Assembly: GCF_907163265.1 (NCBI RefSeq)
Contig: NZ_CAJQUM010000001.1
Coordinates: 1,240,001 to 1,304,000, forward strand
Reading direction: 5' to 3'
Length of the DNA stretch: 64,000 bases
Source of the DNA: Georgfuchsia toluolica
Lineage (GTDB): Bacteria; Pseudomonadota; Gammaproteobacteria; Burkholderiales; Rhodocyclaceae
The notes beneath the pieces were generated by a model, which did no database searches, was not told where the DNA came from, and worked only from the letters and a program-made list of their open reading frames with translations. Below are positions 1 to 64,000 of the stretch, in pieces (within the stretch, counting starts at the first letter, position 1; the number at the start of each line of letters is the position of its first letter). A program made the translations under genes and the position numbers.

Positions 1-159
1 GGCGCCAGTGTAGATCGGCCGGATATAGGGTTTCATCAGGCCGATGCGGCCCATGGCTTCGTGTATCGTGGCCACACCGAAGCGCGACAGCTTGTCGACG
101 GCGGCACGGTCGGCACGCACGATGTTGCGTTTGACGATGCCGAGATTGTTCATGCTCAT
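1..159 (-). CDS. ligK: 4-carboxy-4-hydroxy-2-oxoadipate aldolase (RraA-type), N-terminal part
   Basis: Only the first 53 codons lie in the window; the gene runs off the left edge. The translation begins MSMNNLGIVKRNIVRAD and continues through GVATIHEAMGRIGLMKPY to RPIYTGA, which I recognise as the conserved N-terminus of the class II CHA/HMG aldolases (LigK, ProA, GalC). These cleave 4-carboxy-4-hydroxy-2-oxoadipate to pyruvate and oxaloacetate, the last step of the protocatechuate 4,5-cleavage pathway. ATG codons at 159 and 153 are both possible starts. It begins 3 nt after the ligJ stop, so the two are very probably one transcript. The alternative, an RNase E inhibitor RraA, is unlikely given the ligJ neighbour. 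Confidence 0.85.
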   Translation of the reverse strand, partial: MSMNNLGIVKRNIVRADRAAVDKLSRFGVATIHEAMGRIGLMKPYIRPIYTGA

Positions 160-161
160 GG

Positions 162-1190
162 CTATTTCCCCTTCGCTTTCAATGCCGCATCGAGGCGTGG
201 ATAGACGCGGCGCGCATTGCCCTCATAGACTTTGCGGCGGTCGTCCTCGCTTAGGTTCAGCGTCGCTTCGATGTAGCGCTTGGTGTCGTCGTAGTAGTGC
301 CCCGTCTCGGGATCTATACCACGCACGGCGCCGATCATTTCCGAGGCGAACAGAATGTTGTCTACCGGAATGACTTTCGTCAGCAAATCGATGCCAGGCT
401 GGTGGTAGACGCAGGTATCGAAAAAAATGTTGTGCAGAAGATGGTCCTGCAGCAGCGGCTTCTTGAGTTCCTGCGCCAGGCCGCGGTAGCGACCCCAGTG
501 GTAGGGTGCCGCACCGCCGCCGTGCGGGATGACGAACTTCAACGTCGGGAAATCCTTGAACAGGTCCGAGGTCAGGCACTGCATGAAGGCTGTTGTGTCG
601 GCGTTGATATAGTGCGCGCCGGTGGTGTGGAAGCAGGCGTTGCAACTGGTACTGACATGGATCATGGCCGGAATGTCGTACTCGACCATCTTCTCGTAGA
701 TCGGATACCAATGGCGGTCGGAAAGCGGCGGCGAAGTCCAGTGGCCGCCCGATGGATCGGGATTGAAATTGATGCCGACGAAACCGTATTCCTTTACGCA
801 CTTTTCCAACTCGGGAATGCAGGTGCGCGGATCGACGCCCGGCGACTGCGGCAGCATGGCCGCGCCGATAAAGTTGTCCGGGAACAGCTGTGCCACGCGG
901 TAGCACAGCTCGTTGCAGATCGCTGCCCAGATGCTGCTCACATTGAAGTCGCCAATGTGGTGGGCCATGAAGCTGGCGCGCGGCGAGAAAATGGTCAGGT
1001 CCGAACCGCGCTCCCGCATCTTCTTCAGTTGATTGGTCTCGATGGTCTCGCACAGTTCGTCGTCACTGATCTTCAACTCGGATGCCTTGGGTGCCATTGC
1101 CGAATCCTTGATGCCGGCAATCTGGCGGTTGCGCCAATCTTCCAACGCCTTGGGCGCCGTCGTGTAGTGGCCGTGAATGTCGATGATCAT
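162..1190 (-). CDS. ligJ: 4-oxalomesaconate hydratase (amidohydrolase 2 family)
   Basis: 342-residue amidohydrolase. The N-terminal MIIDIHGHY carries the HxH metal-binding pair, and downstream are the metal-site strands MIHVST, VIPHGGG and FASEMIG. The protein matches LigJ-type 4-oxalomesaconate hydratases over its length as I recall them, including FSPRASFMAHHIGDFN and GVDPRTCIPELEKC. It adds water to 4-oxalomesaconate to give 4-carboxy-4-hydroxy-2-oxoadipate, the substrate of ligK just downstream. I start it at the ATG at 1190, because the longer frame upstream has non-family sequence and a ctggag ribosome site sits directly before this ATG. Confident. Confidence 0.93.
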   Translation of the reverse strand: MIIDIHGHYTTAPKALEDWRNRQIAGIKDSAMAPKASELKISDDELCETIETNQLKKMRERGSDLTIFSPRASFMAHHIGDFNVSSIWAAICNELCYRVAQLFPDNFIGAAMLPQSPGVDPRTCIPELEKCVKEYGFVGINFNPDPSGGHWTSPPLSDRHWYPIYEKMVEYDIPAMIHVSTSCNACFHTTGAHYINADTTAFMQCLTSDLFKDFPTLKFVIPHGGGAAPYHWGRYRGLAQELKKPLLQDHLLHNIFFDTCVYHQPGIDLLTKVIPVDNILFASEMIGAVRGIDPETGHYYDDTKRYIEATLNLSEDDRRKVYEGNARRVYPRLDAALKAKGK

Positions 1191-1221
1191 CACTATGCTC
1201 CAGTAATACTGATTGAGGTAC

Positions 1222-1932
1222 TCACGCCGGCTCCATGCCCAGGCGCCGTTTGGCCGTGGTGGCGGCGGGAGAGCGCATGAAACCGAGCAAGGCACGCACA
1301 GCTTTGGACTGGAGCGACGTGACACACAGGCCGGCCGAGAAGGTAGTGACGATCTCGCTGCCGGGCGGCATAGTCCCGAGCACAGCAATGCCGGGAAGGT
1401 GCATCAACTCGCTGTGCTGCTGGAAGCCGAGTTCGACTTCGCCACTTGCCACCAGTTGTCCCACTGGCACGCCGGGCGGCACCTGCACGAAGCGGCTGCG
1501 AACCAAAGCGGCAATGCCCCAGCGCTCGAACAGCTTCATCAGCGCCACGCCGCTGGGCCCGGTGGAATAGCCCAAGGTGCGCGCTGCGAGCACGGTGCGC
1601 CGCAGCATATCTTCGGAACCGATGTCCGGCCGCGGCGCCCCGGCGCGCACTGCTATCGCCACTGCCGAGCGCATCAGGTCGGTCTTACTGTCGGCTACCA
1701 CGCGTCCGGCGGCGACCAGCTTGTCGATCGCATCTGTGGCGAGAACTACCACGTCGAAAGGTTCACCGGCCTGCAAGCGTTTGGCTGCATCCACACCGCC
1801 CACCGATTCGAAGCTGACCTCGACGCCGCTGCACTGCATGTAAGCACCAGCCAGGTCGGCCAGCACCTGGCGCGTCGCCATCGAGGAGATGCCAACGATT
1901 CGGGTCGCGATATCGGACACTGAAGTTTGCAT
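1222..1932 (-). CDS. ModA-like substrate-binding domain protein, no signal peptide
   Basis: 236-residue type 2 periplasmic-binding-protein fold resembling the molybdate-binding ModA group (GEPFDVVVLATDAIDKL; YSTGPSGVALMKLFERWG; GQLVASGEVELGFQQHSEL). There is no hydrophobic N-terminal segment, so secretion is doubtful and the protein may act in the cytoplasm as a ligand-binding or accessory protein. The ATG at 1932 is preferred over an upstream TTG because ggtggg precedes it. It lies 31 nt upstream of ligJ on the same strand, so it is probably co-transcribed with the protocatechuate genes. I infer a ligand related to that pathway; the ligand itself cannot be read from the sequence. Confidence 0.75.
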   Translation of the reverse strand: MQTSVSDIATRIVGISSMATRQVLADLAGAYMQCSGVEVSFESVGGVDAAKRLQAGEPFDVVVLATDAIDKLVAAGRVVADSKTDLMRSAVAIAVRAGAPRPDIGSEDMLRRTVLAARTLGYSTGPSGVALMKLFERWGIAALVRSRFVQVPPGVPVGQLVASGEVELGFQQHSELMHLPGIAVLGTMPPGSEIVTTFSAGLCVTSLQSKAVRALLGFMRSPAATTAKRRLGMEPA

Positions 1933-2007
1933 TTGTCCCACCAATTATTGATGGAGCGATTGTGGCAATACAACGGCATTCTGCCAAGCCAAGCGGCGCA
2001 CTACTAG

Positions 2008-3015
2008 CTATCGCATTTTGTTATGGGCGCGGCTCGGAGTGGGAGATGGCACAGTCTCAGCCGCGGCCAGGATCAGTTCACGTAACAGGCGCAGCATGTG
2101 CTTGGTCAGGGGCGTCGCCGGCTTGTGTGCCGAAACCGCAAGGCACAAGGTGCTCGCCAGTGACGGCTCGACAAGTTTGCGCAGGACGTAAGCTTCTGGC
2201 TGGCCTGAGGCGGCCAACGCCGTGGGCGTCAAGATGGCATGGCCGTGACCGGCGCGCACCAGTTCCAGGATCGACTGCACGCTGGAGATTTCCAGCGCGA
2301 CATTCAGCTTGCGGCCGGCCAGCGCCGCCTGTGTCTCCAGCAGTTTGCGGATGGCGTGAGTACGTTCCGGCAGGATCAACGGAAAACCCGTCAGTTCGGC
2401 CAAGGTTACCGTGTCCCCTAATCCCGCCAGGGAACCGCCTGCGCGACTGGAAGCTTTCTTGGCTGCAGCGCTGGCGCCGACCTTGATTTTCCGGCTGTTG
2501 GTAGCCGGGCTGACCATGCCAAGCGACTCGTCGAGTACCGGCACAAGTTCAAGTGCCGTTTGCGAATCCGGGTTGTGCAGCAGCCCGATGTCAACCCGGC
2601 CGGTGGCTATCCATTCCGCCAAGTGGGCAGACAAGCCCTCGACGATGGCCAGGCGCGCCTTCGGCAGGGCGCGGCGAAAGCCATCGACCAGCGGCAGTGT
2701 GAGCAGGCGACCCATGCTTGGCGGCAGGCCGACGACAATGCGTCCGCCCGGTTCGCCGCGAGTGCTTTCCAGATCCTCGCGCACCCGCGATACCAATTGC
2801 AGGATGCCGAGGCTTTGGTCGAACAGGCGCTGACCTGCCTCGGTGAGCACGACGCCGCGACCGTTGCGCAGCAACAGCGTGACGCGCAAATCCGTTTCCA
2901 GCAAACGGACTTGACGCGACAATGCCGGTTGCGCAATATTCAGAATCAGTGACGCCTTGCTGAAGCTGCCCAGCTCGGCGACACGGACGAAATATTCAAG
3001 TTGCTTGAGGTTCAC
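2008..3015 (-). CDS. LysR-family transcriptional regulator
   Basis: 335 residues. The N-terminal winged helix-turn-helix runs from MNLKQLEYFVRVAELGSFSK through QPALSRQVRLLE, about residues 1-60, followed by a LysR substrate-binding domain from about residue 92. It lies upstream of, and on the same strand as, the ModA-like, ligJ and ligK genes with a 75-nt gap. It is therefore a good candidate for the activator of the protocatechuate 4,5-cleavage operon, a role filled by LysR proteins such as PmdR and LigR in relatives; that role is inferred. An Ala/Lys/Ser-rich insert (about residues 175-195) in the effector domain is unusual. Confidence 0.88.
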   Translation of the reverse strand: MNLKQLEYFVRVAELGSFSKASLILNIAQPALSRQVRLLETDLRVTLLLRNGRGVVLTEAGQRLFDQSLGILQLVSRVREDLESTRGEPGGRIVVGLPPSMGRLLTLPLVDGFRRALPKARLAIVEGLSAHLAEWIATGRVDIGLLHNPDSQTALELVPVLDESLGMVSPATNSRKIKVGASAAAKKASSRAGGSLAGLGDTVTLAELTGFPLILPERTHAIRKLLETQAALAGRKLNVALEISSVQSILELVRAGHGHAILTPTALAASGQPEAYVLRKLVEPSLASTLCLAVSAHKPATPLTKHMLRLLRELILAAAETVPSPTPSRAHNKMR

Positions 3016-3343
3016 AAGACAGCCTCCCGGTTGCCACCAAATCCCGCCTGAAGGTCATAAGAATTGCGTACATGTGATGAGGCGCGAAAATAGCGTGATT
3101 CGAAGCACTGATCTGGGTTGCGTTCGCCTTCTCGTTCGTTAACAGCAATGAATACTTGTAAGCGGCAAAAGCTCCGGCAAAAGATGCCGCTAAAGAAGGA
3201 AGAATCCGGGTCACCAATGCCTGAAAATTGCCGCCAGTAGCTATAGCAATCCAAGTACTTAGACCGTATGCAAATAGGGTCAATGATAAGACGAGTCCTA
3301 CCAGGAGACCTACTAGCAATCTATTCAAATTAGGGATAGCCAT
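2996..3343 (-). CDS. Small two-helix membrane protein, unknown function
   Basis: 115 residues with two predicted membrane segments (about residues 8-35, LVGLLVGLVLSLTLFAYGL, and about 40-65, ILPSLAASFAGAFAAY) and a soluble basic tail. An aaggg ribosome site lies about 10 nt before the ATG at 3343. The 3' end overlaps the start of the LysR gene by 20 nt in another frame, so part of the tail may not be real coding sequence. I do not recognise a family. Confidence 0.45.
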   Translation of the reverse strand: MAIPNLNRLLVGLLVGLVLSLTLFAYGLSTWIAIATGGNFQALVTRILPSLAASFAGAFAAYKYSLLLTNEKANATQISASNHAIFAPHHMYAILMTFRRDLVATGRLSCEPQAT

Positions 3344-3887
3344 TCAAATAGCACCCTTAAGTTTATGGCGTAGCGCCATCATTATCCATTCCAAATGATA
3401 GCTTATGAAATTGGTTTCATGCTTTCAAGGAGGTTTTTTGGCCAGGCTGAGACAATCGGTGCGGTCTGATCGAGACAGACAGAATTGTCATCGCGCCGCA
3501 CACCGTAAGGCTCCGGCTTCCCAATGATTGCAGGGGAGTAAGACGCTTCTGAAAATACAACTTTAAGAATGAGCAATAACCACCCCCTCCCCCGGTAGTC
3601 TGCCCAGAAAAAGGATGCCTTAGGACTATTCTGCCGCTGGAATATATTCGAACTCTGTGCTAGAGCCGGTCATACGCGAGCAACCCGGAATATGCAGCCG
3701 AGTACAGATGACTGGTGAAGCTAAACACCGCACTGTCGGCCCTAGCGGCTCTCTCTGTGAAATCGGCGCTGGCAGGTACCGCGATTCAAATGCGCGCTAA
3801 GGTTATGTGAAGGAGAACACCGAGATAAGCGCAAACGATCAGAAATACCAGCACCCAACAAGTGGCATACTAAATGGCATACAAAAC
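3344..3887. other. Intergenic region without recognisable genes
   Basis: About 540 bases with only short frames and no convincing ribosome sites. It ends in the tandem repeat and terminator that follow the tRNA-Ser gene. Together with those repeats it could be residue of an old integration event next to the tRNA. Confidence 0.5.
3863..3882. repeat. Tandem tggcatac repeat, 12-nt period, downstream of tRNA-Ser
   Basis: The octamer tggcatac occurs at 3863-3870 and 3875-3882 with a 12-nt period, about 45-60 nt beyond the 3' end of the tRNA-Ser gene. Tandem short repeats in this position resemble the arm-type binding sites of P4-like tyrosine integrases that target tRNA genes. No integrase gene is present, so this would be a scar. 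The reading is inferred from position and spacing only. Confidence 0.4.
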
Positions 3888-3911
3888 AAAAAAGCGCCTC
3901 TAAAGGCGCTT
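3883..3911 (-). terminator. Rho-independent terminator after tRNA-Ser
   Basis: Read on the minus strand, the 8-bp stem aagcgcct/aggcgctt with a 4-nt loop is followed by a T-rich run (TTTTTTGTTTTG). It starts about 15 nt past the CCA end of the tRNA. Confidence 0.75.
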
Positions 3912-3925
3912 GGTTGCTTGTTCCT

Positions 3926-4018
3926 TGGCGGAGACGCAGGGATTCGAACCCTGGATCCAGGTTTTGCCCAGATGCGCCCTTAGCAGGGGCGTGCCTTCGA
4001 CCACTCGGCCACGTCTCC
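3926..4018 (-). tRNA. tRNA-Ser (anticodon GCU)
   Basis: 93-nt class II tRNA with encoded CCA. The 7-bp acceptor stem is GGAGACG/CGTCTCC with discriminator G, followed by the D-arm GTGGCCGAGTGGTCGAAGGC, anticodon loop CTGCTAA (anticodon GCU, serine AGC/AGU codons), the long variable arm typical of tRNA-Ser, and T-arm GGTTCGAATCC. A terminator follows. Confidence 0.97.
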
Positions 4019-4062
4019 AAGGGGCGCGATCATATCTGCTCGCGCGGCCCCGGTCAAACTTG

Positions 4063-5301
4063 TCAGGCGGCTTGTTCGAGTCCGAAAGCCTTATGCAGTA
4101 CGCGCACTGCCAGTTCAAGATATTTTTCGTCGACCACGACGGAAATTTTGATCTCGGAAGTCGAAATCATCTGGATATTGATGCCCTCTTCCGCCAGCGT
4201 ACGGAACATCTGGCTGGCAATGCCGGGATGCGAGCGCATGCCGACGCCGACCGCCGACACCTTGCAAATCTTGTTGTCGCCGACCACGGCACGCGCAGCG
4301 ACATGCGGCTTGACCTTCTGCTCCAGAATATTCAGCGCGCGTTCGTACTCGCCGCGATTCACCGTAAACGAGAAGTCGGTGGTACCGTCATTGCCGACGT
4401 TCTGGATGATCATGTCGACATCGATATTCGCCTCGGCGATCGGACCGAGGATCTGATAGGCGATGCCGGGACGATCCGGAACGCCAAGGACTGTAAGCTT
4501 GGCTTCGTCCCGATTGAAGGCGATGCCCGAAATAATTGGCTGTTCCATCTTGCGACCTTCCTCAAACGTGATCAACGTACCCTGCGTTTCCTTGCCCTCT
4601 TCCTCGAAGCTGGAAAGCACGCGCAACTTCACCTTGTACTTGCCGGCGAACTCCACCGAACGTATCTGCAATACCTTGGAGCCGAGACTCGCCATCTCCA
4701 GCATCTCTTCGAAGGTAATCTGGTCGAGCTTGCGCGCCTCGGGGACGATGCGCGGATCGGTGGTGTAGACGCCATCGACATCGGTATAAATCTGGCATTC
4801 GTCCGCATTCAGGGCGGCGGCAATCGCCACGCCCGTGGTGTCGGAGCCGCCCCGGCCCAGCGTGGTGATATTGCCGTGCGCATCAATACCCTGGAAGCCG
4901 GCGACGATCACCACGGTGTCGTTATTCAAATCGGCGCGAATATTGGCATCGTCAATATTCAGGATGCGCGCCTTGGTATAGGCGTTGTCGGTCTCGATCT
5001 TTACCTGGGCGCCGGTATAGCTGCGCGCCTTGAGACCGATATCCTTCAGCGCCATTGACAGCAGGGCAATGCTGACCTGCTCGCCGGTCGATACCATGAC
5101 GTCGAGTTCGCGTGAGTCCGGGCTGGGCGAAACATTTTTCGCCAGGGCCAGCAGCCGGTTGGTCTCGCCGCTCATGGCCGACACCACGACCACCAACTGG
5201 TGGCCCTTGGCCTTCCAGCGCGATACACGGCGCGCAACATCGCGGATACGATCCGGCGATCCCATGGAGGTGCCACCGTATTTCTGAACAATTAGTGCCA
5301 T
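4063..5301 (-). CDS. lysC: Aspartate kinase
   Basis: 412 residues. The N-terminal ALIVQKYGGTSMG and the central GFQGIDAHGNITTLGRGGSDTTGVAIA stretch define the amino-acid kinase domain, and two C-terminal ACT domains (LTVLGVPDRPGIAYQIL and ICKVSAVGVGMRSHPGIA) are the feedback-inhibitor site. It phosphorylates aspartate at the entry to the lysine, threonine and methionine pathways and so supplies the dap genes found later in the window. The ATG at 5301 is chosen over an upstream TTG at 5322 because MALIVQKYGG is the family start. Length is normal for the alpha-type monofunctional enzyme. Confidence 0.96.
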   Translation of the reverse strand: MALIVQKYGGTSMGSPDRIRDVARRVSRWKAKGHQLVVVVSAMSGETNRLLALAKNVSPSPDSRELDVMVSTGEQVSIALLSMALKDIGLKARSYTGAQVKIETDNAYTKARILNIDDANIRADLNNDTVVIVAGFQGIDAHGNITTLGRGGSDTTGVAIAAALNADECQIYTDVDGVYTTDPRIVPEARKLDQITFEEMLEMASLGSKVLQIRSVEFAGKYKVKLRVLSSFEEEGKETQGTLITFEEGRKMEQPIISGIAFNRDEAKLTVLGVPDRPGIAYQILGPIAEANIDVDMIIQNVGNDGTTDFSFTVNRGEYERALNILEQKVKPHVAARAVVGDNKICKVSAVGVGMRSHPGIASQMFRTLAEEGINIQMISTSEIKISVVVDEKYLELAVRVLHKAFGLEQAA

Positions 5302-5426
5302 CTGAATGAAGCCGTAAGTCAAGGAGAGTTAAGGTTAAACAGGGCGCGATTTTACCTGATCCGCAATCTCCTTGCCTGGCAACTCTCCGGACTTGGCGCC
5401 GGCCCGGAAAAAACATTTATCCTGCT

Positions 5427-5482
5427 CTTGTATGTTGTACAAGTATGCCATATACTGAACTCATCTATAACTTTAGTTATAG
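5427..5482. promoter_or_regulatory. Palindromic operator candidates upstream of the HTH gene
   Basis: Two inverted repeats lie between lysC and the small HTH gene. One is cttgta-5 nt-tacaag at 5427-5443. The other is a perfect 8-bp palindrome, ctataact-tt-agttatag, at 5465-5482. The second lies about 70 nt upstream of the HTH start. They are candidates for autoregulatory binding sites of the downstream protein; this is inferred from position. Confidence 0.45.
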
Positions 5483-5551
5483 ACATTAGAACGTAGGCAT
5501 CCTATTTTTATCAAGCGCGCATTCCCCGAATATTCCTCATGGAGAATACCA

Positions 5552-5845
5552 ATGAAAGCTTCAGAAAAAACAGCTAATGTCCGCGACATCCGCCGCAAAC
5601 TCGGCCTCAACCAGCAACAGTTCTGGTCCAGACTGGGGGTTACCCAAAGTGGTGGATCGCGCTATGAAAGCGGCCGCAATATTCCCCGCCCTGTCCAGCA
5701 CCTGCTGCGCCTGGTGCATGTCGAACAAATTGACATCAGCAAGGCCAAGCGCGAGGATTTTGAGGTTGCCGAATACCTGAAAGCCAAAAAGCCCGGGCTG
5801 TTCAGGGAACTCAAGAAAGAAGCCAAGTCCGCCGTCAAGAAATAA
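5552..5845 (+). CDS. Small helix-turn-helix (XRE-like) DNA-binding protein
   Basis: 97 residues. The segment VRDIRRKLGLNQQQFWSRLGVTQSGGSRYESGRNIPRPVQHLLRLV (about residues 9-55) is a Cro/C1-type helix-turn-helix of the kind found in XRE regulators and some antitoxins; the C-terminus is Lys-rich. A ggag ribosome site precedes the ATG. It is flanked by convergent and divergent housekeeping genes and has no toxin partner, so a solitary autoregulated regulator is most likely. Palindromes upstream may be its operators. Confidence 0.75.
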   Translation: MKASEKTANVRDIRRKLGLNQQQFWSRLGVTQSGGSRYESGRNIPRPVQHLLRLVHVEQIDISKAKREDFEVAEYLKAKKPGLFRELKKEAKSAVKK

Positions 5846-5867
5846 CCAGTTCCAGCTTCCCCTTGGG

Positions 5868-6728
5868 TCAGGGGCTGACGATCACGTTCAGCCCCTGGCT
5901 TTCCAGTCGCCTGGCCAACGCATCGAACCATTGGTCGGGTAGCCGGCTTAATCTTCTCGCGTCCGGCTGCATGGAAGGTCGTGCCAGCCCATACAGATGC
6001 ACCCCTTTGACACTGTCCTTCATCTGCCCTGCTGCATGGACATAGGCGTCGATTTCAGCCGCAGCCGGCAGCTTGCCATCGCGCTTAAAAAAACAACTCT
6101 GAATCCATGTCGGGCAAAGCGCGGCGCAAGCCTTCAAACGACGCAGATGTGCATCCGGTGATATCCGCACGCCATTCACTGCGGCAATGCCGGCAGCCGT
6201 CGCGGCGTCCAGCTTGAACCAGACCTCCCCATCGTTGGCGGCAAGCGCACGCAAACCTCTTTGCACGCCGGTTTTGCCCGTCTGACTACCGTTGGTAATC
6301 AGACGCAACTTGAGCGTGCCGAGCAGGGAATGCTTGCGTAATGTTTCCACCACGATATTCACTGCTTCCGGGAACTCGCCGGCGCTGGTCGGTTCACCGT
6401 TGCCGGAAAAGGCAATATCCTGCAAAACCCGCGCGCCGACCGGCACCTTTTCCCGCATGAAGCGGCCTGACTCCACTTCATCCAGAAACCGGTTCAACTC
6501 ATCCTTGAGGAGTGCCAGGTCAATCGGTGGCGGCCCCCCGCGCACCAGGCCCGGCACCTGGCAATACACGCATTGCCAGTTGCAGGCGTTGTTCGGATTA
6601 AGGTTGATTCCCACCGAAATGCCGCGCGCCCGGCGCGAGACAACAGGATAGACATAGGTCATCCCCGCGCTGTCGCGCGAATGGTCATCGACCGAAAGCA
6701 AACCATCAGAGCGGGGCATTGCAGACAT
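5868..6728 (-). CDS. Radical SAM protein (CX3CX2C)
   Basis: 286 residues. CNWQCVYC at residues 49-56 gives the CX3CX2C iron-sulfur motif (C49, C53, C56), followed by FSGNGEPTSAG, typical of the SAM-binding glycine motif, and LRLITNGS. It looks like the Fe-S oxidoreductase group related to wyosine-type radical SAM proteins (COG0731-like). It is divergent from queD with only 43 nt between the starts, which suggests a shared regulatory region and possibly a link to deazapurine or tRNA modification. The motif and sequence do not look like a standard QueE. The substrate is not identifiable. Confidence 0.8.
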   Translation of the reverse strand: MSAMPRSDGLLSVDDHSRDSAGMTYVYPVVSRRARGISVGINLNPNNACNWQCVYCQVPGLVRGGPPPIDLALLKDELNRFLDEVESGRFMREKVPVGARVLQDIAFSGNGEPTSAGEFPEAVNIVVETLRKHSLLGTLKLRLITNGSQTGKTGVQRGLRALAANDGEVWFKLDAATAAGIAAVNGVRISPDAHLRRLKACAALCPTWIQSCFFKRDGKLPAAAEIDAYVHAAGQMKDSVKGVHLYGLARPSMQPDARRLSRLPDQWFDALARRLESQGLNVIVSP

Positions 6729-6771
6729 TGCTCATCTATAATCCAAGGCCGATCAGCATATCACCCCAGCC

Positions 6772-7218
6772 ATGCAAATCACTCGCCGCCTCGAATTCGA
6801 TGCGGGGCACCGCATTTCCGCACACCAGAGCCAGTGCCGGCACCTGCACGGGCATCGCTATGTCCTGGAAGTGACGCTGAGCGGCGATGTCATTCATGAT
6901 GCATGCAGCAGCAGCGATGGCATGGTAATGGACTTCGGCGCGGTAAAGGAAATCGCCCGGATCCATCTGGTGGACAAATGGGACCATGCCTTCCTCGTCT
7001 GCGCCGGGGACACGCCCATAGTCGATTTTCTTGCGGCGCTGCCAGATCACAAGACCGTCATACTCGACAGGGTGCCGACCGCGGAAAACCTCGCCAGGAT
7101 CGCATTCGATATTCTGGAACCGCTATATCGCGACGTTTATGGCAACCATTTGCGGCTCGAACGCATACGCTTATACGAAACCCCCAACTGCTGGGCCGAC
7201 GTGCTGCGCGAAATCTGA
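6772..7218 (+). CDS. queD: 6-carboxytetrahydropterin synthase
   Basis: 148 residues of the 6-pyruvoyl-tetrahydropterin synthase fold. Zinc ligands are H13 (DAGHR) and H26/H28 (HLHGH), with the catalytic cysteine at C22 (SQCRHLHGH); WDHAFLV and the C-terminal ETPNCWADV are also family signatures. It converts 7,8-dihydroneopterin triphosphate to 6-carboxytetrahydropterin in queuosine precursor synthesis. A tataat box at 6737-6742 lies 30 nt before the start and is a likely promoter element. Confidence 0.93.
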   Translation: MQITRRLEFDAGHRISAHQSQCRHLHGHRYVLEVTLSGDVIHDACSSSDGMVMDFGAVKEIARIHLVDKWDHAFLVCAGDTPIVDFLAALPDHKTVILDRVPTAENLARIAFDILEPLYRDVYGNHLRLERIRLYETPNCWADVLREI

Positions 7219-7304
7219 ACTTGGCTGGACAGTAAGGGTACGGTTCGATAAAATCGCGCCCGCTTCATCGATTTCCGCCCACGCACACGCCGGACGGGAC
7301 ATCT

Positions 7305-7378
7305 GGCGCGATGGCAGAGTGGTTATGCAGCGGCCTGCAAAGCCGTGTACCTCGGTTCGATTCCGGGTCGCGCCTCCA
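7305..7378 (+). tRNA. tRNA-Cys (anticodon GCA)
   Basis: 74-nt tRNA with encoded CCA. The acceptor stem GGCGCGA pairs with TCGCGCC, the D-arm is GGCAGAGTGGTTATGC, the anticodon loop CTGCAAA gives anticodon GCA, and the T-arm contains GGTTCGATTCC. Confidence 0.96.
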
Positions 7379-7433
7379 ATAATTAAATTGCTGAGCTGTG
7401 TTCGCAGCACACAGCAGTCGTGTCCCACTCCAC

Positions 7434-8057
7434 TTACAGCACATAGTTCAGGATCGCTACGTAATGGGTGGCGCTGCCGGCGATCACGAACAGGTGCCAA
7501 ACACCGTGCGCGTGTTTGAGGCGGGCGTCGAGCGCATAGAAGATGATGCCAATCGTATAGAACAGTCCGCCGGCCACGAGCCAGGCGAAACCGACCGGTC
7601 CCAGCGCATGCAACAGCGGGATCATGGCCGCCAGGGCCACCCAGCCCATCATGACATAGATCACGACTGACAATATGCGCGCGCCACTGTTTTGCCTCAG
7701 TTCCTGCAGGCTGCCGAGCAGCGCCAGTCCCCACGCCGTTCCGAACAACGACCAGCCCCAGGATCCGCGCAGCGTCACCAGGCAAAACGGAGTGTAAGTG
7801 CCGGCGATGAGCAGATAGATGCCGTGGTGGTCCAACTCGCGCAGGATTTTTTTGGCGCGCCCGCCCAGGCTGTGATAAAGCGTGGAAAAACTGTAGAGCA
7901 ACACCAGCGTCACGCCGTAAATGGAGACGCTCACCACCTTCCACGGATCGCCGCCCTGCGCCGCCAGCACGATAAGCACAATGGAGCCGGCGAGCGCCAG
8001 CAGCGCCCCGACAAGATGCGTCACCGCATTCAACTTCTCTCCGTGGTCCATATCCAT
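7434..8057 (-). CDS. trhA: Hemolysin III family (TrhA/PAQR-like) membrane protein
   Basis: 207 residues from the preferred ATG at 8057 (MDMDHGEKLNAVTHL). About seven hydrophobic segments and the family motifs STLYHS, LDHHGIYLLIAGTYTPF and the C-terminal HAHGVWHLFVIAGSATHY carry the conserved His/Asp residues that form the metal site in PAQR/YqfA proteins. These proteins affect membrane lipid or energy homeostasis; a haemolytic role is not implied. In-frame starts up to 8093 exist, but the N-terminal dozen residues they add are atypical. Confidence 0.88.
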   Translation of the reverse strand: MDMDHGEKLNAVTHLVGALLALAGSIVLIVLAAQGGDPWKVVSVSIYGVTLVLLYSFSTLYHSLGGRAKKILRELDHHGIYLLIAGTYTPFCLVTLRGSWGWSLFGTAWGLALLGSLQELRQNSGARILSVVIYVMMGWVALAAMIPLLHALGPVGFAWLVAGGLFYTIGIIFYALDARLKHAHGVWHLFVIAGSATHYVAILNYVL

Positions 8058-8183
8058 TCGCTCGTCCAAGCCTGCCATAACGAGGCACGGCATCGGTCGT
8101 TGGGCTGACTATGCACTTACTTTAGCGCTTATTCCCTGCAGCAAGTTGCGATAAATGTATGCCTGCGCCGCACACAAAAGACT

Positions 8184-8277
8184 TCATTCCCACTCGATTG
8201 TTGACGAGCTTTTCATGCAGTTAATTTGAAAAGAATAAACGCTTTTCGGGTAAAAATTTACCATCAGGTTTACCATC
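8184..8277. repeat. guaA 3'-end-like sequence with tandem repeat (possible attachment site)
   Basis: On the minus strand 8184-8201 reads TIEWE-stop in a context matching the last codons of guaA (13479-13496) at 16 of 18 bases (tca[t/c]tcccactcgat[t/g]gt). Inward of it the 9-mer tttaccatc occurs at 8257-8265 and 8269-8277 with a 12-nt period, the same spacing as the repeat beside tRNA-Ser. A duplicated gene 3' end plus arm-like repeats is the expected signature of a site-specific integration at guaA. The remaining sequence of 8109-8435 is AT-rich and has no clear gene. Confidence 0.5.
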
Positions 8278-8435
8278 GACATGCTCTTGCTTATCAACTC
8301 AAGTAGTTGCCAGATTTTGCCTGAAAAATAATTTTTTGACGGATTTGGCCCCCAATTTTTCAAGCATGCAAGATGGATGATGGGATACGCATCCCGAAAG
8401 GCTTGCTGGCACTGCAAAGGCAGCGTTTTGAGTGA

Positions 8436-8633
8436 CTACGCCAAGGATTCATGAATGTCCTTGGTCGTCAGGTAGAGGTGATACGGGTCGAGCGGCGACG
8501 GGACAAATCCGAAGTGCTGATAGAACTCAACGGCGTGATTATCCTTGGCATGGACCATCAAAGCACGCGCGGCAATGATCGATTGGGCCTGTAGAAACCA
8601 CTTCAGCGCATCCTTGAGCAGCCCTGCCCCGAT
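8436..8633 (-). pseudogene. GNAT acetyltransferase, C-terminal fragment
   Basis: A 66-codon in-frame stretch ends at a TAG at 8436-8438. It reads GAGLLKDALKWFLQAQ, then ARALMVHAKDNHAVEFYQHF and FGFVPSPLDPYHLYL. This is the acetyl-CoA-binding and C-terminal part of a GCN5-related acetyltransferase and closely resembles the TacT/AtaT-like toxins with their VHAKDxxAxxFYxxFGF signature. The N-terminal half is missing, cut off where the IS5-type transposase begins. No DUF1778-type antitoxin is present. Almost certainly inactive. Confidence 0.7.
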
Positions 8634-9228
8634 ACACTGGACTTGCGACGGTTGGTCCCCTTGTCGGCGTCCGTCAGCGGGCAGTTCCGGTGGGCACGTT
8701 TGTTGGTGAAGTCCTTTGCCTTTGGCGCAATGTCCTTGAGTCGTTCGCGCTGCGCCTTGCCCCGGCAGGCGCTGTTACCGTGGAAGCGGGTTTCCTCGCC
8801 ATGCAGCAGGTTCGGCACTTCATGGTTGTCATGGACATTGGCGGCGGTGACGCTGGCGCCATGGACCCGACCGCTCTGGCTGTCCGTTCCGATGTGAAGC
8901 TTCATGCCGAAGTACCACTGGTTGCCCTTCCTGGTCTGGTGCATCTCCGGATCACGGCTCTTGTCCTGGTTCTTGACGGAAGGCGGTGCGGCGATCAGCG
9001 TGGCATCGACGATCGTGCCCCCCGACAGTTTCATGCCGTTGGCCAGCAGCAATTCGCCGACCTTGGCAAACAGGGCCGCGCCCAGGTCGTGCTGTTCCAG
9101 CAGATGCCGGAAGTTGAGCAGCGTCGTGGCATCCGCTATCCGCTCGCATCCCGGATCAAACCGGCAGAACTCCCGGAACACGGCCACGTCGTAGAGCGCG
9201 TCTTCGCAGGCTTCGTCCGCCACATGTT
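8634..9228 (-). mobile_element. IS5-type transposase remnant, truncated at both ends
   Basis: The frame reads DEACEDALYDVAVFREFCRFD, then LLNFRHLLEQHDLG, GGTIVDATLIAAPPS (DDE Asp), KGNQWYFGMKLHIGTDSQSG (second Asp) and NRRKSS. This is the DDE core of IS5-group transposases. About 60 N-terminal and 80 C-terminal residues, including the last catalytic Glu, are absent, and no terminal inverted repeats are seen. On its 3' side the frame runs directly into the GNAT fragment. It therefore looks like a deletion-joined relic rather than a functional IS. Confidence 0.8.
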
Positions 9229-9366
9229 CTACTTCAGGTACCGTTGATGACGGGGTGCGGCAAAGTCGATGAAGCGGATCGCCTTGCCATCAGGCGTTGG
9301 TGTCAGATGCTTGCTGAGCAGCGAGGCTTCATGTAGGTCGTCAACATATTGGCCATGGAGCCTGCA
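9229..9366 (-). pseudogene. Unrecognised C-terminal coding fragment
   Basis: Upstream of the IS5 remnant an open stretch of about 46 codons ends in TAG at 9229-9231 (HGQYVDDLHEASLLSKHL ... GKAIRFIDFAAPRHQRYLK). The composition looks like real protein, but it has no start and I do not recognise the family. It sits between two clearly truncated genes and is probably also a relic. Confidence 0.3.
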
Positions 9367-9396
9367 GGGATACAATGAAGCACAAGGTCACTCGTT

Positions 9397-9768
9397 TTAT
9401 TGCGCAACTGCATGCCTGTTTTGATTTTGTTGGCAGTATTTGTTCACGACGGTGGTCGTCAGGGCGATCTCGGTACGCGCTGCCGCCAGCAGCGGCAGCG
9501 AGGCTGCGATGAAATTCTCGATGTGTGCGGCCAAGGCATTCTCGCCGAAGATCCCCGCCAACAGGCTCGCGGTCGTCAGACCGGTTTGCGTGGCGGCAAT
9601 GAAGCGCGATGGCGTTTCCTTGATGCGCAGCGCCCGTGCCGCGGCGTGGCTGCCGGCATCGACGAGAAGTTGCAGACGGGACCGTCTCGATGCCGCCAGG
9701 GCCATTTCTGCCAAGGCAAAAAAGCCGCAGATCAAGATCAGTAAAACCAATATAACCAGGGCGTTCAT
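9397..9768 (-). pseudogene. HlyC/CorC-family (CNNM domain) transporter, N-terminal fragment
   Basis: Residues 1-108 (MNALVILVLLILICGFFALA, SRRSRLQLLVDAGSHAA, FIAATQTGLTTASLLAGIFGE) match the start of the CNNM/DUF21 transmembrane domain of CorC-type magnesium/cobalt efflux proteins. The family then continues with a TTTVVVITYxSLVxGELVPK-like segment; here the match stops at ALTTTVV near 9440 and is followed by unrelated residues and a stop. The CBS and CorC domains are absent. It is therefore a truncated gene. Confidence 0.7.
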
Positions 9769-9878
9769 CGAGTGACATTCTCTTTGGGAGAATTCGGAGA
9801 ATATCTCATTGAATCCTGCTGAATCAGTTTTTGGCCTCCCGAGAGGAACAAAGTGAGATGTTTCTATTCATCTAACCA

Positions 9879-10121
9879 TCAGCCCTCAATCAGGATCTGA
9901 TGCTGGAAGCCGCATTTGCGGATGAAACTGTAGGCAGCATCGAGATCGGCCCACAACCGTTGGCAGCCTTCGGGGTTGAGTTCGATCATGGCAATGACAT
10001 CAGCGGGCAGAGCCATGCCATATGCGAACACCGACCATGCGGCAGCGGGGGATGCCCTGCTGATGGTCATATTCTCGACAAGGCCATTTTCGATGAAGGC
10101 GATAAGATTCTTGGGAAGCAT
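9879..10121 (-). CDS. Hypothetical 80-residue protein
   Basis: The translation begins MLPKNLIAFIENGLVENMT and contains AWSVFAYGMALPADVIAMIE and LWADLDAAYSFIRKCGFQH. The composition is that of a small globular mixed alpha/beta protein. No good ribosome site is visible before the ATG at 10121. The overlapping plus-strand frame is its antisense shadow. It sits within a group of small accessory genes; I do not recognise a family. Confidence 0.45.
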   Translation of the reverse strand: MLPKNLIAFIENGLVENMTISRASPAAAWSVFAYGMALPADVIAMIELNPEGCQRLWADLDAAYSFIRKCGFQHQILIEG

Positions 10122-10189
10122 TTTGGAATTCTGGCTACCATTCGTTTACCTCCACGTGAGGGAGGCAGATTTTGCATCACATGATGTGT

Positions 10190-10417
10190 TCATGCCGGTT
10201 GGGTTGCGCTGGCTTTTTTGAGCAAGTCGTACATCTCGTCCTTTAGCCGCAATTTTTTCTTTTTCAAGGTCTCGATATCTTCATGGCTTGCCGGCTCGAC
10301 ATAAGCCTCCATGAGCTGAATCTTCTGATCCAGTTCATGGTGCTTGATGAATAGGCTGTCAAAGTGACGATCATTTGCCTTGAGTTGAGAAAATAGCTCA
10401 CGATATTCCGGAAACAT
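10190..10417 (-). CDS. DUF465 (YdcH-like) small coiled-coil protein
   Basis: 75 residues. MFPEYRELFSQLKANDRHFD and EDIETLKKKKLRLKDEMYDLL match the DUF465/YdcH family of short helical-hairpin proteins, whose role is not established. The ribosome site aaggaggg, 5 nt before the ATG, is very strong, suggesting high translation. Confidence 0.85.
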   Translation of the reverse strand: MFPEYRELFSQLKANDRHFDSLFIKHHELDQKIQLMEAYVEPASHEDIETLKKKKLRLKDEMYDLLKKASATQPA

Positions 10418-10488
10418 GGCTGCCCTCCTTGGTTTTCTGGGAACTCAAAATTGTCAGTGATCTGTTATTAAAAAGTCCGCTCATGGCT

Positions 10489-10794
10489 TCATCCCTCAAA
10501 CGTGGCCAGCACGAACAAGGTATGACGACCTTTGCCACCAAGGCGGCGAATTATTCCCTTTCGCACCAGATTGCCGATGACCGCTGCAAGCATTGAATTG
10601 GCGGTATCAACACCCAGTTGTACGGCCAGCTTGCGCAGGTCAAGGAAAGCGTCCTGACGGAATAATTTCAAGACGGCATCGGTTGAAATCGACTTCACGT
10701 TGTTTCTCCCAAGTTTTCTGCTCGAATCGGCGATACCGAGGTTTGCATTTGTCAAACGGCGAGGAAATTGGCTTTCCCTGTGGGCCGCATTCAT
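10489..10794 (-). CDS. Small winged-helix-like hypothetical protein
   Basis: 101 residues from the ATG at 10794, which overlaps the stop of the DUF2934 gene upstream as ATGA. A GTG at 10698 with a strong gggag site would give a 69-residue form containing the whole folded-looking part (DAVLKLFRQDAFLDLRKLAVQLG ... LVRKGIIRRLGGKGRHTLF). The pattern of helices followed by a basic GGKGRHT hairpin suggests a winged-helix DNA-binding fold. No named family is recognised. Start uncertain. Confidence 0.55.
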   Translation of the reverse strand: MNAAHRESQFPRRLTNANLGIADSSRKLGRNNVKSISTDAVLKLFRQDAFLDLRKLAVQLGVDTANSMLAAVIGNLVRKGIIRRLGGKGRHTLFVLATFEG

Positions 10795-11027
10795 CGATTG
10801 ATCTGCACCTCGGCCAACAACCGATCTATTTCAAGTTCCGCCTGTGCCCAGTCTTCGTGCGCATAGCCCGCATCGAAGCTGCGGCGGCGCTCGGCTATGT
10901 AATAAGCGGCAACCTCGACATAGTGATAGCGTTGCTCTGGTGTGACCGGATGAAGCATGCCAGAATTATTTTCCACCGATTCAGGTGCCACTTTATCGGG
11001 CGAAGTGATTCTTTTCGATTTGGCCAT
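10791..11027 (-). CDS. DUF2934 domain protein
   Basis: 78 residues. YHYVEVAAYYIAERRRSFDAGYAHEDWAQAELEID is the DUF2934 signature (AAYYxAExRGFxxGxxxxDWxxAExEI), a short helical protein of unknown function common in proteobacteria. The gene is translationally coupled to the next by an ATGA overlap, so the two form a bicistronic unit. A gaggag ribosome site precedes the ATG at 11027. Confidence 0.8.
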   Translation of the reverse strand: MAKSKRITSPDKVAPESVENNSGMLHPVTPEQRYHYVEVAAYYIAERRRSFDAGYAHEDWAQAELEIDRLLAEVQINR

Positions 11028-11334
11028 TTGGTTCTCCTCGGGGTGGTTTGTTATTTCGTTTGCTGTGCTGTGTACGGAACTGCGGTTTCACGATTTGCGA
11101 GGACGTGGCATCGCCAGTATTCAGCCCAAAAGCATGGATCTTGCGTGTGATCGTGTTGCGGCCAATACCCAGCAAGCGGGCGGCATCCATGCGGCACCCT
11201 CTCGTGGCCACCAGCGCGCACCGGATCAGGGTCGATTCAAATTCCCGGCTCATTGCGCGAAACACCTTGCCAGGTTGTTGGGCGAGCATGCAATTGGTTT
11301 GACGTGTCAGTGCGTTGATCCAGAGGGTGTGCAT
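10993..11334 (-). pseudogene. Fis-type HTH, probable C-terminal relic of an NtrC-like regulator
   Basis: About 45 residues (EFESTLIRCALVATRGCRMDA, then ARLLGIGRNTITRKIHAFGL) are a clear Fis/NtrC C-terminal DNA-binding helix-turn-helix. In NtrC-type activators this follows receiver and AAA domains, which are absent here. The upstream residues are short and unlike a domain, and the frame runs on past the motif into the DUF2934 start region. It may be a stand-alone Fis-like protein, but a truncated ntrC-type gene fits the broken character of this segment better. Confidence 0.5.
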
Positions 11335-11348
11335 GTTGATGCCGCTGG

Positions 11349-11795
11349 TTATGGGGTCTCGGCAGCGGCCGACTTGGTGCCACTGTGCCGTGGCTGAGAG
11401 AGAACACGCTCGACCCGCAGGCGATGGACCTTGTCGCCCGGCAAATTCCAGTCAATCGACTGTCCGGCACTCAGGCCGAGGAGCGCACAACCGACAGGGG
11501 CCAGTACCGAAACCCTGCCAGTCATGAGATCGGCCTCTTCGGGGTAAACCAACTCCACTTCGCGCGTCGTTCCGGTACTTTCGTCGGAGTAGATCAGGCG
11601 AGAGTTCATCGTGACCACATCCCTCGGAATACGATCCGATGGAATAACAATTGCCCGGTCCAACTCTTCGGCCAAGGCGTGATCTCCGACGAGTTCACGC
11701 AAGCGGACATAATCGTCCATGGATACGACTAAATCCTCGGACCTCTGTGTGTGCAAGCCATGGCGGGAATCTGCAGATGCATTATCGTGTTTCAT
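11349..11795 (-). CDS. rnk: Rnk-type nucleoside diphosphate kinase regulator (GreA/B C-terminal fold)
   Basis: 148 residues from the ATG at 11795. The core (DDYVRLRELVGDH, AIVIPSDRIPRDVVTMNSRLIYSD, VELVYPEEADLMTGRVSVLAPVGCALLGLSAGQSIDW) matches Rnk and related proteins that carry the FKBP-like GreA/GreB C-terminal domain and bind RNA polymerase. Rnk lacks the Gre coiled coil but can compete for the secondary channel. The gene ends 15 nt before the Fis-like frame on the same strand. Confidence 0.85.
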   Translation of the reverse strand: MKHDNASADSRHGLHTQRSEDLVVSMDDYVRLRELVGDHALAEELDRAIVIPSDRIPRDVVTMNSRLIYSDESTGTTREVELVYPEEADLMTGRVSVLAPVGCALLGLSAGQSIDWNLPGDKVHRLRVERVLSQPRHSGTKSAAAETP

Positions 11796-11908
11796 AATGG
11801 TGCATGTTATCCAACTGACCGTGGCTTGATTAGTCCCAGGATCGGAATCAAAATGTAGCCTCCGGGGATACAATGGGATATAGGATTACCTACATATGGT
11901 GTGCCCGC

Positions 11909-12829
11909 ATGTTTGATCTGAATTTGTTGGCTGTATTTGCCCGTGTCGCCGAGGCGGATAGTTTTGCTGAAGCCGCACGTCGCCTAAGTACATCCCGCTC
12001 AGCTGTCAGCAAGGCAGTCGCCAAATTGGAAATCGTCTTAGGTGCCCGCCTTCTCAATCGCACGACGCGGCATTTAAGCCTGACGGAAATTGGCCAGGTA
12101 GCCGCCGCCCACGCGAGGCGAATTCTCGAAGAAATGGAGCAACTTGAGCAGGTTGTCGGCAGTTTCAACGACGAACCGCGTGGCACGCTGCGCGTGAGCG
12201 CCTCGGTGGCCTTCGGCACCCTGCATGTGGCCCCTGCATTAGCCGACTTCCTGACCGCTCACCCCGGATTGAAGATGGAATTGACCATCACCGACCGGCT
12301 CATCGACCTGGCCGAAGATGGCTATGACATGGCGATTCGCGTTACGGCCGAACCGCCGCTCCCCCTGGTGGCGAGAAAGCTCGCACCAGTACGACGCAAA
12401 TTGTGCGGCACGCCGGCATATTTCGAAAAATACGGTTTGCCGCTCATCCCAGCCGATCTGATTCATCACAATTGCCTGGACTACACCCGTTCCGGAGAAC
12501 AAGGCTTGTGGCGATTCAATGGGCCAAAGGGAGAAATCGACGTGCCGGTTTCAGGTTCGCTGCATGTCGATGACGACGAAGCCCTGTCGCAGGCCGTCCT
12601 CGGCGGCCTCGGCGTAGCCTTGCTGCCGACCTTCATCATCGGCAAGGATTTGCAGGCCGGACAACTCCAGGCGGTGCTCTCCGAATACATCCCGGTCGAG
12701 CGCCATGTCTATGCCATGTACCTGCCCACCCGGCACTTGCCCACCAAGGTACGGGCTTTCATTGACTTCCTGATCGCCCGGATCGGTGTCGAACCCTACT
12801 GGGATCGGGCAAACACCCGGCAACAATAA
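11909..12829 (+). CDS. LysR-family transcriptional regulator (CrgA-type)
   Basis: 306 residues. The N-terminal HTH (FDLNLLAVFARVAEADSFAEAARRLSTS, then SRSAVSKAVAKLE) and a LysR substrate-binding domain with GTLRVSASVAFGTLHVAPAL and LGGLGVALLPTFI place it in the large CrgA/DsdC-like subgroup. The start at the ATG at 11909 fits the family N-terminus. Its neighbours are accessory and broken genes, so its target cannot be inferred. Confidence 0.85.
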   Translation: MFDLNLLAVFARVAEADSFAEAARRLSTSRSAVSKAVAKLEIVLGARLLNRTTRHLSLTEIGQVAAAHARRILEEMEQLEQVVGSFNDEPRGTLRVSASVAFGTLHVAPALADFLTAHPGLKMELTITDRLIDLAEDGYDMAIRVTAEPPLPLVARKLAPVRRKLCGTPAYFEKYGLPLIPADLIHHNCLDYTRSGEQGLWRFNGPKGEIDVPVSGSLHVDDDEALSQAVLGGLGVALLPTFIIGKDLQAGQLQAVLSEYIPVERHVYAMYLPTRHLPTKVRAFIDFLIARIGVEPYWDRANTRQQ

Positions 12830-12881
12830 TCCTGCGGGTCGCCGAAGCGAGGGGCAGCATTGCATCGCGCCACGTCATTGA

Positions 12882-13079
12882 AAAGTCGGCGATGGCGGGA
12901 CGGCGCAATTATCAGACCCGGGCGGCAATGCACCGGTCGGTTTCACAGCCCTATGCGATGCGGCAAAAGAGCTCAATGATCTGCTACTACAACCCGAATT
13001 CGATGCGCAAAGAATTCAGGCGACGGTCGCTGAGCTCGAATCGGCACAACAAGTGCTTCGCAATGTCCTTGAAGGATAG
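12882..13079 (+). pseudogene. Unrecognised truncated coding fragment
   Basis: A 65-codon open frame follows a stop at 12879 and ends at TAG 13077-13079. The last 40 codons (ALCDAAKELNDLLLQPEF, then IQATVAELESAQQVLRNVL) have strong helical, coiled-coil-like protein character. There is no plausible start codon or ribosome site. It resembles the C-terminal end of a larger protein and supports the view that this segment holds relics. Confidence 0.35.
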
Positions 13080-13478
13080 TCGTGTTCACGACGATTAAGC
13101 ATCTGAACCCTGACTAATATTCACTGACAGTCCGATAGGCAGCAGCGGGTTGAGAGCGCGAACACGCGGGATGAGAAAGCTGCCATTCGTAGCTGTCAGG
13201 CGCTGAGCGACAGGTAACCGGTATATTGCCGACAGAGTTGGTCGAACAGTCGACGGCCAGATTGGCCGAACTGGCGACCGACGGCTACAACGATCGATAC
13301 AAACAAAAAGTCAGACTACCAACCGCGCATAGTCAAAGCAAAATGCTTTGTATCATCATTAGGCCGTTGCTTAACACTGCACGCCGTTGCCAGACAATGC
13401 CAGCAACCCGCGACCTTCTATAACGATCCTGCTACTTGAATTGGCCAGACGTTGCTGGATGTTGCTCGTCTTTGCCAG
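13080..13478. other. Intergenic region downstream of guaA; short repeats, no gene
   Basis: About 400 bases without a convincing gene. Close to guaA there are several short related words: gccagac at 13388 and 13444, gttgct at 13451 and 13461, and ttgccag at 13386 and 13472. These could be integrase-binding or core-flanking sites, as expected where an element joined guaA. No integrase gene is present. Confidence 0.4.
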
Positions 13479-15059
13479 TCACTCCCACTCGATGGTCGCC
13501 GGCGGTTTGCCCGAGATGTCATAGACCACGCGATTGAGACCGCGCACTTCGTTGATGATGCGATTGCTGACCGTCGCCAGCAGCGCGTGCGGCAATTCCG
13601 CCCAGTGCGCCGTCATGAAATCCTGCGTCTGCACCGCGCGCAGGGCGACCACATACTCGTAGGTGCGGCCGTCGCCCATCACGCCGACGCTCTTCACCGG
13701 CAGGAACACGGCGAAGGCCTGCGAGGTCTTGTCGTACCAGCTCCTGCCGTCGGCGTCCCTGTTATTGCGCAATTCCTCGATGAAGATTGCATCGGCACGG
13801 CGCAGCAGGTCAGCGTATTCCTTCTTCACTTCGCCGAGGATGCGCACGCCCAGGCCGGGGCCCGGGAAGGGATGGCGATACACCATGTCATGCGGCAGGC
13901 CGAGCGCCACGCCAAGCTCGCGCACCTCGTCCTTGAACAGTTCGCGCAGCGGTTCGAGTAGCTTGAGATGCAAGGTTTCAGGGAGACCGCCGACGTTATG
14001 GTGGCTCTTGATGGTGTTTGCCTTCTTGGTCTTGGCGCCCGCCGACTCGATGACATCCGGGTATATAGTGCCTTGGGCCAGCCATTTGGCTTTGGGTAAT
14101 TTTTTTGCCTCGGCCTGAAACACCTCGACAAACTCGCGGCCAATGATCTTGCGCTTCTGCTCCGGGTCGCTGACGCCCTTGAGATGGCCCATGAATTGAT
14201 CGGCGGCATCGACGTGGATAACCTTGACGCCAAGATTGCGGGCAAAGGTCTGCATCACCTGTTCCGCCTCGTTGAGCCGCAACAGGCCGTTATCGACGAA
14301 AACGCAGGTCAGTTGGTCGCCGATGGCCTGGTGCAACAGCGCTGCCACCACACTCGAATCGACGCCGCCGGAAAGACCGAGAATCACTTCGTCCTTGCCG
14401 ACCTGTTCGCGCACCTTGGCAATGGCTTCGGACACATAGTCAGGCATGTTCCAGTCCGGCGTTGCGCCGCAGATATCAAGCACGAAGCGGCGCAGGATCG
14501 CCGCGCCCTGCACCGTATGCGTCACTTCGGGGTGGAACTGCAGCGCATAGAACTTTCGTGCCTCGTCGGCGATGCCGGCGATGGGGCAGGAATCGGTCGA
14601 GGCCATCAGTTTGAAGCCGGACGGCAGCGCGGTAACCTTGTCGCCGTGGCTCATCCACACCTTGAGCATGCCGTGACCGTCGGGCGTCACCGAATCCTGG
14701 ATGCCATCGAGCAGTTGGGTATGGCCGCGCGCGCGCACTTCGGCATAACCGAATTCACGCTTGTCGCTTGCCTCCACCGTGCCACCCAACTGCACGGCCA
14801 TGGTGAACATGCCGTAGCAAATGCCCAGTACCGGTACACCCAGTTCATAGACCACTTGCGGCGCGCGCAAGTCCTGCGCTTCATAGGTGCTGGCGTGACT
14901 ACCGGAAAGGATGATGCCCTTGGCGCCGTAAGCGCGGATGAATTCTTCCGAAACGTCGTTGGGATGGATTTCGGAATACACGCCGGCTTCGCGCACGCGG
15001 CGCGCAATGAGCTGAGTGACCTGAGACCCGAAATCGAGGATGAGAATCTTGTTGTGCAT
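13479..15059 (-). CDS. guaA: GMP synthase (glutamine-hydrolysing)
   Basis: 526 residues. The N-terminal class I glutamine amidotransferase has nucleophile C81 in [11 protein letters not shown] and the His/Glu pair in QFHPEVTHT. The ATP-pyrophosphatase domain contains the PP-loop [11 protein letters not shown] and ends in the dimerisation domain with the conserved C-terminus PPATIEWE. It aminates XMP to GMP. It lies 42 nt downstream of guaB and forms the usual guaBA operon. Its 3' end is a known integration site for genomic islands, which matters for the segment downstream. Confidence 0.98.
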
Positions 15060-15101
15060 GGCCTGGATGATGAAAAACGCCAGCGCAAGCTGGCGCTGGA
15101 T

Positions 15102-16620
<1,519 letters not shown>

Positions 16621-16917
16621 TCAGGCAGGAGGCGGTGAATCGTCCGGATTTGTGGCACGCAATTCGTCCAGCCGTCTTATTTGTGAAGATGTACCGAACA
16701 AGTCGAACGTAACTGCGACAAGATATCCGGAAGATGAGATTCTAGGGAACGCGTGAGGACTGGGATGCGTGATGCCCAAGCGCGGGAAGAAACTGCCTGG
16801 CTTTCGGAGGACAAAAGAAAGCCAGCGCCGCCTTGCGTGGAGCGATTGTCCCTGCCAGCAGGACGTTGATGCCTGCTCCACTGGGGACAGGACAAACCCC
16901 AGTGGAACATGTCGAAC
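16621..16917. other. Intergenic region between guaB promoter and the membrane peptide gene
   Basis: About 300 bases. An 86-codon minus-strand frame exists here (16621-16881), but it has no ribosome site, membrane or domain features and a composition like translated non-coding DNA, so I do not call it. Confidence 0.4.
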
Positions 16918-17037
16918 TTACATGCCGTCTAGACTACCCTTCTTGGTATTCTCAAAATGACGACTTAAGCCTATGGCAAAAACGCCAATCCCCAACGCTA
17001 CAATCAATATTAGCCAGATCAGGTTGCTGACCTCCAT
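16918..17037 (-). CDS. 39-residue single-span membrane peptide of the NrfD operon
   Basis: The peptide starts MEVSNLIWLILIVALGIGVF, followed by AIGLSRHFENTKKGSLDGM. It has one membrane helix (about residues 5-25) and a short charged, probably cytoplasmic tail. A near-perfect aaaggaggaga ribosome site lies 5 nt before the ATG at 17037, strong evidence that it is translated. It is the last gene of the electron-transfer operon, 58 nt after the NrfD-type gene. By analogy with CcoQ, CydX and similar subunits, it may stabilise the membrane complex; this is inference. A longer in-frame start lacks a ribosome site. Confidence 0.7.
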   Translation of the reverse strand: MEVSNLIWLILIVALGIGVFAIGLSRHFENTKKGSLDGM

Positions 17038-17095
17038 TTTGTCTCCTCCTTTGTTATTGAAAAAAGCACTGCGTTTTGTTATGTCAAAAGGGTTA

Positions 17096-18271
17096 TCAAG
17101 TTGTCGCCTGGTCATCCCATGGTGGCAATATTCTCACCAAAAAGGATAGCAATGCAAATGGCGTAGCCAGCAAGCAGGCTGCAACCAGACCGCCCTCCCT
17201 GCCGAGGAAGTGCAGATGATAGGTCAGCAGCCCCCTGCCCGTCTTTGATATCTCCTGTCCGCCGATCACCACATTCCAGCGCATCATGAACACCGCGAGC
17301 AACACCAGGACGGCGCATGTCGTGACACCCGTGATCAGTGCCTTGCCGGTGGTGCCACGCCACATCATGAAACTGAGCAGCACGATCGGCAACACCGACC
17401 CAATCCCCAGTTGCAGGGTAAAGAACGGAATGAAGAGCGGGCCCCTGACGTACTCCATTATCATGTCCACTCCCTCCCGACCACGGTAGACCAGAGCTCC
17501 GAATTCCACCCCCTCCAGCACCAGGGCGAACATCATGAATCCCCACAGCGCATAAGCCATGCCCTTGAGGCAAGGCAAATCCACTGTCTTTTTGCGCAAG
17601 AGGCTGGATATGACGTAGAGCACAATTAGCAGCGCGGTACCCGAGATGATGGCGGAAAAAAGAAAAATGGGCGGCATGAGATCGGAGGACCACCATTCGC
17701 GCGACTTGAGTGAACCGAACACAAAGCCGACATAGCCGTGCAAACCGTGCGCCCCGGGGATGCCGATCACCGCCAGGGCGAAAATCCACTTGCGGTCGAC
17801 GCGCATCGCTGCCTCGGAAAGGTCATGGGACCCCAGCGACAGGACACGATAGAGCAATCCAAGGGCACCTTTTCTTTGTTGCGCCTGCTCGACGATGTAA
17901 GGCCGGAACACGAACCAGCTTTCCAGAAGCAACAGGAGGGTGTAGCCGGCAGCCGCAAAACCGAAAACGGCGAAAGCCGAACTCCAGTGTGGCGTGATCA
18001 TGGCATTGAATGCCCGCTCCGGATGGCCCAGATGGGTCAGCAAGCACAATGGAACAATAACCATGCAACACAGCGATGTCAGCAGGGCAAGGCGCGCGGC
18101 CGGCTTGAAGCGCTGCATGCCGAACACGTGGTACATGCTCGATACCGTGAAAGCCCCCGCTACCAGGCCGGTGAGATAGGGATAGAGCGCGATGAGCACA
18201 GTCCACGGAATGATGGTTTCGTTGGGATAGACATAACCGATATAGGGCGCAACGTCATAGAGTGCTTCCAC
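17096..18271 (-). CDS. NrfD/PsrC-family quinol-interacting membrane subunit
   Basis: 391 residues with eight to ten hydrophobic segments. It starts with GTG at 18271 (VEALYDVAPYIGYVYPNETI), directly after an aaggaggtga ribosome site that overlaps the end of the Fe-S gene; start and stop share one base, indicating translational coupling. The NrfD family (PF03916) exchanges electrons between membrane quinones and a periplasmic Fe-S partner. Regions such as LTHLGHPERAFNAMITP and IPGAHGLHGYVGFVFGS resemble PsrC/DsrP-type members. Heme ligands are not expected in this family. The partner is the Tat-exported Fe-S protein immediately upstream. Confidence 0.9.
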   Translation of the reverse strand: MEALYDVAPYIGYVYPNETIIPWTVLIALYPYLTGLVAGAFTVSSMYHVFGMQRFKPAARLALLTSLCCMVIVPLCLLTHLGHPERAFNAMITPHWSSAFAVFGFAAAGYTLLLLLESWFVFRPYIVEQAQQRKGALGLLYRVLSLGSHDLSEAAMRVDRKWIFALAVIGIPGAHGLHGYVGFVFGSLKSREWWSSDLMPPIFLFSAIISGTALLIVLYVISSLLRKKTVDLPCLKGMAYALWGFMMFALVLEGVEFGALVYRGREGVDMIMEYVRGPLFIPFFTLQLGIGSVLPIVLLSFMMWRGTTGKALITGVTTCAVLVLLAVFMMRWNVVIGGQEISKTGRGLLTYHLHFLGREGGLVAACLLATPFALLSFLVRILPPWDDQATT

Positions 18272-19125
18272 TAGATCACCTCCTTGTCGAGACCCACGTT
18301 GAAAACATTGGGCGCATTGCCGGATTCTGGTCTCAGCACCGAAACCCGGTTGTTGCGGAGGAACAGGCTGATCGGACTCTGCTTGTCGTTGCGATCGCCG
18401 AAGATACGCGCGCTGACCGGGCAAACTTCCACGCACGCCGGTTGCAGGCCTTTGGTGATGCGGTGGTAGCACCAGGTGCACTTGTCGGTGGCACCTTTTT
18501 CTTCGTTGAAGTAGCGCGCGCCATAGGGACAGGCCTGGACGCAATATTGGCAGCCGATGCAATACTTGTGGTCGATCACCACCACCCCGTCCTCGGTCTT
18601 GTAGGTCGCACCGGTGGGACATACCTGCACACAGGCCGGATGGGTGCAATGGTTGCAAAGCTTGGGCACGAAGAAAGCCCTGTCCACCTTCGCATCCTTG
18701 TAGCGGTTGGCGAATCGATATGCGCTTTCGGAACCCGATGCCGCGATATTCACCGGATCGCTCTGGCTGTCGATGCGTGCCTTCTCCTCTCCTTCCAGCG
18801 TGACGTAGCGCTCGACCCAGGTGCGGAAGTGATGCGCATCTGCAAGCACATTGTTCTCGATCTTGCACGCCTCGACGCAACGCAGGCAGCCGATGCACTT
18901 TGTCGCGTCCACGCCAAAGGCCCAGCGATGCTTGGTCCAGTCGTAATCCGGTATATCCGGTTTGGGCGGCGATGCGGCCTCTGAAGCGGCCGCCGCTTCG
19001 CACAATCCTGGCAAGCCAGTACCGGCCGCGATTGCCATGCCGCCGCAACCAACGGCCACGCCGAAGAAGCGCAGGACTTGCCTGCGCTCGCGACGCTGTT
19101 TCTCCTGCTCGTCGTTATCTGCCAT
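18271..19125 (-). CDS. Tat-exported ferredoxin-like protein with four [4Fe-4S] sites
   Basis: 284 residues. The N-terminus has a twin-arginine motif (RRQVLRFFG) and a hydrophobic stretch with an Ala-rich cleavage region, so the mature protein is periplasmic. Four cysteine groups follow: CIGCLRCVEAC, CNHCTHPACVQVCP, CIGCQYCVQACP and CTWCYHRITKGLQPACVEVCP. That gives 16 cysteines for four cubane clusters, as in PsrB/NrfC/DsrO/TtrB electron-transfer subunits. It should wire the NrfD-type subunit to the cytochromes encoded upstream. No molybdopterin catalytic subunit is encoded nearby. Confidence 0.92.
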   Translation of the reverse strand: MADNDEQEKQRRERRQVLRFFGVAVGCGGMAIAAGTGLPGLCEAAAASEAASPPKPDIPDYDWTKHRWAFGVDATKCIGCLRCVEACKIENNVLADAHHFRTWVERYVTLEGEEKARIDSQSDPVNIAASGSESAYRFANRYKDAKVDRAFFVPKLCNHCTHPACVQVCPTGATYKTEDGVVVIDHKYCIGCQYCVQACPYGARYFNEEKGATDKCTWCYHRITKGLQPACVEVCPVSARIFGDRNDKQSPISLFLRNNRVSVLRPESGNAPNVFNVGLDKEVI

Positions 19126-19176
19126 CTGGGTAGCCCTCCTCGCTGCATTGACCTTGACCGCTTTGCGTGCGTACGC

Positions 19177-20205
19177 CTAGCGGCAAGCTGCATTGGCAAA
19201 ATATGCCGCGACGTTCGCCGCGTCGGTATCGCTCAGTCCTTGCGCGATGCCATCCATCATGCCGTTCTTGCGCTCGCCCGCCTTGTAGGATTTGAAGCTG
19301 CCCAACAGGTACTCACCGGACAGGCCGGCAAGATTCGGCCATGAGGGTTGCGTACTGACGCCTTGCGCGCCGTGGCACGTAGCGCATTTCGCCGCAACCG
19401 CCAGGCCTGCGGCGGCGGCCTTCTTGTCCCCGTTCCCCGCGCTCTTGCATTTGGCAGCGGAAAAATACGCAGCAACATTGGCGATATCGTTGTCGCTCAA
19501 ATCCTTGGCTATCGAACTCATCAACTCGTTAGCGCGTGCGCCGGTCTTGTATGCCTTGAGGGAGATGACGAGATAGTCCGCCTTCTGTCCGGCAAGTCCG
19601 GGAGCGGAATCACCAATGCCCGCTTCGCCATGACATCCGGCGCAACCAGCCGCGATCGCCTTGCCCGCCACGGCATCGCCTTTTGCTGCGCTAGCGGCAG
19701 CCACTTTGAAGGTCCTGGGGGAATGCGGATTGTGGCAAACCGTGCATTGCTGGGTTCTGGCATGCTCGGCCACCACGATCTGCCGCTGCTGCGCGGGACG
19801 TCCGGGCATCTGCTCATGGCACAGTGTGCAAAGCCTGGCGGTGTCGACCGGAATCGTCATCTTCAAGCCACTGGGGTGATCCTTGCCGGTGGTCACGTTG
19901 TCGAACCGGCCCTTGACGTCGCGGCTGCCCGCCGGGCCGTGACACACTTCGCACTTGACGACCTTGCCGAGTTCGACGTTGTTGTGCACGCCCTTCGCCC
20001 ATTCTGCATATTCGCTGGCGTGGCATTGCTCGCAGTACTTTGGCGTCTTGAACTTGGGTTTGTCCGATGCGATCTCCGCCACCGAGAGGCCACGATAGTG
20101 CCCGAACTGATAGAACGAACCGGCGGTGAAGTACTGCTTGGCCGTATAGGCGACAATAACGAATGCCAAAAGCAGCATGACCAGTCGGACGATATGTTTC
20201 GGCAT
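19177..20205 (-). CDS. Six-heme c-type cytochrome (tetraheme plus c4-like diheme)
   Basis: 342 residues with an N-terminal membrane anchor or signal (IVRLVMLLLAFVIVAYTAKQ). Six CXXCH sites occur. CEQCH, CEVCH, CTLCH and CTVCH lie in an N-terminal part resembling cytochrome c554/NapC-NrfH-like multihemes. CAGCH and CATCH lie in two C-terminal c4-type domains, each ending in a DxDxANVAAYF-like motif (LSDNDIANVAAYF, LSDTDAANVAAYF). The fusion of these two modules is unusual. It probably receives electrons from, or gives them to, the Fe-S/NrfD pair 51 nt downstream. Confidence 0.88.
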   Translation of the reverse strand: MPKHIVRLVMLLLAFVIVAYTAKQYFTAGSFYQFGHYRGLSVAEIASDKPKFKTPKYCEQCHASEYAEWAKGVHNNVELGKVVKCEVCHGPAGSRDVKGRFDNVTTGKDHPSGLKMTIPVDTARLCTLCHEQMPGRPAQQRQIVVAEHARTQQCTVCHNPHSPRTFKVAAASAAKGDAVAGKAIAAGCAGCHGEAGIGDSAPGLAGQKADYLVISLKAYKTGARANELMSSIAKDLSDNDIANVAAYFSAAKCKSAGNGDKKAAAAGLAVAAKCATCHGAQGVSTQPSWPNLAGLSGEYLLGSFKSYKAGERKNGMMDGIAQGLSDTDAANVAAYFANAACR

Positions 20206-20260
20206 TTCTCGCTTCCTAGCTGATTGTGATGGACGAGTATCCCTTGGACATGCAGCGTTA

Positions 20261-20587
20261 TTAACTCTTGCTGATCATGTAGTCGACAGCAGCTTTGATG
20301 TCTTCGTCACTCAGAGAACTATTGCCGGCCCTGGGTTTCATCTTTCCCTTGCCCTTGATGACGGATTCTTCGAGCGCCGCCTCTCCTCCCTTGATCAGGG
20401 GCGCCCATTTGGCCTTGTCGCCGGTTTTCGGGGAGCCCATCACCCCCTTGTCATGGCAAAGCTTGCAACTCTTGTCGTAAACCGTCTGGCCATCCGCCGC
20501 GGCCGAGGACCGCAAGATGCCTGCAAGCAGCGCCGCCGCCATGAACATGACAAAGTGTTTCCCATGCCGGATATTTTGAATACGCAT
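20261..20587 (-). CDS. Monoheme c-type cytochrome (c5-like)
   Basis: 108 residues. A signal peptide runs to about residue 30 (FMAAALLAGILRSSAAA); the heme site is CKLCH and the distal methionine is probably in GKMKPR. This is the class I c5/c-like fold with WAPLIKGGEAALEESVIKGKGKM. It is the first gene of the electron-transfer operon, with a ggaggag ribosome site. It is likely the soluble periplasmic redox partner. Divergent from the histidine kinase gene. Confidence 0.9.
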   Translation of the reverse strand: MRIQNIRHGKHFVMFMAAALLAGILRSSAAADGQTVYDKSCKLCHDKGVMGSPKTGDKAKWAPLIKGGEAALEESVIKGKGKMKPRAGNSSLSDEDIKAAVDYMISKS

Positions 20588-20771
20588 GCTGAACTCCTCC
20601 TGGTTGTGATTTCGCGAGACACTGCGGGTATATTCCGCTTTTCGGCCGCATCTTGCGGAAAACGCCGGGAATGAACAATGGCTGTTGGGCGCGACATGGT
20701 TAAGACCTTAGTCCCATAAAAACCAGCATTTGGTCCGTAGGTCGGGCAAAAACCGGCTGCTACAATGAATT
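20588..20771. promoter_or_regulatory. Divergent control region of the cytochrome operon and two-component genes
   Basis: 184 bases separate the cytochrome gene (minus) and the sensor kinase gene (plus), so promoters of both should lie here. I see no clear FNR box (TTGATnnnnATCAA) and no consensus sigma70 pair that I would call. It is the natural place for binding of the downstream response regulator. Confidence 0.5.
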
Positions 20772-22187
20772 GTGGTCAGGAATTTCTTCGCCAAGTTAAC
20801 TCTCTTGCGCCTGCTGCTCGCGGGCGGGTTCGTCGTGTTGCTGGTCGGGATGCTGTTCATGGGCACGTGGATCAGCAGCACGATCGAGGAAAGGGTGGTC
20901 CATCATGAGGGCGAGGTTTTTGCGTTATATCTGGACAGCCTCATCTCCGACCACGTCGAGTCTATTGCCAGCAACGGTCAGTTGAGCAGCACGGATGTGG
21001 TTGGGCTGGACAAGCTGTTTTCCGGAACCGAAGTCGGCAAGCGCATCGTGACGTTCAAGATGTGGTCACGCGATGGCCGCATCATCTATAGCACCAATCC
21101 GGCGCTTATCGGCAGGCAGTTCAAGGTAAAGCCGGACCTGGCCATGGCGTTTCGCGGGGAAACGAAATCGCACTTATCCGATATCACGGATGACGAGAAT
21201 CTGTTCGAGCGTCAGCGCTGGTCCAGACTGCTTGAAATCTACGCACCCATGCACGAACGGAAAACCGGATCGATCGTTGGCGTTGCCGAGATCTATCAGA
21301 CCACAGATGTTGTCGCACGCGCTGTCGGTACCGCCAAGCTGAAAACCTGGCTCGTGGTCATCGCGGCAACACTGGTCATGTACCTGCTGCTTGCCGCGCT
21401 GATCAAGCGCGCCAGCAATATCATTGCCGCGCAGCAAAACGAGCTTCACGATAAAGTGAGGCAGCTCACCGCGCTGCTGGCCCAGAACGAGCAGCTTCAC
21501 GAACGCGTGCGGCGCGCGGGGGGACGCGCGGCAGCAATCAATGAACAGACCCTCAACCGCATCGCGGCAGACCTCCATGACGGTCCGGCGCAGGGGCTGG
21601 CGCTTGCATTGATGCGCATGGGAACTCTGGCCGAATCGTGCGGCACCTGTTCCTCGACGGTCGGCAAGGGGCGCACCGTGGCAGACGAATTCCGCACGCT
21701 CCATTCCGCGTTGCAATCCGCGCGCGACGAATTGCACGCCATCGCCGCGGGGCTGCCGCTGCCGGAAATCGAGCGGTTGACGCTCACCGAGACGGCACAG
21801 CGCGCATTGCACGACTATGAGCGCAAGGTAGGCTTTGCAGTGCCGCTCACGGTCGATGAACTTCCGTCCGAAGCGCCGCTGCCCGTAAAGATTACCCTGT
21901 ACCGGCTGTTGCAGGAGTCCCTCGCCAACGGGTTCAGACACGGCGCCGCGACCGATCAGCGCGTACGGCTGACGCGGACTGGGGAACAGCTAATTGTCGA
22001 TGTTACCGACAGCGGCAAGGGATTCGACCTTCGGACGATCGCCGCAAACGGCCATCTTGGGCTGGCGGGAATGCGCGAACGGGTGGAGATACTCGGCGGC
22101 TCTTTCAGCGTGCAAAGCGCCCCCGGTTCGGGCACACTGATCCGCGCGTCGCTGCCCCTGCGGTTACTGGAGGAAGAAAATGAGTGA
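20772..22187 (+). CDS. Membrane sensor histidine kinase (NarX/HisKA_3 type)
   Basis: 471 residues from a GTG start. Membrane helices at about 12-33 and 193-213 flank a periplasmic sensing region of roughly 160 residues. After a coiled linker (LHDKVRQLTALLAQNEQLHERV) come the HisKA_3 phospho-acceptor site IAADLHDGPAQGLALALMRM and a HATPase domain (ESLANGFRHG, DSGKGFDL, GLAGMRERVEILGG). A CGTC pair sits just after the phosphorylation helix, which is unusual. The gene overlaps the response regulator by 8 nt. With the divergent cytochrome operon it probably senses a redox-related or electron-acceptor signal. Confidence 0.9.
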   Translation: MVRNFFAKLTLLRLLLAGGFVVLLVGMLFMGTWISSTIEERVVHHEGEVFALYLDSLISDHVESIASNGQLSSTDVVGLDKLFSGTEVGKRIVTFKMWSRDGRIIYSTNPALIGRQFKVKPDLAMAFRGETKSHLSDITDDENLFERQRWSRLLEIYAPMHERKTGSIVGVAEIYQTTDVVARAVGTAKLKTWLVVIAATLVMYLLLAALIKRASNIIAAQQNELHDKVRQLTALLAQNEQLHERVRRAGGRAAAINEQTLNRIAADLHDGPAQGLALALMRMGTLAESCGTCSSTVGKGRTVADEFRTLHSALQSARDELHAIAAGLPLPEIERLTLTETAQRALHDYERKVGFAVPLTVDELPSEAPLPVKITLYRLLQESLANGFRHGAATDQRVRLTRTGEQLIVDVTDSGKGFDLRTIAANGHLGLAGMRERVEILGGSFSVQSAPGSGTLIRASLPLRLLEEENE

Positions 22188-22812
22188 CCCCATCCTCATT
22201 CTGGTCGCGGATGATCACCCGCTGTTTCGCGAAGGCGTCGTTCATTCGCTCGCCTCCGAACCGGATTTCACTGTTGTCGGCCAAGCCGCGGACGGCGAGG
22301 AAGCGCTGCGGCTCGCGCGCGAGCTGCTGCCCGACGTGGTACTGCTCGACATCGCCATGCCGGGAGGCGGAGGCCTGGTCACCGCCGAAAAGATAATCAC
22401 CGCCTGCCCCGCAACGAAGATCGTGATGCTGACGGTATTCGAAGACGAAGACAAGCTGCTGGCTGCATTCAAGGCCGGCGCCTGCGGCTATGTTCTCAAA
22501 GGCGTCTCGGCGCGCGATCTGGCAAGCGTGGTGCGCACCGCAGCAAGCGGCGAAGTCTATGTATCACCCTCGCTTGCGGCGGGAATCATGGTCGCACTGT
22601 CGCGAGGCAAACCTGCCGATCCACTGGAGGAACTGACAGAAAGGGAATCACAAATCCTCACCCTGGTCGGGCAAGGCTTGACCAATCGCGAAATCGGCGA
22701 CCGCATCCATCTCTCGGAAAAAACCATCAAGCATTACATCACCAATATCCTGCAGAAATTGCAGGTGCGCAGTCGCGTGGAGGCGGCGTTGATGGCGGCA
22801 CGGCACGCCTGA
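22180..22812 (+). CDS. NarL/FixJ-family response regulator
   Basis: 210 residues. The receiver domain has ADDHPLFREG, the phosphorylated Asp in PDVVLLDIAMPG and the conserved Lys in YVLKGVS. A LuxR-type helix-turn-helix follows (LTERESQILTLVGQGLTNRE, then HLSEKTIKHYITNILQKL). It overlaps the kinase gene by 8 nt, so the two form a cognate pair. The divergent cytochrome operon is the most likely target. Confidence 0.93.
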   Translation: MSDPILILVADDHPLFREGVVHSLASEPDFTVVGQAADGEEALRLARELLPDVVLLDIAMPGGGGLVTAEKIITACPATKIVMLTVFEDEDKLLAAFKAGACGYVLKGVSARDLASVVRTAASGEVYVSPSLAAGIMVALSRGKPADPLEELTERESQILTLVGQGLTNREIGDRIHLSEKTIKHYITNILQKLQVRSRVEAALMAARHA

Positions 22813-22894
22813 AGGTGCGCCGTCGCGATGGGAAACCTTGCCTCCGCCCGGGGAGGCGGACAATTATTATCTGCTGCGAAGCGGAATCGCAACA

Positions 22895-23191
22895 TCAGGC
22901 AGGATGCCGTCTTCCTGCAGTGGCGCGGCGGCGGCGAACTTCCTTCGGATCGGCAATGAGCGGACGATAGATTTCGACGCGATCACGATCGCGCAATATG
23001 GTGTCCAGCCTTGAGATGCGCGAATAAACGCCGAAGCTTCCTCCGGCCAGGTCAATTTCCGGATATTTCAGCAACAGGCCGGAAGCTTCGACGGCGCTTT
23101 GCAGCGTGGCCCCGGCGGGCAAGCTGATGCTGACCAGATCCTGCCGCTCCGGCAAGGCATATGCCACCTGGACATCAATCAACTCAGCCAT
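22895..23191 (-). CDS. rnfH: RnfH-family ubiquitin-like protein
   Basis: 98 residues of the beta-grasp RnfH/YfjF family: VQVAYALPERQDLVSISLPAG, GSFGVYSRISRLDTILRDRDRVEIYRPLIADPKEVRRRRA. The function is unsettled; the gene is regularly paired with ratA opposite smpB, as here. It overlaps the end of ratA by 8 nt. Confidence 0.93.
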   Translation of the reverse strand: MAELIDVQVAYALPERQDLVSISLPAGATLQSAVEASGLLLKYPEIDLAGGSFGVYSRISRLDTILRDRDRVEIYRPLIADPKEVRRRRATAGRRHPA

Positions 23192-23615
23192 AGACCTGAT
23201 TAGCGCGTTTGACGAAGGATTCGAGGAGCGTGTTGGCGATGTGATTGAACACGGGGCCGACGGCTTTTTCTAGCAGCTTGCTGGAAAATTCATAGTGCAG
23301 GCGAAACTCGATCTTGCACGCCGTCTCGCCCAGCGGCGTCAAGCGCCAGTGGCCGTCGAGATGCCTGAACGGGCCATCGCGCAAATGAATGGTCATCAGG
23401 CGCGGAAACTCCTTGGGGTTGACCGTCGAAAAATGCGCCTTGATGCCATGATAATTGACGTGCAGCCTGGCGGCCGTCTGCCGCTCGGTTTTCTCATGCA
23501 CATCGACGTCGCTGCACCACGGCAGGAACTGCGGGTAATGCTCGACATCATCGATCACTTCGAAAATCTGGGCTGCTGTGTGCTCGATCAATACGGATTT
23601 CTCAACAACGGCCAT
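23184..23615 (-). CDS. ratA: RatA-family START-domain protein
   Basis: 143 residues of the polyketide cyclase/START fold (SVLIEHTAAQIFEVIDDVEHYPQFLPWC, FNHIANTLLESFVKRANQVYG). E. coli RatA interferes with 70S assembly, while the mitochondrial relative Coq10 binds ubiquinone; which role applies here is not visible. It is divergent from smpB with 48 nt between the starts. Confidence 0.93.
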   Translation of the reverse strand: MAVVEKSVLIEHTAAQIFEVIDDVEHYPQFLPWCSDVDVHEKTERQTAARLHVNYHGIKAHFSTVNPKEFPRLMTIHLRDGPFRHLDGHWRLTPLGETACKIEFRLHYEFSSKLLEKAVGPVFNHIANTLLESFVKRANQVYG

Positions 23616-23663
23616 GGGTCAGCATTCGGCTAGAATTGGCTGATTCTACCAAGCTCCCCCGCC

Positions 23664-24113
23664 ATGAGCATCGTCGACAACCGCAAGGCCTTTCACGATT
23701 ACTTCATCGAAGACAGGTTCGAAGCCGGCCTGGTGCTGGAAGGCTGGGAGGCCAAGGCAATCCGCGCCGGACGCGCGCAGCTGAAGGAAGCCTATGTCGT
23801 CATCAAGAGCGGCGAGATATTCCTCATCGGCGCCCATATCAGCCCCTTGGCCACCGCGTCCACCCATATCAATCCCGACCCGGTGCGGACCCGCAAGCTG
23901 CTGCTGCATGGTGAAGAAATCGCCAAGCTGATCGGCAAGGTGGAGCGCGCCGGTTATGCGCTGGTACCCATCGACCTGCACTACACCAAGGGGCGCATCA
24001 AACTGAGTATCGGCCTGGCGAAAGGCAAGAAGCAATACGACAAGCGCGAAACCGAAAAAGAACGCGATTGGGTGCGTGAAAAAGCCCGCATCATGCACGA
24101 CAAGCGGGCTTAA
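23664..24113 (+). CDS. smpB: SsrA-binding protein
   Basis: 149 residues: [41 protein letters not shown], HTxxRxRKLLLH-type core and the basic C-terminal tail [19 protein letters not shown]. It brings tmRNA to stalled ribosomes. The tmRNA gene itself is not in the window. Confidence 0.97.
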
Positions 24114-24259
24114 AGAACTGCCGCTGTTCGCGCTGCCAGATGTCATCGCGAGGGGCGCAACTCCGAGCCGATCCAGGTTTTTGGATGGTCGATAGCTGAA
24201 CTGCCATCCTGTGTACTCTCCTTGCAGATACCAGATACCGTCCTAGATGTTTAGTCCCA

Positions 24260-25567
24260 CTATGCTGCTACCCCAGACGCCTGCTTAGTGCTTTTATCGG
24301 CAATATGGACGTCATTACGCAGCAAGAAAATGCCCACAGCGATGCCAAGCAGGCACACTGCGGCAACATAATAGGCGGGTGCCATCGGCTGTGTTTTCAT
24401 GATCAGGGTCACGAAAACTGGCGTGAGACCACCAAAAATTGCGTAGGCCAGATTGTAGGATGACGACAACCCGGTAAATCTGACCTTGGGCGGGAAGGCA
24501 TTCACCATTACGTAGGGCACAGCACCGGCGATGCCGACACAAAAACCAGCCAATGCATAGGTCGGGAAAAGCAGTTCCGGCGCAGTGTCGAGGCTGAAAT
24601 AAAACAACAAAGTGCTGCCGAGCAAACAGAGGCTGCCGAGGATAAAGGTTTTACCGGCACCGATCCGGTCGATCAGCAGGCCAAACGCGGTGCAACCTAT
24701 CGTCAGGAAAAATGTAGCCAGGCTGCTGGCTTGCAAGGCGACAGCGGGAGAAATACGATGCTGCTTTTGCAGCAGTGTTGGCGTCATCAAGATGACCACG
24801 ACAAGGGCGGCGGTCAATAGCCAGGTCAGCAGTACCGACACGACAATCGCCGGACGATATTCCCGAATTACTGCCTTGAGCGGCAGTTCTTCGGCAAGTT
24901 TGCGATTACGTTTCAACTCCTCGAAAACCGGCGTCTCTTCCAAATAGAGTCGAAGATAAACCCCCATAAAGCCAAACACACCGCCCACCAGGAAGGGAAT
25001 CCGCCACGCATAGGCTATGACATCCGCAGTTGAGAAAAAAGTATTGACTCCGGCGGCAACCAGCGAACCAAGCAATATGCCGACGGAAAGACCGGAAGTC
25101 AGGGTGCCGCAGGCAAAACCGACATGCCGGGGCGGCACATGCTCAGCAACGAACACCCATGCGCCAGGCACTTCACCGCCAACCGCCGCGCCCTGTATCA
25201 AGCGCAACAGCAGCAAGGTCAGCGGCGCCGCGATGCCGATGCTGTCATAGGTGGGCAGCAGTCCTGTCAGCAGGGTCGGTATCGACATCATGAAAATACC
25301 CAGGGTGAACATCCGCTTGCGGCCAAACAGGTCACCAAAATGGGCCATTACGATACCGCCCAGCGGCCGTGCCAAGTAACCCGCCGCGAAAATGCCGAAG
25401 GTTTGCAACAATTGCAGCCAGTCAGGCGTATCGGGCGGGAAAAAAAGCTTGCCGATAAGCGCGGCCAAAAATACGAAAACAATGAAATCGTAATATTCGA
25501 GCGCCCCACCGATTGCGGCCAGGGCAAGCGTTTTAAAGTCACGCCGATTCAATGCGCGCTGCATCAT
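24260..25567 (-). CDS. MFS transporter, metabolite:H+ symporter (MHS) family
   Basis: 435 residues with about 12 membrane segments. ALEYYDFIVFVFLAA near the N-terminus, then GGIVMAHFGDLFGRKRMFTLG and RLIQGAAVGGEVPGAWVFVAEHVP, are the MHS/ProP/KgtP signatures. The substrate is probably an organic acid or compatible solute but cannot be read from sequence. No neighbour gives a hint; acnA upstream on the same strand is 336 nt away. Confidence 0.88.
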   Translation of the reverse strand: MMQRALNRRDFKTLALAAIGGALEYYDFIVFVFLAALIGKLFFPPDTPDWLQLLQTFGIFAAGYLARPLGGIVMAHFGDLFGRKRMFTLGIFMMSIPTLLTGLLPTYDSIGIAAPLTLLLLRLIQGAAVGGEVPGAWVFVAEHVPPRHVGFACGTLTSGLSVGILLGSLVAAGVNTFFSTADVIAYAWRIPFLVGGVFGFMGVYLRLYLEETPVFEELKRNRKLAEELPLKAVIREYRPAIVVSVLLTWLLTAALVVVILMTPTLLQKQHRISPAVALQASSLATFFLTIGCTAFGLLIDRIGAGKTFILGSLCLLGSTLLFYFSLDTAPELLFPTYALAGFCVGIAGAVPYVMVNAFPPKVRFTGLSSSYNLAYAIFGGLTPVFVTLIMKTQPMAPAYYVAAVCLLGIAVGIFLLRNDVHIADKSTKQASGVAA

Positions 25568-25903
25568 CGCCGGATTTGTTGAGATTAGAGAAGGTGGGAG
25601 TTTAACGCAGATGGCTCAAATGATCAGCGTCACCTCGGTGATGTTTTGCCGATATGCCGCATTGATTACCGGGGTTCAAAGGTATTGGGCTTTCCCGCAG
25701 AGCGTAATTAAAGAGACCAGGTACATTTATGTTTATTGCATAAATATGCGGGTGGCGCCTAATTAGGTTCCCACCTTTGCAAGGACGACAAAACCCTGGT
25801 TCATAAGTCGCTATTTGCGTACGGCACCGCACATGCCATGACCGAAGGGAACCACCGCTCCGGGTGGCTTCGCCCCCTTGGAATGACGCGCTTGCCTATA
25901 CGT
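25568..25903. other. Intergenic region without recognisable genes
   Basis: 336 bases between acnA and the MFS gene. No frame with a ribosome site, no RNA gene and no clear terminator hairpin was seen. Confidence 0.5.
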
Positions 25904-28618
<2,715 letters not shown>

Positions 28619-28699
28619 GGCCTAGCCCGCTACGAAGTAAAGCAGAATGGTGACAGAATGCCACTAAAGCAATACAAATTGAAATAAAGGAAGAAAACA

Positions 28700-30115
28700 A
28701 TGCGTACCGAACAAGACAGTTTCGGCCCCATAGAAGTTCCGGACGAACGCATGTGGGGCGCGCAAACCCAGCGTTCACTGCAGCACTTCCATATTTCAAC
28801 GGAAAAAATACCCATGGAGTTGGTCCTGTCTTTGGCTCTCGTGAAACGCGTCTGCGCCGCAGTCAGCCGTGAGTTGGGACTGCTCCCCGACGCCAAGGCC
28901 GTCGCCATCATCCAAGCCGCCGAAGAAGTTCTGGCCGGACGGCACGCGCTCGAATTTCCCCTGTCGATATGGCAAACCGGTTCTGGCACGCAGACCAACA
29001 TGAACATGAACGAGGTGCTCGCCAACCGCGCCTCGGAACTGATGGGGGGAGAGCGCGGCACAGGACGGCTGGTGCATCCCAATGACGATGTCAATCTTGG
29101 CCAGTCGTCGAACGACATTTTCCCCAGCGCGATGCATGTCGCCGCCAGCCGGGGCATCGTCTCCCAGGTGCTGCCGGCATTGCGTCAATTACGCGAGACG
29201 CTGATGCAGAAGTCCGACGAATTTGCCGACATCATCAAGATCGGGCGCACGCATCTGCAGGATGCCACGCCGCTCACGCTGGGCCAGGAATTTTCCGGGT
29301 ACGTCGCACAACTTGCGCATGCCGAGATGGCGCTAAGCGTCAACCTGCCACCGCTCTTCGAACTGGCTGCCGGTGGAACCGCCGTCGGCACCGGACTCAA
29401 CACCACTCCCGAATTCGGCGAGCGCGTTGCGGCCGAACTGTGCGAACGCTGCGGTATTCCGTTCACCACGGCAAGCAACAAATTCGCGGCATTGGCTGCC
29501 CACGATGCGCTCGTCGCGGTGCATGGCGCCATGAAAACGCTCGCCACCGCGCTCTTCAAGATCGCCAACGACATACGCTGGCTGGCTTCCGGCCCGCGTT
29601 CGGGTCTCAGCGAAATTTCACTTCCCGAGAATGAGCCGGGCAGTTCCATCATGCCGGGCAAGGTAAACCCGACGCAATGCGAGGCGCTGACCATGATTTG
29701 CGCCCAGGTCTTCGGCAATGATGTCGCTATCACCGTCGGCGGCGCATCCGGCAATTTCGAATTGAATGTCTACAAACCGCTCATCGCCCACAACTTCCTG
29801 CAAAGCGTGCGGCTGCTTGCCGACGGCATGCGCAGTTTCGAGCGGCATTGTGTGCGCGGCATCACGCCGAACCGGGAGCACATTGCCGAACTGGTCGATC
29901 GCTCGCTGATGCTGGTCACGGCGCTGGCGCCTCACATCGGCTACGACAAGGCCGCCGCGATCGCCAAAAAGGCGCATCAGGACCGCAGCACATTGAAGCA
30001 GGCGGCAATTGATCTGGGGTATGTTTCGGCAGTCGAATTCGATCTTTTGGTCAAGCCGGATGAGATGGTCGGCATCCCGGCAAAGAAAAGCAAAGAGAAC
30101 CAATCGTTGGACTGA
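28700..30115 (+). CDS. fumC: Fumarate hydratase, class II
   Basis: 471 residues. The fumarase/aspartase signature [16 protein letters not shown] is present with [20 protein letters not shown] and [21 protein letters not shown]. The iron-free class II enzyme hydrates fumarate to malate. A ggaag ribosome site precedes the ATG. Argininosuccinate lyase or aspartase are excluded by the GTGLNT and GSGTQTNMN motifs typical of FumC. Confidence 0.96.
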
Positions 30116-30228
30116 CTGATTATGCGTATCTCAGTCCGGCAAAACCCGAACGACCCCGGCCAGCATTTTTTCTCGCATGCATTTTCATATCTATCTGTAA
30201 CTTCTTGATAGGTATTTTCCGAAATCCG

Positions 30229-30636
30229 ATGAGCAACTTGTTATTCACCAATACTGTCAAAGCAGGCCGTCTTCTGCGGATGCTGGGATGGGTTATTCTG
30301 GCATTTACGCTGGGCGTGGGAAGTGCCTTTGGAATTGCTCTCGCTATTCCTGTTTTCACTGCACTCGATGCTTCCATGCAATCAAGTTTGGCAAATGCAC
30401 TGCTGCGGCCTATGGTGCCCGTTGCGTGGATATTGGCAGTTGCCGCATGTTTCGGCATCGCATTTTTAATTGTCGGGGCCTATATAAAAAAGTATAAACC
30501 ATGGGCTAAAGTCTCGTGGGTTTTGCTTGCGTTGATGTCTCTCATCTATGTTCCGATAGGCATGATGATTGGGTGTTTCGTTTTGTTTTATCTTGCCAAA
30601 GGCTGGAAGGAGAGACCAACCGTTACAGGACTGTAG
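30229..30636 (+). CDS. Four-helix membrane protein, unknown function
   Basis: 135 residues from the ATG at 30229 (an upstream TTG at 30205 would add 8). Hydrophobic segments lie at about residues 12-40, 60-85 and 95-125 (LLRMLGWVILAFTLGVGSAF, PVAWILAVAACFGIAFLIVG, VSWVLLALMSLIYVPIGMMIG). No strong ribosome site. The region is less GC-rich than its neighbours. No family recognised. Confidence 0.6.
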   Translation: MSNLLFTNTVKAGRLLRMLGWVILAFTLGVGSAFGIALAIPVFTALDASMQSSLANALLRPMVPVAWILAVAACFGIAFLIVGAYIKKYKPWAKVSWVLLALMSLIYVPIGMMIGCFVLFYLAKGWKERPTVTGL

Positions 30637-30740
30637 AACCGAAGAAATTGGCCTTCGGTTTGAAGGAGGCCAAACGGCTCTCCAGGGTCATCCCAATCTC
30701 TGGCCATGCCATTTTCAGGGCATGGCCAATCAGCCAGGAA

Positions 30741-31628
30741 TCAGGCATTGCCGCTTTGCGGCTCGTCCTCCTCCATATGTCCTGAAAACAGGCTGGCGAG
30801 GATAATCAGGGCGCCTCCCGCCCATTCCCTGATGCCCATGTATTCCCCGGCAAGCAGCCACGAGGCCAGTGCTGCGACGACCAGTTCAAACAGCAGGATG
30901 ACGATGGCGCGATTGGCCTTGACCTGCGTCAGGCCATACTGAATCACCAGATTGACCGCGAGCAGTACCACGCCAATCAGCAGCATCAGGAAAAAAAGTC
31001 CTGCCGTCATGACGGTCGGGGAAGGCAGTGTTATCCAGGGCAACATCAGCGCACCGCTGACGATCACTCCCACAAACGACGCCATGGATTTGAGTTCGAT
31101 CGACAGTTCGCCGGTACGGCGGATCAATACATTGTTGAGCGCGAACATGAAGCCCGCCCCCATCCCGATCCACTCGGCCACACAGCGCGGCCAGGGTATG
31201 CCCATTGCGGGGTGCCACAGCATGACCATCGCCCCGCACAGCGAAAGGCCGATGACAGCCATGCCCAGCGGATTCAGCCGCTCGCCGAGCAACAGGCGCG
31301 CGAGCAGCACGGTCCACAACGGCGACAGGTAAAACAGCAGCAGCACGCGCATCACGTCGCCGCCCAGCACGGCCAGCACATAACCGAGATTGCAGCCGCC
31401 GGCCGCCAGCGCGATCAAGGGCAACCACCAGGAAAAACGGGCGCCGCGTAATTTGCGCCGCAATACGGCCAGCCCCAGCAGGAACGCGAAAGCATAGGTC
31501 ACCATGGAGGCAACGACGCCGTTGATGCCGGCATGGTCGATGATGCGATAGGGATACCAGATCAGGCCCCAGATGGTTGCTGCGGTGAACAGGGAGAGTG
31601 TCACCGTTGAAGTTCGATTGGAACTCAT
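30741..31628 (-). CDS. DMT-superfamily (EamA) transporter
   Basis: 295 residues, ten membrane segments in two EamA repeats (ATIWGLIWYPYRIID ... and AEWIGMGAGFMFALNNVLIRR ...). Proteins of this type export amino acids or other small metabolites. It is divergent from dapC with 41 nt between the starts, so they share a control region; export of a lysine-pathway compound is possible but unproven. Confidence 0.87.
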   Translation of the reverse strand: MSSNRTSTVTLSLFTAATIWGLIWYPYRIIDHAGINGVVASMVTYAFAFLLGLAVLRRKLRGARFSWWLPLIALAAGGCNLGYVLAVLGGDVMRVLLLFYLSPLWTVLLARLLLGERLNPLGMAVIGLSLCGAMVMLWHPAMGIPWPRCVAEWIGMGAGFMFALNNVLIRRTGELSIELKSMASFVGVIVSGALMLPWITLPSPTVMTAGLFFLMLLIGVVLLAVNLVIQYGLTQVKANRAIVILLFELVVAALASWLLAGEYMGIREWAGGALIILASLFSGHMEEDEPQSGNA

Positions 31629-31669
31629 CGCCTATAATTACATTCCTCAATCAAGCCTGACTGCCCGCC

Positions 31670-32863
31670 GTGAATCCGCGCCTGTCGCTACTGCAACCCT
31701 ACCCTTTCGAGAAACTGCGCCGGTTGATGGCTGACATCACGCCCGTTGCGGGCCTCAAGGAAATCCGCCTGTCGATCGGCGAACCGCAGCATGCCACGCC
31801 AGTCTTCATCAAGACGGCGCTCAGCGAAGGGCTATCGGGACTGGCGAACTATCCTAGCACAGCCGGCATGCCCGCCCTGCGCCAGGCGATTGCCGCATGG
31901 ATCGGCCGCCGCTACGGCATCTCCGCTCCCGATGCGGAAACAGAGGTGCTGCCGGTCAATGGCAGCCGCGAGGCGCTGTTTGCCTTCGCGCAAACCATCA
32001 TCGACGGCGGCAGGCCGGACGCGCTGGTGGCCTGTCCGAATCCCTTCTACCAGATCTATGAAGGCGCCGCCCTGCTGGCGGGTGCGCAACCGATATTTCT
32101 CAACACCCTGCCCGGCAACGGTTTCAACCTCGACCTGCAGGCATTAAGCGACGCAGAATGGGGTCGCGTGCAACTCCTGTATGTGTGCACGCCGGGCAAT
32201 CCCACCGGCAAAGTGCTCTCGCTCGACGACTGGCGCGAGTTGTTCGCACTGTCCGATCGACATGGTTTTGTCATCGCGTCTGATGAGTGCTATTCGGAAA
32301 TTTATTTCGACGAGCGGCAGAAACCGCTGGGGGGACTGGAAGCGGCGAGCAAACTCGGCCGCGACGATTATCGCCGGCTGGTGATGTTTTCCAGCCTGTC
32401 CAAGCGCTCCAACGTGCCCGGCATGCGCTCCGGCTTCGTCGCCGGCGACCGGTCGCTGATCGGGAAATTCCTGCTCTATCGCACCTACCACGGCAGCGCC
32501 ATGAACCCCGCCATCCAGACGGCATCCATCGCGGCCTGGAACGACGAAGCGCATGTCATTGAAAATCGCCGCCTCTACCGCGAAAAGTTCGCGCAAGTGA
32601 CGCCCATCATCGCGGAGCAGCTCGACACAAAACTGCCCGATGCGGGCTTTTATCTCTGGGCCAGGACGTCAATCGCCGACACCGAATTCGCCCGCGAGCT
32701 GCTGCGCCAATATAATGTGAGCGTCCTGCCCGGCAGCTATCTGGCGCGCGAATCGGACGGCATCAATCCGGGCGCGAATTTCATCCGCATCGCGCTGGTT
32801 GCCGACCCCGCCGAGTGCCTTGAAGGCGCGCGACGCATCGCCGAGTTTTGCCGCAAGCTTTAA
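31670..32863 (+). CDS. dapC: Succinyldiaminopimelate aminotransferase (class I PLP)
   Basis: 397 residues with a GTG start (MNPRLSLLQPYPFEKLRRLM). Fold type I aminotransferase: VNGSREALFAFAQ, CTPGNPTGKVLSLDDW, SDECYSEIYFD, and the PLP lysine in FSSLSKRSNVPGMRSGFV. The N-terminal PYPFEKLR and the position upstream of dapD and dapE identify the DapC branch. It makes N-succinyl-L,L-2,6-diaminopimelate. A tataat box at 31633-31638 precedes the start. Confidence 0.93.
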   Translation: MNPRLSLLQPYPFEKLRRLMADITPVAGLKEIRLSIGEPQHATPVFIKTALSEGLSGLANYPSTAGMPALRQAIAAWIGRRYGISAPDAETEVLPVNGSREALFAFAQTIIDGGRPDALVACPNPFYQIYEGAALLAGAQPIFLNTLPGNGFNLDLQALSDAEWGRVQLLYVCTPGNPTGKVLSLDDWRELFALSDRHGFVIASDECYSEIYFDERQKPLGGLEAASKLGRDDYRRLVMFSSLSKRSNVPGMRSGFVAGDRSLIGKFLLYRTYHGSAMNPAIQTASIAAWNDEAHVIENRRLYREKFAQVTPIIAEQLDTKLPDAGFYLWARTSIADTEFARELLRQYNVSVLPGSYLARESDGINPGANFIRIALVADPAECLEGARRIAEFCRKL

Positions 32864-32881
32864 ACTTGAGAAAAGCAGTTA

Positions 32882-33019
32882 GCCACAGAGGACACAGAGT
32901 GCACAGAGGAAAAACAGCGGGTTATTGCCTTAGCGTTACTTACCCAACGGGTGAGCATAGAGCCGTTGGCTTTGAAGGCTTTTCTCCGTGATCTTTGTGA
33001 TCTCTGTGTCCTCTGTGGC
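32882..33019. repeat. Inverted-repeat element (18-bp perfect arms) between dapC and dapD
   Basis: gccacagaggacacagag at 32882-32899 is repeated in perfect inverse at 33002-33019, and the cacagagg words extend the similarity on both sides. Sequences of this cacagagg type are dispersed between genes in many proteobacteria. As RNA it would form a long stem around a 102-nt loop between the two dap genes. Confidence 0.75.
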
Positions 33020-33070
33020 CAGCTTCTGCCGTTTTTAGGTTGAAACCTTAATCAATTTTCAGGAAACGCC

Positions 33071-33889
33071 ATGCACGAACTGCAAAAGATCATCGAAGAC
33101 GCTTGGGACATTCGCGCCGAACTGACACCCGGCACCGCGCCGGCCAAAATCGGCGAAGCCGTCGACCAACTGCTGGCCGAACTCGACGCAGGCAAACTCC
33201 GGGTCGCGGAGAAAATAAACGGCAGCTGGGTCACGCATCAATGGATCAAGAAGGCCGTGCTGTTGTCATTCCGTCTCAGCGACAACAAGGTGCAGGAGAG
33301 CGGCGTCAATCGCTACTTCGACAAGGTGCCCACCAAGTTCACGCATTATGGCCAGCACGAGTTCGAAAAGGGCGGCTTCCGCGTCGTGTCGCCCGCCGTG
33401 GCGCGCCGTGGCAGCTTTATCGCAAAGAACGTGGTACTGATGCCTTCCTACGTCAATATCGGCGCCTATGTCGATGAAAACACCATGGTCGATACCTGGG
33501 CCACGGTCGGTTCCTGCGCCCAGATCGGCAAGAGCGTGCATCTGTCGGGCGGGGCCGGCATCGGCGGCGTGCTGGAACCGCTCCAGGCCAACCCGACCAT
33601 CATCGAGGACAACTGTTTCATCGGCGCGCGATCCGAAGTCGTCGAGGGCGTCATCGTCGAGGAAAACTCCGTCATCTCGATGGGCGTGTATCTCAGCCAA
33701 AGCACCAAGATCTACGACCGCGCCACGGGCGAAGTCAGCTACGGCCGGATTCCTGCCGGCTCGGTGGTCGTCAGCGGCAACCTGCCCTCGGCCGACGGCA
33801 AGTACAGTCTGTATTGCGCCGTGATCGTGAAAAAAGTAGACGCGCAGACCCGCTCGAAGACCAGTATCAACGAACTGCTGCGCGACTGA
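33071..33889 (+). CDS. dapD: 2,3,4,5-tetrahydropyridine-2,6-dicarboxylate N-succinyltransferase
   Basis: 272 residues. Left-handed beta-helix hexapeptide repeats from about residue 105 to 235 ([40 protein letters not shown]), preceded by the helical N-terminal domain. Typical DapD length and motifs. It succinylates tetrahydrodipicolinate in lysine/diaminopimelate synthesis. It is followed after 31 nt by the pilU-like gene on the same strand. Confidence 0.97.
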
Positions 33890-33920
33890 ACGCAATGACA
33901 GCGCGGAATAGGGAAAGCAA

Positions 33921-36249
<2,329 letters not shown>

Positions 36250-36250
<1 letters not shown>

Positions 36251-37152
36251 TGAAATCCCTCGTCGACGATCTATTCACCCTGCGCGACTGGTTGCGCTGG
36301 GCCGTGAGCCGCTTTACCGAAGCGCAGTTGTTTTTCGGTCACGGTTGCGACAACGCCTATGACGAAGCGATGTGGCTCGTGCTGCATGCCCTGCACCTGC
36401 CGCCCGACCGGATCGACTTTTTCATGGACGCCAGGCTCACGCATGCCGAACGCCAGTCGGTTTTCGATCTGCTCAACCAGCGCATCTCGAAGCGCATCCC
36501 CAGCGCCTACCTGACCCACCAGGCCTGGCTCGGCGGCCATGACTTTTACGTCGATGAGCGCGTCATCGTGCCGCGTTCCTATTTCGCGGAATTGCTGGAA
36601 AACGGACTATCGCCCTGGTTGCCTTACAGCATAAAAGTCGACCGGGCGCTGGATCTATGTACCGGTTCGGGCTGCCTTGCCATCCTGATGGCGCTCGCCT
36701 TTCCCGCAGCCCGAATCGATGCCATCGACCTGTCGTCTGCCGCACTCGAAGTGGCGCGGCGCAATGTCGAACGCTACGGCTTGCAGGATGTCGTCGAACT
36801 GATCGAATCGGACCTGCTCGCTGGCGCTGGCGGGCGCCGTTATGATCTTATCATTTCCAATCCGCCCTATGTTACGGCGCAATCGATGCACAACCTTCCC
36901 GCCGAATACCGCCATGAACCCGCACTGGCGCTGGCGGCAGGCGAAGACGGACTCGATATCGTGCGCCGCATCCTCGTCTCGGCGGCAGATTGCCTCACGC
37001 CCGAGGGCATCCTGCTGGTCGAGGTCGGTCACAATGCCGACCTGGTGGAAGCTGCATTCCCCAACGTGCCCTTCACCTGGATCGACACGCCGAGCAGCGA
37101 AGACAAGATATTCCTGCTCACGCGAACTGAACTCGCAAGATACTTCGCTTAA
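36250..37152 (+). CDS. prmB: Ribosomal protein uL3 N5-glutamine methyltransferase
   Basis: 300 residues. HemK-type N-terminal helical domain followed by a SAM domain with LDLCTGSGCLAI and the substrate motif NPPYVT. PrmB rather than PrmC is favoured by FTEAQLFFGHGCDNAYDEAMWL and QAWLGGHDFYVDERVIVPRSY. Coupled to dapE by TAATG. It is convergent with ygfX, overlapping its 3' end by 4 nt. Confidence 0.93.
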
Positions 37153-37682
37153 CCTTTGAGTTTCCCCACACGCAACTGCACCGAGAGACGCCGCCAGGAT
37201 TCATCATCCAGCATATCGGGCAACAGAAACAGTGAGCGGGATCGTCGTTCCTGGCGCAGCCGCAGCGCCATCAGCCAATGCCATACGGTGCTGGACGGAT
37301 CAACCCGGGTTGCAATACGGCGACCGTCGCCATATTCCAGTTCCAGTTCTCCCTCCCCACGCAAGCTCAATGCAACGACCGCGCCGGGCCCCAAGCGCAG
37401 CGCATGCAACCACAATTCGCGCGCCATTGAGAAAGCCAGCAACACCAGCAGCAATATCCTGGCGGCCAGCGCGAACTGGCTGACGGCTATTGCCGCAACG
37501 GCCAGACCATGAATGAGGATCAGTGCAGCGGCGGCTGAACGGGAAGGATGCAAGCGAAGAAATAATTGCGCCCCCAGCCCCGACCTTCGGCCCGGGCTGC
37601 CCCCCACGGGGGTCAGATCAATCTTGGGGCGGCCCGGCAATTGACTTGATAGTGGCAGTCGCACTGCCGCCACCCGGATCAA
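37149..37682 (-). CDS. YgfX-like (CptA) membrane protein, start uncertain
   Basis: Up to 177 residues. From LFLRLHPSRSAAAALILIHG onward the protein has a membrane hairpin (LILIHGLAVAAIAVSQFALA ... LLLVLLAFSMARELWLHALR) and a soluble C-terminal domain (DPSSTVWHWLMALRLRQERRSRSLFLLPDMLDDESWRRLSVQLR), as in YgfX/CptA proteins. The first ~45 codons include a dispersed GC-rich repeat (37597-37635), and the only upstream starts are TTG/GTG, so the true start probably lies downstream of it. It overlaps the fabF stop by a few bases. Confidence 0.65.
   Translation of the reverse strand: MIRVAAVRLPLSSQLPGRPKIDLTPVGGSPGRRSGLGAQLFLRLHPSRSAAAALILIHGLAVAAIAVSQFALAARILLLVLLAFSMARELWLHALRLGPGAVVALSLRGEGELELEYGDGRRIATRVDPSSTVWHWLMALRLRQERRSRSLFLLPDMLDDESWRRLSVQLRVGKLKG
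37597..37635. repeat. Dispersed GC-rich repeat, copy 1 (within 5' part of ygfX frame)
   Basis: The motif gggccgccccaag-N11-12-ccccc-gggggcag (read on the minus strand) recurs between cysD and cysNC at 54344-54386. The ccccc/ggggg part can form a hairpin. Confidence 0.6.
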
Positions 37683-38923
37683 ATGCGGCGAAACACCAGC
37701 GTGCCGTTGGTGCCGCCAAAACCGAAATTGTTTTTGATGGCGACATCGATCTTCATGTCGCGCGCGGTATTCGCACAGTAATCCAGGTCACACTCCGGAT
37801 CCTGCTCGAAGATATTGATGGTCGGCGGCGATATTTGATGATGCACGGCCAGTACGGTCAAGGCAGACTCCAGCCCGCCGGCACCACCGAGCAGATGGCC
37901 GGTCATCGACTTGGTCGAATTCACCACCACCTTTTTCGCTGCATCGCCCATGGCCAGTTTGATGGCCTCGGTTTCATTCTTGTCACCAAGCGGAGTCGAT
38001 GTACCGTGGGCATTCAGGTATTGCACCTGGTCCGGATTCACGCCCGCGTTCTTCATCGCGTTCAGCATGCTGCGCCTGGGGCCATCGGTATCCGGCGCCG
38101 TCATGTGATAAGCATCGCCACTCATGCCGAAGCCGGTCAATTCAGCGTAAATCTTCGCGCCACGCTGCCTGGCATGTTCATACTCTTCGAGTACCAGCAC
38201 GCCTGAGCCTTCGCCCATCACGAAACCGTCGCGGCCCGTATCCCAGGGACGGCTGGCGGTTGCCGGATCGTCGTTACGCGTAGACAGGGCCTTGGCCGAA
38301 CTGAAACCGCCAATCGCCAGCGGCGTGATCGTGGATTCCGCGCCGCCACAGACCATCACGTCGGCGTCGCCATACTCGATCATGCGCGAACCGATGCCGA
38401 TAGCATGAAGGCCGGTGGTGCAGGCGGTGACCACGGCAAGATTCGGCCCCTTTACCCCCAGCATGATCGAGAGGTTGCCCGATATCATGTTGATGATGCT
38501 GCTGGGAATGAAGAAGGGCGAAATCTTGCGCGCGCCGCCGGCGAGGAAGTCATCGTGCGTCGATTCAATCATCGGCAACCCGCCGATGCCGGAACCGATA
38601 TTCACGCCGATGCGGTCGGCATTCTGCTCGGTAACCTCTATCCCTGAATCCTTGAAGGCCTGAATGCCCGCCGCCATGCCGTAATGAATGAAGGCATCCA
38701 TGCGCCGCGCTTCCTTGGGCGACAGGTAGGCCGACACATCGAAGTTCTTGACTTCGCCGGCTACCTGGCTGGCGAAGGTGGAAGCATCGAAGCGGGTAAT
38801 CCTGGTGATGCCGCTCTTGCCGGCAACGATGTTCTGCCAGGTTTCGGCAACGGTATTGCCGACCGGGGAGACAATCCCCAAGCCGGTGACGACAACTCTG
38901 CGACGGGACAAGGAATGCTCCAA
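37679..38923 (-). CDS. fabF: 3-oxoacyl-ACP synthase II
   Basis: 414 residues. The condensing-enzyme active site is Cys in VTACTTGLHAIGIG, with catalytic His residues in LNAHGTSTPLGD and KSMTGHLLGGAGG. Full length. It elongates acyl-ACP in fatty acid synthesis. It follows acpP on the same strand after 246 nt that hold the ~195-bp repeat copy A. Confidence 0.97.
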   Translation of the reverse strand: MEHSLSRRRVVVTGLGIVSPVGNTVAETWQNIVAGKSGITRITRFDASTFASQVAGEVKNFDVSAYLSPKEARRMDAFIHYGMAAGIQAFKDSGIEVTEQNADRIGVNIGSGIGGLPMIESTHDDFLAGGARKISPFFIPSSIINMISGNLSIMLGVKGPNLAVVTACTTGLHAIGIGSRMIEYGDADVMVCGGAESTITPLAIGGFSSAKALSTRNDDPATASRPWDTGRDGFVMGEGSGVLVLEEYEHARQRGAKIYAELTGFGMSGDAYHMTAPDTDGPRRSMLNAMKNAGVNPDQVQYLNAHGTSTPLGDKNETEAIKLAMGDAAKKVVVNSTKSMTGHLLGGAGGLESALTVLAVHHQISPPTINIFEQDPECDLDYCANTARDMKIDVAIKNNFGFGGTNGTLVFRRI

Positions 38924-38968
38924 GAGGGTGAAGATAAGTTAACGTGAAAAAGCAGCGATGAAGCGCCT

Positions 38969-39164
38969 TGTGATATCGAGCGCAGCGAGCCGATTGATAG
39001 CCCCGCCCCGGGGGTTGAGGCGGGAATTCGCAAAGCACGGCTTTGCGCCGCCGAGACGGGCGAGCCATGCAGGGCGAGCCCTGGAGCAGGTATGGGGGCG
39101 GGGGGCGTTCAATTTGCCTTTACGCATTTTTATCATCAAGGGTGGCGCTGGCGGCCATGCGCGT
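38969..39164 (-). repeat. ~195-bp structured interspersed repeat, copy A (after acpP)
   Basis: Shares about 85% identity (estimated by eye) with the inverted copy at 44817-45011, including an exactly identical stretch of about 65 bases (39027 onward). It contains three self-complementary parts: cccgcc/ggcggg, gcaaag-cacgg-ctttgc and gggcgagcc-atgca-gggcgagccc. In the direction of acpP transcription it starts 5 nt after the acpP stop. Spurious frames across both copies encode the same peptide because the DNA is repeated. Confidence 0.88.
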
Positions 39165-39169
39165 CAGGA

Positions 39170-39406
39170 TTACTTGACGTTGGCGTTCACGTAATCAATG
39201 GCCTGCTGCACGGTGGTGATCTTCTCGGCAGCTTCATCGGGTATTTCGCACTCGAATTCCTCTTCGAGCGCCATCACGAGTTCCACAGTATCGAGCGAGT
39301 CGGCGCCGAGATCGTCGACGAATGAGGACTCATTCTTGATTTCAGCTTCGTTGACGCCCAGTTGTTCGGCGACTATTTTCTTGACGCGTTGCTCAATGTT
39401 TTCCAT
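39170..39406 (-). CDS. acpP: Acyl carrier protein
   Basis: 78 residues, acidic, with the phosphopantetheine site [21 protein letters not shown]. Strong ggaagga-type ribosome site. Carries growing acyl chains for the fab enzymes around it. Confidence 0.98.
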
Positions 39407-39580
39407 TGATTGCTCCTTCCCTGAGTGGCGGGTTTGTTATAACGGTTTTGCTGCAATGACCTGAACTCCGAAGAACTCAGACTGTGGCGAAAAACCCCAG
39501 CATTCTAACAAAAAGCCGGGGCGTTTCCGGGTTTGAAAACTCCTGAATAAGTCGCGAGCGCTGCGGCTTGTTCCGATGGT

Positions 39581-40333
39581 TCATTGACTCATGTACATGC
39601 CGCCATTGACATGCAGCGTGGTGCCGGTGATGTAGGCGGCCTCCGGACTCGCCAGGAAAGCCACGGCATGAGCGATCTCCGCGGCCTGCCCAAGGCGGCC
39701 GAGCGGAATTTTCTGCAAAAGCGCGTTACGTTGTTCCTCGCCCAATGCCCGGGTCATGGGCGTGTCGATAAACCCGGGCGCGACGCAATTGACCGTAACG
39801 TTGCGGCTGCCCAATTCCTGCGCCAACGCGCGCGACATGCCGGCGACGCCGGCCTTGGCCGCCGCGTAGTTGGCCTGGCCCGCATTGCCGGCAGCCCCAA
39901 CCACCGAGGCGATGTTGATGATGCGGCCATTGCGCGCTTTCATCATGCCGCGCATGACCGCGCGCGAAAGCCGGAACACTGCCTTCAGGTTGGTGTCGAT
40001 GACGGCATCCCACTCTTCGTCCTTCATGCGCATCGCCAGGTTGTCGCGAGTGATGCCGGCGTTGTTCACCAGGATCGACACCGCGCCGAAGCGCTTTTCG
40101 ATTTCGCCGACCACCGCTTCGCAGGCGGCGCCGTCGGTGACATTGAGCACCGCGCCCCAGCCCTTGATGCCGGCCTCATCGAGCAACTTCTGGATATCGG
40201 TGGCGGCCGCTTCGTTGATATCGACCCCGACGATGGTCGCGCCCTTGCGGCCCAGGGTCATTGCGATCGATAAACCGATGCCGCGCGAAGCGCCAGTCAC
40301 CAGCGCCACCTGTCCTTGCAAACTGTTGTCCAT
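39581..40333 (-). CDS. fabG: 3-oxoacyl-ACP reductase
   Basis: 250 residues of the short-chain dehydrogenase family: ALVTGASRGIGLSIAM (NADPH site), LVNNAGITRDNLAMRM, catalytic YAAAK after IINIASVVG, and the FabG C-terminus ITGTTLHVNGGMYM. The ATG at 40333 has aaagga 6 nt upstream (within the end of fabD) and fits the family; ATG 40339 overlaps the fabD stop as ATGA but has its ribosome site too close. Confidence 0.96.
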   Translation of the reverse strand: MDNSLQGQVALVTGASRGIGLSIAMTLGRKGATIVGVDINEAAATDIQKLLDEAGIKGWGAVLNVTDGAACEAVVGEIEKRFGAVSILVNNAGITRDNLAMRMKDEEWDAVIDTNLKAVFRLSRAVMRGMMKARNGRIINIASVVGAAGNAGQANYAAAKAGVAGMSRALAQELGSRNVTVNCVAPGFIDTPMTRALGEEQRNALLQKIPLGRLGQAAEIAHAVAFLASPEAAYITGTTLHVNGGMYMSQ

Positions 40334-40335
40334 AT

Positions 40336-41268
40336 TCATCCTTTCACGGCGGCGAGAGCCGCCTCCAATCCCTTCAAATCGTTGATGGCGCCGCCGCTCA
40401 AGCCGTCGGCACAACGTTTCACCAGTCCCGCCAGCACCTTGCCGGGACCACATTCATAAACGTGGGTAAGCCCCGCGTCCTGCATCGCCTTCATGGTTTC
40501 GACCCAGCGCACCGGGGATGCGGCCTGGCGCACCAGGGCAGCGCGAATCCTGTCCGGTTCGTTTTGCACCAGCACGTCGACATTATTCAGCACCGGAATC
40601 GTCGGCGCCGACAGCGTCAGCGTCGCCAGACGCGCCTTCAGTTTTTCTGCGGCAGGTTGCATCAGCGAACAATGGAACGGCGCCGATACCGGCAGCAGCA
40701 GCGCACGCTTGGCGCCCTCCGCCTTGCAGGCATCGGCCGCGCGTTGCACCGCCGCTGCATGGCCCGCGATCACGGTCTGTTCGGGCGAATTGAAATTCAC
40801 GGTCTGCACCACCTGTCCCTGCGCCGCTTCCGCACAGGCCGCCTCGATCGACGGCACATCGAGGCCGAGAATCGCTGCCATGGCCCCGACGCCTTGCGGC
40901 ACGGCTTCCTGCATCGCCCTGGCGCGCAGTTCCACCAGCGGCACCGCATCGGGGAGCGGAATTACATCGGCCGCCACCAGGGCAGCATATTCACCGAGGC
41001 TATGACCTGCCACCATCGCCGGTTGCGGACCGCCAAGGGCCTGCCACAGGCGATATACCGCGATACCCGCCGTCAACATCAGGGGTTGCGTGTTGACGGT
41101 CTGGTTCAGCGCTTCGGCCGGGCCCTCCTGCACCAGCTGCCAGAGATCGCGGCCCAGCGCGGCGGATGCCTCGGCAAAGGTGTCGCGCAGAACCGGATGC
41201 TCGCCATATGCTGACATCATGCCGAGCGATTGCGAGCCCTGGCCGGGAAAGACGAGCGCGAATTTCAT
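40336..41268 (-). CDS. fabD: Malonyl-CoA:ACP transacylase
   Basis: 310 residues. FALVFPGQGSQSLGMM at the N-terminus, nucleophile Ser in VAGHSLGEYAAL, and FNSPEQTVIAGH. Transfers malonyl from CoA to ACP. Tightly followed by fabG. Confidence 0.97.
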   Translation of the reverse strand: MKFALVFPGQGSQSLGMMSAYGEHPVLRDTFAEASAALGRDLWQLVQEGPAEALNQTVNTQPLMLTAGIAVYRLWQALGGPQPAMVAGHSLGEYAALVAADVIPLPDAVPLVELRARAMQEAVPQGVGAMAAILGLDVPSIEAACAEAAQGQVVQTVNFNSPEQTVIAGHAAAVQRAADACKAEGAKRALLLPVSAPFHCSLMQPAAEKLKARLATLTLSAPTIPVLNNVDVLVQNEPDRIRAALVRQAASPVRWVETMKAMQDAGLTHVYECGPGKVLAGLVKRCADGLSGGAINDLKGLEAALAAVKG

Positions 41269-41367
41269 TTCATCTCTCCGTGAGTCTTCAGAGAAGGCTA
41301 ATGCCCGCGCGGGCGGGCGTTATGCCGGAACTAAACACAAGTGCAAATTTCATTTGATATTCTTTCG

Positions 41368-42345
41368 TCAATACTTGAGTAGAGCGGCGCCCCAGGTGAA
41401 CCCCCCGCCGACACCTTCCAGCAGCAGCGTTTCGCCGTGCTTGATGCGTCCGTCGCGGACCCCCTCGTCAAGGGCAATGGGGATCGAGGCCGCCGAGGTG
41501 TTGCCATGATGCGCAACCGTGACGATGCCCTTTTCGGCTGGCAGCCCCAGTTTCTTCGCCGTCGCATTGATGATGCGAATATTGGCCTGATGCGGTATCA
41601 GCCAGTCCACTTGATCGATGGTCATGCCGGCTGCCGCCAGCACTTCTTCGCCGACCTCGGCCAAGGCGCGCACCGCAAACTTGAATACGGCCTGACCATC
41701 CATGCGCAGGAAGGGGTCGCCGATCGCCTGTCCGCCGTTGATCTGACCCGGCACGTTGAGAATTTCGCTATAGCTGCCATCGGCATGCAAGGCGGTCGAG
41801 AGAATGCCAGGGATGTCGCTCGCTTCGAGCACAATCGCACCGGCGCCATCGCCGAACAGGACGCAGGTGCCACGATCCTTCCAGTCAAGGATGCGCGAGA
41901 ACACTTCGGCACCGACCACCAGTGCACAGCGAGTTGTGCCGGAACGGATGAACTTGTCGGCCACCGCCGCCGCATAGACGAAACCGGTGCACACGGCCTG
42001 CAGATCAAAGGCCGGACTCGAATTGGCTACGCCCAGCTTGCGCTGAAGAATTGCCGCCGTACTCGGGAAAATGAAATCCGGCGTGGAGGTGGCAACGATG
42101 ATGAGGTCGACATCGGCAGGCACCTTGCCCGCCGCGGTCAATGCGCGGCGACAGGCCTCCAGGGCGAGGTCGCTGGCGTTTTCATTGGCCGCCACAAGAT
42201 GGCGGGTACGAATGCCGGTACGTTCGGTTATCCAGTCATCGGAGGATTCAAGTTGGTGTTTCCGGATCAACTCGGCGTTGCTGACCGGTGCGCCGGGCAG
42301 GTAGCCGCCGGTTCCGGTAATGCGTGAATAAACAATACGATTCAT
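41368..42345 (-). CDS. fabH: 3-oxoacyl-ACP synthase III
   Basis: 325 residues from the ATG at 42345. Active-site Cys in [16 protein letters not shown], His in [13 protein letters not shown] and Asn in [13 protein letters not shown]. Condenses acetyl-CoA with malonyl-ACP to start fatty acid synthesis. Its start overlaps the plsX stop by 4 nt (ATGA). Confidence 0.97.
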
Positions 42346-43346
42346 ACGAACTTGACCATGCGAGATGCAATTTTTTCGGGCAGATTGTTGCGGGCCTCTT
42401 GGGCCGCCTTTTCCAGCGCGCAACAGAAGGAATAGGCGTCCGCCGAACCATGACTCTTGATGACGATGCCTTTCAGGCCCAGCAGGCTGGCGCCATTGTA
42501 GCTGCGATGATCGAAGCGTGACTTGAAAGCATTCAGTACCGGCCTGGACAACAGCGCCATGAGTTTAGTCAGCAGATTGCGCTTGAACTCCTCACGCAAA
42601 CCGGCGACAAGCATCGAGGCGAGGCCTTCCGATGCCTTGAGCACAACATTGCCGACGAAGCCGTCGCAGACAACCACATCGGTAGTGCCCTTGAAAATAT
42701 CGTTGCCTTCGACACTTCCGTAAAAATTGAGGTCACTCGCCTTCAACAGGTCTCCCGCGCGTCTGACGATCTCATTGCCCTTGATGTCTTCCTCGCCGAT
42801 ATTCAGCAGGCCGACACTGGGCTTATCCATGTGTTCCAGCGTCGATACCAGTTGCGAACCCATGATGCCGAATTGCAGCAGGTGCTCCGGCGTGCAATCA
42901 ACATTGGCGCCGAGATCAAGCACGTAGCAATGGCCCTTGATGGTCGGCAGGATGGTCGCAATCGCCGGGCGTTCGATACCGGGAAGTGTCTTCAGGACAA
43001 AACGCGAAATCGCCATCAGCGCACCGGTATTGCCAGCCGAGACCGCGGCGTGTGCAGTACCTTCCTTGACCAGGTTGATGGCGACACGCATCGATGAGTC
43101 TTTTTTTGTGCGCAGCGCCGTGGCCACCGCGTCTTCCATAGTGACGACTTCGGATGCGTTGCGAATCTTGAGCCGTTCGCCAAAGCTATTACCGGACTTG
43201 GCGACAGCGGACGTCAGCAATTCCTCATTGCCGACCAGGACGATGGAGCAACCGGGATCGCGGCGCAGGAATTCGAATGTCGCGGGAACGGTGACCGGCA
43301 AGCCGTGGTCGCCGCCCATGCTATCCACCGCGATGGTAATCGTCAT
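42342..43346 (-). CDS. plsX: Phosphate acyltransferase
   Basis: 334 residues: [54 protein letters not shown] and [14 protein letters not shown]. Makes acyl-phosphate from acyl-ACP for phospholipid synthesis. Coupled to fabH. Confidence 0.97.
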
Positions 43347-43412
43347 TATCTGAGCACGCTCAAGAAAACGGCCGGATGCGGAATTCGCATCCGGCCGTCA
43401 TCGGAGTCGGTC

Positions 43413-43592
43413 TTATTCGCCCTTGGCCTTGATGATCTTCTTGCCCCGGTAAACACCGGAGGGAGAAATGTGGTGGCGCAGATGCACCTCGCCGGTGGTT
43501 GCCTCGACGGCAAGCGAGGGATTGGTGAGGAAGTCGTGGGAACGATGCATGCCGCGCTTCGACGGGGACTTCTTGTTTTGCTGTACTGCCAT
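43413..43592 (-). CDS. rpmF: 50S ribosomal protein L32
   Basis: 59 residues: [20 protein letters not shown] and [20 protein letters not shown], ending KKIIKAKGE. The zinc-binding cysteines of some L32 proteins are absent, giving the Cys-free form common in proteobacteria. caaggag ribosome site before the ATG at 43592. It sits between yceD and plsX as usual. Confidence 0.97.
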
Positions 43593-43622
43593 GTTGATGC
43601 TCCTTGTTTCCTCGATTCGACA

Positions 43623-44120
43623 TCAATCGATTTTCAATTTTCGCAACACCGCGAATGGTGATGCATCCTGCTTCGACTCTTTCTTCCGGGGGATACCGCA
43701 GATTTCGTGACGTGGCGATATCGGCAAAGCCAGCAATATCTCATCCTCAATCAACGATCCCACCACCATTTCCCCAGACGCCTCAATGACATCAAAGCCT
43801 TCATCCTCTACCATCTCTTCCGGCCATTCCGCACCTGGCGTCACCAGCCACAAACGCTTATCCAGCCGTAGCGGAAACCGCATCGCTTCCAGACAGCGCT
43901 GGCAGCACAACTGCAATTCGCCGCCTATCGTCAAGTGCAATTCAAGATGCCTGCCACCCTCGTCGCTGCATGCTCCCTGCACGACGCAGTCCAGCATGCC
44001 AGCGCTATTTGCCAGATATTCCGCAACACGCGACAAATCGGCAACCATCACGCTACCGCTGGCTCGGTTACCGCGCCGGGCAAATTCCGCTCCGTCGATT
44101 ACCATCCGCATCAGTTGCAT
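43623..44120 (-). CDS. yceD: YceD/DUF177 protein (23S rRNA accumulation)
   Basis: 165 residues. The conserved centre [18 protein letters not shown] carries the CxRCL motif, with [11 protein letters not shown] and the basic C-terminus [12 protein letters not shown] of the DUF177 family. The homologue in E. coli affects 23S rRNA levels. ATG at 44120 preferred over an upstream TTG. Heads the rpmF-plsX-fab cluster. Confidence 0.92.
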
Positions 44121-44226
44121 GTTGCCACCCACCCGCAAATCAGCCGCGTATTGCTGTCAACTTCGGCAGCCGCGAGAAAGGGGGCGGATGTTATCATGCC
44201 GGCCGTTTTTCCGTCAAATCAAAAAC

Positions 44227-44817
44227 ATGTCGCATTCGGCGCACAAACTGGTTCTCGCCTCCACCTCGTCCTACCGGCGCGAACTGCTGGCGCGCCTGCA
44301 AATCCCGTTTGAGGTAGCCGCACCGGAAGTCGACGAATCGGCTCTGGCAGGCGAATCTCCCGGGGCGACCGCGGAACGCCTTGCCGAGGCCAAAGCTCGC
44401 GATGTCGGAATGCGCTTTCCCAATGCATTGGTCATCGGCAGCGACCAGATAGCCTACAACGCCGGTGGACGCTTTGGCAAGCCGGGCACGCGCGACAAGG
44501 CCGCCGCGCAGTTGCGCGCCATGAGCGGCGGTTCGATTTTCTTTCATACCGGCCTCTGCTTGTTCAATACGGCCACCGGCAATGTGCAATTGCGCGGCAT
44601 TCCGGTGGAGGTCGGCTTTCGTACCCTGACTGAAGCCGAAATCCAGCGCTACCTTGACCGCGAAGATGCCCTTAATTGTGCCGGCAGCGCCAAGTCCGAA
44701 GGCCTTGGTATTGCCCTGATGCGTTACCTGCGCGGCGACGATCCGAATGCCCTGATCGGCCTGCCGCTCATCGCGCTGTGCGACATGCTGCGCGCCGAAG
44801 GCATGACCGTGCCCTAA
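44227..44817 (+). CDS. yceF: Maf/YceF nucleotide pyrophosphatase (7-methyl-GTP type)
   Basis: 196 residues: [57 protein letters not shown] (catalytic Asp), [26 protein letters not shown]. The SxxR and KxxD-type residues match the YceF subgroup, which hydrolyses modified nucleotides. Divergent from yceD. Repeat copy B begins directly at its stop codon. Confidence 0.92.
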
Positions 44818-45011
44818 CGCGCATGTTGCCGGCGCCACCCTTGATGATGAAAATATGCGAAAGGCAAATTGAAGGCCCCCCACCCCAACCTGCTCCAGGG
44901 CTCGCCCTGCATGGCTCGCCCGTCTCGGCGGCGCAAAGCCGTGCTTTGCGAAACCCCGCCTCAACCCCCGGGGCGGGGTTACTGATTTGCTCGCTGCGTT
45001 CAATAGTCACA
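44817..45011 (+). repeat. ~195-bp structured interspersed repeat, copy B (after maf)
   Basis: Inverted relative to copy A on the map but in the same orientation relative to the upstream gene, beginning at the maf stop codon. It carries the same three hairpin-forming parts and the same ~65-base identical core. It ends 29 nt before the rsmI-like start. Confidence 0.88.
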
Positions 45012-45040
45012 ATTCGCACTGTTTTTGCCTTTTCGCGCTA

Positions 45041-45751
45041 ATGACGGGGACGCTCTATTTGATTCCTGTCGCACTCGGCGATACCGTCTGGGCCGAATTT
45101 CTGCCGCAACGCACGCGTGACATTGCCTGCACGATTACTTATTTCGTCGTCGAAAACGCCAAAACGACACGCGCCGAACTCAAGCGCATGGCCCATCCGC
45201 GACCGTTGCGCGAACTGGCCATCGAACAGCTTCCCGAAAAGCCTGATGGCCAGCAGATCGAACATCTACTGGCACCCTTGCAGGCCGGCCACGATCTCGG
45301 CCTGATGTCCGAAGCCGGCTGCCCCGGCGTCGCCGACCCCGGCGCCCTGCTGGTGCAACGCGCGCATGAACTGGGTATTCGCGTGGTACCGCTGGTCGGC
45401 CCTTCATCGATCCTGCTGGCGTTGATGGCAGCGGGCCTCAACGGCCAGCAGTTCGCCTTCCACGGCTATTTGCCGGCGCGTGAACCCGAGCGCAGCGCCA
45501 GGATCGGCGAACTGGAAAAGGAATCGCAACGATTCAACCAGACACAGGTCTTCATCGAAACGCCCTATCGCAACGAGGCGCTATTCGAGGCACTGTTGAA
45601 GACCTGCAAACCCAATACACGTCTTTGCGTTGCCAGCAACCTGACGCTCGCCGACGAACAGATAGCGACCCGGCGCATCGCACAATGGCGCACTGCCACC
45701 TCGCCGTCACTGCATCACCGGCCCACGGTTTTCCTGCTCAACGCAGGCTGA
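45041..45751 (+). CDS. RsmI-like SAM-dependent methyltransferase (tetrapyrrole methylase fold)
   Basis: 236 residues: LYLIPVALGDTVWAEFLPQRTRDI, GLMSEAGCPGVADPGALLVQRAHELG, VPLVGPSSILLALMAAGLNGQQFAF, VFIETPYRNEALFE. This is the RsmI-related family that modifies 16S rRNA C1402. This shorter subgroup (with ALGD in place of LGNLGD) is common beside sppA in betaproteobacteria and may have another target. Its 3' end overlaps the convergent sppA gene by 14 nt. Confidence 0.87.
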   Translation: MTGTLYLIPVALGDTVWAEFLPQRTRDIACTITYFVVENAKTTRAELKRMAHPRPLRELAIEQLPEKPDGQQIEHLLAPLQAGHDLGLMSEAGCPGVADPGALLVQRAHELGIRVVPLVGPSSILLALMAAGLNGQQFAFHGYLPAREPERSARIGELEKESQRFNQTQVFIETPYRNEALFEALLKTCKPNTRLCVASNLTLADEQIATRRIAQWRTATSPSLHHRPTVFLLNAG

Positions 45752-46733
45752 AGCGCGTCAGCATTGACATGGCGCCTGCAGCCATGCTGGCGCCGAATTT
45801 CTGTGCGAACACCTCGGCGAAGTTGGGCTTCACCGTGTAGTCGAGAATGTCCTCGGCCTTGATGACATCGCGCGCCACGGACTCGGTGGTGCCATAAGCG
45901 TCCGCCAGCCCCAGTTCGATGCTCTTCGCTCCGGTCCACATCAGGCCGGTAAAGGTTTCCGGCATTTCCTTGAGGCGCTTGCCGCGGCCCTGCTTGACCA
46001 CGTCGATGAATTGCCGGTGAATCTCATCCAGCATGCTCAAGGCATAGGTCTTCTGCTCGGCGTTTTGCGGCGAGAAGGGATCGAGAAAACCCTTGTTGCC
46101 GCCGGCCGTGAGCAGCCGGCGCTCGACGCCGAGTTTTTCCATCGCCCCGGTAAAGCCGAAACCGTCCATCAGCACACCGATCGAGCCGACGATGCTGGCT
46201 TTGTCCACATAAATCCTGTCCGCCGCCGCAGCGACATAATAGCCGCCCGATGCGCAAACATCCTCGACCACCACATACAGCGGAGTCGCCGGATATTTCT
46301 TGCGCAGGCGCACGATCTCGTCGCGGATCATTCCGGCCTGCACCGGGCTGCCGCCGGGACTGTTGATCTGCAGCACCACGCCCCGCGTGCCCATGTCCTC
46401 GAATGCGGCCTGAAGCCCGGCGATGACGTTCTCTGCATTCGCATCGCCCTTGGCCTGGATCACGCCGTTCATTTGCACCAGCGCGGTGTGGTCCTTGCCG
46501 TCGGCCAGTCGCTCGGCGCTGCCCCAGCCGCCAAAGGCCGCGAACAGCACGGCCAGATAGGCAAAACCGAGCAGCTTGAAAAATATTCCCCAGCGTCGCC
46601 GCCGCCGCTGCTCGGCAATGGATTCCAGCGCCACCTTTTCGAGGACTTTGCGTTCCCAACCGGGTTCGTTGATGTTGTCGGCCACCGCGTTTTCCTTTAG
46701 TGCTTTCTTCAGAAATTTGAATACTGCCATCAT
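45738..46733 (-). CDS. S49-family signal peptide peptidase (SppA-like)
   Basis: 331 residues. One N-terminal membrane helix (FFKLLGFAYLAVLFAAFGGW, about 52-72), then the S49 fold with VLQINSPGGSPVQAG, DVCASGGYYVAAAADRI (nucleophile Ser in ASGG) and KASIVGSIGVLM, the catalytic Lys region. Half-length SppA of the SohB/SppA36 type, degrading signal peptides in the membrane. The 14-nt tail overlap with rsmI-like is convergent. Confidence 0.92.
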   Translation of the reverse strand: MMAVFKFLKKALKENAVADNINEPGWERKVLEKVALESIAEQRRRRRWGIFFKLLGFAYLAVLFAAFGGWGSAERLADGKDHTALVQMNGVIQAKGDANAENVIAGLQAAFEDMGTRGVVLQINSPGGSPVQAGMIRDEIVRLRKKYPATPLYVVVEDVCASGGYYVAAAADRIYVDKASIVGSIGVLMDGFGFTGAMEKLGVERRLLTAGGNKGFLDPFSPQNAEQKTYALSMLDEIHRQFIDVVKQGRGKRLKEMPETFTGLMWTGAKSIELGLADAYGTTESVARDVIKAEDILDYTVKPNFAEVFAQKFGASMAAGAMSMLTRFSLR

Positions 46734-46788
46734 GCTTGATTGCCGCGTGGAATTTTATTCCCGGACAGCGCCCGCTATCCAGCGCAGA

Positions 46789-47445
46789 TCACGCATTCTT
46801 GCACAGCCAGCGGCGTAATTCCTCAACGGTGTTGCAGTGCGCATTCGGCTGTTCCGCTACGAGTACAGCCGCTTCGTGCGCGCCGTAACTCACGGCGACC
46901 GCAACAACACCGGCATTTTTTGCCATTTGCAGATCATGCGTGGTGTCGCCGATCATCACTGCTGCCTCGGGCGACACGCCGAGCTCGTCCAGTAATTCTT
47001 TGAGCATTTGCGGATGCGGCTTGGGAAAGCATTCATCGGCGCAGCGCGTCGCATCCATCAATGAATGCAATCCACTGCGGGCCAGCACCTCATTCAAGCC
47101 ACGGCGGCTCTTGCCGGTGGCAATGGCAAGAAAATGTCCTCTTGTCTTCAATTCCCGCAGCAGTTCCGGAATACCCTCAAACAGCTGCAACGACTGGCTA
47201 TTGCTCAGGTAATGATGACGATAGCGTTGCGCCATATCGCCGTAGCGCTGCGGCGGCAGATCGGGTACCGCCTGGGCCAGGGCATCATTCAGACCAAGGC
47301 CGATCACATGCCGGGCGGCGGCGTCCGATGGCGCCGCCAAGCCCAAATCCTGCGCCGCTGCCTGGATCGCCTGCGCGATGGCGGCGGTCGAATCCATCAA
47401 GGTGCCGTCCCAGTCGAAGACGATCAGTTCAAGGCGGTGCGCCAT
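46789..47445 (-). CDS. HAD-IA hydrolase (phosphoglycolate phosphatase-like)
   Basis: 218 residues. Motif I FDWDGTLMDS, motif II/III region ATGKSRRGLNEVL (Lys) and motif IV MIGDTTHDLQMAKNAG. Cap domain helical. Gph-like; the substrate may be phosphoglycolate or another small phosphate. The start at 47445 lies 17 nt inside the end of rluC, so it is translationally linked. Confidence 0.88.
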   Translation of the reverse strand: MAHRLELIVFDWDGTLMDSTAAIAQAIQAAAQDLGLAAPSDAAARHVIGLGLNDALAQAVPDLPPQRYGDMAQRYRHHYLSNSQSLQLFEGIPELLRELKTRGHFLAIATGKSRRGLNEVLARSGLHSLMDATRCADECFPKPHPQMLKELLDELGVSPEAAVMIGDTTHDLQMAKNAGVVAVAVSYGAHEAAVLVAEQPNAHCNTVEELRRWLCKNA

Positions 47446-48388
47446 AGTCCCGTTTCTCGTTGTTTTCAATTCGCGCCACAAAATTGCTCAGTTCGGCAGG
47501 CAGCGGCGCTTCCATCGCAATCGGTTCGCCAGTAAGCGGGTGGCATAGTGACAGCGTCGCCGCATGCAGGAACATGCGTTTCAGCCCCGCCTTTTGCAAC
47601 TCGCGGTTGAGCGTAAAATCGCCGTACTTGTCGTCGCCTGCAATCGGAAATCCGAGGTGCGACAGATGCACGCGGATCTGGTGAGTGCGCCCGGTTTTCA
47701 ATTCGACCTCGACCAGGCTGAAATTTTCCCAGCGCGCTTTCAGCCGCACGATGGAGTGCGCCTCCTTGCCTTCTGCAGCGACACTCACACGCCGCTCACC
47801 GTCGTCAGTGAGGTACTTGTGCAGCGACAGTCTGACATGCTGCGTCGGATTGAGCCAGCGTCCGCTGACCAGGGCGAGATAACGCTTGGCGATCTTGCCG
47901 GCGCGGAACATGTCATGCAGGGACGTCAGTGCAGCGCGTTTCTTGGCCACGATCAGCAAGCCGGAAGTTTCGCGGTCGAGACGATGCGCCAACTCGAGAA
48001 ACTTTGCTTGCGGTCGTGCCCGGCGCAGCTGCTCGATCACACCGAAGCTCACGCCGCTGCCGCCATGTACGGCCGTGCCCGATGGTTTGTCGAGAACGAT
48101 CAGGGCCTCGTCCTCGAATACCAGGTCGAAATCGCGGGCTGGCGCCGCGGACTTTGTCGTGGCCGCCACCCGGATTGGCGGCACGCGCACCACATCGCCT
48201 TCGCGCAACCGATAGTCGGCCCCGATCCGGCCCTTGTTCACCCGCACTTCGCCGCTGTGCAGGATGCGATAGACGTGGCTCTTGGGCACCCCTTTGGCCA
48301 GCCGCAGCAGGTAATTGTCGATGCGCTGCCCGGCGGCCTCTTCGCCAACTTCGAGCAGGGTTGCTGCTTCTTTACTCAAGTCATTCAT
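47429..48388 (-). CDS. rluC: 23S rRNA pseudouridine synthase
   Basis: 319 residues from the ATG at 48388. N-terminal S4 domain (GQRIDNYLLRLAKGVPKSHVYRIL) and the RluA-type catalytic motif HRLDRETSGLLIVAKK with the Asp nucleophile. RluC (positions 955/2504/2580) is supported by its position divergent from rne. It overlaps the HAD gene start. Confidence 0.93.
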   Translation of the reverse strand: MNDLSKEAATLLEVGEEAAGQRIDNYLLRLAKGVPKSHVYRILHSGEVRVNKGRIGADYRLREGDVVRVPPIRVAATTKSAAPARDFDLVFEDEALIVLDKPSGTAVHGGSGVSFGVIEQLRRARPQAKFLELAHRLDRETSGLLIVAKKRAALTSLHDMFRAGKIAKRYLALVSGRWLNPTQHVRLSLHKYLTDDGERRVSVAAEGKEAHSIVRLKARWENFSLVEVELKTGRTHQIRVHLSHLGFPIAGDDKYGDFTLNRELQKAGLKRMFLHAATLSLCHPLTGEPIAMEAPLPAELSNFVARIENNEKRDYGAPP

Positions 48389-48864
48389 TTTGAAATACAA
48401 TGATCACCGGTTAGCCGTTCTGCGACGGCGTGCCCGACGGCCCGAAGTGGCATCGGTGGCGCAGTTGCCGGATGTTGCCAGTTTTTGCGTGCATGGTCTG
48501 CGAGCGAATCAAAGACCGCACCATGACGGCATTGGGAGAAGAAGCCGGAGCAACGACTCCATCGCATATTGCATCGATGCCGCGTTGTCCTGATGACTAC
48601 CTTCCAGCAGCCAAAAGGGTATTTCGCTCGCCCGAAGCAGCGATACTACTTGATTTGCGCGCAGCACAGGCACACACGATTGCGTGACGCAGGTCCTCCG
48701 ACATAACGGCGACCGGCATCAAACAACGAGACGACAAACTCGATACCACATTGCAACTGGCACACTTACATAACATGCCTTATCTTCTGCAACCCTGGTT
48801 GGAACTCCCTAGCGATTAGCGGGGCGGGTGGTTTGTCGTGCCCTGCCCGCGCGCGGGAGCACAC
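48389..48864 (+). promoter_or_regulatory. rluC-rne divergent region, probable long rne 5' leader
   Basis: 476 bases between the rluC and rne starts with no convincing gene. In E. coli the rne transcript has a structured 361-nt leader through which RNase E limits its own synthesis; the size and position here fit the same arrangement. Specific leader hairpins were not assigned. Confidence 0.45.
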
Positions 48865-51486
48865 ATGAAACGCATGCTTTTCAATGCGACGCAGGCCGAG
48901 GAACTCCGCGTTGCGATCGTCGATGGTCAGAAACTGATCGATCTCGACATCGAATCGGCCAATAAGGAACAGCGCAAGAGCAACATCTACAAGGCGGTCA
49001 TCACCCGCCTCGAACCCAGCCTGGAAGCTGCCTTCGTCGACTATGGCGCCGAACGCCATGGCTTTTTGCCCTTCAAGGAAGTCGCCCGCAACTACTTCCG
49101 TTCCGACATGGATCCGGGTCGCGCCAGAATCCAGGACGCGCTCAAGGTTGGCCAGGAACTTATCGTTCAGGTCGAGAAGGACGAACGCGGCAACAAGGGC
49201 GCCGCACTGACAACCTTCATCTCACTGGCCGGCCGCTATCTGGTTCTGATGCCGAACAGTCCGCGCGGCGGCGGCGTTTCGCGCCGCATCGAGGGCGAGG
49301 ACCGGCAGGAATTGCGCGATGTCATGGACCAACTGGTGGTATCCCCCGGCACCAGTTTGATCGCACGCACCGCCGGCATCGGCCGCAACGTCGAAGAACT
49401 GCAATGGGACTTGAATTACCTGCAGCAGTTGTGGACCGCGATCGAAGGTGCTGCCAAGGGTCAATCGGGCGCCTTCCTAATCTATCAGGAATCCAGTCTC
49501 GTCATCCGCGCCATTCGCGATTATTTCCATGCGGAAATCGGCGAGATCCTGATCGACACCGACGAAATCTTCGAGCAGGCCAAGAGTTTCATGGAAAACG
49601 TGATGCCGGCCACCGTCAATCGCATCAAGCGCTACAACGACGACGTGCCCCTGTTCTCGCGCTTCCAGATCGAGCATCAGATCGAGTCGGCCTATTCGCG
49701 TCAGGTGACCTTGCCCTCCGGCGGCGCCATCGTCATTGACCATACCGAGGCCCTGGTCTCGGTAGACGTCAACTCGGGACGCGCCACCAAAGGCAGCGAC
49801 ATCGAGGAAACCGCGTTCCGCACCAACAGCGAAGCGGCCGATGAAATTGCCCGCCAGCTGCGGCTGCGCGACCTGGGCGGCTTGATCGTCATCGACTTCA
49901 TCGACATGGAGTCGTCGAAGAACCAGCGCGAAGTCGAGAACCGCCTGCGCGATGCCCTGCATTTCGACCGCGCCCGCGTGCAGACCGGCAAGATTTCCCG
50001 TTTCGGTCTGCTCGAATTGTCGCGTCAGCGCCTGCGTCCGGCACTGGCCGAAACCAGCTATATCACCTGCCCGCGCTGCACCGGCACTGGCCACATCCGT
50101 TCCACCGAATCGGCCGCGTTGCACATCCTGCGCATTCTCGAAGAAGAGGCGATGAAGGAAAACACCGGCGCCATCCACGTCCAGGTTCCGGTCGATGTCG
50201 GCACCTTCCTGCTCAACGAAAAGCGCGTCGATATCGCGCGCATCGAAATGCGCCACCACGCCAATCTGGTGATTATTCCCAATCGTCATCTCGAAACGCC
50301 GCAGCATGAAATCATTCGCCTGCGCCACGATCAGTTGAATGCCGAAGGCACGGTGCTGCCGAGTTACCAGATGGCGGAAAAACCTGTGGAAGAGAGTTAC
50401 CAGCCGCCTTCAGCGCAGACCGAAGCCAAACCGGCGAAGCCTCAAGCCGCAGTCAAGGGCATCACTCCGGACCAGCCGGCGCCGATTGTCGAGAACCGCG
50501 CAAGGACGGTTGAGGAAAAACCGAAAGCCGACGAAGGTCTGTTCACAAAACTGTTCTCCTGGCTGATGCCTGCCAAGGTTGAGGCTCCTCCTCCGGTCAA
50601 ACCTGCCGTCAGTACCGAGCGAGGTCGCCGCGAAGGCGCTCAGTGCGAAGAACGCCGCAATGGCCGGGGTGGGCGCGGACGCAACAAGGACGATCGTCCG
50701 CAACGTGAAGGCGGCGAACGCAAGGAACCGCGCCAGCAGGGCCCGAAGCGTGATGAAGCGCCAGCAGTCCAGGCCCGCGAACCGCGCAAGGAGCGTGGCG
50801 AAAAGGGCGGCAACGAGCAACGCACTCCGCGGCCACCGAAACAGGAACAACAGCCTAAACCCAGGCAGGAGGCAACTGCCGATGCCGTGCGCAAAGGCCC
50901 CGCCGCTGAAGAAGGTGAAGCAACAGGACCTAGTCGTCGTCGTCGCGGTCGTGGCCGTAGTGGCGAGCGCGAGCAGCGCAACCACACCGACAGAGCGGAA
51001 GCGCCTCGTGACACCGCAGCCGCCGAATTTGCTGCGGACGTGGCCAGTGCGATTGCTGCAACCACCGAGGCACAAGCGCCAGCATTTGTTCAAACCGAGC
51101 TGTTGCCCATGCGTGAAGAACAAGCTGCTGCTCCCGTATTGGAAGCCGCAATCCCGCAGCGCGTTGTTACAGAGTCTGAGCCGGCACCCATTGCCGCATC
51201 ACTGGCACCGCCGCCGCAGATTGAACCTGTCGCGGCTGTTGCGCCTGAGGCGCCGCCAGTGCAACCGATAGCGACAACGCCTGCTCCGGCTCCCGTTGCA
51301 GCGCCGGCTGAGGTCGATGTTTCGGCTTCTCTGCAACAGGCTGGCTTGATCATGATCGAAACTGCCGCAGGCGCGCAACCGATTATTGTCGAACCGGCGC
51401 CTGCCCAACCGCTGGGTCGCAAACCCAAGCCCATAGTCGTCATTCCCGATGAACCGCTGCAAATGGTGGAAACCAAGCACGAGTAG
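48865..51486 (+). CDS. rne: Ribonuclease E
   Basis: 873 residues. Catalytic half: S1 domain ([31 protein letters not shown]), 5' sensor and DNase-I-like regions with [22 protein letters not shown] and [15 protein letters not shown] (metal Asp residues), Zn-link CPRCTGTG (about 404-411). From about residue 520 the C-terminal half is disordered, rich in Arg/Lys/Glu then Ala/Pro, with [12 protein letters not shown]-like RNA-binding tracts that may scaffold a degradosome. The ATG at 48865 has a gggag site. Confidence 0.97.
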
Positions 51487-51509
51487 GAAAGGCTTGAAAT
51501 AGCGCAATA

Positions 51510-51545
51510 ACGACAAGAGGCCCTTCCGGGCCTCCTGTCGTTTTA
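51510..51545 (+). terminator. Rho-independent terminator of rne
   Basis: acgacaagaggccc-ttcc-gggcctcctgtcgt forms a 14-bp stem with one mismatch, followed by tttta. It is 23 nt past the rne stop and can also serve the convergent TauE gene. Confidence 0.85.
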
Positions 51546-51576
51546 TGCCATTAACGGCAGCACTTTCGGGTAAACG

Positions 51577-52359
51577 TCAACCGAGCAATTTCAGGCCGAC
51601 ACTTCCCAGTACCACGGCTATAGCGACTTGCAGCAACCTGTCCGGCAACTTGCCGCCAAAATGGGCGCCGATGATGATGCCAGGGATCGATCCCAGCAAC
51701 AACCATCCCAGCATGATGAAATCGACATTGCCCAGCAGGATGTGCCCCGCTCCAGCGACCAGGGCGAGAGGAATGGCATGGGCCAGATCCGTTGCCACCA
51801 GTTTTGCCGGCGTCAGTCGCAATGGATACAGGAACAGCAGCATTACCGCACACAGCGCCCCGGCACCGATCGACGTCAACGCCACCATGAAGCCCAAAAC
51901 TGCACCTGCCGTCACAGTAAGGATAGGCTGATACTTCCGGAAGCGAGCGGGATCAGTGATGCGCAAATATTTTCCCAGTCTGTTCAAGTAGGGCCGCATA
52001 ACCATGGTCAGTGCCGTGATAAGCAGCACTATGCCCAGCGCAACGATGATCACGCCACTGCGGACTCCGCTCGACTGCGACAAATGCATCCAGAGCAAGG
52101 TGGCAATTGCCGCAGGCAGACTGCCCGTCGCAAGCCGGCGCACTATCTGCCAATCGACCCTTTGCTCGGAGTGATGGACGCTGACCCCGACCATCTTGGT
52201 CAGGGATGCGTAAAGCAGGTCGGTGCCAACCGCAGTATGGGGAGCGACCCCCATGAGCAGGATCAGCAAGGGCGTCATGACCGAGCCACCACCTACGCCT
52301 GTTGCGCCCACCATCGCCCCGACCAACAAACCCGCCAGCGAATACATCCAATCGTGCAT
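51577..52359 (-). CDS. TauE/SafE-family sulfite/anion exporter
   Basis: 260 residues with about eight membrane segments. LLVGAMVGATGVGGGSVMTPLL and TAVGTDLLYASLTKMVG, and the second repeat MVALTSIGAGALCAVML and LVATDLAHAIPLALVAG, are the TauE/SafE duplicated motifs. Members export sulfite, sulfoacetate or other organic anions. It lies 55 nt downstream of cysNC on the same strand, so an outlet for sulfite or related sulfur compounds is plausible. Confidence 0.85.
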   Translation of the reverse strand: MHDWMYSLAGLLVGAMVGATGVGGGSVMTPLLILLMGVAPHTAVGTDLLYASLTKMVGVSVHHSEQRVDWQIVRRLATGSLPAAIATLLWMHLSQSSGVRSGVIIVALGIVLLITALTMVMRPYLNRLGKYLRITDPARFRKYQPILTVTAGAVLGFMVALTSIGAGALCAVMLLFLYPLRLTPAKLVATDLAHAIPLALVAGAGHILLGNVDFIMLGWLLLGSIPGIIIGAHFGGKLPDRLLQVAIAVVLGSVGLKLLG

Positions 52360-52414
52360 TTCAAATTATCCAGAAGTAATATAAATCGTCCCAACCGACT
52401 CGGCAGATGCTTGG

Positions 52415-54328
52415 TTAATTCAGATCGGGCAGGATCCCGCGCTGACGCAGAGCCTCGATCACGGCATCCGTCGCACCTTCAATCGTCAGCTTGGTCGTTT
52501 CGAGACGCAACTCCGGATTTTTCGGTGCTTCGTAAGGCGAGTTGATGCCGGTGAAATGTTTCAGTTCTCCCTTGCGTGCCTTTTTATAAAGGCCCTTCGG
52601 GTCACGCTGCTCGGCAACATCCAGCGGCGTATCGACAAACACTTCAAAAAATTCGCCTTCCTCCAGCAGGCTGCGCGCCATGCGCCGCTCCGCCGTGAAG
52701 GGCGAAATGAAGGCCGTGATCACGATCAGGCCCGCATCGACCATGAGCTTGCAGACTTCGCTGACGCGACGGATATTTTCGACGCGGTCGGCATCGGTAA
52801 AGCCGAGATCCTTGTTAAGCCCATGCCGAACATTGTCGCCATCGAGCAGATAAGTATGGCGGCCCATGGCATGCAAGCGTTTTTCCAGGTTGTTGGCAAT
52901 CGCCGACTTGCCGGCACCCGAGAGGCCGGTAAACCACAGTACGCATGCCTTCTGGTTCTTGATCCCGCTGCGCGCCGCCTTGTCGACATCGACGTGCTGC
53001 AAATGGATGTTCTGCGAACGGCGCAAGGCGAAGTGCAGCATGCCGGCACCGACCGTGTTATTGGTGAGTCGGTCGATGAGGATGAAGCCGCCGGTATCGC
53101 GATTTTCAGTGTAGGGATCGAACGGAACCTGGCGATCGATGCTGATGTTGCATACGCCAATTGCATTGAGCGCGAGTTGCGTGGCGGCAAGATGCTCCAT
53201 CGAGTTCACATCGACCTGGTACTTGATGTGGGTGACCTGCGCATTGACTGTGCGCGCGCCAATCTTGAGCAGATAGTTGCGGCCCGGCAACATCGGCTCA
53301 TCGTGCATCCAGACAATCGTGGCTTCAAACTGGTCGGCACACTCGGGCGGTGCATCGACACCGGAGAGAACATCGCCGCGCGATATATCGACTTCATCCG
53401 CCAGCGTCAGCGTCACCGATTGCCCGGCGACCGCGTGTTCCAGATCGCCATCCGAGGTAACGATGCGGGCAATGGTGCTGGTACGCCCCGAAGGCTGTAT
53501 GCGTATCGGGTCTCCCGCCTTGATGATGCCGCTGGAGATGGTGCCGGCAAAGCCGCGGAAGTCGAGATTGGGCCGATTCACCCATTGCACTGGCATACGG
53601 AAGGATAATTTTTGCAGGCGCTCTTCGTCGATCTGAACGGTTTCGAGATAGCCCATCAGTGTGGTGCCGTGATACCACGGTGTGTTCTCGCTGGGTGCGG
53701 TAATGTTGTCGCCCTTGAAGGCCGACATTGGAATAAAGGTAATGTTGCCGAAGCCGAGATCCTTGGCAAAGGCCATGTAGTCTTCGACAATCGCCTTGAA
53801 GGTCTTTTCCGAATAGTCGACCAGATCCATCTTGTTGATGGCAACCGCCACGTTTCGGATTCCTATCAACGAAACCAGATAACTGTGCCGGCGCGTTTGG
53901 GTGAGGACTCCCTTTCTTGCGTCGATCATCAATATCGCGACATCAGCCGTTGACGCACCCGTCACCATGTTGCGGGTGTACTGCTCATGGCCCGGCGTAT
54001 CCGCCACGATGAACTTGCGCACATCGGTGGAAAAGAAGCGGTAGGCAACGTCGATGGTGATGCCCTGCTCGCGTTCGGCGGTCAGGCCGTCCACCAGCAA
54101 GGCAAAATCGAGCTGTTCGCCCTGCGTTCCCATTTTTTTCGAGTCCGCTTCCAGTGCTTCCATCTGGTCTTCGAACAGCATTTTTGATTCGTAGAGCAGG
54201 CGGCCGATCAGCGTGCTCTTGCCGTCATCGACGCTGCCGCAGGTGATAAAACGTAGCAGACTCTTGTGCTCATGCGACTTCAGGTAGGCGCTGATATCGG
54301 TCGCAATCAGGTCGGAAACGTGTGCCAT
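52415..54328 (-). CDS. cysNC: Bifunctional sulfate adenylyltransferase large subunit / APS kinase
   Basis: 637 residues. N-terminal EF-Tu-like GTPase: [41 protein letters not shown]. Two beta-barrel domains follow. The C-terminal APS kinase from about residue 455 has Walker [17 protein letters not shown] and [15 protein letters not shown]. It activates sulfate to APS with CysD and then phosphorylates it to PAPS. It is preceded by cysD, 88 nt upstream. Confidence 0.97.
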
Positions 54329-54343
54329 TAGCAGGTCTCTCGC

Positions 54344-54386
54344 AGGGCCGCCCCAAGGGAGACCGTTACCCCCTCGGGGGGCAGTG
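54344..54386. repeat. Dispersed GC-rich repeat, copy 2 (between cysD and cysNC)
   Basis: Same motif as 37597-37635: gggccgccccaag then ccccct-cggggggcag. It could form a hairpin between the two cistrons. Confidence 0.6.
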
Positions 54387-54416
54387 AAGCGGCACAGCCG
54401 CGAATGTGGGGGCTCA

Positions 54417-55316
54417 TCAAAAGTACCCCTCCTGTTTCTTCTTTTCCATTGAACCGGCGGAATCGTGATCGATCATTCGGCCCTGGCGCTCCGAGGTCCT
54501 GGTCAGCAGCATTTCCTGGATTACCTCTTCCAGCGTTTCGGCTTCGGATTCCACCGCGCCGCTGAGCGGATAGCAGCCCAAAGTGCGGAAACGCACCTTG
54601 CGCATCATCGGTACCTCGCCTTCGCGCAGCGGCATGCGCTCGTCATCGACCATGATCAGCATGCCGTCGCGCTCCACGACTGGTCTTGGTTTGGCAAAGT
54701 AGAGCGGGACAATCGGGATGTTCTGCAGATGGATGTACTGCCAGATGTCGAGTTCGGTCCAGTTCGACAGCGGAAAGACGCGGATGCTTTCGCCCTTGTG
54801 CTTGCGCGCGTTGTAGAGCTTCCACAATTCCGGTCTTTGCGCTTTCGGATCCCAGCGATGGGCGCTGGAACGAAAGGAGAAAATTCGTTCCTTGGCGCGC
54901 GACTTTTCCTCGTCGCGACGGGCACCACCGAAAGCAGCATCGAAACCATATTTTTCGAGCGCCTGCTTCAGTCCTTCGGTTTTCATGATGTCGGTATGAA
55001 TTGCCGAACCGTGGGTAAAGGGATTGATGCCCTTCGCCAGCCCTTCTGGATTGATATGTACCAAAAGATCCATGCCCAGTTCCCTGGCCATGCGGTCGCG
55101 GTGCTCGTACATGGCCTTGAACTTCCAGGTGGTATCGACGTGCAGCAGCGGAAAAGGCGGCTTGGCGGGATAAAACGCCTTCATTGCCAGATGCAGCATT
55201 ACCGCACTGTCCTTTCCGATGGAATACAACATGACCGGATTCTCAGTCTCGGCCACCACCTCACGCATGATGTGGATGCTTTCGGCTTCAAGTCGTTGCA
55301 GGTGAGTAAGCGTCAT
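54417..55316 (-). CDS. cysD: Sulfate adenylyltransferase small subunit
   Basis: 299 residues from the ATG at 55316 ([20 protein letters not shown]). PAPS-reductase-like PP-loop [42 protein letters not shown], and the C-terminal [27 protein letters not shown]. It forms ATP sulfurylase with CysN. agaagga lies 9 nt before this ATG. Remarkably the open frame continues upstream without a stop for 331 more codons through an IS630-type transposase sequence; I treat the family start as the real one. Confidence 0.95.
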
Positions 55317-56309
55317 GGATTGCAATCCTTCTTTTGGGCTTTTTGCATCATAGGAGCCGCAGCCAACGGTTGATTGGGTAATTAAATGTTTAATCTGCGA
55401 AGAGAAGATATCGAACTGCTTATGCTCCAATGGCAAAGTTCGAACAGCGAGTCCCGACGCTTGCTCCTGGCGGGGTCCAGCGGCGACGTCCGCCGTTCCG
55501 ACCGGGTCAGGCAATTGAAAGGCCAGCAAATGATCATGCCGTTCCGCCAGCCATGCGCTCAAGGATGAGGCCCGGCGCCATTGCGCGCCCTCCAGAATGA
55601 CATAGGCTTTGCCATTGGCAGTCTTTTGCAAACGATCAAGGAACTCGATCAGGATCGGTGCCCGCAACACGCCCTCGTAGATCAACCACATTTGCTTGCC
55701 GCGATTGGTAACGGCTCGCACCGCACAGCGGCGTTGATGGGGCAAAACATCGGCAGTCAAGCTCTCTGAGCGCAGAGGAATCTCATCTACCCAAAATATT
55801 TCGGCACCCTCTTTTTGAGCGCGTTCAATAATGCTCGGATAGATGGTTTTGCGCCATTTTTTCAGCGGCCAGGAACCGGCATCCAGCCTGGCAAAAGGCT
55901 TGATCACCGACAAACCCCAGCGCTTCAGGTAGTTGGTTATGCTGCGCTCAGGAAGAGTGGTGCCGGTCAGTTGATGAATCAGCGCCTTGATCGCTGCCAC
56001 TTGCCATAGGGAATAGGGCAGACCGAGCTTGTCCGGGGCGTGGTCGACCATCTGGCCGAACACGGCAGCCTCCTGCTCAAAGGAGATCAGCCGCCCTTCT
56101 CCGACACCACGCCCCCGCGCGCGGACCGCGACGGCTTCCCATCCCCCCGCGAGAAAAGCCTTCCTGGCCGAAATAATCGTGGGAGCGCTGAGTCCCGTGA
56201 GTCGCGATACCTCGGCCAGCGGGGTGCCGGCCTGACGCAGGCGTACCGCTTCACGGCGCTTTTCATTGAGCACTTCCGTCGTCAGTCTGCGTGAGTCGAT
56301 TGAGGGCAT
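55317..56309 (-). CDS. IS630-type transposase-derived frame, open into cysD
   Basis: 331 codons in the same frame as cysD, starting at the ATG at 56309. An N-terminal helix-turn-helix ([37 protein letters not shown]) and a second winged helix ([23 protein letters not shown]) precede a DDE_3-like core ([15 protein letters not shown], first Asp). The expected second Asp (LDNxxxH in IS630) reads [11 protein letters not shown], and the Glu box (NPIE) is not seen, so catalysis looks lost. After about residue 270 the sequence no longer looks like a transposase. It may be a decayed element or a domesticated regulator of the sulfate genes; a cysD fusion protein is less likely. No clear ribosome site. 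Confidence 0.5.
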
Positions 56310-56488
56310 GGCAATAACTAAAACTTTAATTTCGCAATATTAGCCCTTATGGCTCAGTTAGGCTAGTGTGGAGTTGCGCGCCAAGAGCGGCGTATGAACC
56401 AAGGTTTTGTCGTCCCCCGCGAATGGCCAAGGGCCACACCGGGCAGATACCCACACCTGGTTCTCTTCGCTATTGCTCGGTTTCGTCG

Positions 56489-56562
56489 CTCCCGAGCAGG
56501 CGGGGACCCAGTGACTTTGCAGTAAAGACGCTGGATTCCTGCCTGCGCGGGAATGGCCAAAG
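56489..56562. repeat. Inverted REP-like repeat upstream of cysQ
   Basis: gagcaggcggggacccag (from 56494) is mirrored by ctggattcctgcctgcgcgg (to about 56551), the dispersed palindromic type that translates as PAQAGIQ in one frame and is common between genes in proteobacteria. Confidence 0.6.
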
Positions 56563-56651
56563 GAGATCCCCGTGGAATGACGAGTGTTTTTCTGAATGTT
56601 CCATCAAGAATGCAGCACTACACTGGATACTGTCGAAAAAGGAGGATGTTC

Positions 56652-57419
56652 ATGAGCCAAAGCCCCAGTCAGTTGCTGGACCGGATAATTGCCACCGCTC
56701 GCACTGCAGGAACGGTAATTCTGGACATCTATGCAACCGACTTTGCCGTACGCGGCAAGGACGATGCTTCCCCAGTCACCGAAGCGGATGAAAAAGCCGA
56801 AGCCGTCATCCTTGCGGCGCTGGCGAAAATCGCTCCGGATATTCCTGTCATTTCCGAAGAAGCCGTCGCAGCGGGCCGCATCCCCAAGGTGGCCGAACGT
56901 TTCTGGCTGGTCGATCCTCTCGACGGTACCAAGGAGTTCATCAGCCGCAACGGCGAATTCACCGTCAACATTGCCTTGATCGAGAATGGTCAACCGGCGC
57001 TGGGCGTGGTCCTGGCACCGGTGCTGAATCGGCTCTTCGCCGGCATCGCCGGGGAAGGCGCCTTCGTCGAGGATAATGGCATACGCCGTCCGATTCGCTG
57101 TCGCACGGCACCCGCCGCAGGACTGACCGTCGTCTCCAGCCGCTCACATGGCGATGCGGCCGCGCTCGACGCCTTCCTCGCCGGACGCAAGATCGCGGCA
57201 GCGGTCAATGCCGGATCGTCACTCAAGCTTTGCCTCGTCGCTGCCGGCGAAGCCGACCTGTACCCGCGTCTCGGCCGCACCATGGAATGGGACATCGCCG
57301 CTGGACATGCCGTACTCAGGGCTGCCGGCGGACATGTAAAAACCCTGAAAGGTGACGAGTTGCGCTATGGCAAGGAGGGGCTCGACAATCCGCACTTCGT
57401 GGCAAGCGGCATGGAATAG
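56652..57419 (+). CDS. cysQ: 3'(2'),5'-bisphosphate nucleotidase
   Basis: 255 residues from the ATG at 56652, which has ggagg 7 nt upstream. Inositol monophosphatase fold: SPVTEADEKAEAVIL, VISEEA, metal motif VDPLDGTKEFISRNGEFTVNIAL and the C-terminal MEWDIAAGHAVLRAAGG. It removes PAP formed when PAPS is used, matching the divergent cysD-cysNC genes. Confidence 0.94.
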   Translation: MSQSPSQLLDRIIATARTAGTVILDIYATDFAVRGKDDASPVTEADEKAEAVILAALAKIAPDIPVISEEAVAAGRIPKVAERFWLVDPLDGTKEFISRNGEFTVNIALIENGQPALGVVLAPVLNRLFAGIAGEGAFVEDNGIRRPIRCRTAPAAGLTVVSSRSHGDAAALDAFLAGRKIAAAVNAGSSLKLCLVAAGEADLYPRLGRTMEWDIAAGHAVLRAAGGHVKTLKGDELRYGKEGLDNPHFVASGME

Positions 57420-57555
57420 CGAATCCTCAAGAATGGTGCGGCTGTCCGAATCGAACATCACCCTACGGGGTCTGCAATCAATGCATCGAAAACCGAATCG
57501 TCGTGTCGAGGTCGAAGTCACCGGCACGAAGTAAAACCCCAAGTAGTTGACTCTG

Positions 57556-57590
57556 CGATGGTCAGGATGCCAAAAGCATCCTGACCATCG
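57556..57590. terminator. Perfect 15-bp hairpin between convergent genes
   Basis: cgatggtcaggatgc at 57556-57570 pairs exactly with 57576-57590 around the loop caaaa. It lies between cysQ (plus) and the small membrane gene (minus). No T-run follows on either strand, so it may be a terminator of the non-canonical type or a processing signal. Confidence 0.55.
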
Positions 57591-57640
57591 CGTTATGATG
57601 TATGGGCCGCAGTGACATCCGGTAGCAGGCGATCGTTCAA

Positions 57641-57859
57641 CTACTTCGTCTTGCCTGCGACGAGCAGGAATATTCCGACAGCAATACTACCCGCGCTAAC
57701 GATCAACGGCACGTTGACCGTTTCCTGTTCCTGCACTTTGAGTTCCAGCGAACCCAGCTTTGCCTTGGTGGTCTCTTTGGTATAACTGAAGCCACCATAA
57801 GCGAGTCCAAGACCGCCCAGTACGATCAGTATTATTCCGACAATTTTTGCGCTATTCAT
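57641..57859 (-). CDS. Small two-helix membrane protein (DUF3185-like)
   Basis: 72 residues: membrane helix 1 IVGIILIVLGGLGLAYGGF, polar connector ETTKAKLGSLELKVQEQETV, helix 2 PLIVSAGSIAVGIFLLVAG. This layout with GGxSYTKE is typical of DUF3185-type proteins of unknown function. Confidence 0.75.
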   Translation of the reverse strand: MNSAKIVGIILIVLGGLGLAYGGFSYTKETTKAKLGSLELKVQEQETVNVPLIVSAGSIAVGIFLLVAGKTK

Positions 57860-58104
57860 TTACGTCTGCCTCCAAAAGTTGTTTACTGGATGAATCTGAG
57901 CATCATGTTCAACTTGTAGCGCAAGTCGACAGCCATGATGGTGGTGGCTTTCAGCGGCAACTATTCCACACAAAACAACCATAATGAAATATGTTCTAGC
58001 CGTATGTCTGCCAACGTACAGAACCCCGATTCCAGGGGGAACATAATTTGAAAATCGACGCACGATGCAAGAAAGGGTTGGATCGACATGAACCAGGATC
58101 GCTT
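57860..58104. other. Intergenic region without recognisable genes
   Basis: About 245 bases between the DUF3185-like start and the IS630 fragment; only short frames lacking ribosome sites. Confidence 0.4.
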
Positions 58105-58345
58105 TCACGGCATTTGGAAGCAGTTCAGCGGGAAGATAAAGGACCAATGAGGCATGCTCACCAATGATCCGCTCGTGATGACCGCAGGCAGCCGCGGCAG
58201 GTAGTCGAGCACGATGCGATCGCCTTTCAATTCGACGAACTCGCGTACCAATCTGCTCTTGTGGGCCTTGAGGCCATCCCAAATGATCAAGAGCTTGCCT
58301 TTGATCTGCCGGGTCAGCGCCAGAGCGGTCGAGCCGACAATTTCA
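58105..58345 (-). pseudogene. IS630-type transposase fragment
   Basis: The frame reads QIKGKLLIIWDGLKAHKSRL, then VREFVELKGDRIVLDYLPRLP, the second-Asp block of an IS630/DDE_3 transposase (WDGLKAHxSxxVREF). The family then has a YAPELNPVE-type box, but here the frame passes into unrelated sequence. Both ends are missing. This is a different lineage from the sequence upstream of cysD. Confidence 0.65.
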
Positions 58346-58416
58346 TCTTGAGCTTTGCTCCTTCCTTATAATGCGTTGCGCTGTGTATTGATGGCAAGGA
58401 GAGCGCTTGTAATTTT

Positions 58417-58833
58417 TTACTGCGTAAGTTTTCGAGATTGTATGAGAAACCGAGAAAGCACAATATAAATTGCACACCAGGTCAGCGTGCGGAAAGTCAT
58501 GGCGACGATGGTGCGGACCTCAAAAGCGCCTCCCATTGCGATATGGATACCCAAGCTCACGAAGACGAGGAAAGTAGTGACGGCGATGCCGAGGGCCAAC
58601 TTGGCAGCCCATGGATGACTACGCAGGATGCCGAAACCGGCACTTACATAAGCAAAGCCAGCTATGAAGTTGAACCATAGGACGAAAGGGACATAGTGGC
58701 CTACCGATCGGCGGGCTGCTTCGTCTCCGAACAATACATGACCACCGGATATTATCGTGAGAAGGCCGAAGCCCAGTGCGAAGAGAGCCAAAACAAGTTG
58801 ACTGAGGCGGCGGTTCACGGGCTTTCCCTTCAT
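58417..58833 (-). CDS. Four-helix membrane protein, unknown function
   Basis: 138 residues with hydrophobic segments at about 10-30, 45-67, 75-97 and 108-128 (LVLALFALGFGLLTIISGGH, FVLWFNFIAGFAYVSAGFGI, LALGIAVTTFLVFVSLGIHI, FRTLTWCAIYIVLSRFLI). It begins 18 nt after the Rrf2-family regulator on the same strand and is probably co-transcribed with it, so it may belong to the same stress response. No named family recognised. Confidence 0.7.
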   Translation of the reverse strand: MKGKPVNRRLSQLVLALFALGFGLLTIISGGHVLFGDEAARRSVGHYVPFVLWFNFIAGFAYVSAGFGILRSHPWAAKLALGIAVTTFLVFVSLGIHIAMGGAFEVRTIVAMTFRTLTWCAIYIVLSRFLIQSRKLTQ

Positions 58834-58851
58834 TGTCCGAGGTAGTGAGGC

Positions 58852-59295
58852 TTAGCTAAGCTGGGCACGCACCAGGACTCGCTTCAGTGCGCGGCGATTG
58901 CCCACGAGGTCGGCCAGCGTATGTTCGTCCAGTACATCGTAAAGCGTAGCGAAGGCGCTGACGAGGATGTCTCTCAGGCGACAGGCTGGCACGATGCTGC
59001 AGGCACTTTCTTCCACGCCCAAGCACTCGACGATGGGCGCGCTGCTTTCGCTGGCGCGAATGATCTGCCCTAGCCGGATGTCCTCTGGTTCATGCGCCAG
59101 GCGGATGCCGCCGCCTTTGCCGCGCACCGACTCGATGACCCCCGAGCGCGCCAGCTGATGCACCACCTTCATCAGATGATTCTCCGAGATGTTGTAGGCG
59201 GCCGCGATTTCCGGAATGGTGGCAAGCCTGTCCCGGTTGATGGTCAGGAACATCAGCACACGCAGAGTGTAATCACTAAAAGTCGTCAGTTTCAT
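58852..59295 (-). CDS. nsrR: Rrf2-family regulator, NsrR-like
   Basis: 147 residues. Winged helix MKLTTFSDYTLRVLMFLTIN, IPEIAAAYNISENHLMKVVHQLARSGVIESVRGKGGGIRLA, then three cysteines (about 91, 99, 105) in VECLGVEESACSIVPACRL, the [2Fe-2S]/[4Fe-4S] ligand pattern of NsrR. NsrR represses nitric oxide stress genes and is inactivated by NO. The divergent genes (DUF59, DUF2249, reductase, hemerythrin, nnrS) are of the kind it controls. IscR is less likely because isc genes are absent. Confidence 0.85.
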   Translation of the reverse strand: MKLTTFSDYTLRVLMFLTINRDRLATIPEIAAAYNISENHLMKVVHQLARSGVIESVRGKGGGIRLAHEPEDIRLGQIIRASESSAPIVECLGVEESACSIVPACRLRDILVSAFATLYDVLDEHTLADLVGNRRALKRVLVRAQLS

Positions 59296-59302
59296 GTGGA
59301 CA

Positions 59303-59334
59303 TTATAAGCAGTAGATAATATATTGCTTTATAA
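59303..59334. promoter_or_regulatory. AT-rich imperfect palindrome between nsrR and DUF59 gene
   Basis: ttataagca at 59303-59311 is roughly mirrored by ttgctttataa ending at 59334, within a 92-nt divergent spacer. Size and position suit an Rrf2-family operator controlling both directions. It does not match the E. coli NsrR consensus closely. Confidence 0.4.
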
Positions 59335-59387
59335 AAAAACCAGTGTTACGATAAAGCGACATTAATTCTACAGCTTTTAATCAGATC

Positions 59388-59771
59388 ATGGCCAGCGAAC
59401 TCTCGGTTGCCCCAACCAGACCGCAAATCGACATGGAGCAGGTACGGGACATCCTGCGCCAGGTCGTTGATACCGAGGTAGGCAAGAATATCGTCGCCAT
59501 GGGATTGGTCTACCGTATCGATGTCACCTCCGATCAGTTGCTGATCGAAATGACCATGACTTCTTCGGCTTGTCCGATGGGCGAGATGATTCTCGATGAT
59601 GTCCACGTCGCGCTGCAAGAGGCGCTGCCGCAGACAATGCAGCTCGATGTGCGTCTGGTCTGGGAGCCGCCCTGGAATCCATCGATGATGGATAAGGCAA
59701 CCCGGCAGCAAACTCGAATAATTCTCGACCATGTTAAACCTTCCCCCTGCATTTCACCCCCACTCCTATAG
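59388..59771 (+). CDS. DUF59/MIP18-family metal-sulfur cluster protein
   Basis: 127 residues. QVRDILRQVVDTEVGKNIVAMGLVYRIDV and MTMTSSACPMGEMILDDV, with the conserved Cys in TSSACP, then VRLVWEPPWNPSMMD, are DUF59 (PaaD/SufT/CIAO2-like) signatures. Such proteins assist Fe-S cluster assembly. Position in a nitrosative-stress locus suggests repair of NO-damaged clusters; this is inference. Confidence 0.85.
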   Translation: MASELSVAPTRPQIDMEQVRDILRQVVDTEVGKNIVAMGLVYRIDVTSDQLLIEMTMTSSACPMGEMILDDVHVALQEALPQTMQLDVRLVWEPPWNPSMMDKATRQQTRIILDHVKPSPCISPPLL

Positions 59772-59781
59772 GAGCAGAACC

Positions 59782-60066
59782 ATGAGCAAGACACCCAGCT
59801 TCAAAACCACCATCGATGTTCGTTCCATTGCGCCGCGCGAGCGTCATCCGCTGATTTTCGGCAGCTTCGACGAGCTTGCCGCCGGAGAGGCGCTGTTGCT
59901 GATCAACGATCACGATCCCAAACCGCTCTTCTACCAGTTCCAGGCCGAATCGAAAGAGAAGTTCACTTGGGATTACCTGGAAAGCGGCCCCGAAGTCTGG
60001 CAGGTGAAAATCGGCAAGCCCGATACCACTGCCACACCCACCACCGCGCGGAGCAGTTCGAACTGA
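59782..60066 (+). CDS. DUF2249 domain protein
   Basis: 94 residues from the ATG at 59782 (ggagc site). TIDVRSIAPRERHPLIFGSF, LLLINDHDPKPLFYQFQAE, FTWDYLESGPEVWQVKIGK are the DUF2249 hallmark, a TusA-like fold seen alone or fused to hemerythrin domains, often in denitrification clusters. It is 10 nt after the DUF59 gene. Confidence 0.88.
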   Translation: MSKTPSFKTTIDVRSIAPRERHPLIFGSFDELAAGEALLLINDHDPKPLFYQFQAESKEKFTWDYLESGPEVWQVKIGKPDTTATPTTARSSSN

Positions 60067-60078
60067 GCGGAGCGAACA

Positions 60079-60206
60079 ATGAGCGATCTGCAACCCTGGC
60101 CCGCTTGCCGCTTCTGGCTTTGGGCCTGCTGTCCCTGCCGATATTCATTTTGACCATGGCAACAAGCGTCATTTTCGGCAAGCGGGCTGTTCAAGGAGGC
60201 GTGTGA
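60079..60206 (+). pseudogene. Small one-span membrane protein, apparently frameshifted
   Basis: A ggag site precedes the ATG at 60079 (MSDLQP), but that frame soon loses protein character and stops. The neighbouring frame from about 60094 reads ARLPLLALGLLSLPIFILTM, then ATSVIFGKRAVQGGV, a convincing membrane helix and basic tail, ending at 60206 where the reductase starts. One additional C in the ccc run at 60094-60096 would join them into a 42-residue protein. Either a true frameshift or a sequencing error. Confidence 0.5.
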
Positions 60207-61015
60207 TGAACGTCATCGCTGAATCGGCCACTGAGATTCTTCGACAGAACCCTGGGGAGAAATGGACGACTGAGAAGGTGCTGTCGATTCGTTACTGGAC
60301 GTCGACACTGCTGTCCTTCCGCACCACGCGCAATCGCGACTTTCGCTTTACGCCCGGACACTATGCGCGCCTCGGGCTAGGTTTCGGCGACGATACGGTC
60401 TGGCGCCCTTTTTCGATGGTGTCCGCTGCCGGCGACGATTATCTGGAATTCATCGCCGTGCTGGTGCCGGGTGGCGCCTTTTCGGAACAACTCGGCAGAC
60501 TGCGCGTCGGCGACGAGGTAAAAATCGAAAAGTCCAGTTATGGCTTTCTCACCGTTGACCAATTGGCGCCGGGCCGGGATCTCTGGCTGCTGGCCAGCGG
60601 CACGGGAATTGGTCCGTTTCTCTCGATATTGCGCGATCCGCTGCCGTGGCGGACGTTCGAACAATTAATCGTGGTCCATAGCGTGCGCCATTCTGCCGAA
60701 CTCGTGTATCGCGACGAAATTGCCGCAATCCCAAATGAAGCGTTGTTGACTGGCGGCGGGGCGCGGCTTAGCTATCTTCCTGTCATCACTCGCGAACCCG
60801 GCGCGAGCCCGCTTGCGGATCGCATCCCGCGACTTCTTGCCGCTGGTCGTCTGGAACAGTCGGCGGGGGTACCGCTCAGCGTCGCCGATTCGCGCCTGAT
60901 GATCTGCGGCAACCCGGAACTGGCTCGCGAGCTACGGCAGCTGCTGAGTTCACGCAGCTTCGCCAGTAGTCGCCGCGGCGTGTCCGGCCAGATGGCTTTC
61001 GAAAAATATTGGTAG
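60206..61015 (+). CDS. Ferredoxin/flavodoxin-NADP reductase-like protein
   Basis: 269 residues. FAD-binding RPFSMVSAAGDDYLEF (RxYS-type motif), NADP domain LLASGTGIGPFLSIL, HSVRHSAELVYRDEI, and the C-terminal aromatic FEKYW typical of Fpr class enzymes. The start overlaps the previous stop (TGATG), with aaggagg upstream. It may recycle a small redox partner for the neighbouring NO-response proteins. Confidence 0.9.
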   Translation: MNVIAESATEILRQNPGEKWTTEKVLSIRYWTSTLLSFRTTRNRDFRFTPGHYARLGLGFGDDTVWRPFSMVSAAGDDYLEFIAVLVPGGAFSEQLGRLRVGDEVKIEKSSYGFLTVDQLAPGRDLWLLASGTGIGPFLSILRDPLPWRTFEQLIVVHSVRHSAELVYRDEIAAIPNEALLTGGGARLSYLPVITREPGASPLADRIPRLLAAGRLEQSAGVPLSVADSRLMICGNPELARELRQLLSSRSFASSRRGVSGQMAFEKYW

Positions 61016-61056
61016 CAGATATCAAGTCCACTACCAACAATGGAGAATTATCAATC

Positions 61057-61680
61057 ATGAATTTTCATCAAATCAGCACCAAAGCTTCAGCCTTGGCGGC
61101 AATCTCAATGGCATTACTGTTCGCGGCTCCAGCATCAGCACATTGCGATGGCGTGGATGGACCTGTAGTCAAGGCAGCGCAACAAGCGCTCGACACGGGA
61201 AATGTGAATCGCGTGCTGATCTGGGTGCAACATACGGACGAAGCGCAGATCAAGGACGCATTTCGCAAGACGCTCGAGGTCAGAAAGTTGAATCCCTCGG
61301 CCAGGGAACTGGCTGACAATTACTTCTTCGAGACCCTGGTGCGCGTGCATCGAGCTGGAGAAGGGGCGCCTTACACCGGAATCAAACCTGCCGGCCGCGA
61401 TCTTGGTCCCGCCATTCCCGCAGGCGATAAGGCACTTGAGACGGGTTCTGTGGAACCGGTAGTCAAGCTGCTCACGGAGAGAGTTCAAAAAGGCCTGCGC
61501 GAACAATTCAATGCTGTGATTTCCAAAAAGAATTTCAACAGGGACGACGTTGCGGCCGGGCGGGAATTTATTGAAGCCTACGTCGAGTACATCCACTATG
61601 TTGAACGGCTCTACGAAGTAACTAAAGAACCCGCTAAAGGCCATTATTCCGAGGCCGGGGCGCATGCACATGCGGATTAA
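61057..61680 (+). CDS. DUF6448-family exported protein
   Basis: 207 residues. Signal peptide up to about residue 28 (ALAAISMALLFAAPASAHCDG), then DGPVVKAAQQALDTGNVNRVLIWV, LADNYFFETLVRVHRAGEGAPYTGI, GLREQFNA and a His-rich tail ending GAHAHAD. This matches the HCDG-starting DUF6448 family of unknown function, frequently near denitrification or hemerythrin genes. His and Cys content suggests metal binding. Confidence 0.82.
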   Translation: MNFHQISTKASALAAISMALLFAAPASAHCDGVDGPVVKAAQQALDTGNVNRVLIWVQHTDEAQIKDAFRKTLEVRKLNPSARELADNYFFETLVRVHRAGEGAPYTGIKPAGRDLGPAIPAGDKALETGSVEPVVKLLTERVQKGLREQFNAVISKKNFNRDDVAAGREFIEAYVEYIHYVERLYEVTKEPAKGHYSEAGAHAHAD

Positions 61681-61764
61681 GACCAATCGACCATTTCGGT
61701 CTATAACCAACGTGGGACGGTTCAATCTGAACTACCCCATTCTTTACTACAGGAGGGAGCTTTC

Positions 61765-62097
61765 ATGGCCATCCCCCACGCGGCATCCGGTGAATTGATA
61801 GATGTTCGTCCACTTGGCGCGAATCTGCGTCAGACGTCTTCAAGTACGCTGGTCAGGGCAGATCACCTCGAGGTCTTTCGGCTGGTGTTGCCGGCCGGCA
61901 AGGCGGCTCCTGATCACAAAGCGTCCGGTGCGATCACAATTCAGTGCCTGGAAGGAGCGCTGGAGTTCGAGGCCCACGGGCGAACACAGATACTTCGTAC
62001 AGGAAGCATGGTCTACCTATCCGACGCAGAGCCGCATGCAGTCAAAGCGCTGGAAGATTCCTCGCTTCTGGTTACCATTCTGCTGAGGCGTGCGTGA
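61765..62097 (+). CDS. Cupin-domain protein
   Basis: 110 residues. APDHKASGAITIQCLEGALEFEAHGRTQIL and LSDAEPHAVKALEDSSLLVTILL form the two cupin motifs; metal ligands are probably the His residues in DHK and EPHAV, with one motif-1 His replaced. Strong ggaggga site. Perhaps a sensor or metalloprotein of the stress locus. Confidence 0.82.
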   Translation: MAIPHAASGELIDVRPLGANLRQTSSSTLVRADHLEVFRLVLPAGKAAPDHKASGAITIQCLEGALEFEAHGRTQILRTGSMVYLSDAEPHAVKALEDSSLLVTILLRRA

Positions 62098-62291
62098 TTG
62101 CAATCAAGCCCAGCGCGCCCCAAACTGCGCGATTGAGGCAATCCCAACCTATCGAGGCCAATCTTATTTTTCGTACTGTTTTGGCCTCCACTTCACCGGT
62201 TTTGGCATGCCAAGACACCTCAGTGAAACATCCGAATCTCACAGGCACTCGTCTATTCGCGAGCCTAAAGTTAAATCCATAGGAGATGGCC

Positions 62292-62855
62292 ATGGCAAAT
62301 GAAATTGCGAAATTAAAGGAAGAACATGGGAACTTCAGAAAACTGCTTAATTTGCTCGAGACGCAGTTGAGTCTATTTCACCACGAAGAGCAGCCTGATT
62401 ACCAGCTCATGACTGACATACTGCATTACATGATCCGCTATCCCGATCATTTTCATCATCCAAGGGAGGATGTCATTTTTTCATGTCTTTTGGAGCGCGA
62501 TTCCCACGCAGCGCGAAGCGTCGAAGAACTTGCCAGGCAACATCGCGTGATCGCGGAGTCCGGAACTCGTCTTCACGAAAACCTGGAGAGCGTCATCGCG
62601 GGCGCGCTTATGCCGCGACAGATGATAGAAGCGCCCGGCCTCCTGTATATCACTTACTACCGCACCCATATGGACAGGGAGGAAAATAACCTTTTTGTAT
62701 TGGCTGAACAGCTGCTGCGCGACGAGGACTGGAAGACGATCAACGCCAAAACCCAATCCGAGCCGGATCCTCTATTCGGCAGGGACGTCGAGGAACGCTA
62801 TTGTGCGGTGTGCCACCATATCGCCCAGGCAGTCGATAGCGGTCGCATGAGCTGA
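62292..62855 (+). CDS. Hemerythrin-domain protein
   Basis: 187 residues from the second ATG at 62292, which is correctly spaced from the aggag site (the first ATG at 62286 directly abuts it). Diiron ligands are expected in EEHGNFRKLL, DHFHHPREDVIFSC, LARQHRVIAE and YYRTHMDREENNLF. A CAVCH pair near the end is not a c-type heme signal because there is no signal peptide. Such proteins bind O2 or NO and protect or repair iron centres. Confidence 0.9.
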   Translation: MANEIAKLKEEHGNFRKLLNLLETQLSLFHHEEQPDYQLMTDILHYMIRYPDHFHHPREDVIFSCLLERDSHAARSVEELARQHRVIAESGTRLHENLESVIAGALMPRQMIEAPGLLYITYYRTHMDREENNLFVLAEQLLRDEDWKTINAKTQSEPDPLFGRDVEERYCAVCHHIAQAVDSGRMS

Positions 62856-62945
62856 CGGCAGCGGACTCCCGATCAACGTCGGCTCCCAATGAAACATTTT
62901 GGCTGTAAGGGGCTCTGAGTTTTTCAGTCCGAATCGAGGCATATC

Positions 62946-63170
62946 ATGGCTAACAAACCTCGCAGCACTTTTAATTTTCCGACGAAATTGCCCGAAACGA
63001 TCTCGTCAGAGCCACCGCGGCATGCGGAGGGACACGATGAGTGGCTACTCGATGAAGCACTCTCTGAAACATTTCCCGCCAGCGATTCCATTGCCGTATC
63101 ACCACCTCACCAGCTTCGTACCAGCCTCTCACGCAGATCACGGAAAGCTGATGGGTCCAGGGTCCAGTGA
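62946..63170 (+). CDS. Small protein with ETFPASD motif
   Basis: 74 residues. The centre HDEWLLDEALSETFPASDSI is a short conserved motif (LDEALxETFPASDPxAxSP) seen in many small proteobacterial proteins of unknown role. The tail after about residue 55 is basic and overlaps the next gene. Confidence 0.65.
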   Translation: MANKPRSTFNFPTKLPETISSEPPRHAEGHDEWLLDEALSETFPASDSIAVSPPHQLRTSLSRRSRKADGSRVQ

Positions 63171-63363
63171 GATTCCGGATTGCCAGTTCGGCAGCGATAA
63201 TAGTCTCAAGCCTGCGGCTCTGGATATCCCGATTGAGTGTGACCACTGTCACACAAGAATTTACGCGGCCGTGGCGACCAGCTTCGAAGGCGCCGACTAC
63301 CTCTATCACTTCTGTGGCCCGCAATGCATCGAGGCACGGTATATGAAGGCAAACCTGCTTTGA
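63151..63363 (+). CDS. Small CxxC protein (DUF3330-like)
   Basis: 70 residues from the ATG at 63151 (ggaaag upstream): IPIECDHCHTRIYAAVATSFEGADYLYHFCGPQC and IEARY. The CxxC ... CGPxC arrangement looks like a zinc or heavy-metal-binding TRASH/DUF3330-like finger. A longer in-frame start at 63037 has a good ggaggg site but would overlap the preceding gene by 134 nt. Confidence 0.6.
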   Translation: MGPGSSEIPDCQFGSDNSLKPAALDIPIECDHCHTRIYAAVATSFEGADYLYHFCGPQCIEARYMKANLL

Positions 63364-63494
63364 CCTCGGGAAACAAAAAATGAAAGATCGACGGCCGGTG
63401 TTTTTCAATTTGACGAAAATTCAGTTGCCAGTCGGCGCGTTTACATCGAATACTTACCTACACCTAAATAATGGTTTCGACTCGTTATGGAAAT

Positions 63495-64000
63495 ATGGCG
63501 GAAACCAGTCACTTGCTACACTCTGAAGGGCATCCTGACAGCGCACGTCTGCGTCGACGAATTGCTGGTTACTCGATCTTCTTCCCGCTGGCGACGGCCT
63601 ACGCGATTTTCGTTTTGCCCGCCTCGGTGTTCGCGATCCTCGGGCTCACGGATGCATTTCCAGCGCTGGCATCCTCAACCGGACACGCGCACGAGATGCT
63701 GTTCGGTTTTGCGCTGGCCGTGGTAGCGGGCAACCAGCTCGGCCCTATGGCGATACCGCGTCTGGTGCTGCTGGCGGGACTGTGGGTAATCGCGCGCGCA
63801 GCGTTTCTCTGTGCCCCCCAAAGCATGACTGCGGCTGCGGCGAATATCGCGTTCGTTGCGCTGCTGGCCATGCAACTCGTACCGCGACTGTCCAGCGCCG
63901 CAAAAAAGTGGCGCAATCAAGCGCTGCCCCTGGTGCTGGTGACTATTTGCATCAGCGGCATCGCGTTTCAGCTTGCTCGGCATGCGGGCTTCGCTGGCAC
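63495..64000 (+). CDS. nnrS: NnrS-family membrane protein, N-terminal part
   Basis: 168 residues to the right edge of the window, starting ATG 63495 (MAETSHLLHSEGHPD). Hydrophobic segments from residue 24 onward (IAGYSIFFPLATAYAIFVLP, LLAGLWVIARAAFLC, NIAFVALLAMQLVP) and the family motif STGHAHEMLFGFALAVVAGN identify NnrS, a heme- and copper-containing membrane protein linked to nitric oxide metabolism and controlled by NsrR or NnrR-type regulators. This supports the nitrosative-stress interpretation of the region. Confidence 0.87.
   Translation, partial: MAETSHLLHSEGHPDSARLRRRIAGYSIFFPLATAYAIFVLPASVFAILGLTDAFPALASSTGHAHEMLFGFALAVVAGNQLGPMAIPRLVLLAGLWVIARAAFLCAPQSMTAAAANIAFVALLAMQLVPRLSSAAKKWRNQALPLVLVTICISGIAFQLARHAGFAG

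Follow-up and report, generated by a model that had tools for sequence, protein, structure and literature searches.

A probable NetBCD-like quinone:cytochrome oxidoreductase with a fused cytochrome c4 domain in Georgfuchsia toluolica, its core encoded a second time beside mtrCAB

Five genes on the minus strand of the window (the entire 64,000-nucleotide stretch of Georgfuchsia toluolica DNA analyzed here) probably encode a NetBCD-like, ubiquinone-linked quinone:cytochrome oxidoreductase of extracellular electron transfer. Open reading frames, Pfam matches, and motifs confirmed the gene content listed in a first-pass annotation. The first gene encodes a monoheme c-type cytochrome (20261 to 20587; 108 amino acids [aa], one CXXCH, 59.8 bits to Pfam Cytochrome_CBB3), followed by a six-heme cytochrome (19177 to 20205; 342 aa, six CXXCH, matching Pfam Cytochrom_C and multiheme families), a Tat-type four-cluster Fe-S protein similar to TtrB, DsrO, and NrfC (18271 to 19125; 284 aa, 100 bits to Pfam Fer4_11), an NrfD-type quinone-binding membrane subunit (17096 to 18271; 391 aa, 140.5 bits against a Pfam NrfD cutoff of 25.8), and a single-helix membrane peptide of 39 aa that matched nothing in Pfam (16918 to 17037). 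By eye, the NrfD gene has a GTG start and overlaps the stop of the Fe-S gene, and the Fe-S protein begins with the twin-arginine sequence RRERRQVLRFF. Sixteen of the 18 cysteines in this protein fall into four cluster-type groups. Its closest solved relative is the NrfC protein 2vpw_B (E 8e-45), and it scored under the cutoff for every named NCBIfam model shown, with TtrB (203 of 416 bits) and DsrO (181.6 of 200 bits) at the top.

The cytochrome, Fe-S, and NrfD genes are conserved as a trio in relatives, and the operon is therefore not a chance arrangement. Related loci were compared in a set of 80, many cut by contig ends, in which L066 and L111 represent the same contigs, with identical ORFs, as L045 (G329) and L049 (G381). 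A homologue of the monoheme cytochrome precedes the trio in L056 (74%), and homologues follow it in L045/L066 (50%), L075, L080, L084, L093, L095, L101, and L109. The trio's cytochrome occurs in 4-, 5-, 6-, and 7-heme forms, and seven of the 80 loci yielded no 4- to 7-heme cytochrome (none in five, a one-heme fragment in two).

In the window, this cytochrome combines a tetraheme part with two c4-like domains, as the annotation had proposed. Residues 1 to 165 form an N-terminal, membrane-anchored tetraheme part of the bis-His type, and residues 175 to 340 are a fused diheme cytochrome c4, with the two domains and His/Met ligands of that family. The c4 half aligned with 6q2u at E 1.3e-34, and its predicted structure matched cytochrome c4 with a Z score of 24.4 and an rmsd of 1.3 over 165 residues, a match that concerns the c4 part only and is silent on the tetraheme part. 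The tetraheme part had no clear match among solved structures (E. coli NrfB reached only E 2.7). All four of its CXXCH motifs, together with His 74, 110, 148, and 161, were invariant in 64/64 alignment rows, and among rows having c4 domains Met 229 was found in 59/59 and Met 317 in 58/58. With an invariant spare His for every tetraheme heme and an invariant Met in each c4 domain, no open heme site is expected. Literature searches, in sources available in part, returned no paper on a fused tetraheme-c4/Fe-S/NrfD module.

A second copy of the three core genes is present in the same genome (G000:C1:1458856-1461965). In the assembly, the two copies are identical in 3110/3110 bases, a block that opens at the ATG of the six-heme gene and closes at the NrfD stop codon (17096 to 20205, minus strand, in the window), and share 0 identical bases upstream of that ATG. 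The second copy lies about 2 kb from mtrC-mtrA-mtrB, which encode an outer-membrane electron conduit and whose products all scored over NCBIfam cutoffs (MtrC, 445 bits; MtrA, 306 bits; MtrB, 509 bits). It is preceded by a gene for a 374-aa diheme relative of the monoheme cytochrome (46% and 35%), and a separate c4-repeat protein nearby scored 121 of 330 bits with the PdsA model. The window copy of the core is separately flanked and lies 0.2 Mb from mtrCAB, with no Mtr gene nearby.

Linkage to Mtr genes extends beyond this genome. Counting BLAST matches plus matches to a profile built from them, Mtr genes were present in the fetched flanks of 18/80 related loci, and MtrB in 13/80 versus about 0.04 expected by chance. 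PdsA-like four-heme proteins built from c4 repeats occurred in 40/80 loci, and CbcL/MtoC-like proteins in 19/80. Among 399 sampled genomes of the order, MtrB was found in 5/8 carriers (genomes with the trio's NrfD subfamily) compared to 37/391 noncarriers (Fisher P = 4.5e-4), or 5/7 versus 26/152 when counted by genus (P = 0.003). MtrCAB need not be a neighbor: MtrB was not found in three of eight carriers (G033, G078, and G390), and 13 of the 20 loci with 9 kb or more on each side showed no Mtr gene. The gammaproteobacterium G564 has mtrCAB and a separate PdsA-like diheme protein on one contig, with a separate tetraheme/Fe-S/NrfD set, an unfused version of the trio, about 50 kb away on the same contig. 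The PdsA model gave nothing over its cutoff in 369 genomes of the class, so no true Aeromonas/Vibrio-type PdsA locus is present in that sample. The Mtr genes at 18 of 80 loci and beside the identical copy support the earlier idea that the set is a self-contained quinol:periplasm conduit whose partner is distant or external.

From this genomic evidence, we infer that MtrCAB is the partner and that the subunits form one complex acting on it. Electrons would pass between the (ubi)quinone pool and NrfD, be brought out of the membrane by the four-cluster Fe-S protein, and be received by the tetraheme part of the six-heme protein. The fused c4 tail could then serve as a built-in shuttle, and the monoheme cytochrome as a soluble one, to the periplasmic end of MtrCAB. 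Because the chemistry would take place outside the cell, a catalytic subunit would be unneeded. The core is encoded twice, with one copy in the mtrCAB cluster and the other in the window, next to a kinase/response regulator pair of its own.

The direction of electron flow is less certain, with outward flow only modestly favored. UbiG was over its cutoff in 8/8 carriers, and two markers of the menaquinone pathway, menD over cutoff and PF02621, were each found in 0/8. Menaquinone use was rejected on this basis, unlike in Aeromonas, where a menaquinone pathway is present. Ubiquinol is a poor donor to the low-potential hemes of MtrA, which counts against simple outward flow. The same complex could possibly run in reverse, as a quinone reductase for electron uptake from Fe(II), minerals, or a cathode, with MtrCAB carrying electrons inward to ubiquinone, and we give this reading appreciable but clearly lesser weight. 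Besides the quinone type, it would fit the RuBisCO found in 5/8 carriers and the nine-heme b-type protein of CbcL/MtoC-like architecture in the second-copy cluster. However, the genome containing the window, which is 97% complete, had no RuBisCO match, NetBCD works outward, and the c4 hemes at the far end, at the high potentials usual for His/Met ligation, would make ubiquinone reduction uphill. Oxidases or cytochrome c would also be suitable acceptors for hemes of this kind, a point against the main reading. The CbcL/MtoC-like family itself is reported from both Fe(II) oxidizers and Fe(III) reducers in the available portion of its description (PMC6295460).

An unlikely alternative is that the operon encodes a pared-down version of alternative complex III. 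It would then be a ubiquinol:cytochrome c oxidoreductase that supplies terminal oxidases through its c4 tail and monoheme cytochrome, independently of extracellular transfer. In favor of this reading, the NrfD model most resembled the ActC chain (chain C) of alternative complex III (TM 0.72 to 0.79), and cytochrome c4 is a typical oxidase donor, the best structural chain for the tail being 8smr_K, from a bc1-cbb3 supercomplex. A search of PDB chains with the NrfD profile gave no match at E 0.001. The probably ubiquinone-only profile of the carriers and the absence of MtrB from some of them also agree with this reading. Like ActABCDEF, the operon has an ActC-like NrfD subunit, an Fe-S chain, and a cytochrome output. 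Alternative complex III, however, has two NrfD subunits, a molybdopterin-like ActB, and ActA/ActE, whereas the operon has one NrfD, no ActB-like part, and a bis-His tetraheme plus c4 cytochrome. The linkage to mtrCAB also argues against it, and cytochrome c1 of the bc1 complex was found in 8/8 carriers, making a replacement unneeded.

No catalytic gene, including any NrfA, was found among the ORFs listed at the window locus, in agreement with the first-pass annotation. An adjacent molybdopterin catalytic subunit was absent at both copies, with no recurrent one in the 80 related loci, and a crude screen of those loci found no adjacent molybdopterin or NrfA-type gene; nor was the set tied consistently to a known catalytic subunit elsewhere. 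This screen was based on clustering, on ORF lengths and heme counts, and on inspection of how the ORFs begin, and the same inspection picked up molybdopterin enzymes at L010 and L011. Two 541-aa five-heme ORFs (L110/L117) considered as catalytic candidates proved NapC/NrfH-like, no neighboring Dsr partner was found, and membership in DsrMKJOP was rejected, with DsrP (45 of 350 bits), like DsrO, under its cutoff. It is therefore very improbable that the operon is an orphan Psr-, Ttr-, Nrf-, or Dms-type module with its catalytic subunit encoded elsewhere in the genome, a reading for which the leading TtrB and DsrO scores and the PhsA-like molybdopterin enzymes in the genome speak, but which the mtrCAB-linked copy disfavors, as does the fact that each of the three other NrfD modules adjoins a catalytic subunit of its own. 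One of these subunits is hydrogenase 2, and the other two are molybdopterin enzymes, each with Fe-S and NrfD partners that belong to it.

Judging from sequence comparisons, the peptide of 39 residues is probably a genuine and conserved small subunit. Homologues lie immediately 3' of NrfD in L050, L052, and L061; single-sequence phmmer searches gave E values of 4.7e-4, 0.013, and 0.11 among 14697 ORFs, a profile built from the three relatives' peptides alone recovered the window peptide at E 0.093, and the three relatives' peptides had pN/pS values of 0.07 to 0.17. Divergent from the operon, on the plus strand, are genes for a NarL-type sensor histidine kinase (20772 to 22187; Pfam HisKA_3/HATPase_c) and its partner, a LuxR-type response regulator (22180 to 22812; Pfam Response_reg/GerE). 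A kinase homologue is likewise divergent, no more than 2.5 kb from the cytochrome, in 16/80 related loci, and adjoining response regulator homologues are 74 to 84% identical (for example, in L056, L074, and L055). This pair is likely the regulator of the operon.

The link between the quinone pool and outer-membrane conduits is well known only in Shewanella, Aeromonas, Vibrio, and Geobacter models, and the operon offers a candidate inner-membrane half for a wide range of uncultivated bacteria that probably use ubiquinone alone. Its named parts include the fused shuttle and two candidates, a tiny subunit and a sensor kinase pair. The fusion itself is evidence that the tetraheme subunit passes electrons to a c4/PdsA-type shuttle, and the question of Fe reduction versus electron uptake with ubiquinone becomes testable on one protein set. 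More speculatively, and with a good deal less confidence, there may be a family of ubiquinone-only NrfD conduits, with zero to about three fused c4 domains and a tiny subunit, serving MtrCAB in uncultivated Beta-, Alpha-, and Gammaproteobacteria and carrying electrons inward in those carriers that are autotrophs; the two identical copies under separate regulators would then let two signals control one wire.

Among known systems, E. coli NrfBCD of nitrite respiration shares with the operon a multiheme cytochrome, a four-cluster Fe-S protein, and an NrfD subunit, encoded in matching order. Unlike that system, the window locus has no NrfA, and Nrf models scored far under their cutoffs (NrfC, 142 of 378 bits; NrfD, 39 of 348 bits; NrfB, 19 of 167 bits). 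Complexes of the Qrc, Hmc, Tmc, and Cbc4 type also use cytochrome, Fe-S, and NrfD subunits to join quinones to periplasmic cytochromes with no working catalytic subunit, but their cytochromes differ from those of the operon, and the HmcB (112 of 420 bits), HmcC (23 of 550 bits), and QrcC (86 of 400 bits) models matched poorly. The closest described system is NetBCD/PdsA/MtrCAB of Aeromonas hydrophila (AHA_2760-2766), a named close analogue that makes the earlier statement that the set fits no named complex too strong. As described in the available portions of the literature, NetBCD is likewise a multisubunit inner-membrane quinol oxidoreductase with no catalytic subunit, and its genes cluster with those for a diheme shuttle and MtrCAB (PMC8805035, PMC9012536, PMC13393422), with netBCD, pdsA, and mtrCAB as consecutive loci in the portion of the A. 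hydrophila report that was available (PMC13393422). The operon has the same combination of multiheme cytochrome, Fe-S protein, and NrfD, and its identical second copy, though not the window copy, is encoded with mtrCAB. This likeness is one of gene content and layout, with G564 as a sequence proxy (NrfD, 37% identical; Fe-S protein, 50%; tetraheme part, 26%). Unlike NetBCD, which has a separate adjoining PdsA, the system described here carries its diheme c4 shuttle fused onto the tetraheme subunit (PdsA model, 53 of 330 bits), adds a monoheme cytochrome and a 39-aa peptide, and has its core duplicated, with the stand-alone copy next to a kinase/regulator pair.

The first-pass annotation had placed five genes, encoding a monoheme cytochrome, a six-heme cytochrome, an Fe-S protein, an NrfD protein, and a 39-amino-acid peptide, at 16918-20587 on the minus strand, and this layout was borne out; the NrfD gene (stop at 17096) has a GTG start overlapping the Fe-S stop codon. 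Of the 18 cysteines in the Fe-S protein, 16 fall into four cluster-type groups; the protein also has a twin-arginine start as read by eye. In the six-heme cytochrome, an N-terminal helix (residues 3 to 26 of the model) is followed by four CXXCH hemes and then two c-type domains. Beyond the CXXCH motifs, His 74, 110, 148, and 161 of the tetraheme part are invariant in 64/64 aligned relatives, the number of spare histidines that bis-His ligation needs, and each c-type domain has an invariant Met in all alignment rows having that domain (59/59 and 58/58). In the structural model, the C-terminal half takes the form of diheme cytochrome c4 (rmsd 1.3 over 165 residues, Z 24.4), and its sequence matches 6q2u (E 1.3e-34). 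The ligands visible in this cytochrome's sequence suggest electron transfer rather than catalysis.

The window's genome contains five NrfD genes: the window gene, its identical copy at a distance of 0.2 Mb, and three that adjoin hydrogenase 2 and molybdopterin enzymes. A catalytic subunit thus adjoins 3/3 of the other NrfD modules versus 0/2 copies of the trio (six-heme cytochrome, Fe-S protein, and NrfD). Window positions 17096-20205 and G000:C1:1458856-1461965 are identical at 3110/3110 bases; the block begins exactly at the six-heme ATG and runs through the NrfD stop. The flanks of this block, which ends precisely at a start codon and a stop codon, are unrelated: directly upstream of the ATG there are 0 matching bases, and downstream of the NrfD stop likeness is limited to the ribosome-binding region. 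For such exact CDS-to-CDS identity amid unrelated flanks, the best reading is recent homogenization by gene conversion that halted at the end of homology, which coincides with the end of coding sequence. The alternative is that the 3110-base identity arose as an assembly or polishing artifact. Under gene conversion or an artifact alike, the predicted proteins are the same from both copies, which ties the window copy to its mtrCAB-linked counterpart.

About 2 kb from that counterpart lies a divergent mtrC-mtrA-mtrB set, with MtrC (445 bits), MtrA (306 bits), and MtrB (509 bits) all above NCBIfam cut-offs. Nearby are a 374-amino-acid diheme relative of the window's monoheme cytochrome and two c4-repeat proteins; the only one scanned had PdsA as its top NCBIfam match (121 bits, cut-off 330). 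A CbcL/MtoC-like protein encoded at L007 7862-9844 (L007 and L008 are stretches around this copy) combines nine hemes with a b561-type membrane part, the architecture described for CbcL (PMC6295460). In the extracellular electron transfer cluster at L007 13873-18183 and L008 3-5046, both the NetBCD-like trio and the nine-heme protein are candidate quinone oxidoreductases, of two different kinds. At L007 11479-12276, a 265-amino-acid membrane protein with one CXXCH matched neither a Pfam nor an NCBIfam model at E 0.001; it has relatives in 40 of the best 80 of 164 related loci and is possibly an unnamed part of the same system. Between NrfD and a c4-repeat gene, a short, stop-terminated, signal-peptide-like ORF (L007 ~13700-13857) lies in a stretch that matches, at 83%, a related locus (L060) with a monoheme cytochrome gene there, and it may be a decayed monoheme gene. 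A second MtrC-like multiheme ORF, ~12 kb beyond mtrB (L008 17099-19000), has five CXXCH motifs in the fetched part and runs past the stretch end.

The trio's NrfD subfamily occurs in 8/399 sampled genomes of the order and was absent from 12/12 other sampled genomes of the same family. MtrB was present in 5/8 carriers versus 37/391 other genomes of the order (P = 4.5e-4; by genus, P = 0.003). Scanning genome contigs yielded 164 encoding stretches, and the best 80 were kept, nearly all metagenome-assembled and from Betaproteobacteria, with some Alpha- and Gammaproteobacteria. Among these best 80 of 164 loci, Mtr genes fell within fetched flanks of 18, or 7 of the 20 loci whose flanks reach 9 kb or more on each side. 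MtrB was in the flanks of 13 (chance expectation 0.04), CbcL-like proteins were in those of 19 and c4-repeat proteins in those of 40, and no recurrent catalytic gene beside the trio was found by clustering, ORF length, or heme count. Six hemes are present in the cytochrome encoded ahead of the Fe-S protein at 64 of the 80 loci, four at six, five at two, and seven at one; at 7 loci this cytochrome is absent or fragmentary. Two short forms aligned in full (from genomes G381 and G078) lack the c4 domains wholly or partly, so the fusion is modular. At 16 of the 80 loci, a window-like divergent kinase is encoded no more than 2.5 kb from the cytochrome, and one locus (L056) has the window's order of regulator, kinase, monoheme, six-heme, Fe-S, and NrfD. 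A protein with a rhodanese (sulfur-transfer) domain is encoded on the trio's strand ~2 kb before NrfD at 15 mostly kinase-linked loci (e.g., L080 7283-8149; L045 and L066 represent a single contig), and was not seen in the window.

Peptides similar to the 39-amino-acid window peptide directly follow NrfD in three related loci (L050, L052, and L061) and were its top phmmer matches after self among 14697 ORFs of 25 to 110 amino acids (E 4.7e-4, 0.013, and 0.11); their differences are mostly silent (pN/pS 0.07-0.17). At L056, a like-sized peptide just before the monoheme gene has these same peptides as best non-self matches (E ≥ 1). Kinship of the window peptide with those of its relatives is likely, not certain, because a profile built without it recovers it at E 0.093 only.

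UbiG scored above cut-off in 8/8 carriers, and menD (above cut-off) and the futalosine marker PF02621 were each found in 0/8, so the quinone pool is probably ubiquinone only, a difference from Net/Cym systems, which are menaquinone-based. RuBisCO occurs in 5/8 carriers and was not found in the window's genome, and cytochrome c1 occurs in 8/8. That ubiquinol is a weak donor to MtrA points to uptake or high-potential acceptors. The c4 tail speaks for outward flow, since cytochrome c4 is usually high-potential. We lean modestly toward outward flow over uptake.

An unfused version is found in a gammaproteobacterium (G564) that has mtrCAB plus a PdsA-like diheme protein encoded separately, with a separate 173-amino-acid tetraheme protein, Fe-S protein (50% identical), and NrfD (37%) ~50 kb off on the same contig. 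The closest described analogue is that of A. hydrophila, where netBCD, pdsA, and mtrCAB follow in this order (AHA_2760-2766; PMC13393422). That neighbors in one lineage are fused in another supports the idea that the tetraheme subunit and diheme shuttle would exchange electrons. For the fused form, searches of the non-subscription literature listed no paper. PMC8805035 discusses CymA, PdsA, NetBCD, MtoC, and MtoD, with "NrfD" absent from its main text, and the literature examined applies the name NetBCD to Aeromonas only. The window system probably works like NetBCD/PdsA, but we do not assign it to that group, since it has no separate PdsA. The trio is best read as a NetBCD-like relay for electrons whose c4 shuttle is fused on, present here as a stand-alone second copy.

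Follow-up and report, generated by a model that had tools for sequence, protein, structure and literature searches.

The window, which here means the whole stretch of 64,000 nucleotides of Georgfuchsia toluolica that was analysed (C1:1240001-1304000 of the 3.47-Mb main contig), contains two copies of a repeat, one in the gap between acpP and fabF and the other in the gap between maf and a gene for a SAM-dependent methyltransferase (Table 1). A preliminary description had given each copy an extent of ~195 bp (38969-39164 and 44817-45011), which is too short; alignments of many copies give lengths of 225 bp and 224 bp. Its remaining account of the pair agrees with what is seen. An identity of ~85% with a ~65-base identical core had been estimated, and alignment gives ~85% mean column identity and ~64 identical bases. 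The acpP copy and the maf copy do share one orientation with respect to the gene upstream of them, and both do start within a few bases of that gene's stop codon. The maf copy starts at a distance of 0 nt, its first base lying directly after the maf stop TAA (44815-44817). Between the acpP TAA (39170-39172) and the acpP copy lie 6 nt; the copy begins immediately 3' of a second in-frame stop, TGA (39166-39164), and this second stop supplies the TGA of the CTGA tetranucleotide to the left of the copy.

At its other end, the maf copy runs up to the methyltransferase gene: the last A of the copy is the first base of that gene's likely ATG (window 45035-45045), and no obvious ribosome-binding site remains inside the end of the copy, ahead of the gene.

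Table 1. Position of the two element copies and their parts (window coordinates)
Feature	Position	Strand	Basis
Element copy 1, long form, in the acpP-fabF gap	38939..39163	-	32-71 aligned copies define the borders
Host target tetranucleotide CTGA, left of copy 1	39164..39167	-	Sequence and left-border statistics
Internal REP-like module, copy 1	39027..39090	-	Short form lacks the module; module also found alone elsewhere
Central GC-rich hairpin, copy 1	39000..39024	-	Compensatory changes across the family
Element copy 2, long form, gap between maf and SAM-dependent methyltransferase gene	44818..45041	+	Alignment and covariance-model borders
Host target tetranucleotide CTAA, left of copy 2; TAA is the maf stop	44814..44817	+	Sequence; stop codon at this position in element-free relatives
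Internal REP-like module, copy 2	44889..44953	+	As for the copy 1 module
Central GC-rich hairpin, copy 2	44952..44980	+	Compensatory changes across the family
Right-end tetranucleotide CTAA, copy 2	45038..45041	+	Sequence, right-border statistics, alignment with empty sites

An abundant, dispersed repeat family

The two copies belong to an abundant dispersed repeat family. Searches of the window's own genome with each copy found ~46 distinct places and two forms, of ~225 bp and ~150 bp; the short form is the long form minus its middle, i.e. without the extra REP-like module, and the overall length range is about 150-230 bases. A genome-wide covariance search, proposed in the preliminary description and carried out with a model built from 16 short copies, brings the count in this genome to at least 75, so the pair in the window is not due to chance. 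The same model finds 46 copies in relative G002, 26 in G007, 7 in G018 and 6 in G009, while the matches listed for the same-genus genome G001 are partial only. A pattern scan of GTDB genomes gave 115 stretches; the listed records are nearly all from Rhodocyclales, Sulfuritalea or unnamed betaproteobacterial MAGs, with one labelled Burkholderiaceae. The family is apparently undescribed in the papers and the RNA library that were searched. (The sequence analysed comprised the copies with their flanks and the integrase regions.)

The REP-like module also occurs without the element ends, at G000:C1:2449242, 1521324, 2110100 and 1727139 (L020, L022, L039, L046) in the window's genome. The hairpin of this stand-alone module shows paired changes as well, and the module is a separate repeat family nested in the long form.

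Borders, target motif and hairpins

The alignments define both borders of the element. On the left, a host tetranucleotide YTRA (mostly YTAA) is followed by CGCGCATGG or CGCTCATGG; on the right, most copies read ...TTTCACG and then YTAA. The YTRA/YTAA left border is also present at sites away from stop codons. There is no correlation between the left and right tetranucleotides of 207 copies, and the flanks of 121 copies contain no target-site duplication of 2-8 bp above chance. The ends carry an inverted repeat, TTAACG...CGTTAA, that stops after 6 bases.

Three hairpins had been proposed for the repeat, together with a search for compensatory changes. Such changes are seen in the central hairpin, which is 98% paired across 81 independent copies and shows both U-A/C-G and C-G/G-C exchanges; this strong covariation upholds the central hairpin, and paired changes are seen as well in the long form's REP-like hairpin. 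Support for the end hairpins is weaker: covariation reaches z=3.0 on the left and z=4.0 on the right when compared with arms shuffled among copies, the right arms being the best of five offsets. A pairing over long range between the left end and the GCTCGCTNCGCTCG motif, indicated by RNAalifold, was rejected, since it is only 62-82% paired in the 81 independent sequences, far below the central hairpin. (Within the GCTCGCTNCGCTCG motif, at short-form alignment positions 107 and 116, two T's change jointly to G's, turning GCTCGC..GCTCG into GCGCGC..GCGCG; this concerted change is not base pairing.)

Empty sites in related genomes

Three relatives were searched with the flanks of individual copies, spliced together as if the element were absent. 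The alignments become continuous across the junction exactly once CGCGC...YTAA is removed. At maf, glnA, clpX and the L010 gene, element-free relatives have a stop (TGA, TAA or TAG) at the same codon, and the stop therefore predates the insert; relatives probably have a stop at the same codon at L005 too. The maf junction of the relatives has the sequence ...CCCTGA|TGACG or |TGGCA; apart from a TGA in place of the TAA, removal of CGCGC...CTAA leaves just this. The acpP gene of the relatives is followed by different spacers with no element, and none of the insertions tested is common to the nearest relative, G001.

Placement behind stop codons

Gene context was taken from a simple codon-based gene caller, which is crude, and genes that it missed would lower the null used below. 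In the window's genome, the stop codon of an upstream co-directional gene forms the exact left border of 34 of 71 copies; the copies lie on the same strand as both neighbours in 48 cases, antisense to both in 6, between divergent genes in 9 and between convergent genes in 8. The preference for stop codons and for one orientation that had been anticipated from the pair is thus present in this genome. Exact placement is also seen in the carriers G002 (13/27), G007 (3/13), G009 (3/6) and G018 (1/4). In a first count of 50 exact copies, the border stop was TAA in 36, TGA in 9 and TAG in 5, whereas the stop usage of the genome is TGA-dominated.

As a neutral null, insertions were allowed to fall at any non-coding position directly 3' of a YTRA (or, more narrowly, a YTAA). 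For the loci of the relatives, this null predicts 27% of insertions at stops (YTAA, 16.5%) and 69% in sense orientation (YTAA, 60%); the 86 independent copies observed there include 26 at stops and have an orientation of 45:23, with 25 sense versus 23 antisense among the non-exact copies. Both the share at stops and the orientation roughly fit the null, except that the share at stops exceeds the narrower YTAA version (P=0.001). For the window's genome, the null is 13% (YTAA, 9%) at stops versus the 34/71 seen (P ~1e-12), and the sense to antisense ratio is 48:6; taking the gaps that were hit as given (their median length is 34 bp), the null gives 19-20 exact placements, and 29 are seen. A preference beyond the neutral null is thus found in the window's genome, but the 86 copies of the relatives show no clear excess. 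(An earlier null, drawn from the window only, gave 11% stops among YTRA sites; it has been superseded by these matched nulls, which make for a weaker claim of active targeting.) A strong excess of copies exactly at stops is thus confined to the window's genome (34/71), as compared with the GTDB relatives (26/86).

The stop placement and the sense orientation are mostly the result of a strand-specific target together with survival outside genes. A residual excess, both at stops and of sense copies, is left in this one genome; that at stops may reflect gene-caller bias or a real lineage difference. The preliminary description had offered, as one of two possibilities, a mobile repeat that targets stop regions. 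This largely holds, as the sites differ between genomes, empty sites exist, and YTRA coincides with TAA/TGA.

At two further loci, L011 (C1:1180145) and L023 (C1:3390490), the reading frames of the upstream proteins (by eye HisZ-like and RibF-like) continue into the element for ~10-15 codons, which gives these proteins repeat-encoded C-terminal tails.

A possible function in RNA

The other possibility offered was a transcribed element of the 3'-UTR or intercistronic RNA. Its transcript would act behind a gene or between the genes of an operon, as a processing site, stabiliser or attenuator, and selection would favour sense copies behind stops. We regard such a function as unlikely. It would account for the excess over the neutral null in the window's genome, both at stops and of sense copies in co-directional pairs, and for the conservation of the hairpin, and there is a precedent in ERIC elements, which have an orientation-dependent effect on mRNA (PMC2229807). 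The non-exact copies of the relatives, however, are about evenly divided between sense and antisense, divergent and convergent copies exist, and the insertions tested are absent from the nearest relative. Furthermore, no sites resembling promoters occur in the element, nor any resembling a terminator when read in the sense direction, and Rfam gives no match to it above the gathering score (within the window, only two tRNAs matched). The hairpin covariation predicted in the preliminary description is present, but it fits mobility as single-stranded DNA equally well. With divergent, convergent and antisense copies and lineage-specific sites, there is little to support a transcribed RNA element and no need to invoke one, and the idea of a conserved RNA regulator finds no support; for single operons, effects like those of ERIC (PMC2229807) are possible.

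A proposed model of single-strand transposition

The features above suggest instead a non-autonomous, gene-less mobile element that is moved as single-stranded DNA and is IS200/IS605-like in its anatomy; we put the probability of this reading at roughly 0.6. Elements of the IS200/IS605 group have a strand-specific target, insert 3' of it without making a duplication, have a right end closed by an equivalent tetranucleotide, and carry subterminal hairpins (PMC7290912, PMC6006769). The element described here likewise lies 3' of a specific tetranucleotide, has an equivalent tetranucleotide at its right end, and lacks a target duplication. Insertion would occur in one orientation directly 3' of YTRA (mostly YTAA), the element itself ending in YTAA, through the 'peel-and-paste' single-strand transposition of IS200/IS605-type Y1 HUH enzymes. 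We infer that a Y1 transposase, now lost or yet to be identified, would have acted in trans. Because TAA or TGA preceded by a pyrimidine is itself a YTRA, an insertion behind a stop codon would leave the protein intact and place the element on the gene's own strand. Since the gaps are short (median 34 bp), the stop codon would often be among the very few sites where an insertion survives.

The closest parallels are the ends-only elements derived from IS200/IS605 (PATEs), which also insert strand-specifically and without duplication 3' of a fixed tetranucleotide and end in an equivalent tetranucleotide on the right; PATEs have hairpins near their ends, which in the element are less well supported (PMC7290912, PMC6006769). 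In contrast to PATEs, the element has an additional, strong hairpin at its centre, a TnpA sharing its ends has not been found, its alignments revealed no guide tetranucleotide 5' of a hairpin foot that would pair with the target, and it shows no replication-strand bias: 36 of 71 copies are co-directional with the fork, if the terminus is assumed to lie opposite dnaA. (A preference for the lagging-strand template is known for IS608 and ISDra2, though not for every family member (PMC7290912). A scan with a dif-like pattern gave no match.)

Y1_Tnp searches of the carriers, many of them draft assemblies, found no transposase with the element's ends, and G007 has no Y1_Tnp match at all. For this reason the element is said to work like an IS200/IS605-type element rather than to be a member of that group; membership is unproven. 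IS200-type genes occur in G005 and G011, without the element's ends. The window's genome has an IS200-type TnpA fragment (3142173-3142376, L076) and a decayed RAYT-like gene (G000:C1:3354190-3354807, L077), neither with adjoining element-like sequence. The left end also has a match in G037 (L060), within coding sequence, and this was put down to chance.

It is quite unlikely that the element is of the REP/BIME type and moved by a RAYT enzyme. The long form does contain a REP-like module, and RAYT-like genes are present in the carriers G018, G009 and G002, besides the decayed one in the window's genome. As with REP, REPIN and BIME sequences, the copies are intergenic palindromes without duplication, and the long form is a mosaic. 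However, no element-like sequence flanks the RAYT loci, G007 has no RAYT-like gene, and the element ends lack a GTAG or GGAG tag; moreover, the element measures ~150-230 bp, as opposed to 20-40 bp for a REP. GTAG REPs reportedly provide neighbouring genes with TAG stop codons (PMC3733652), so a repeat that contributes stops is not new in itself.

A MITE with a TA target, of the IS630/mariner or the Correia/ERIC type, in which the ends TTAACG...CGTTAA would include a duplicated TA, is improbable. TA is usually present at both ends, next to the 6-base inverted repeat, but among the 100 copies in which both tetranucleotides could be read, 15 combine a left TGA, without TA, with a right TAA, and duplication does not exceed chance at any length. 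ERIC, YPAL and Correia sequences resemble the element as short, non-coding, mobile intergenic repeats, often cotranscribed with their neighbours (PMC2229807); ERIC and Correia, however, make TA duplications and YPAL duplications of 3-26 bp, and most have terminal inverted repeats, whereas the element has no duplication and a repeat of at most 6 bases.

Equally improbable is a variant of the single-strand reading in which the cleavage motif has come to coincide with stops, gene ends serve as safe harbours, and the enzyme lies outside the known Y1 families, in keeping with the lack of a Y1 match in carrier G007, conceivably being the resident integron integrase.

An intact integrase gene of this kind is present in the window's genome (G000:C1:3360827-3361771; L218, L226), and in G002, G018 and G011 classic attC repeats, unlike the element, stand beside an integron integrase. 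The idea that the copies are dispersed attC-like sites moved by the resident integrase draws on attC sites lying behind stop codons in sense orientation and on R-box-like ends (TAAC...GTTA), but it is highly improbable and was rejected: the essential GTT of the R' box (GTTRRRY) is GCT (GCTAA) in ~40% of copies, no L boxes lie at the required distance (5-6 nt inside the R boxes), the left and right ends do not covary, no G precedes the left end, genuine attC repeats of related integrons differ in sequence, and the integrase region has no cassette-like array of elements, only ordinary copies between chromosomal genes.

Implications

The element is thus a new family of a known kind, and its target motif accounts for most of its striking placement. 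Lying in sense orientation just past a stop codon looks regulatory, yet it can arise mostly from target choice and survival, with no RNA function. For annotators of such genomes, C-terminal read-through extensions and displaced start sites are to be expected at element borders. Were the movement to depend on an enzyme outside the Y1 families, the element would model the first attachment of recombination sites behind genes, as integron cassettes require. The family is common in Sulfuritalea-type Rhodocyclales, and its set of filled and empty sites can serve for testing the hypothesis of single-strand transposition.
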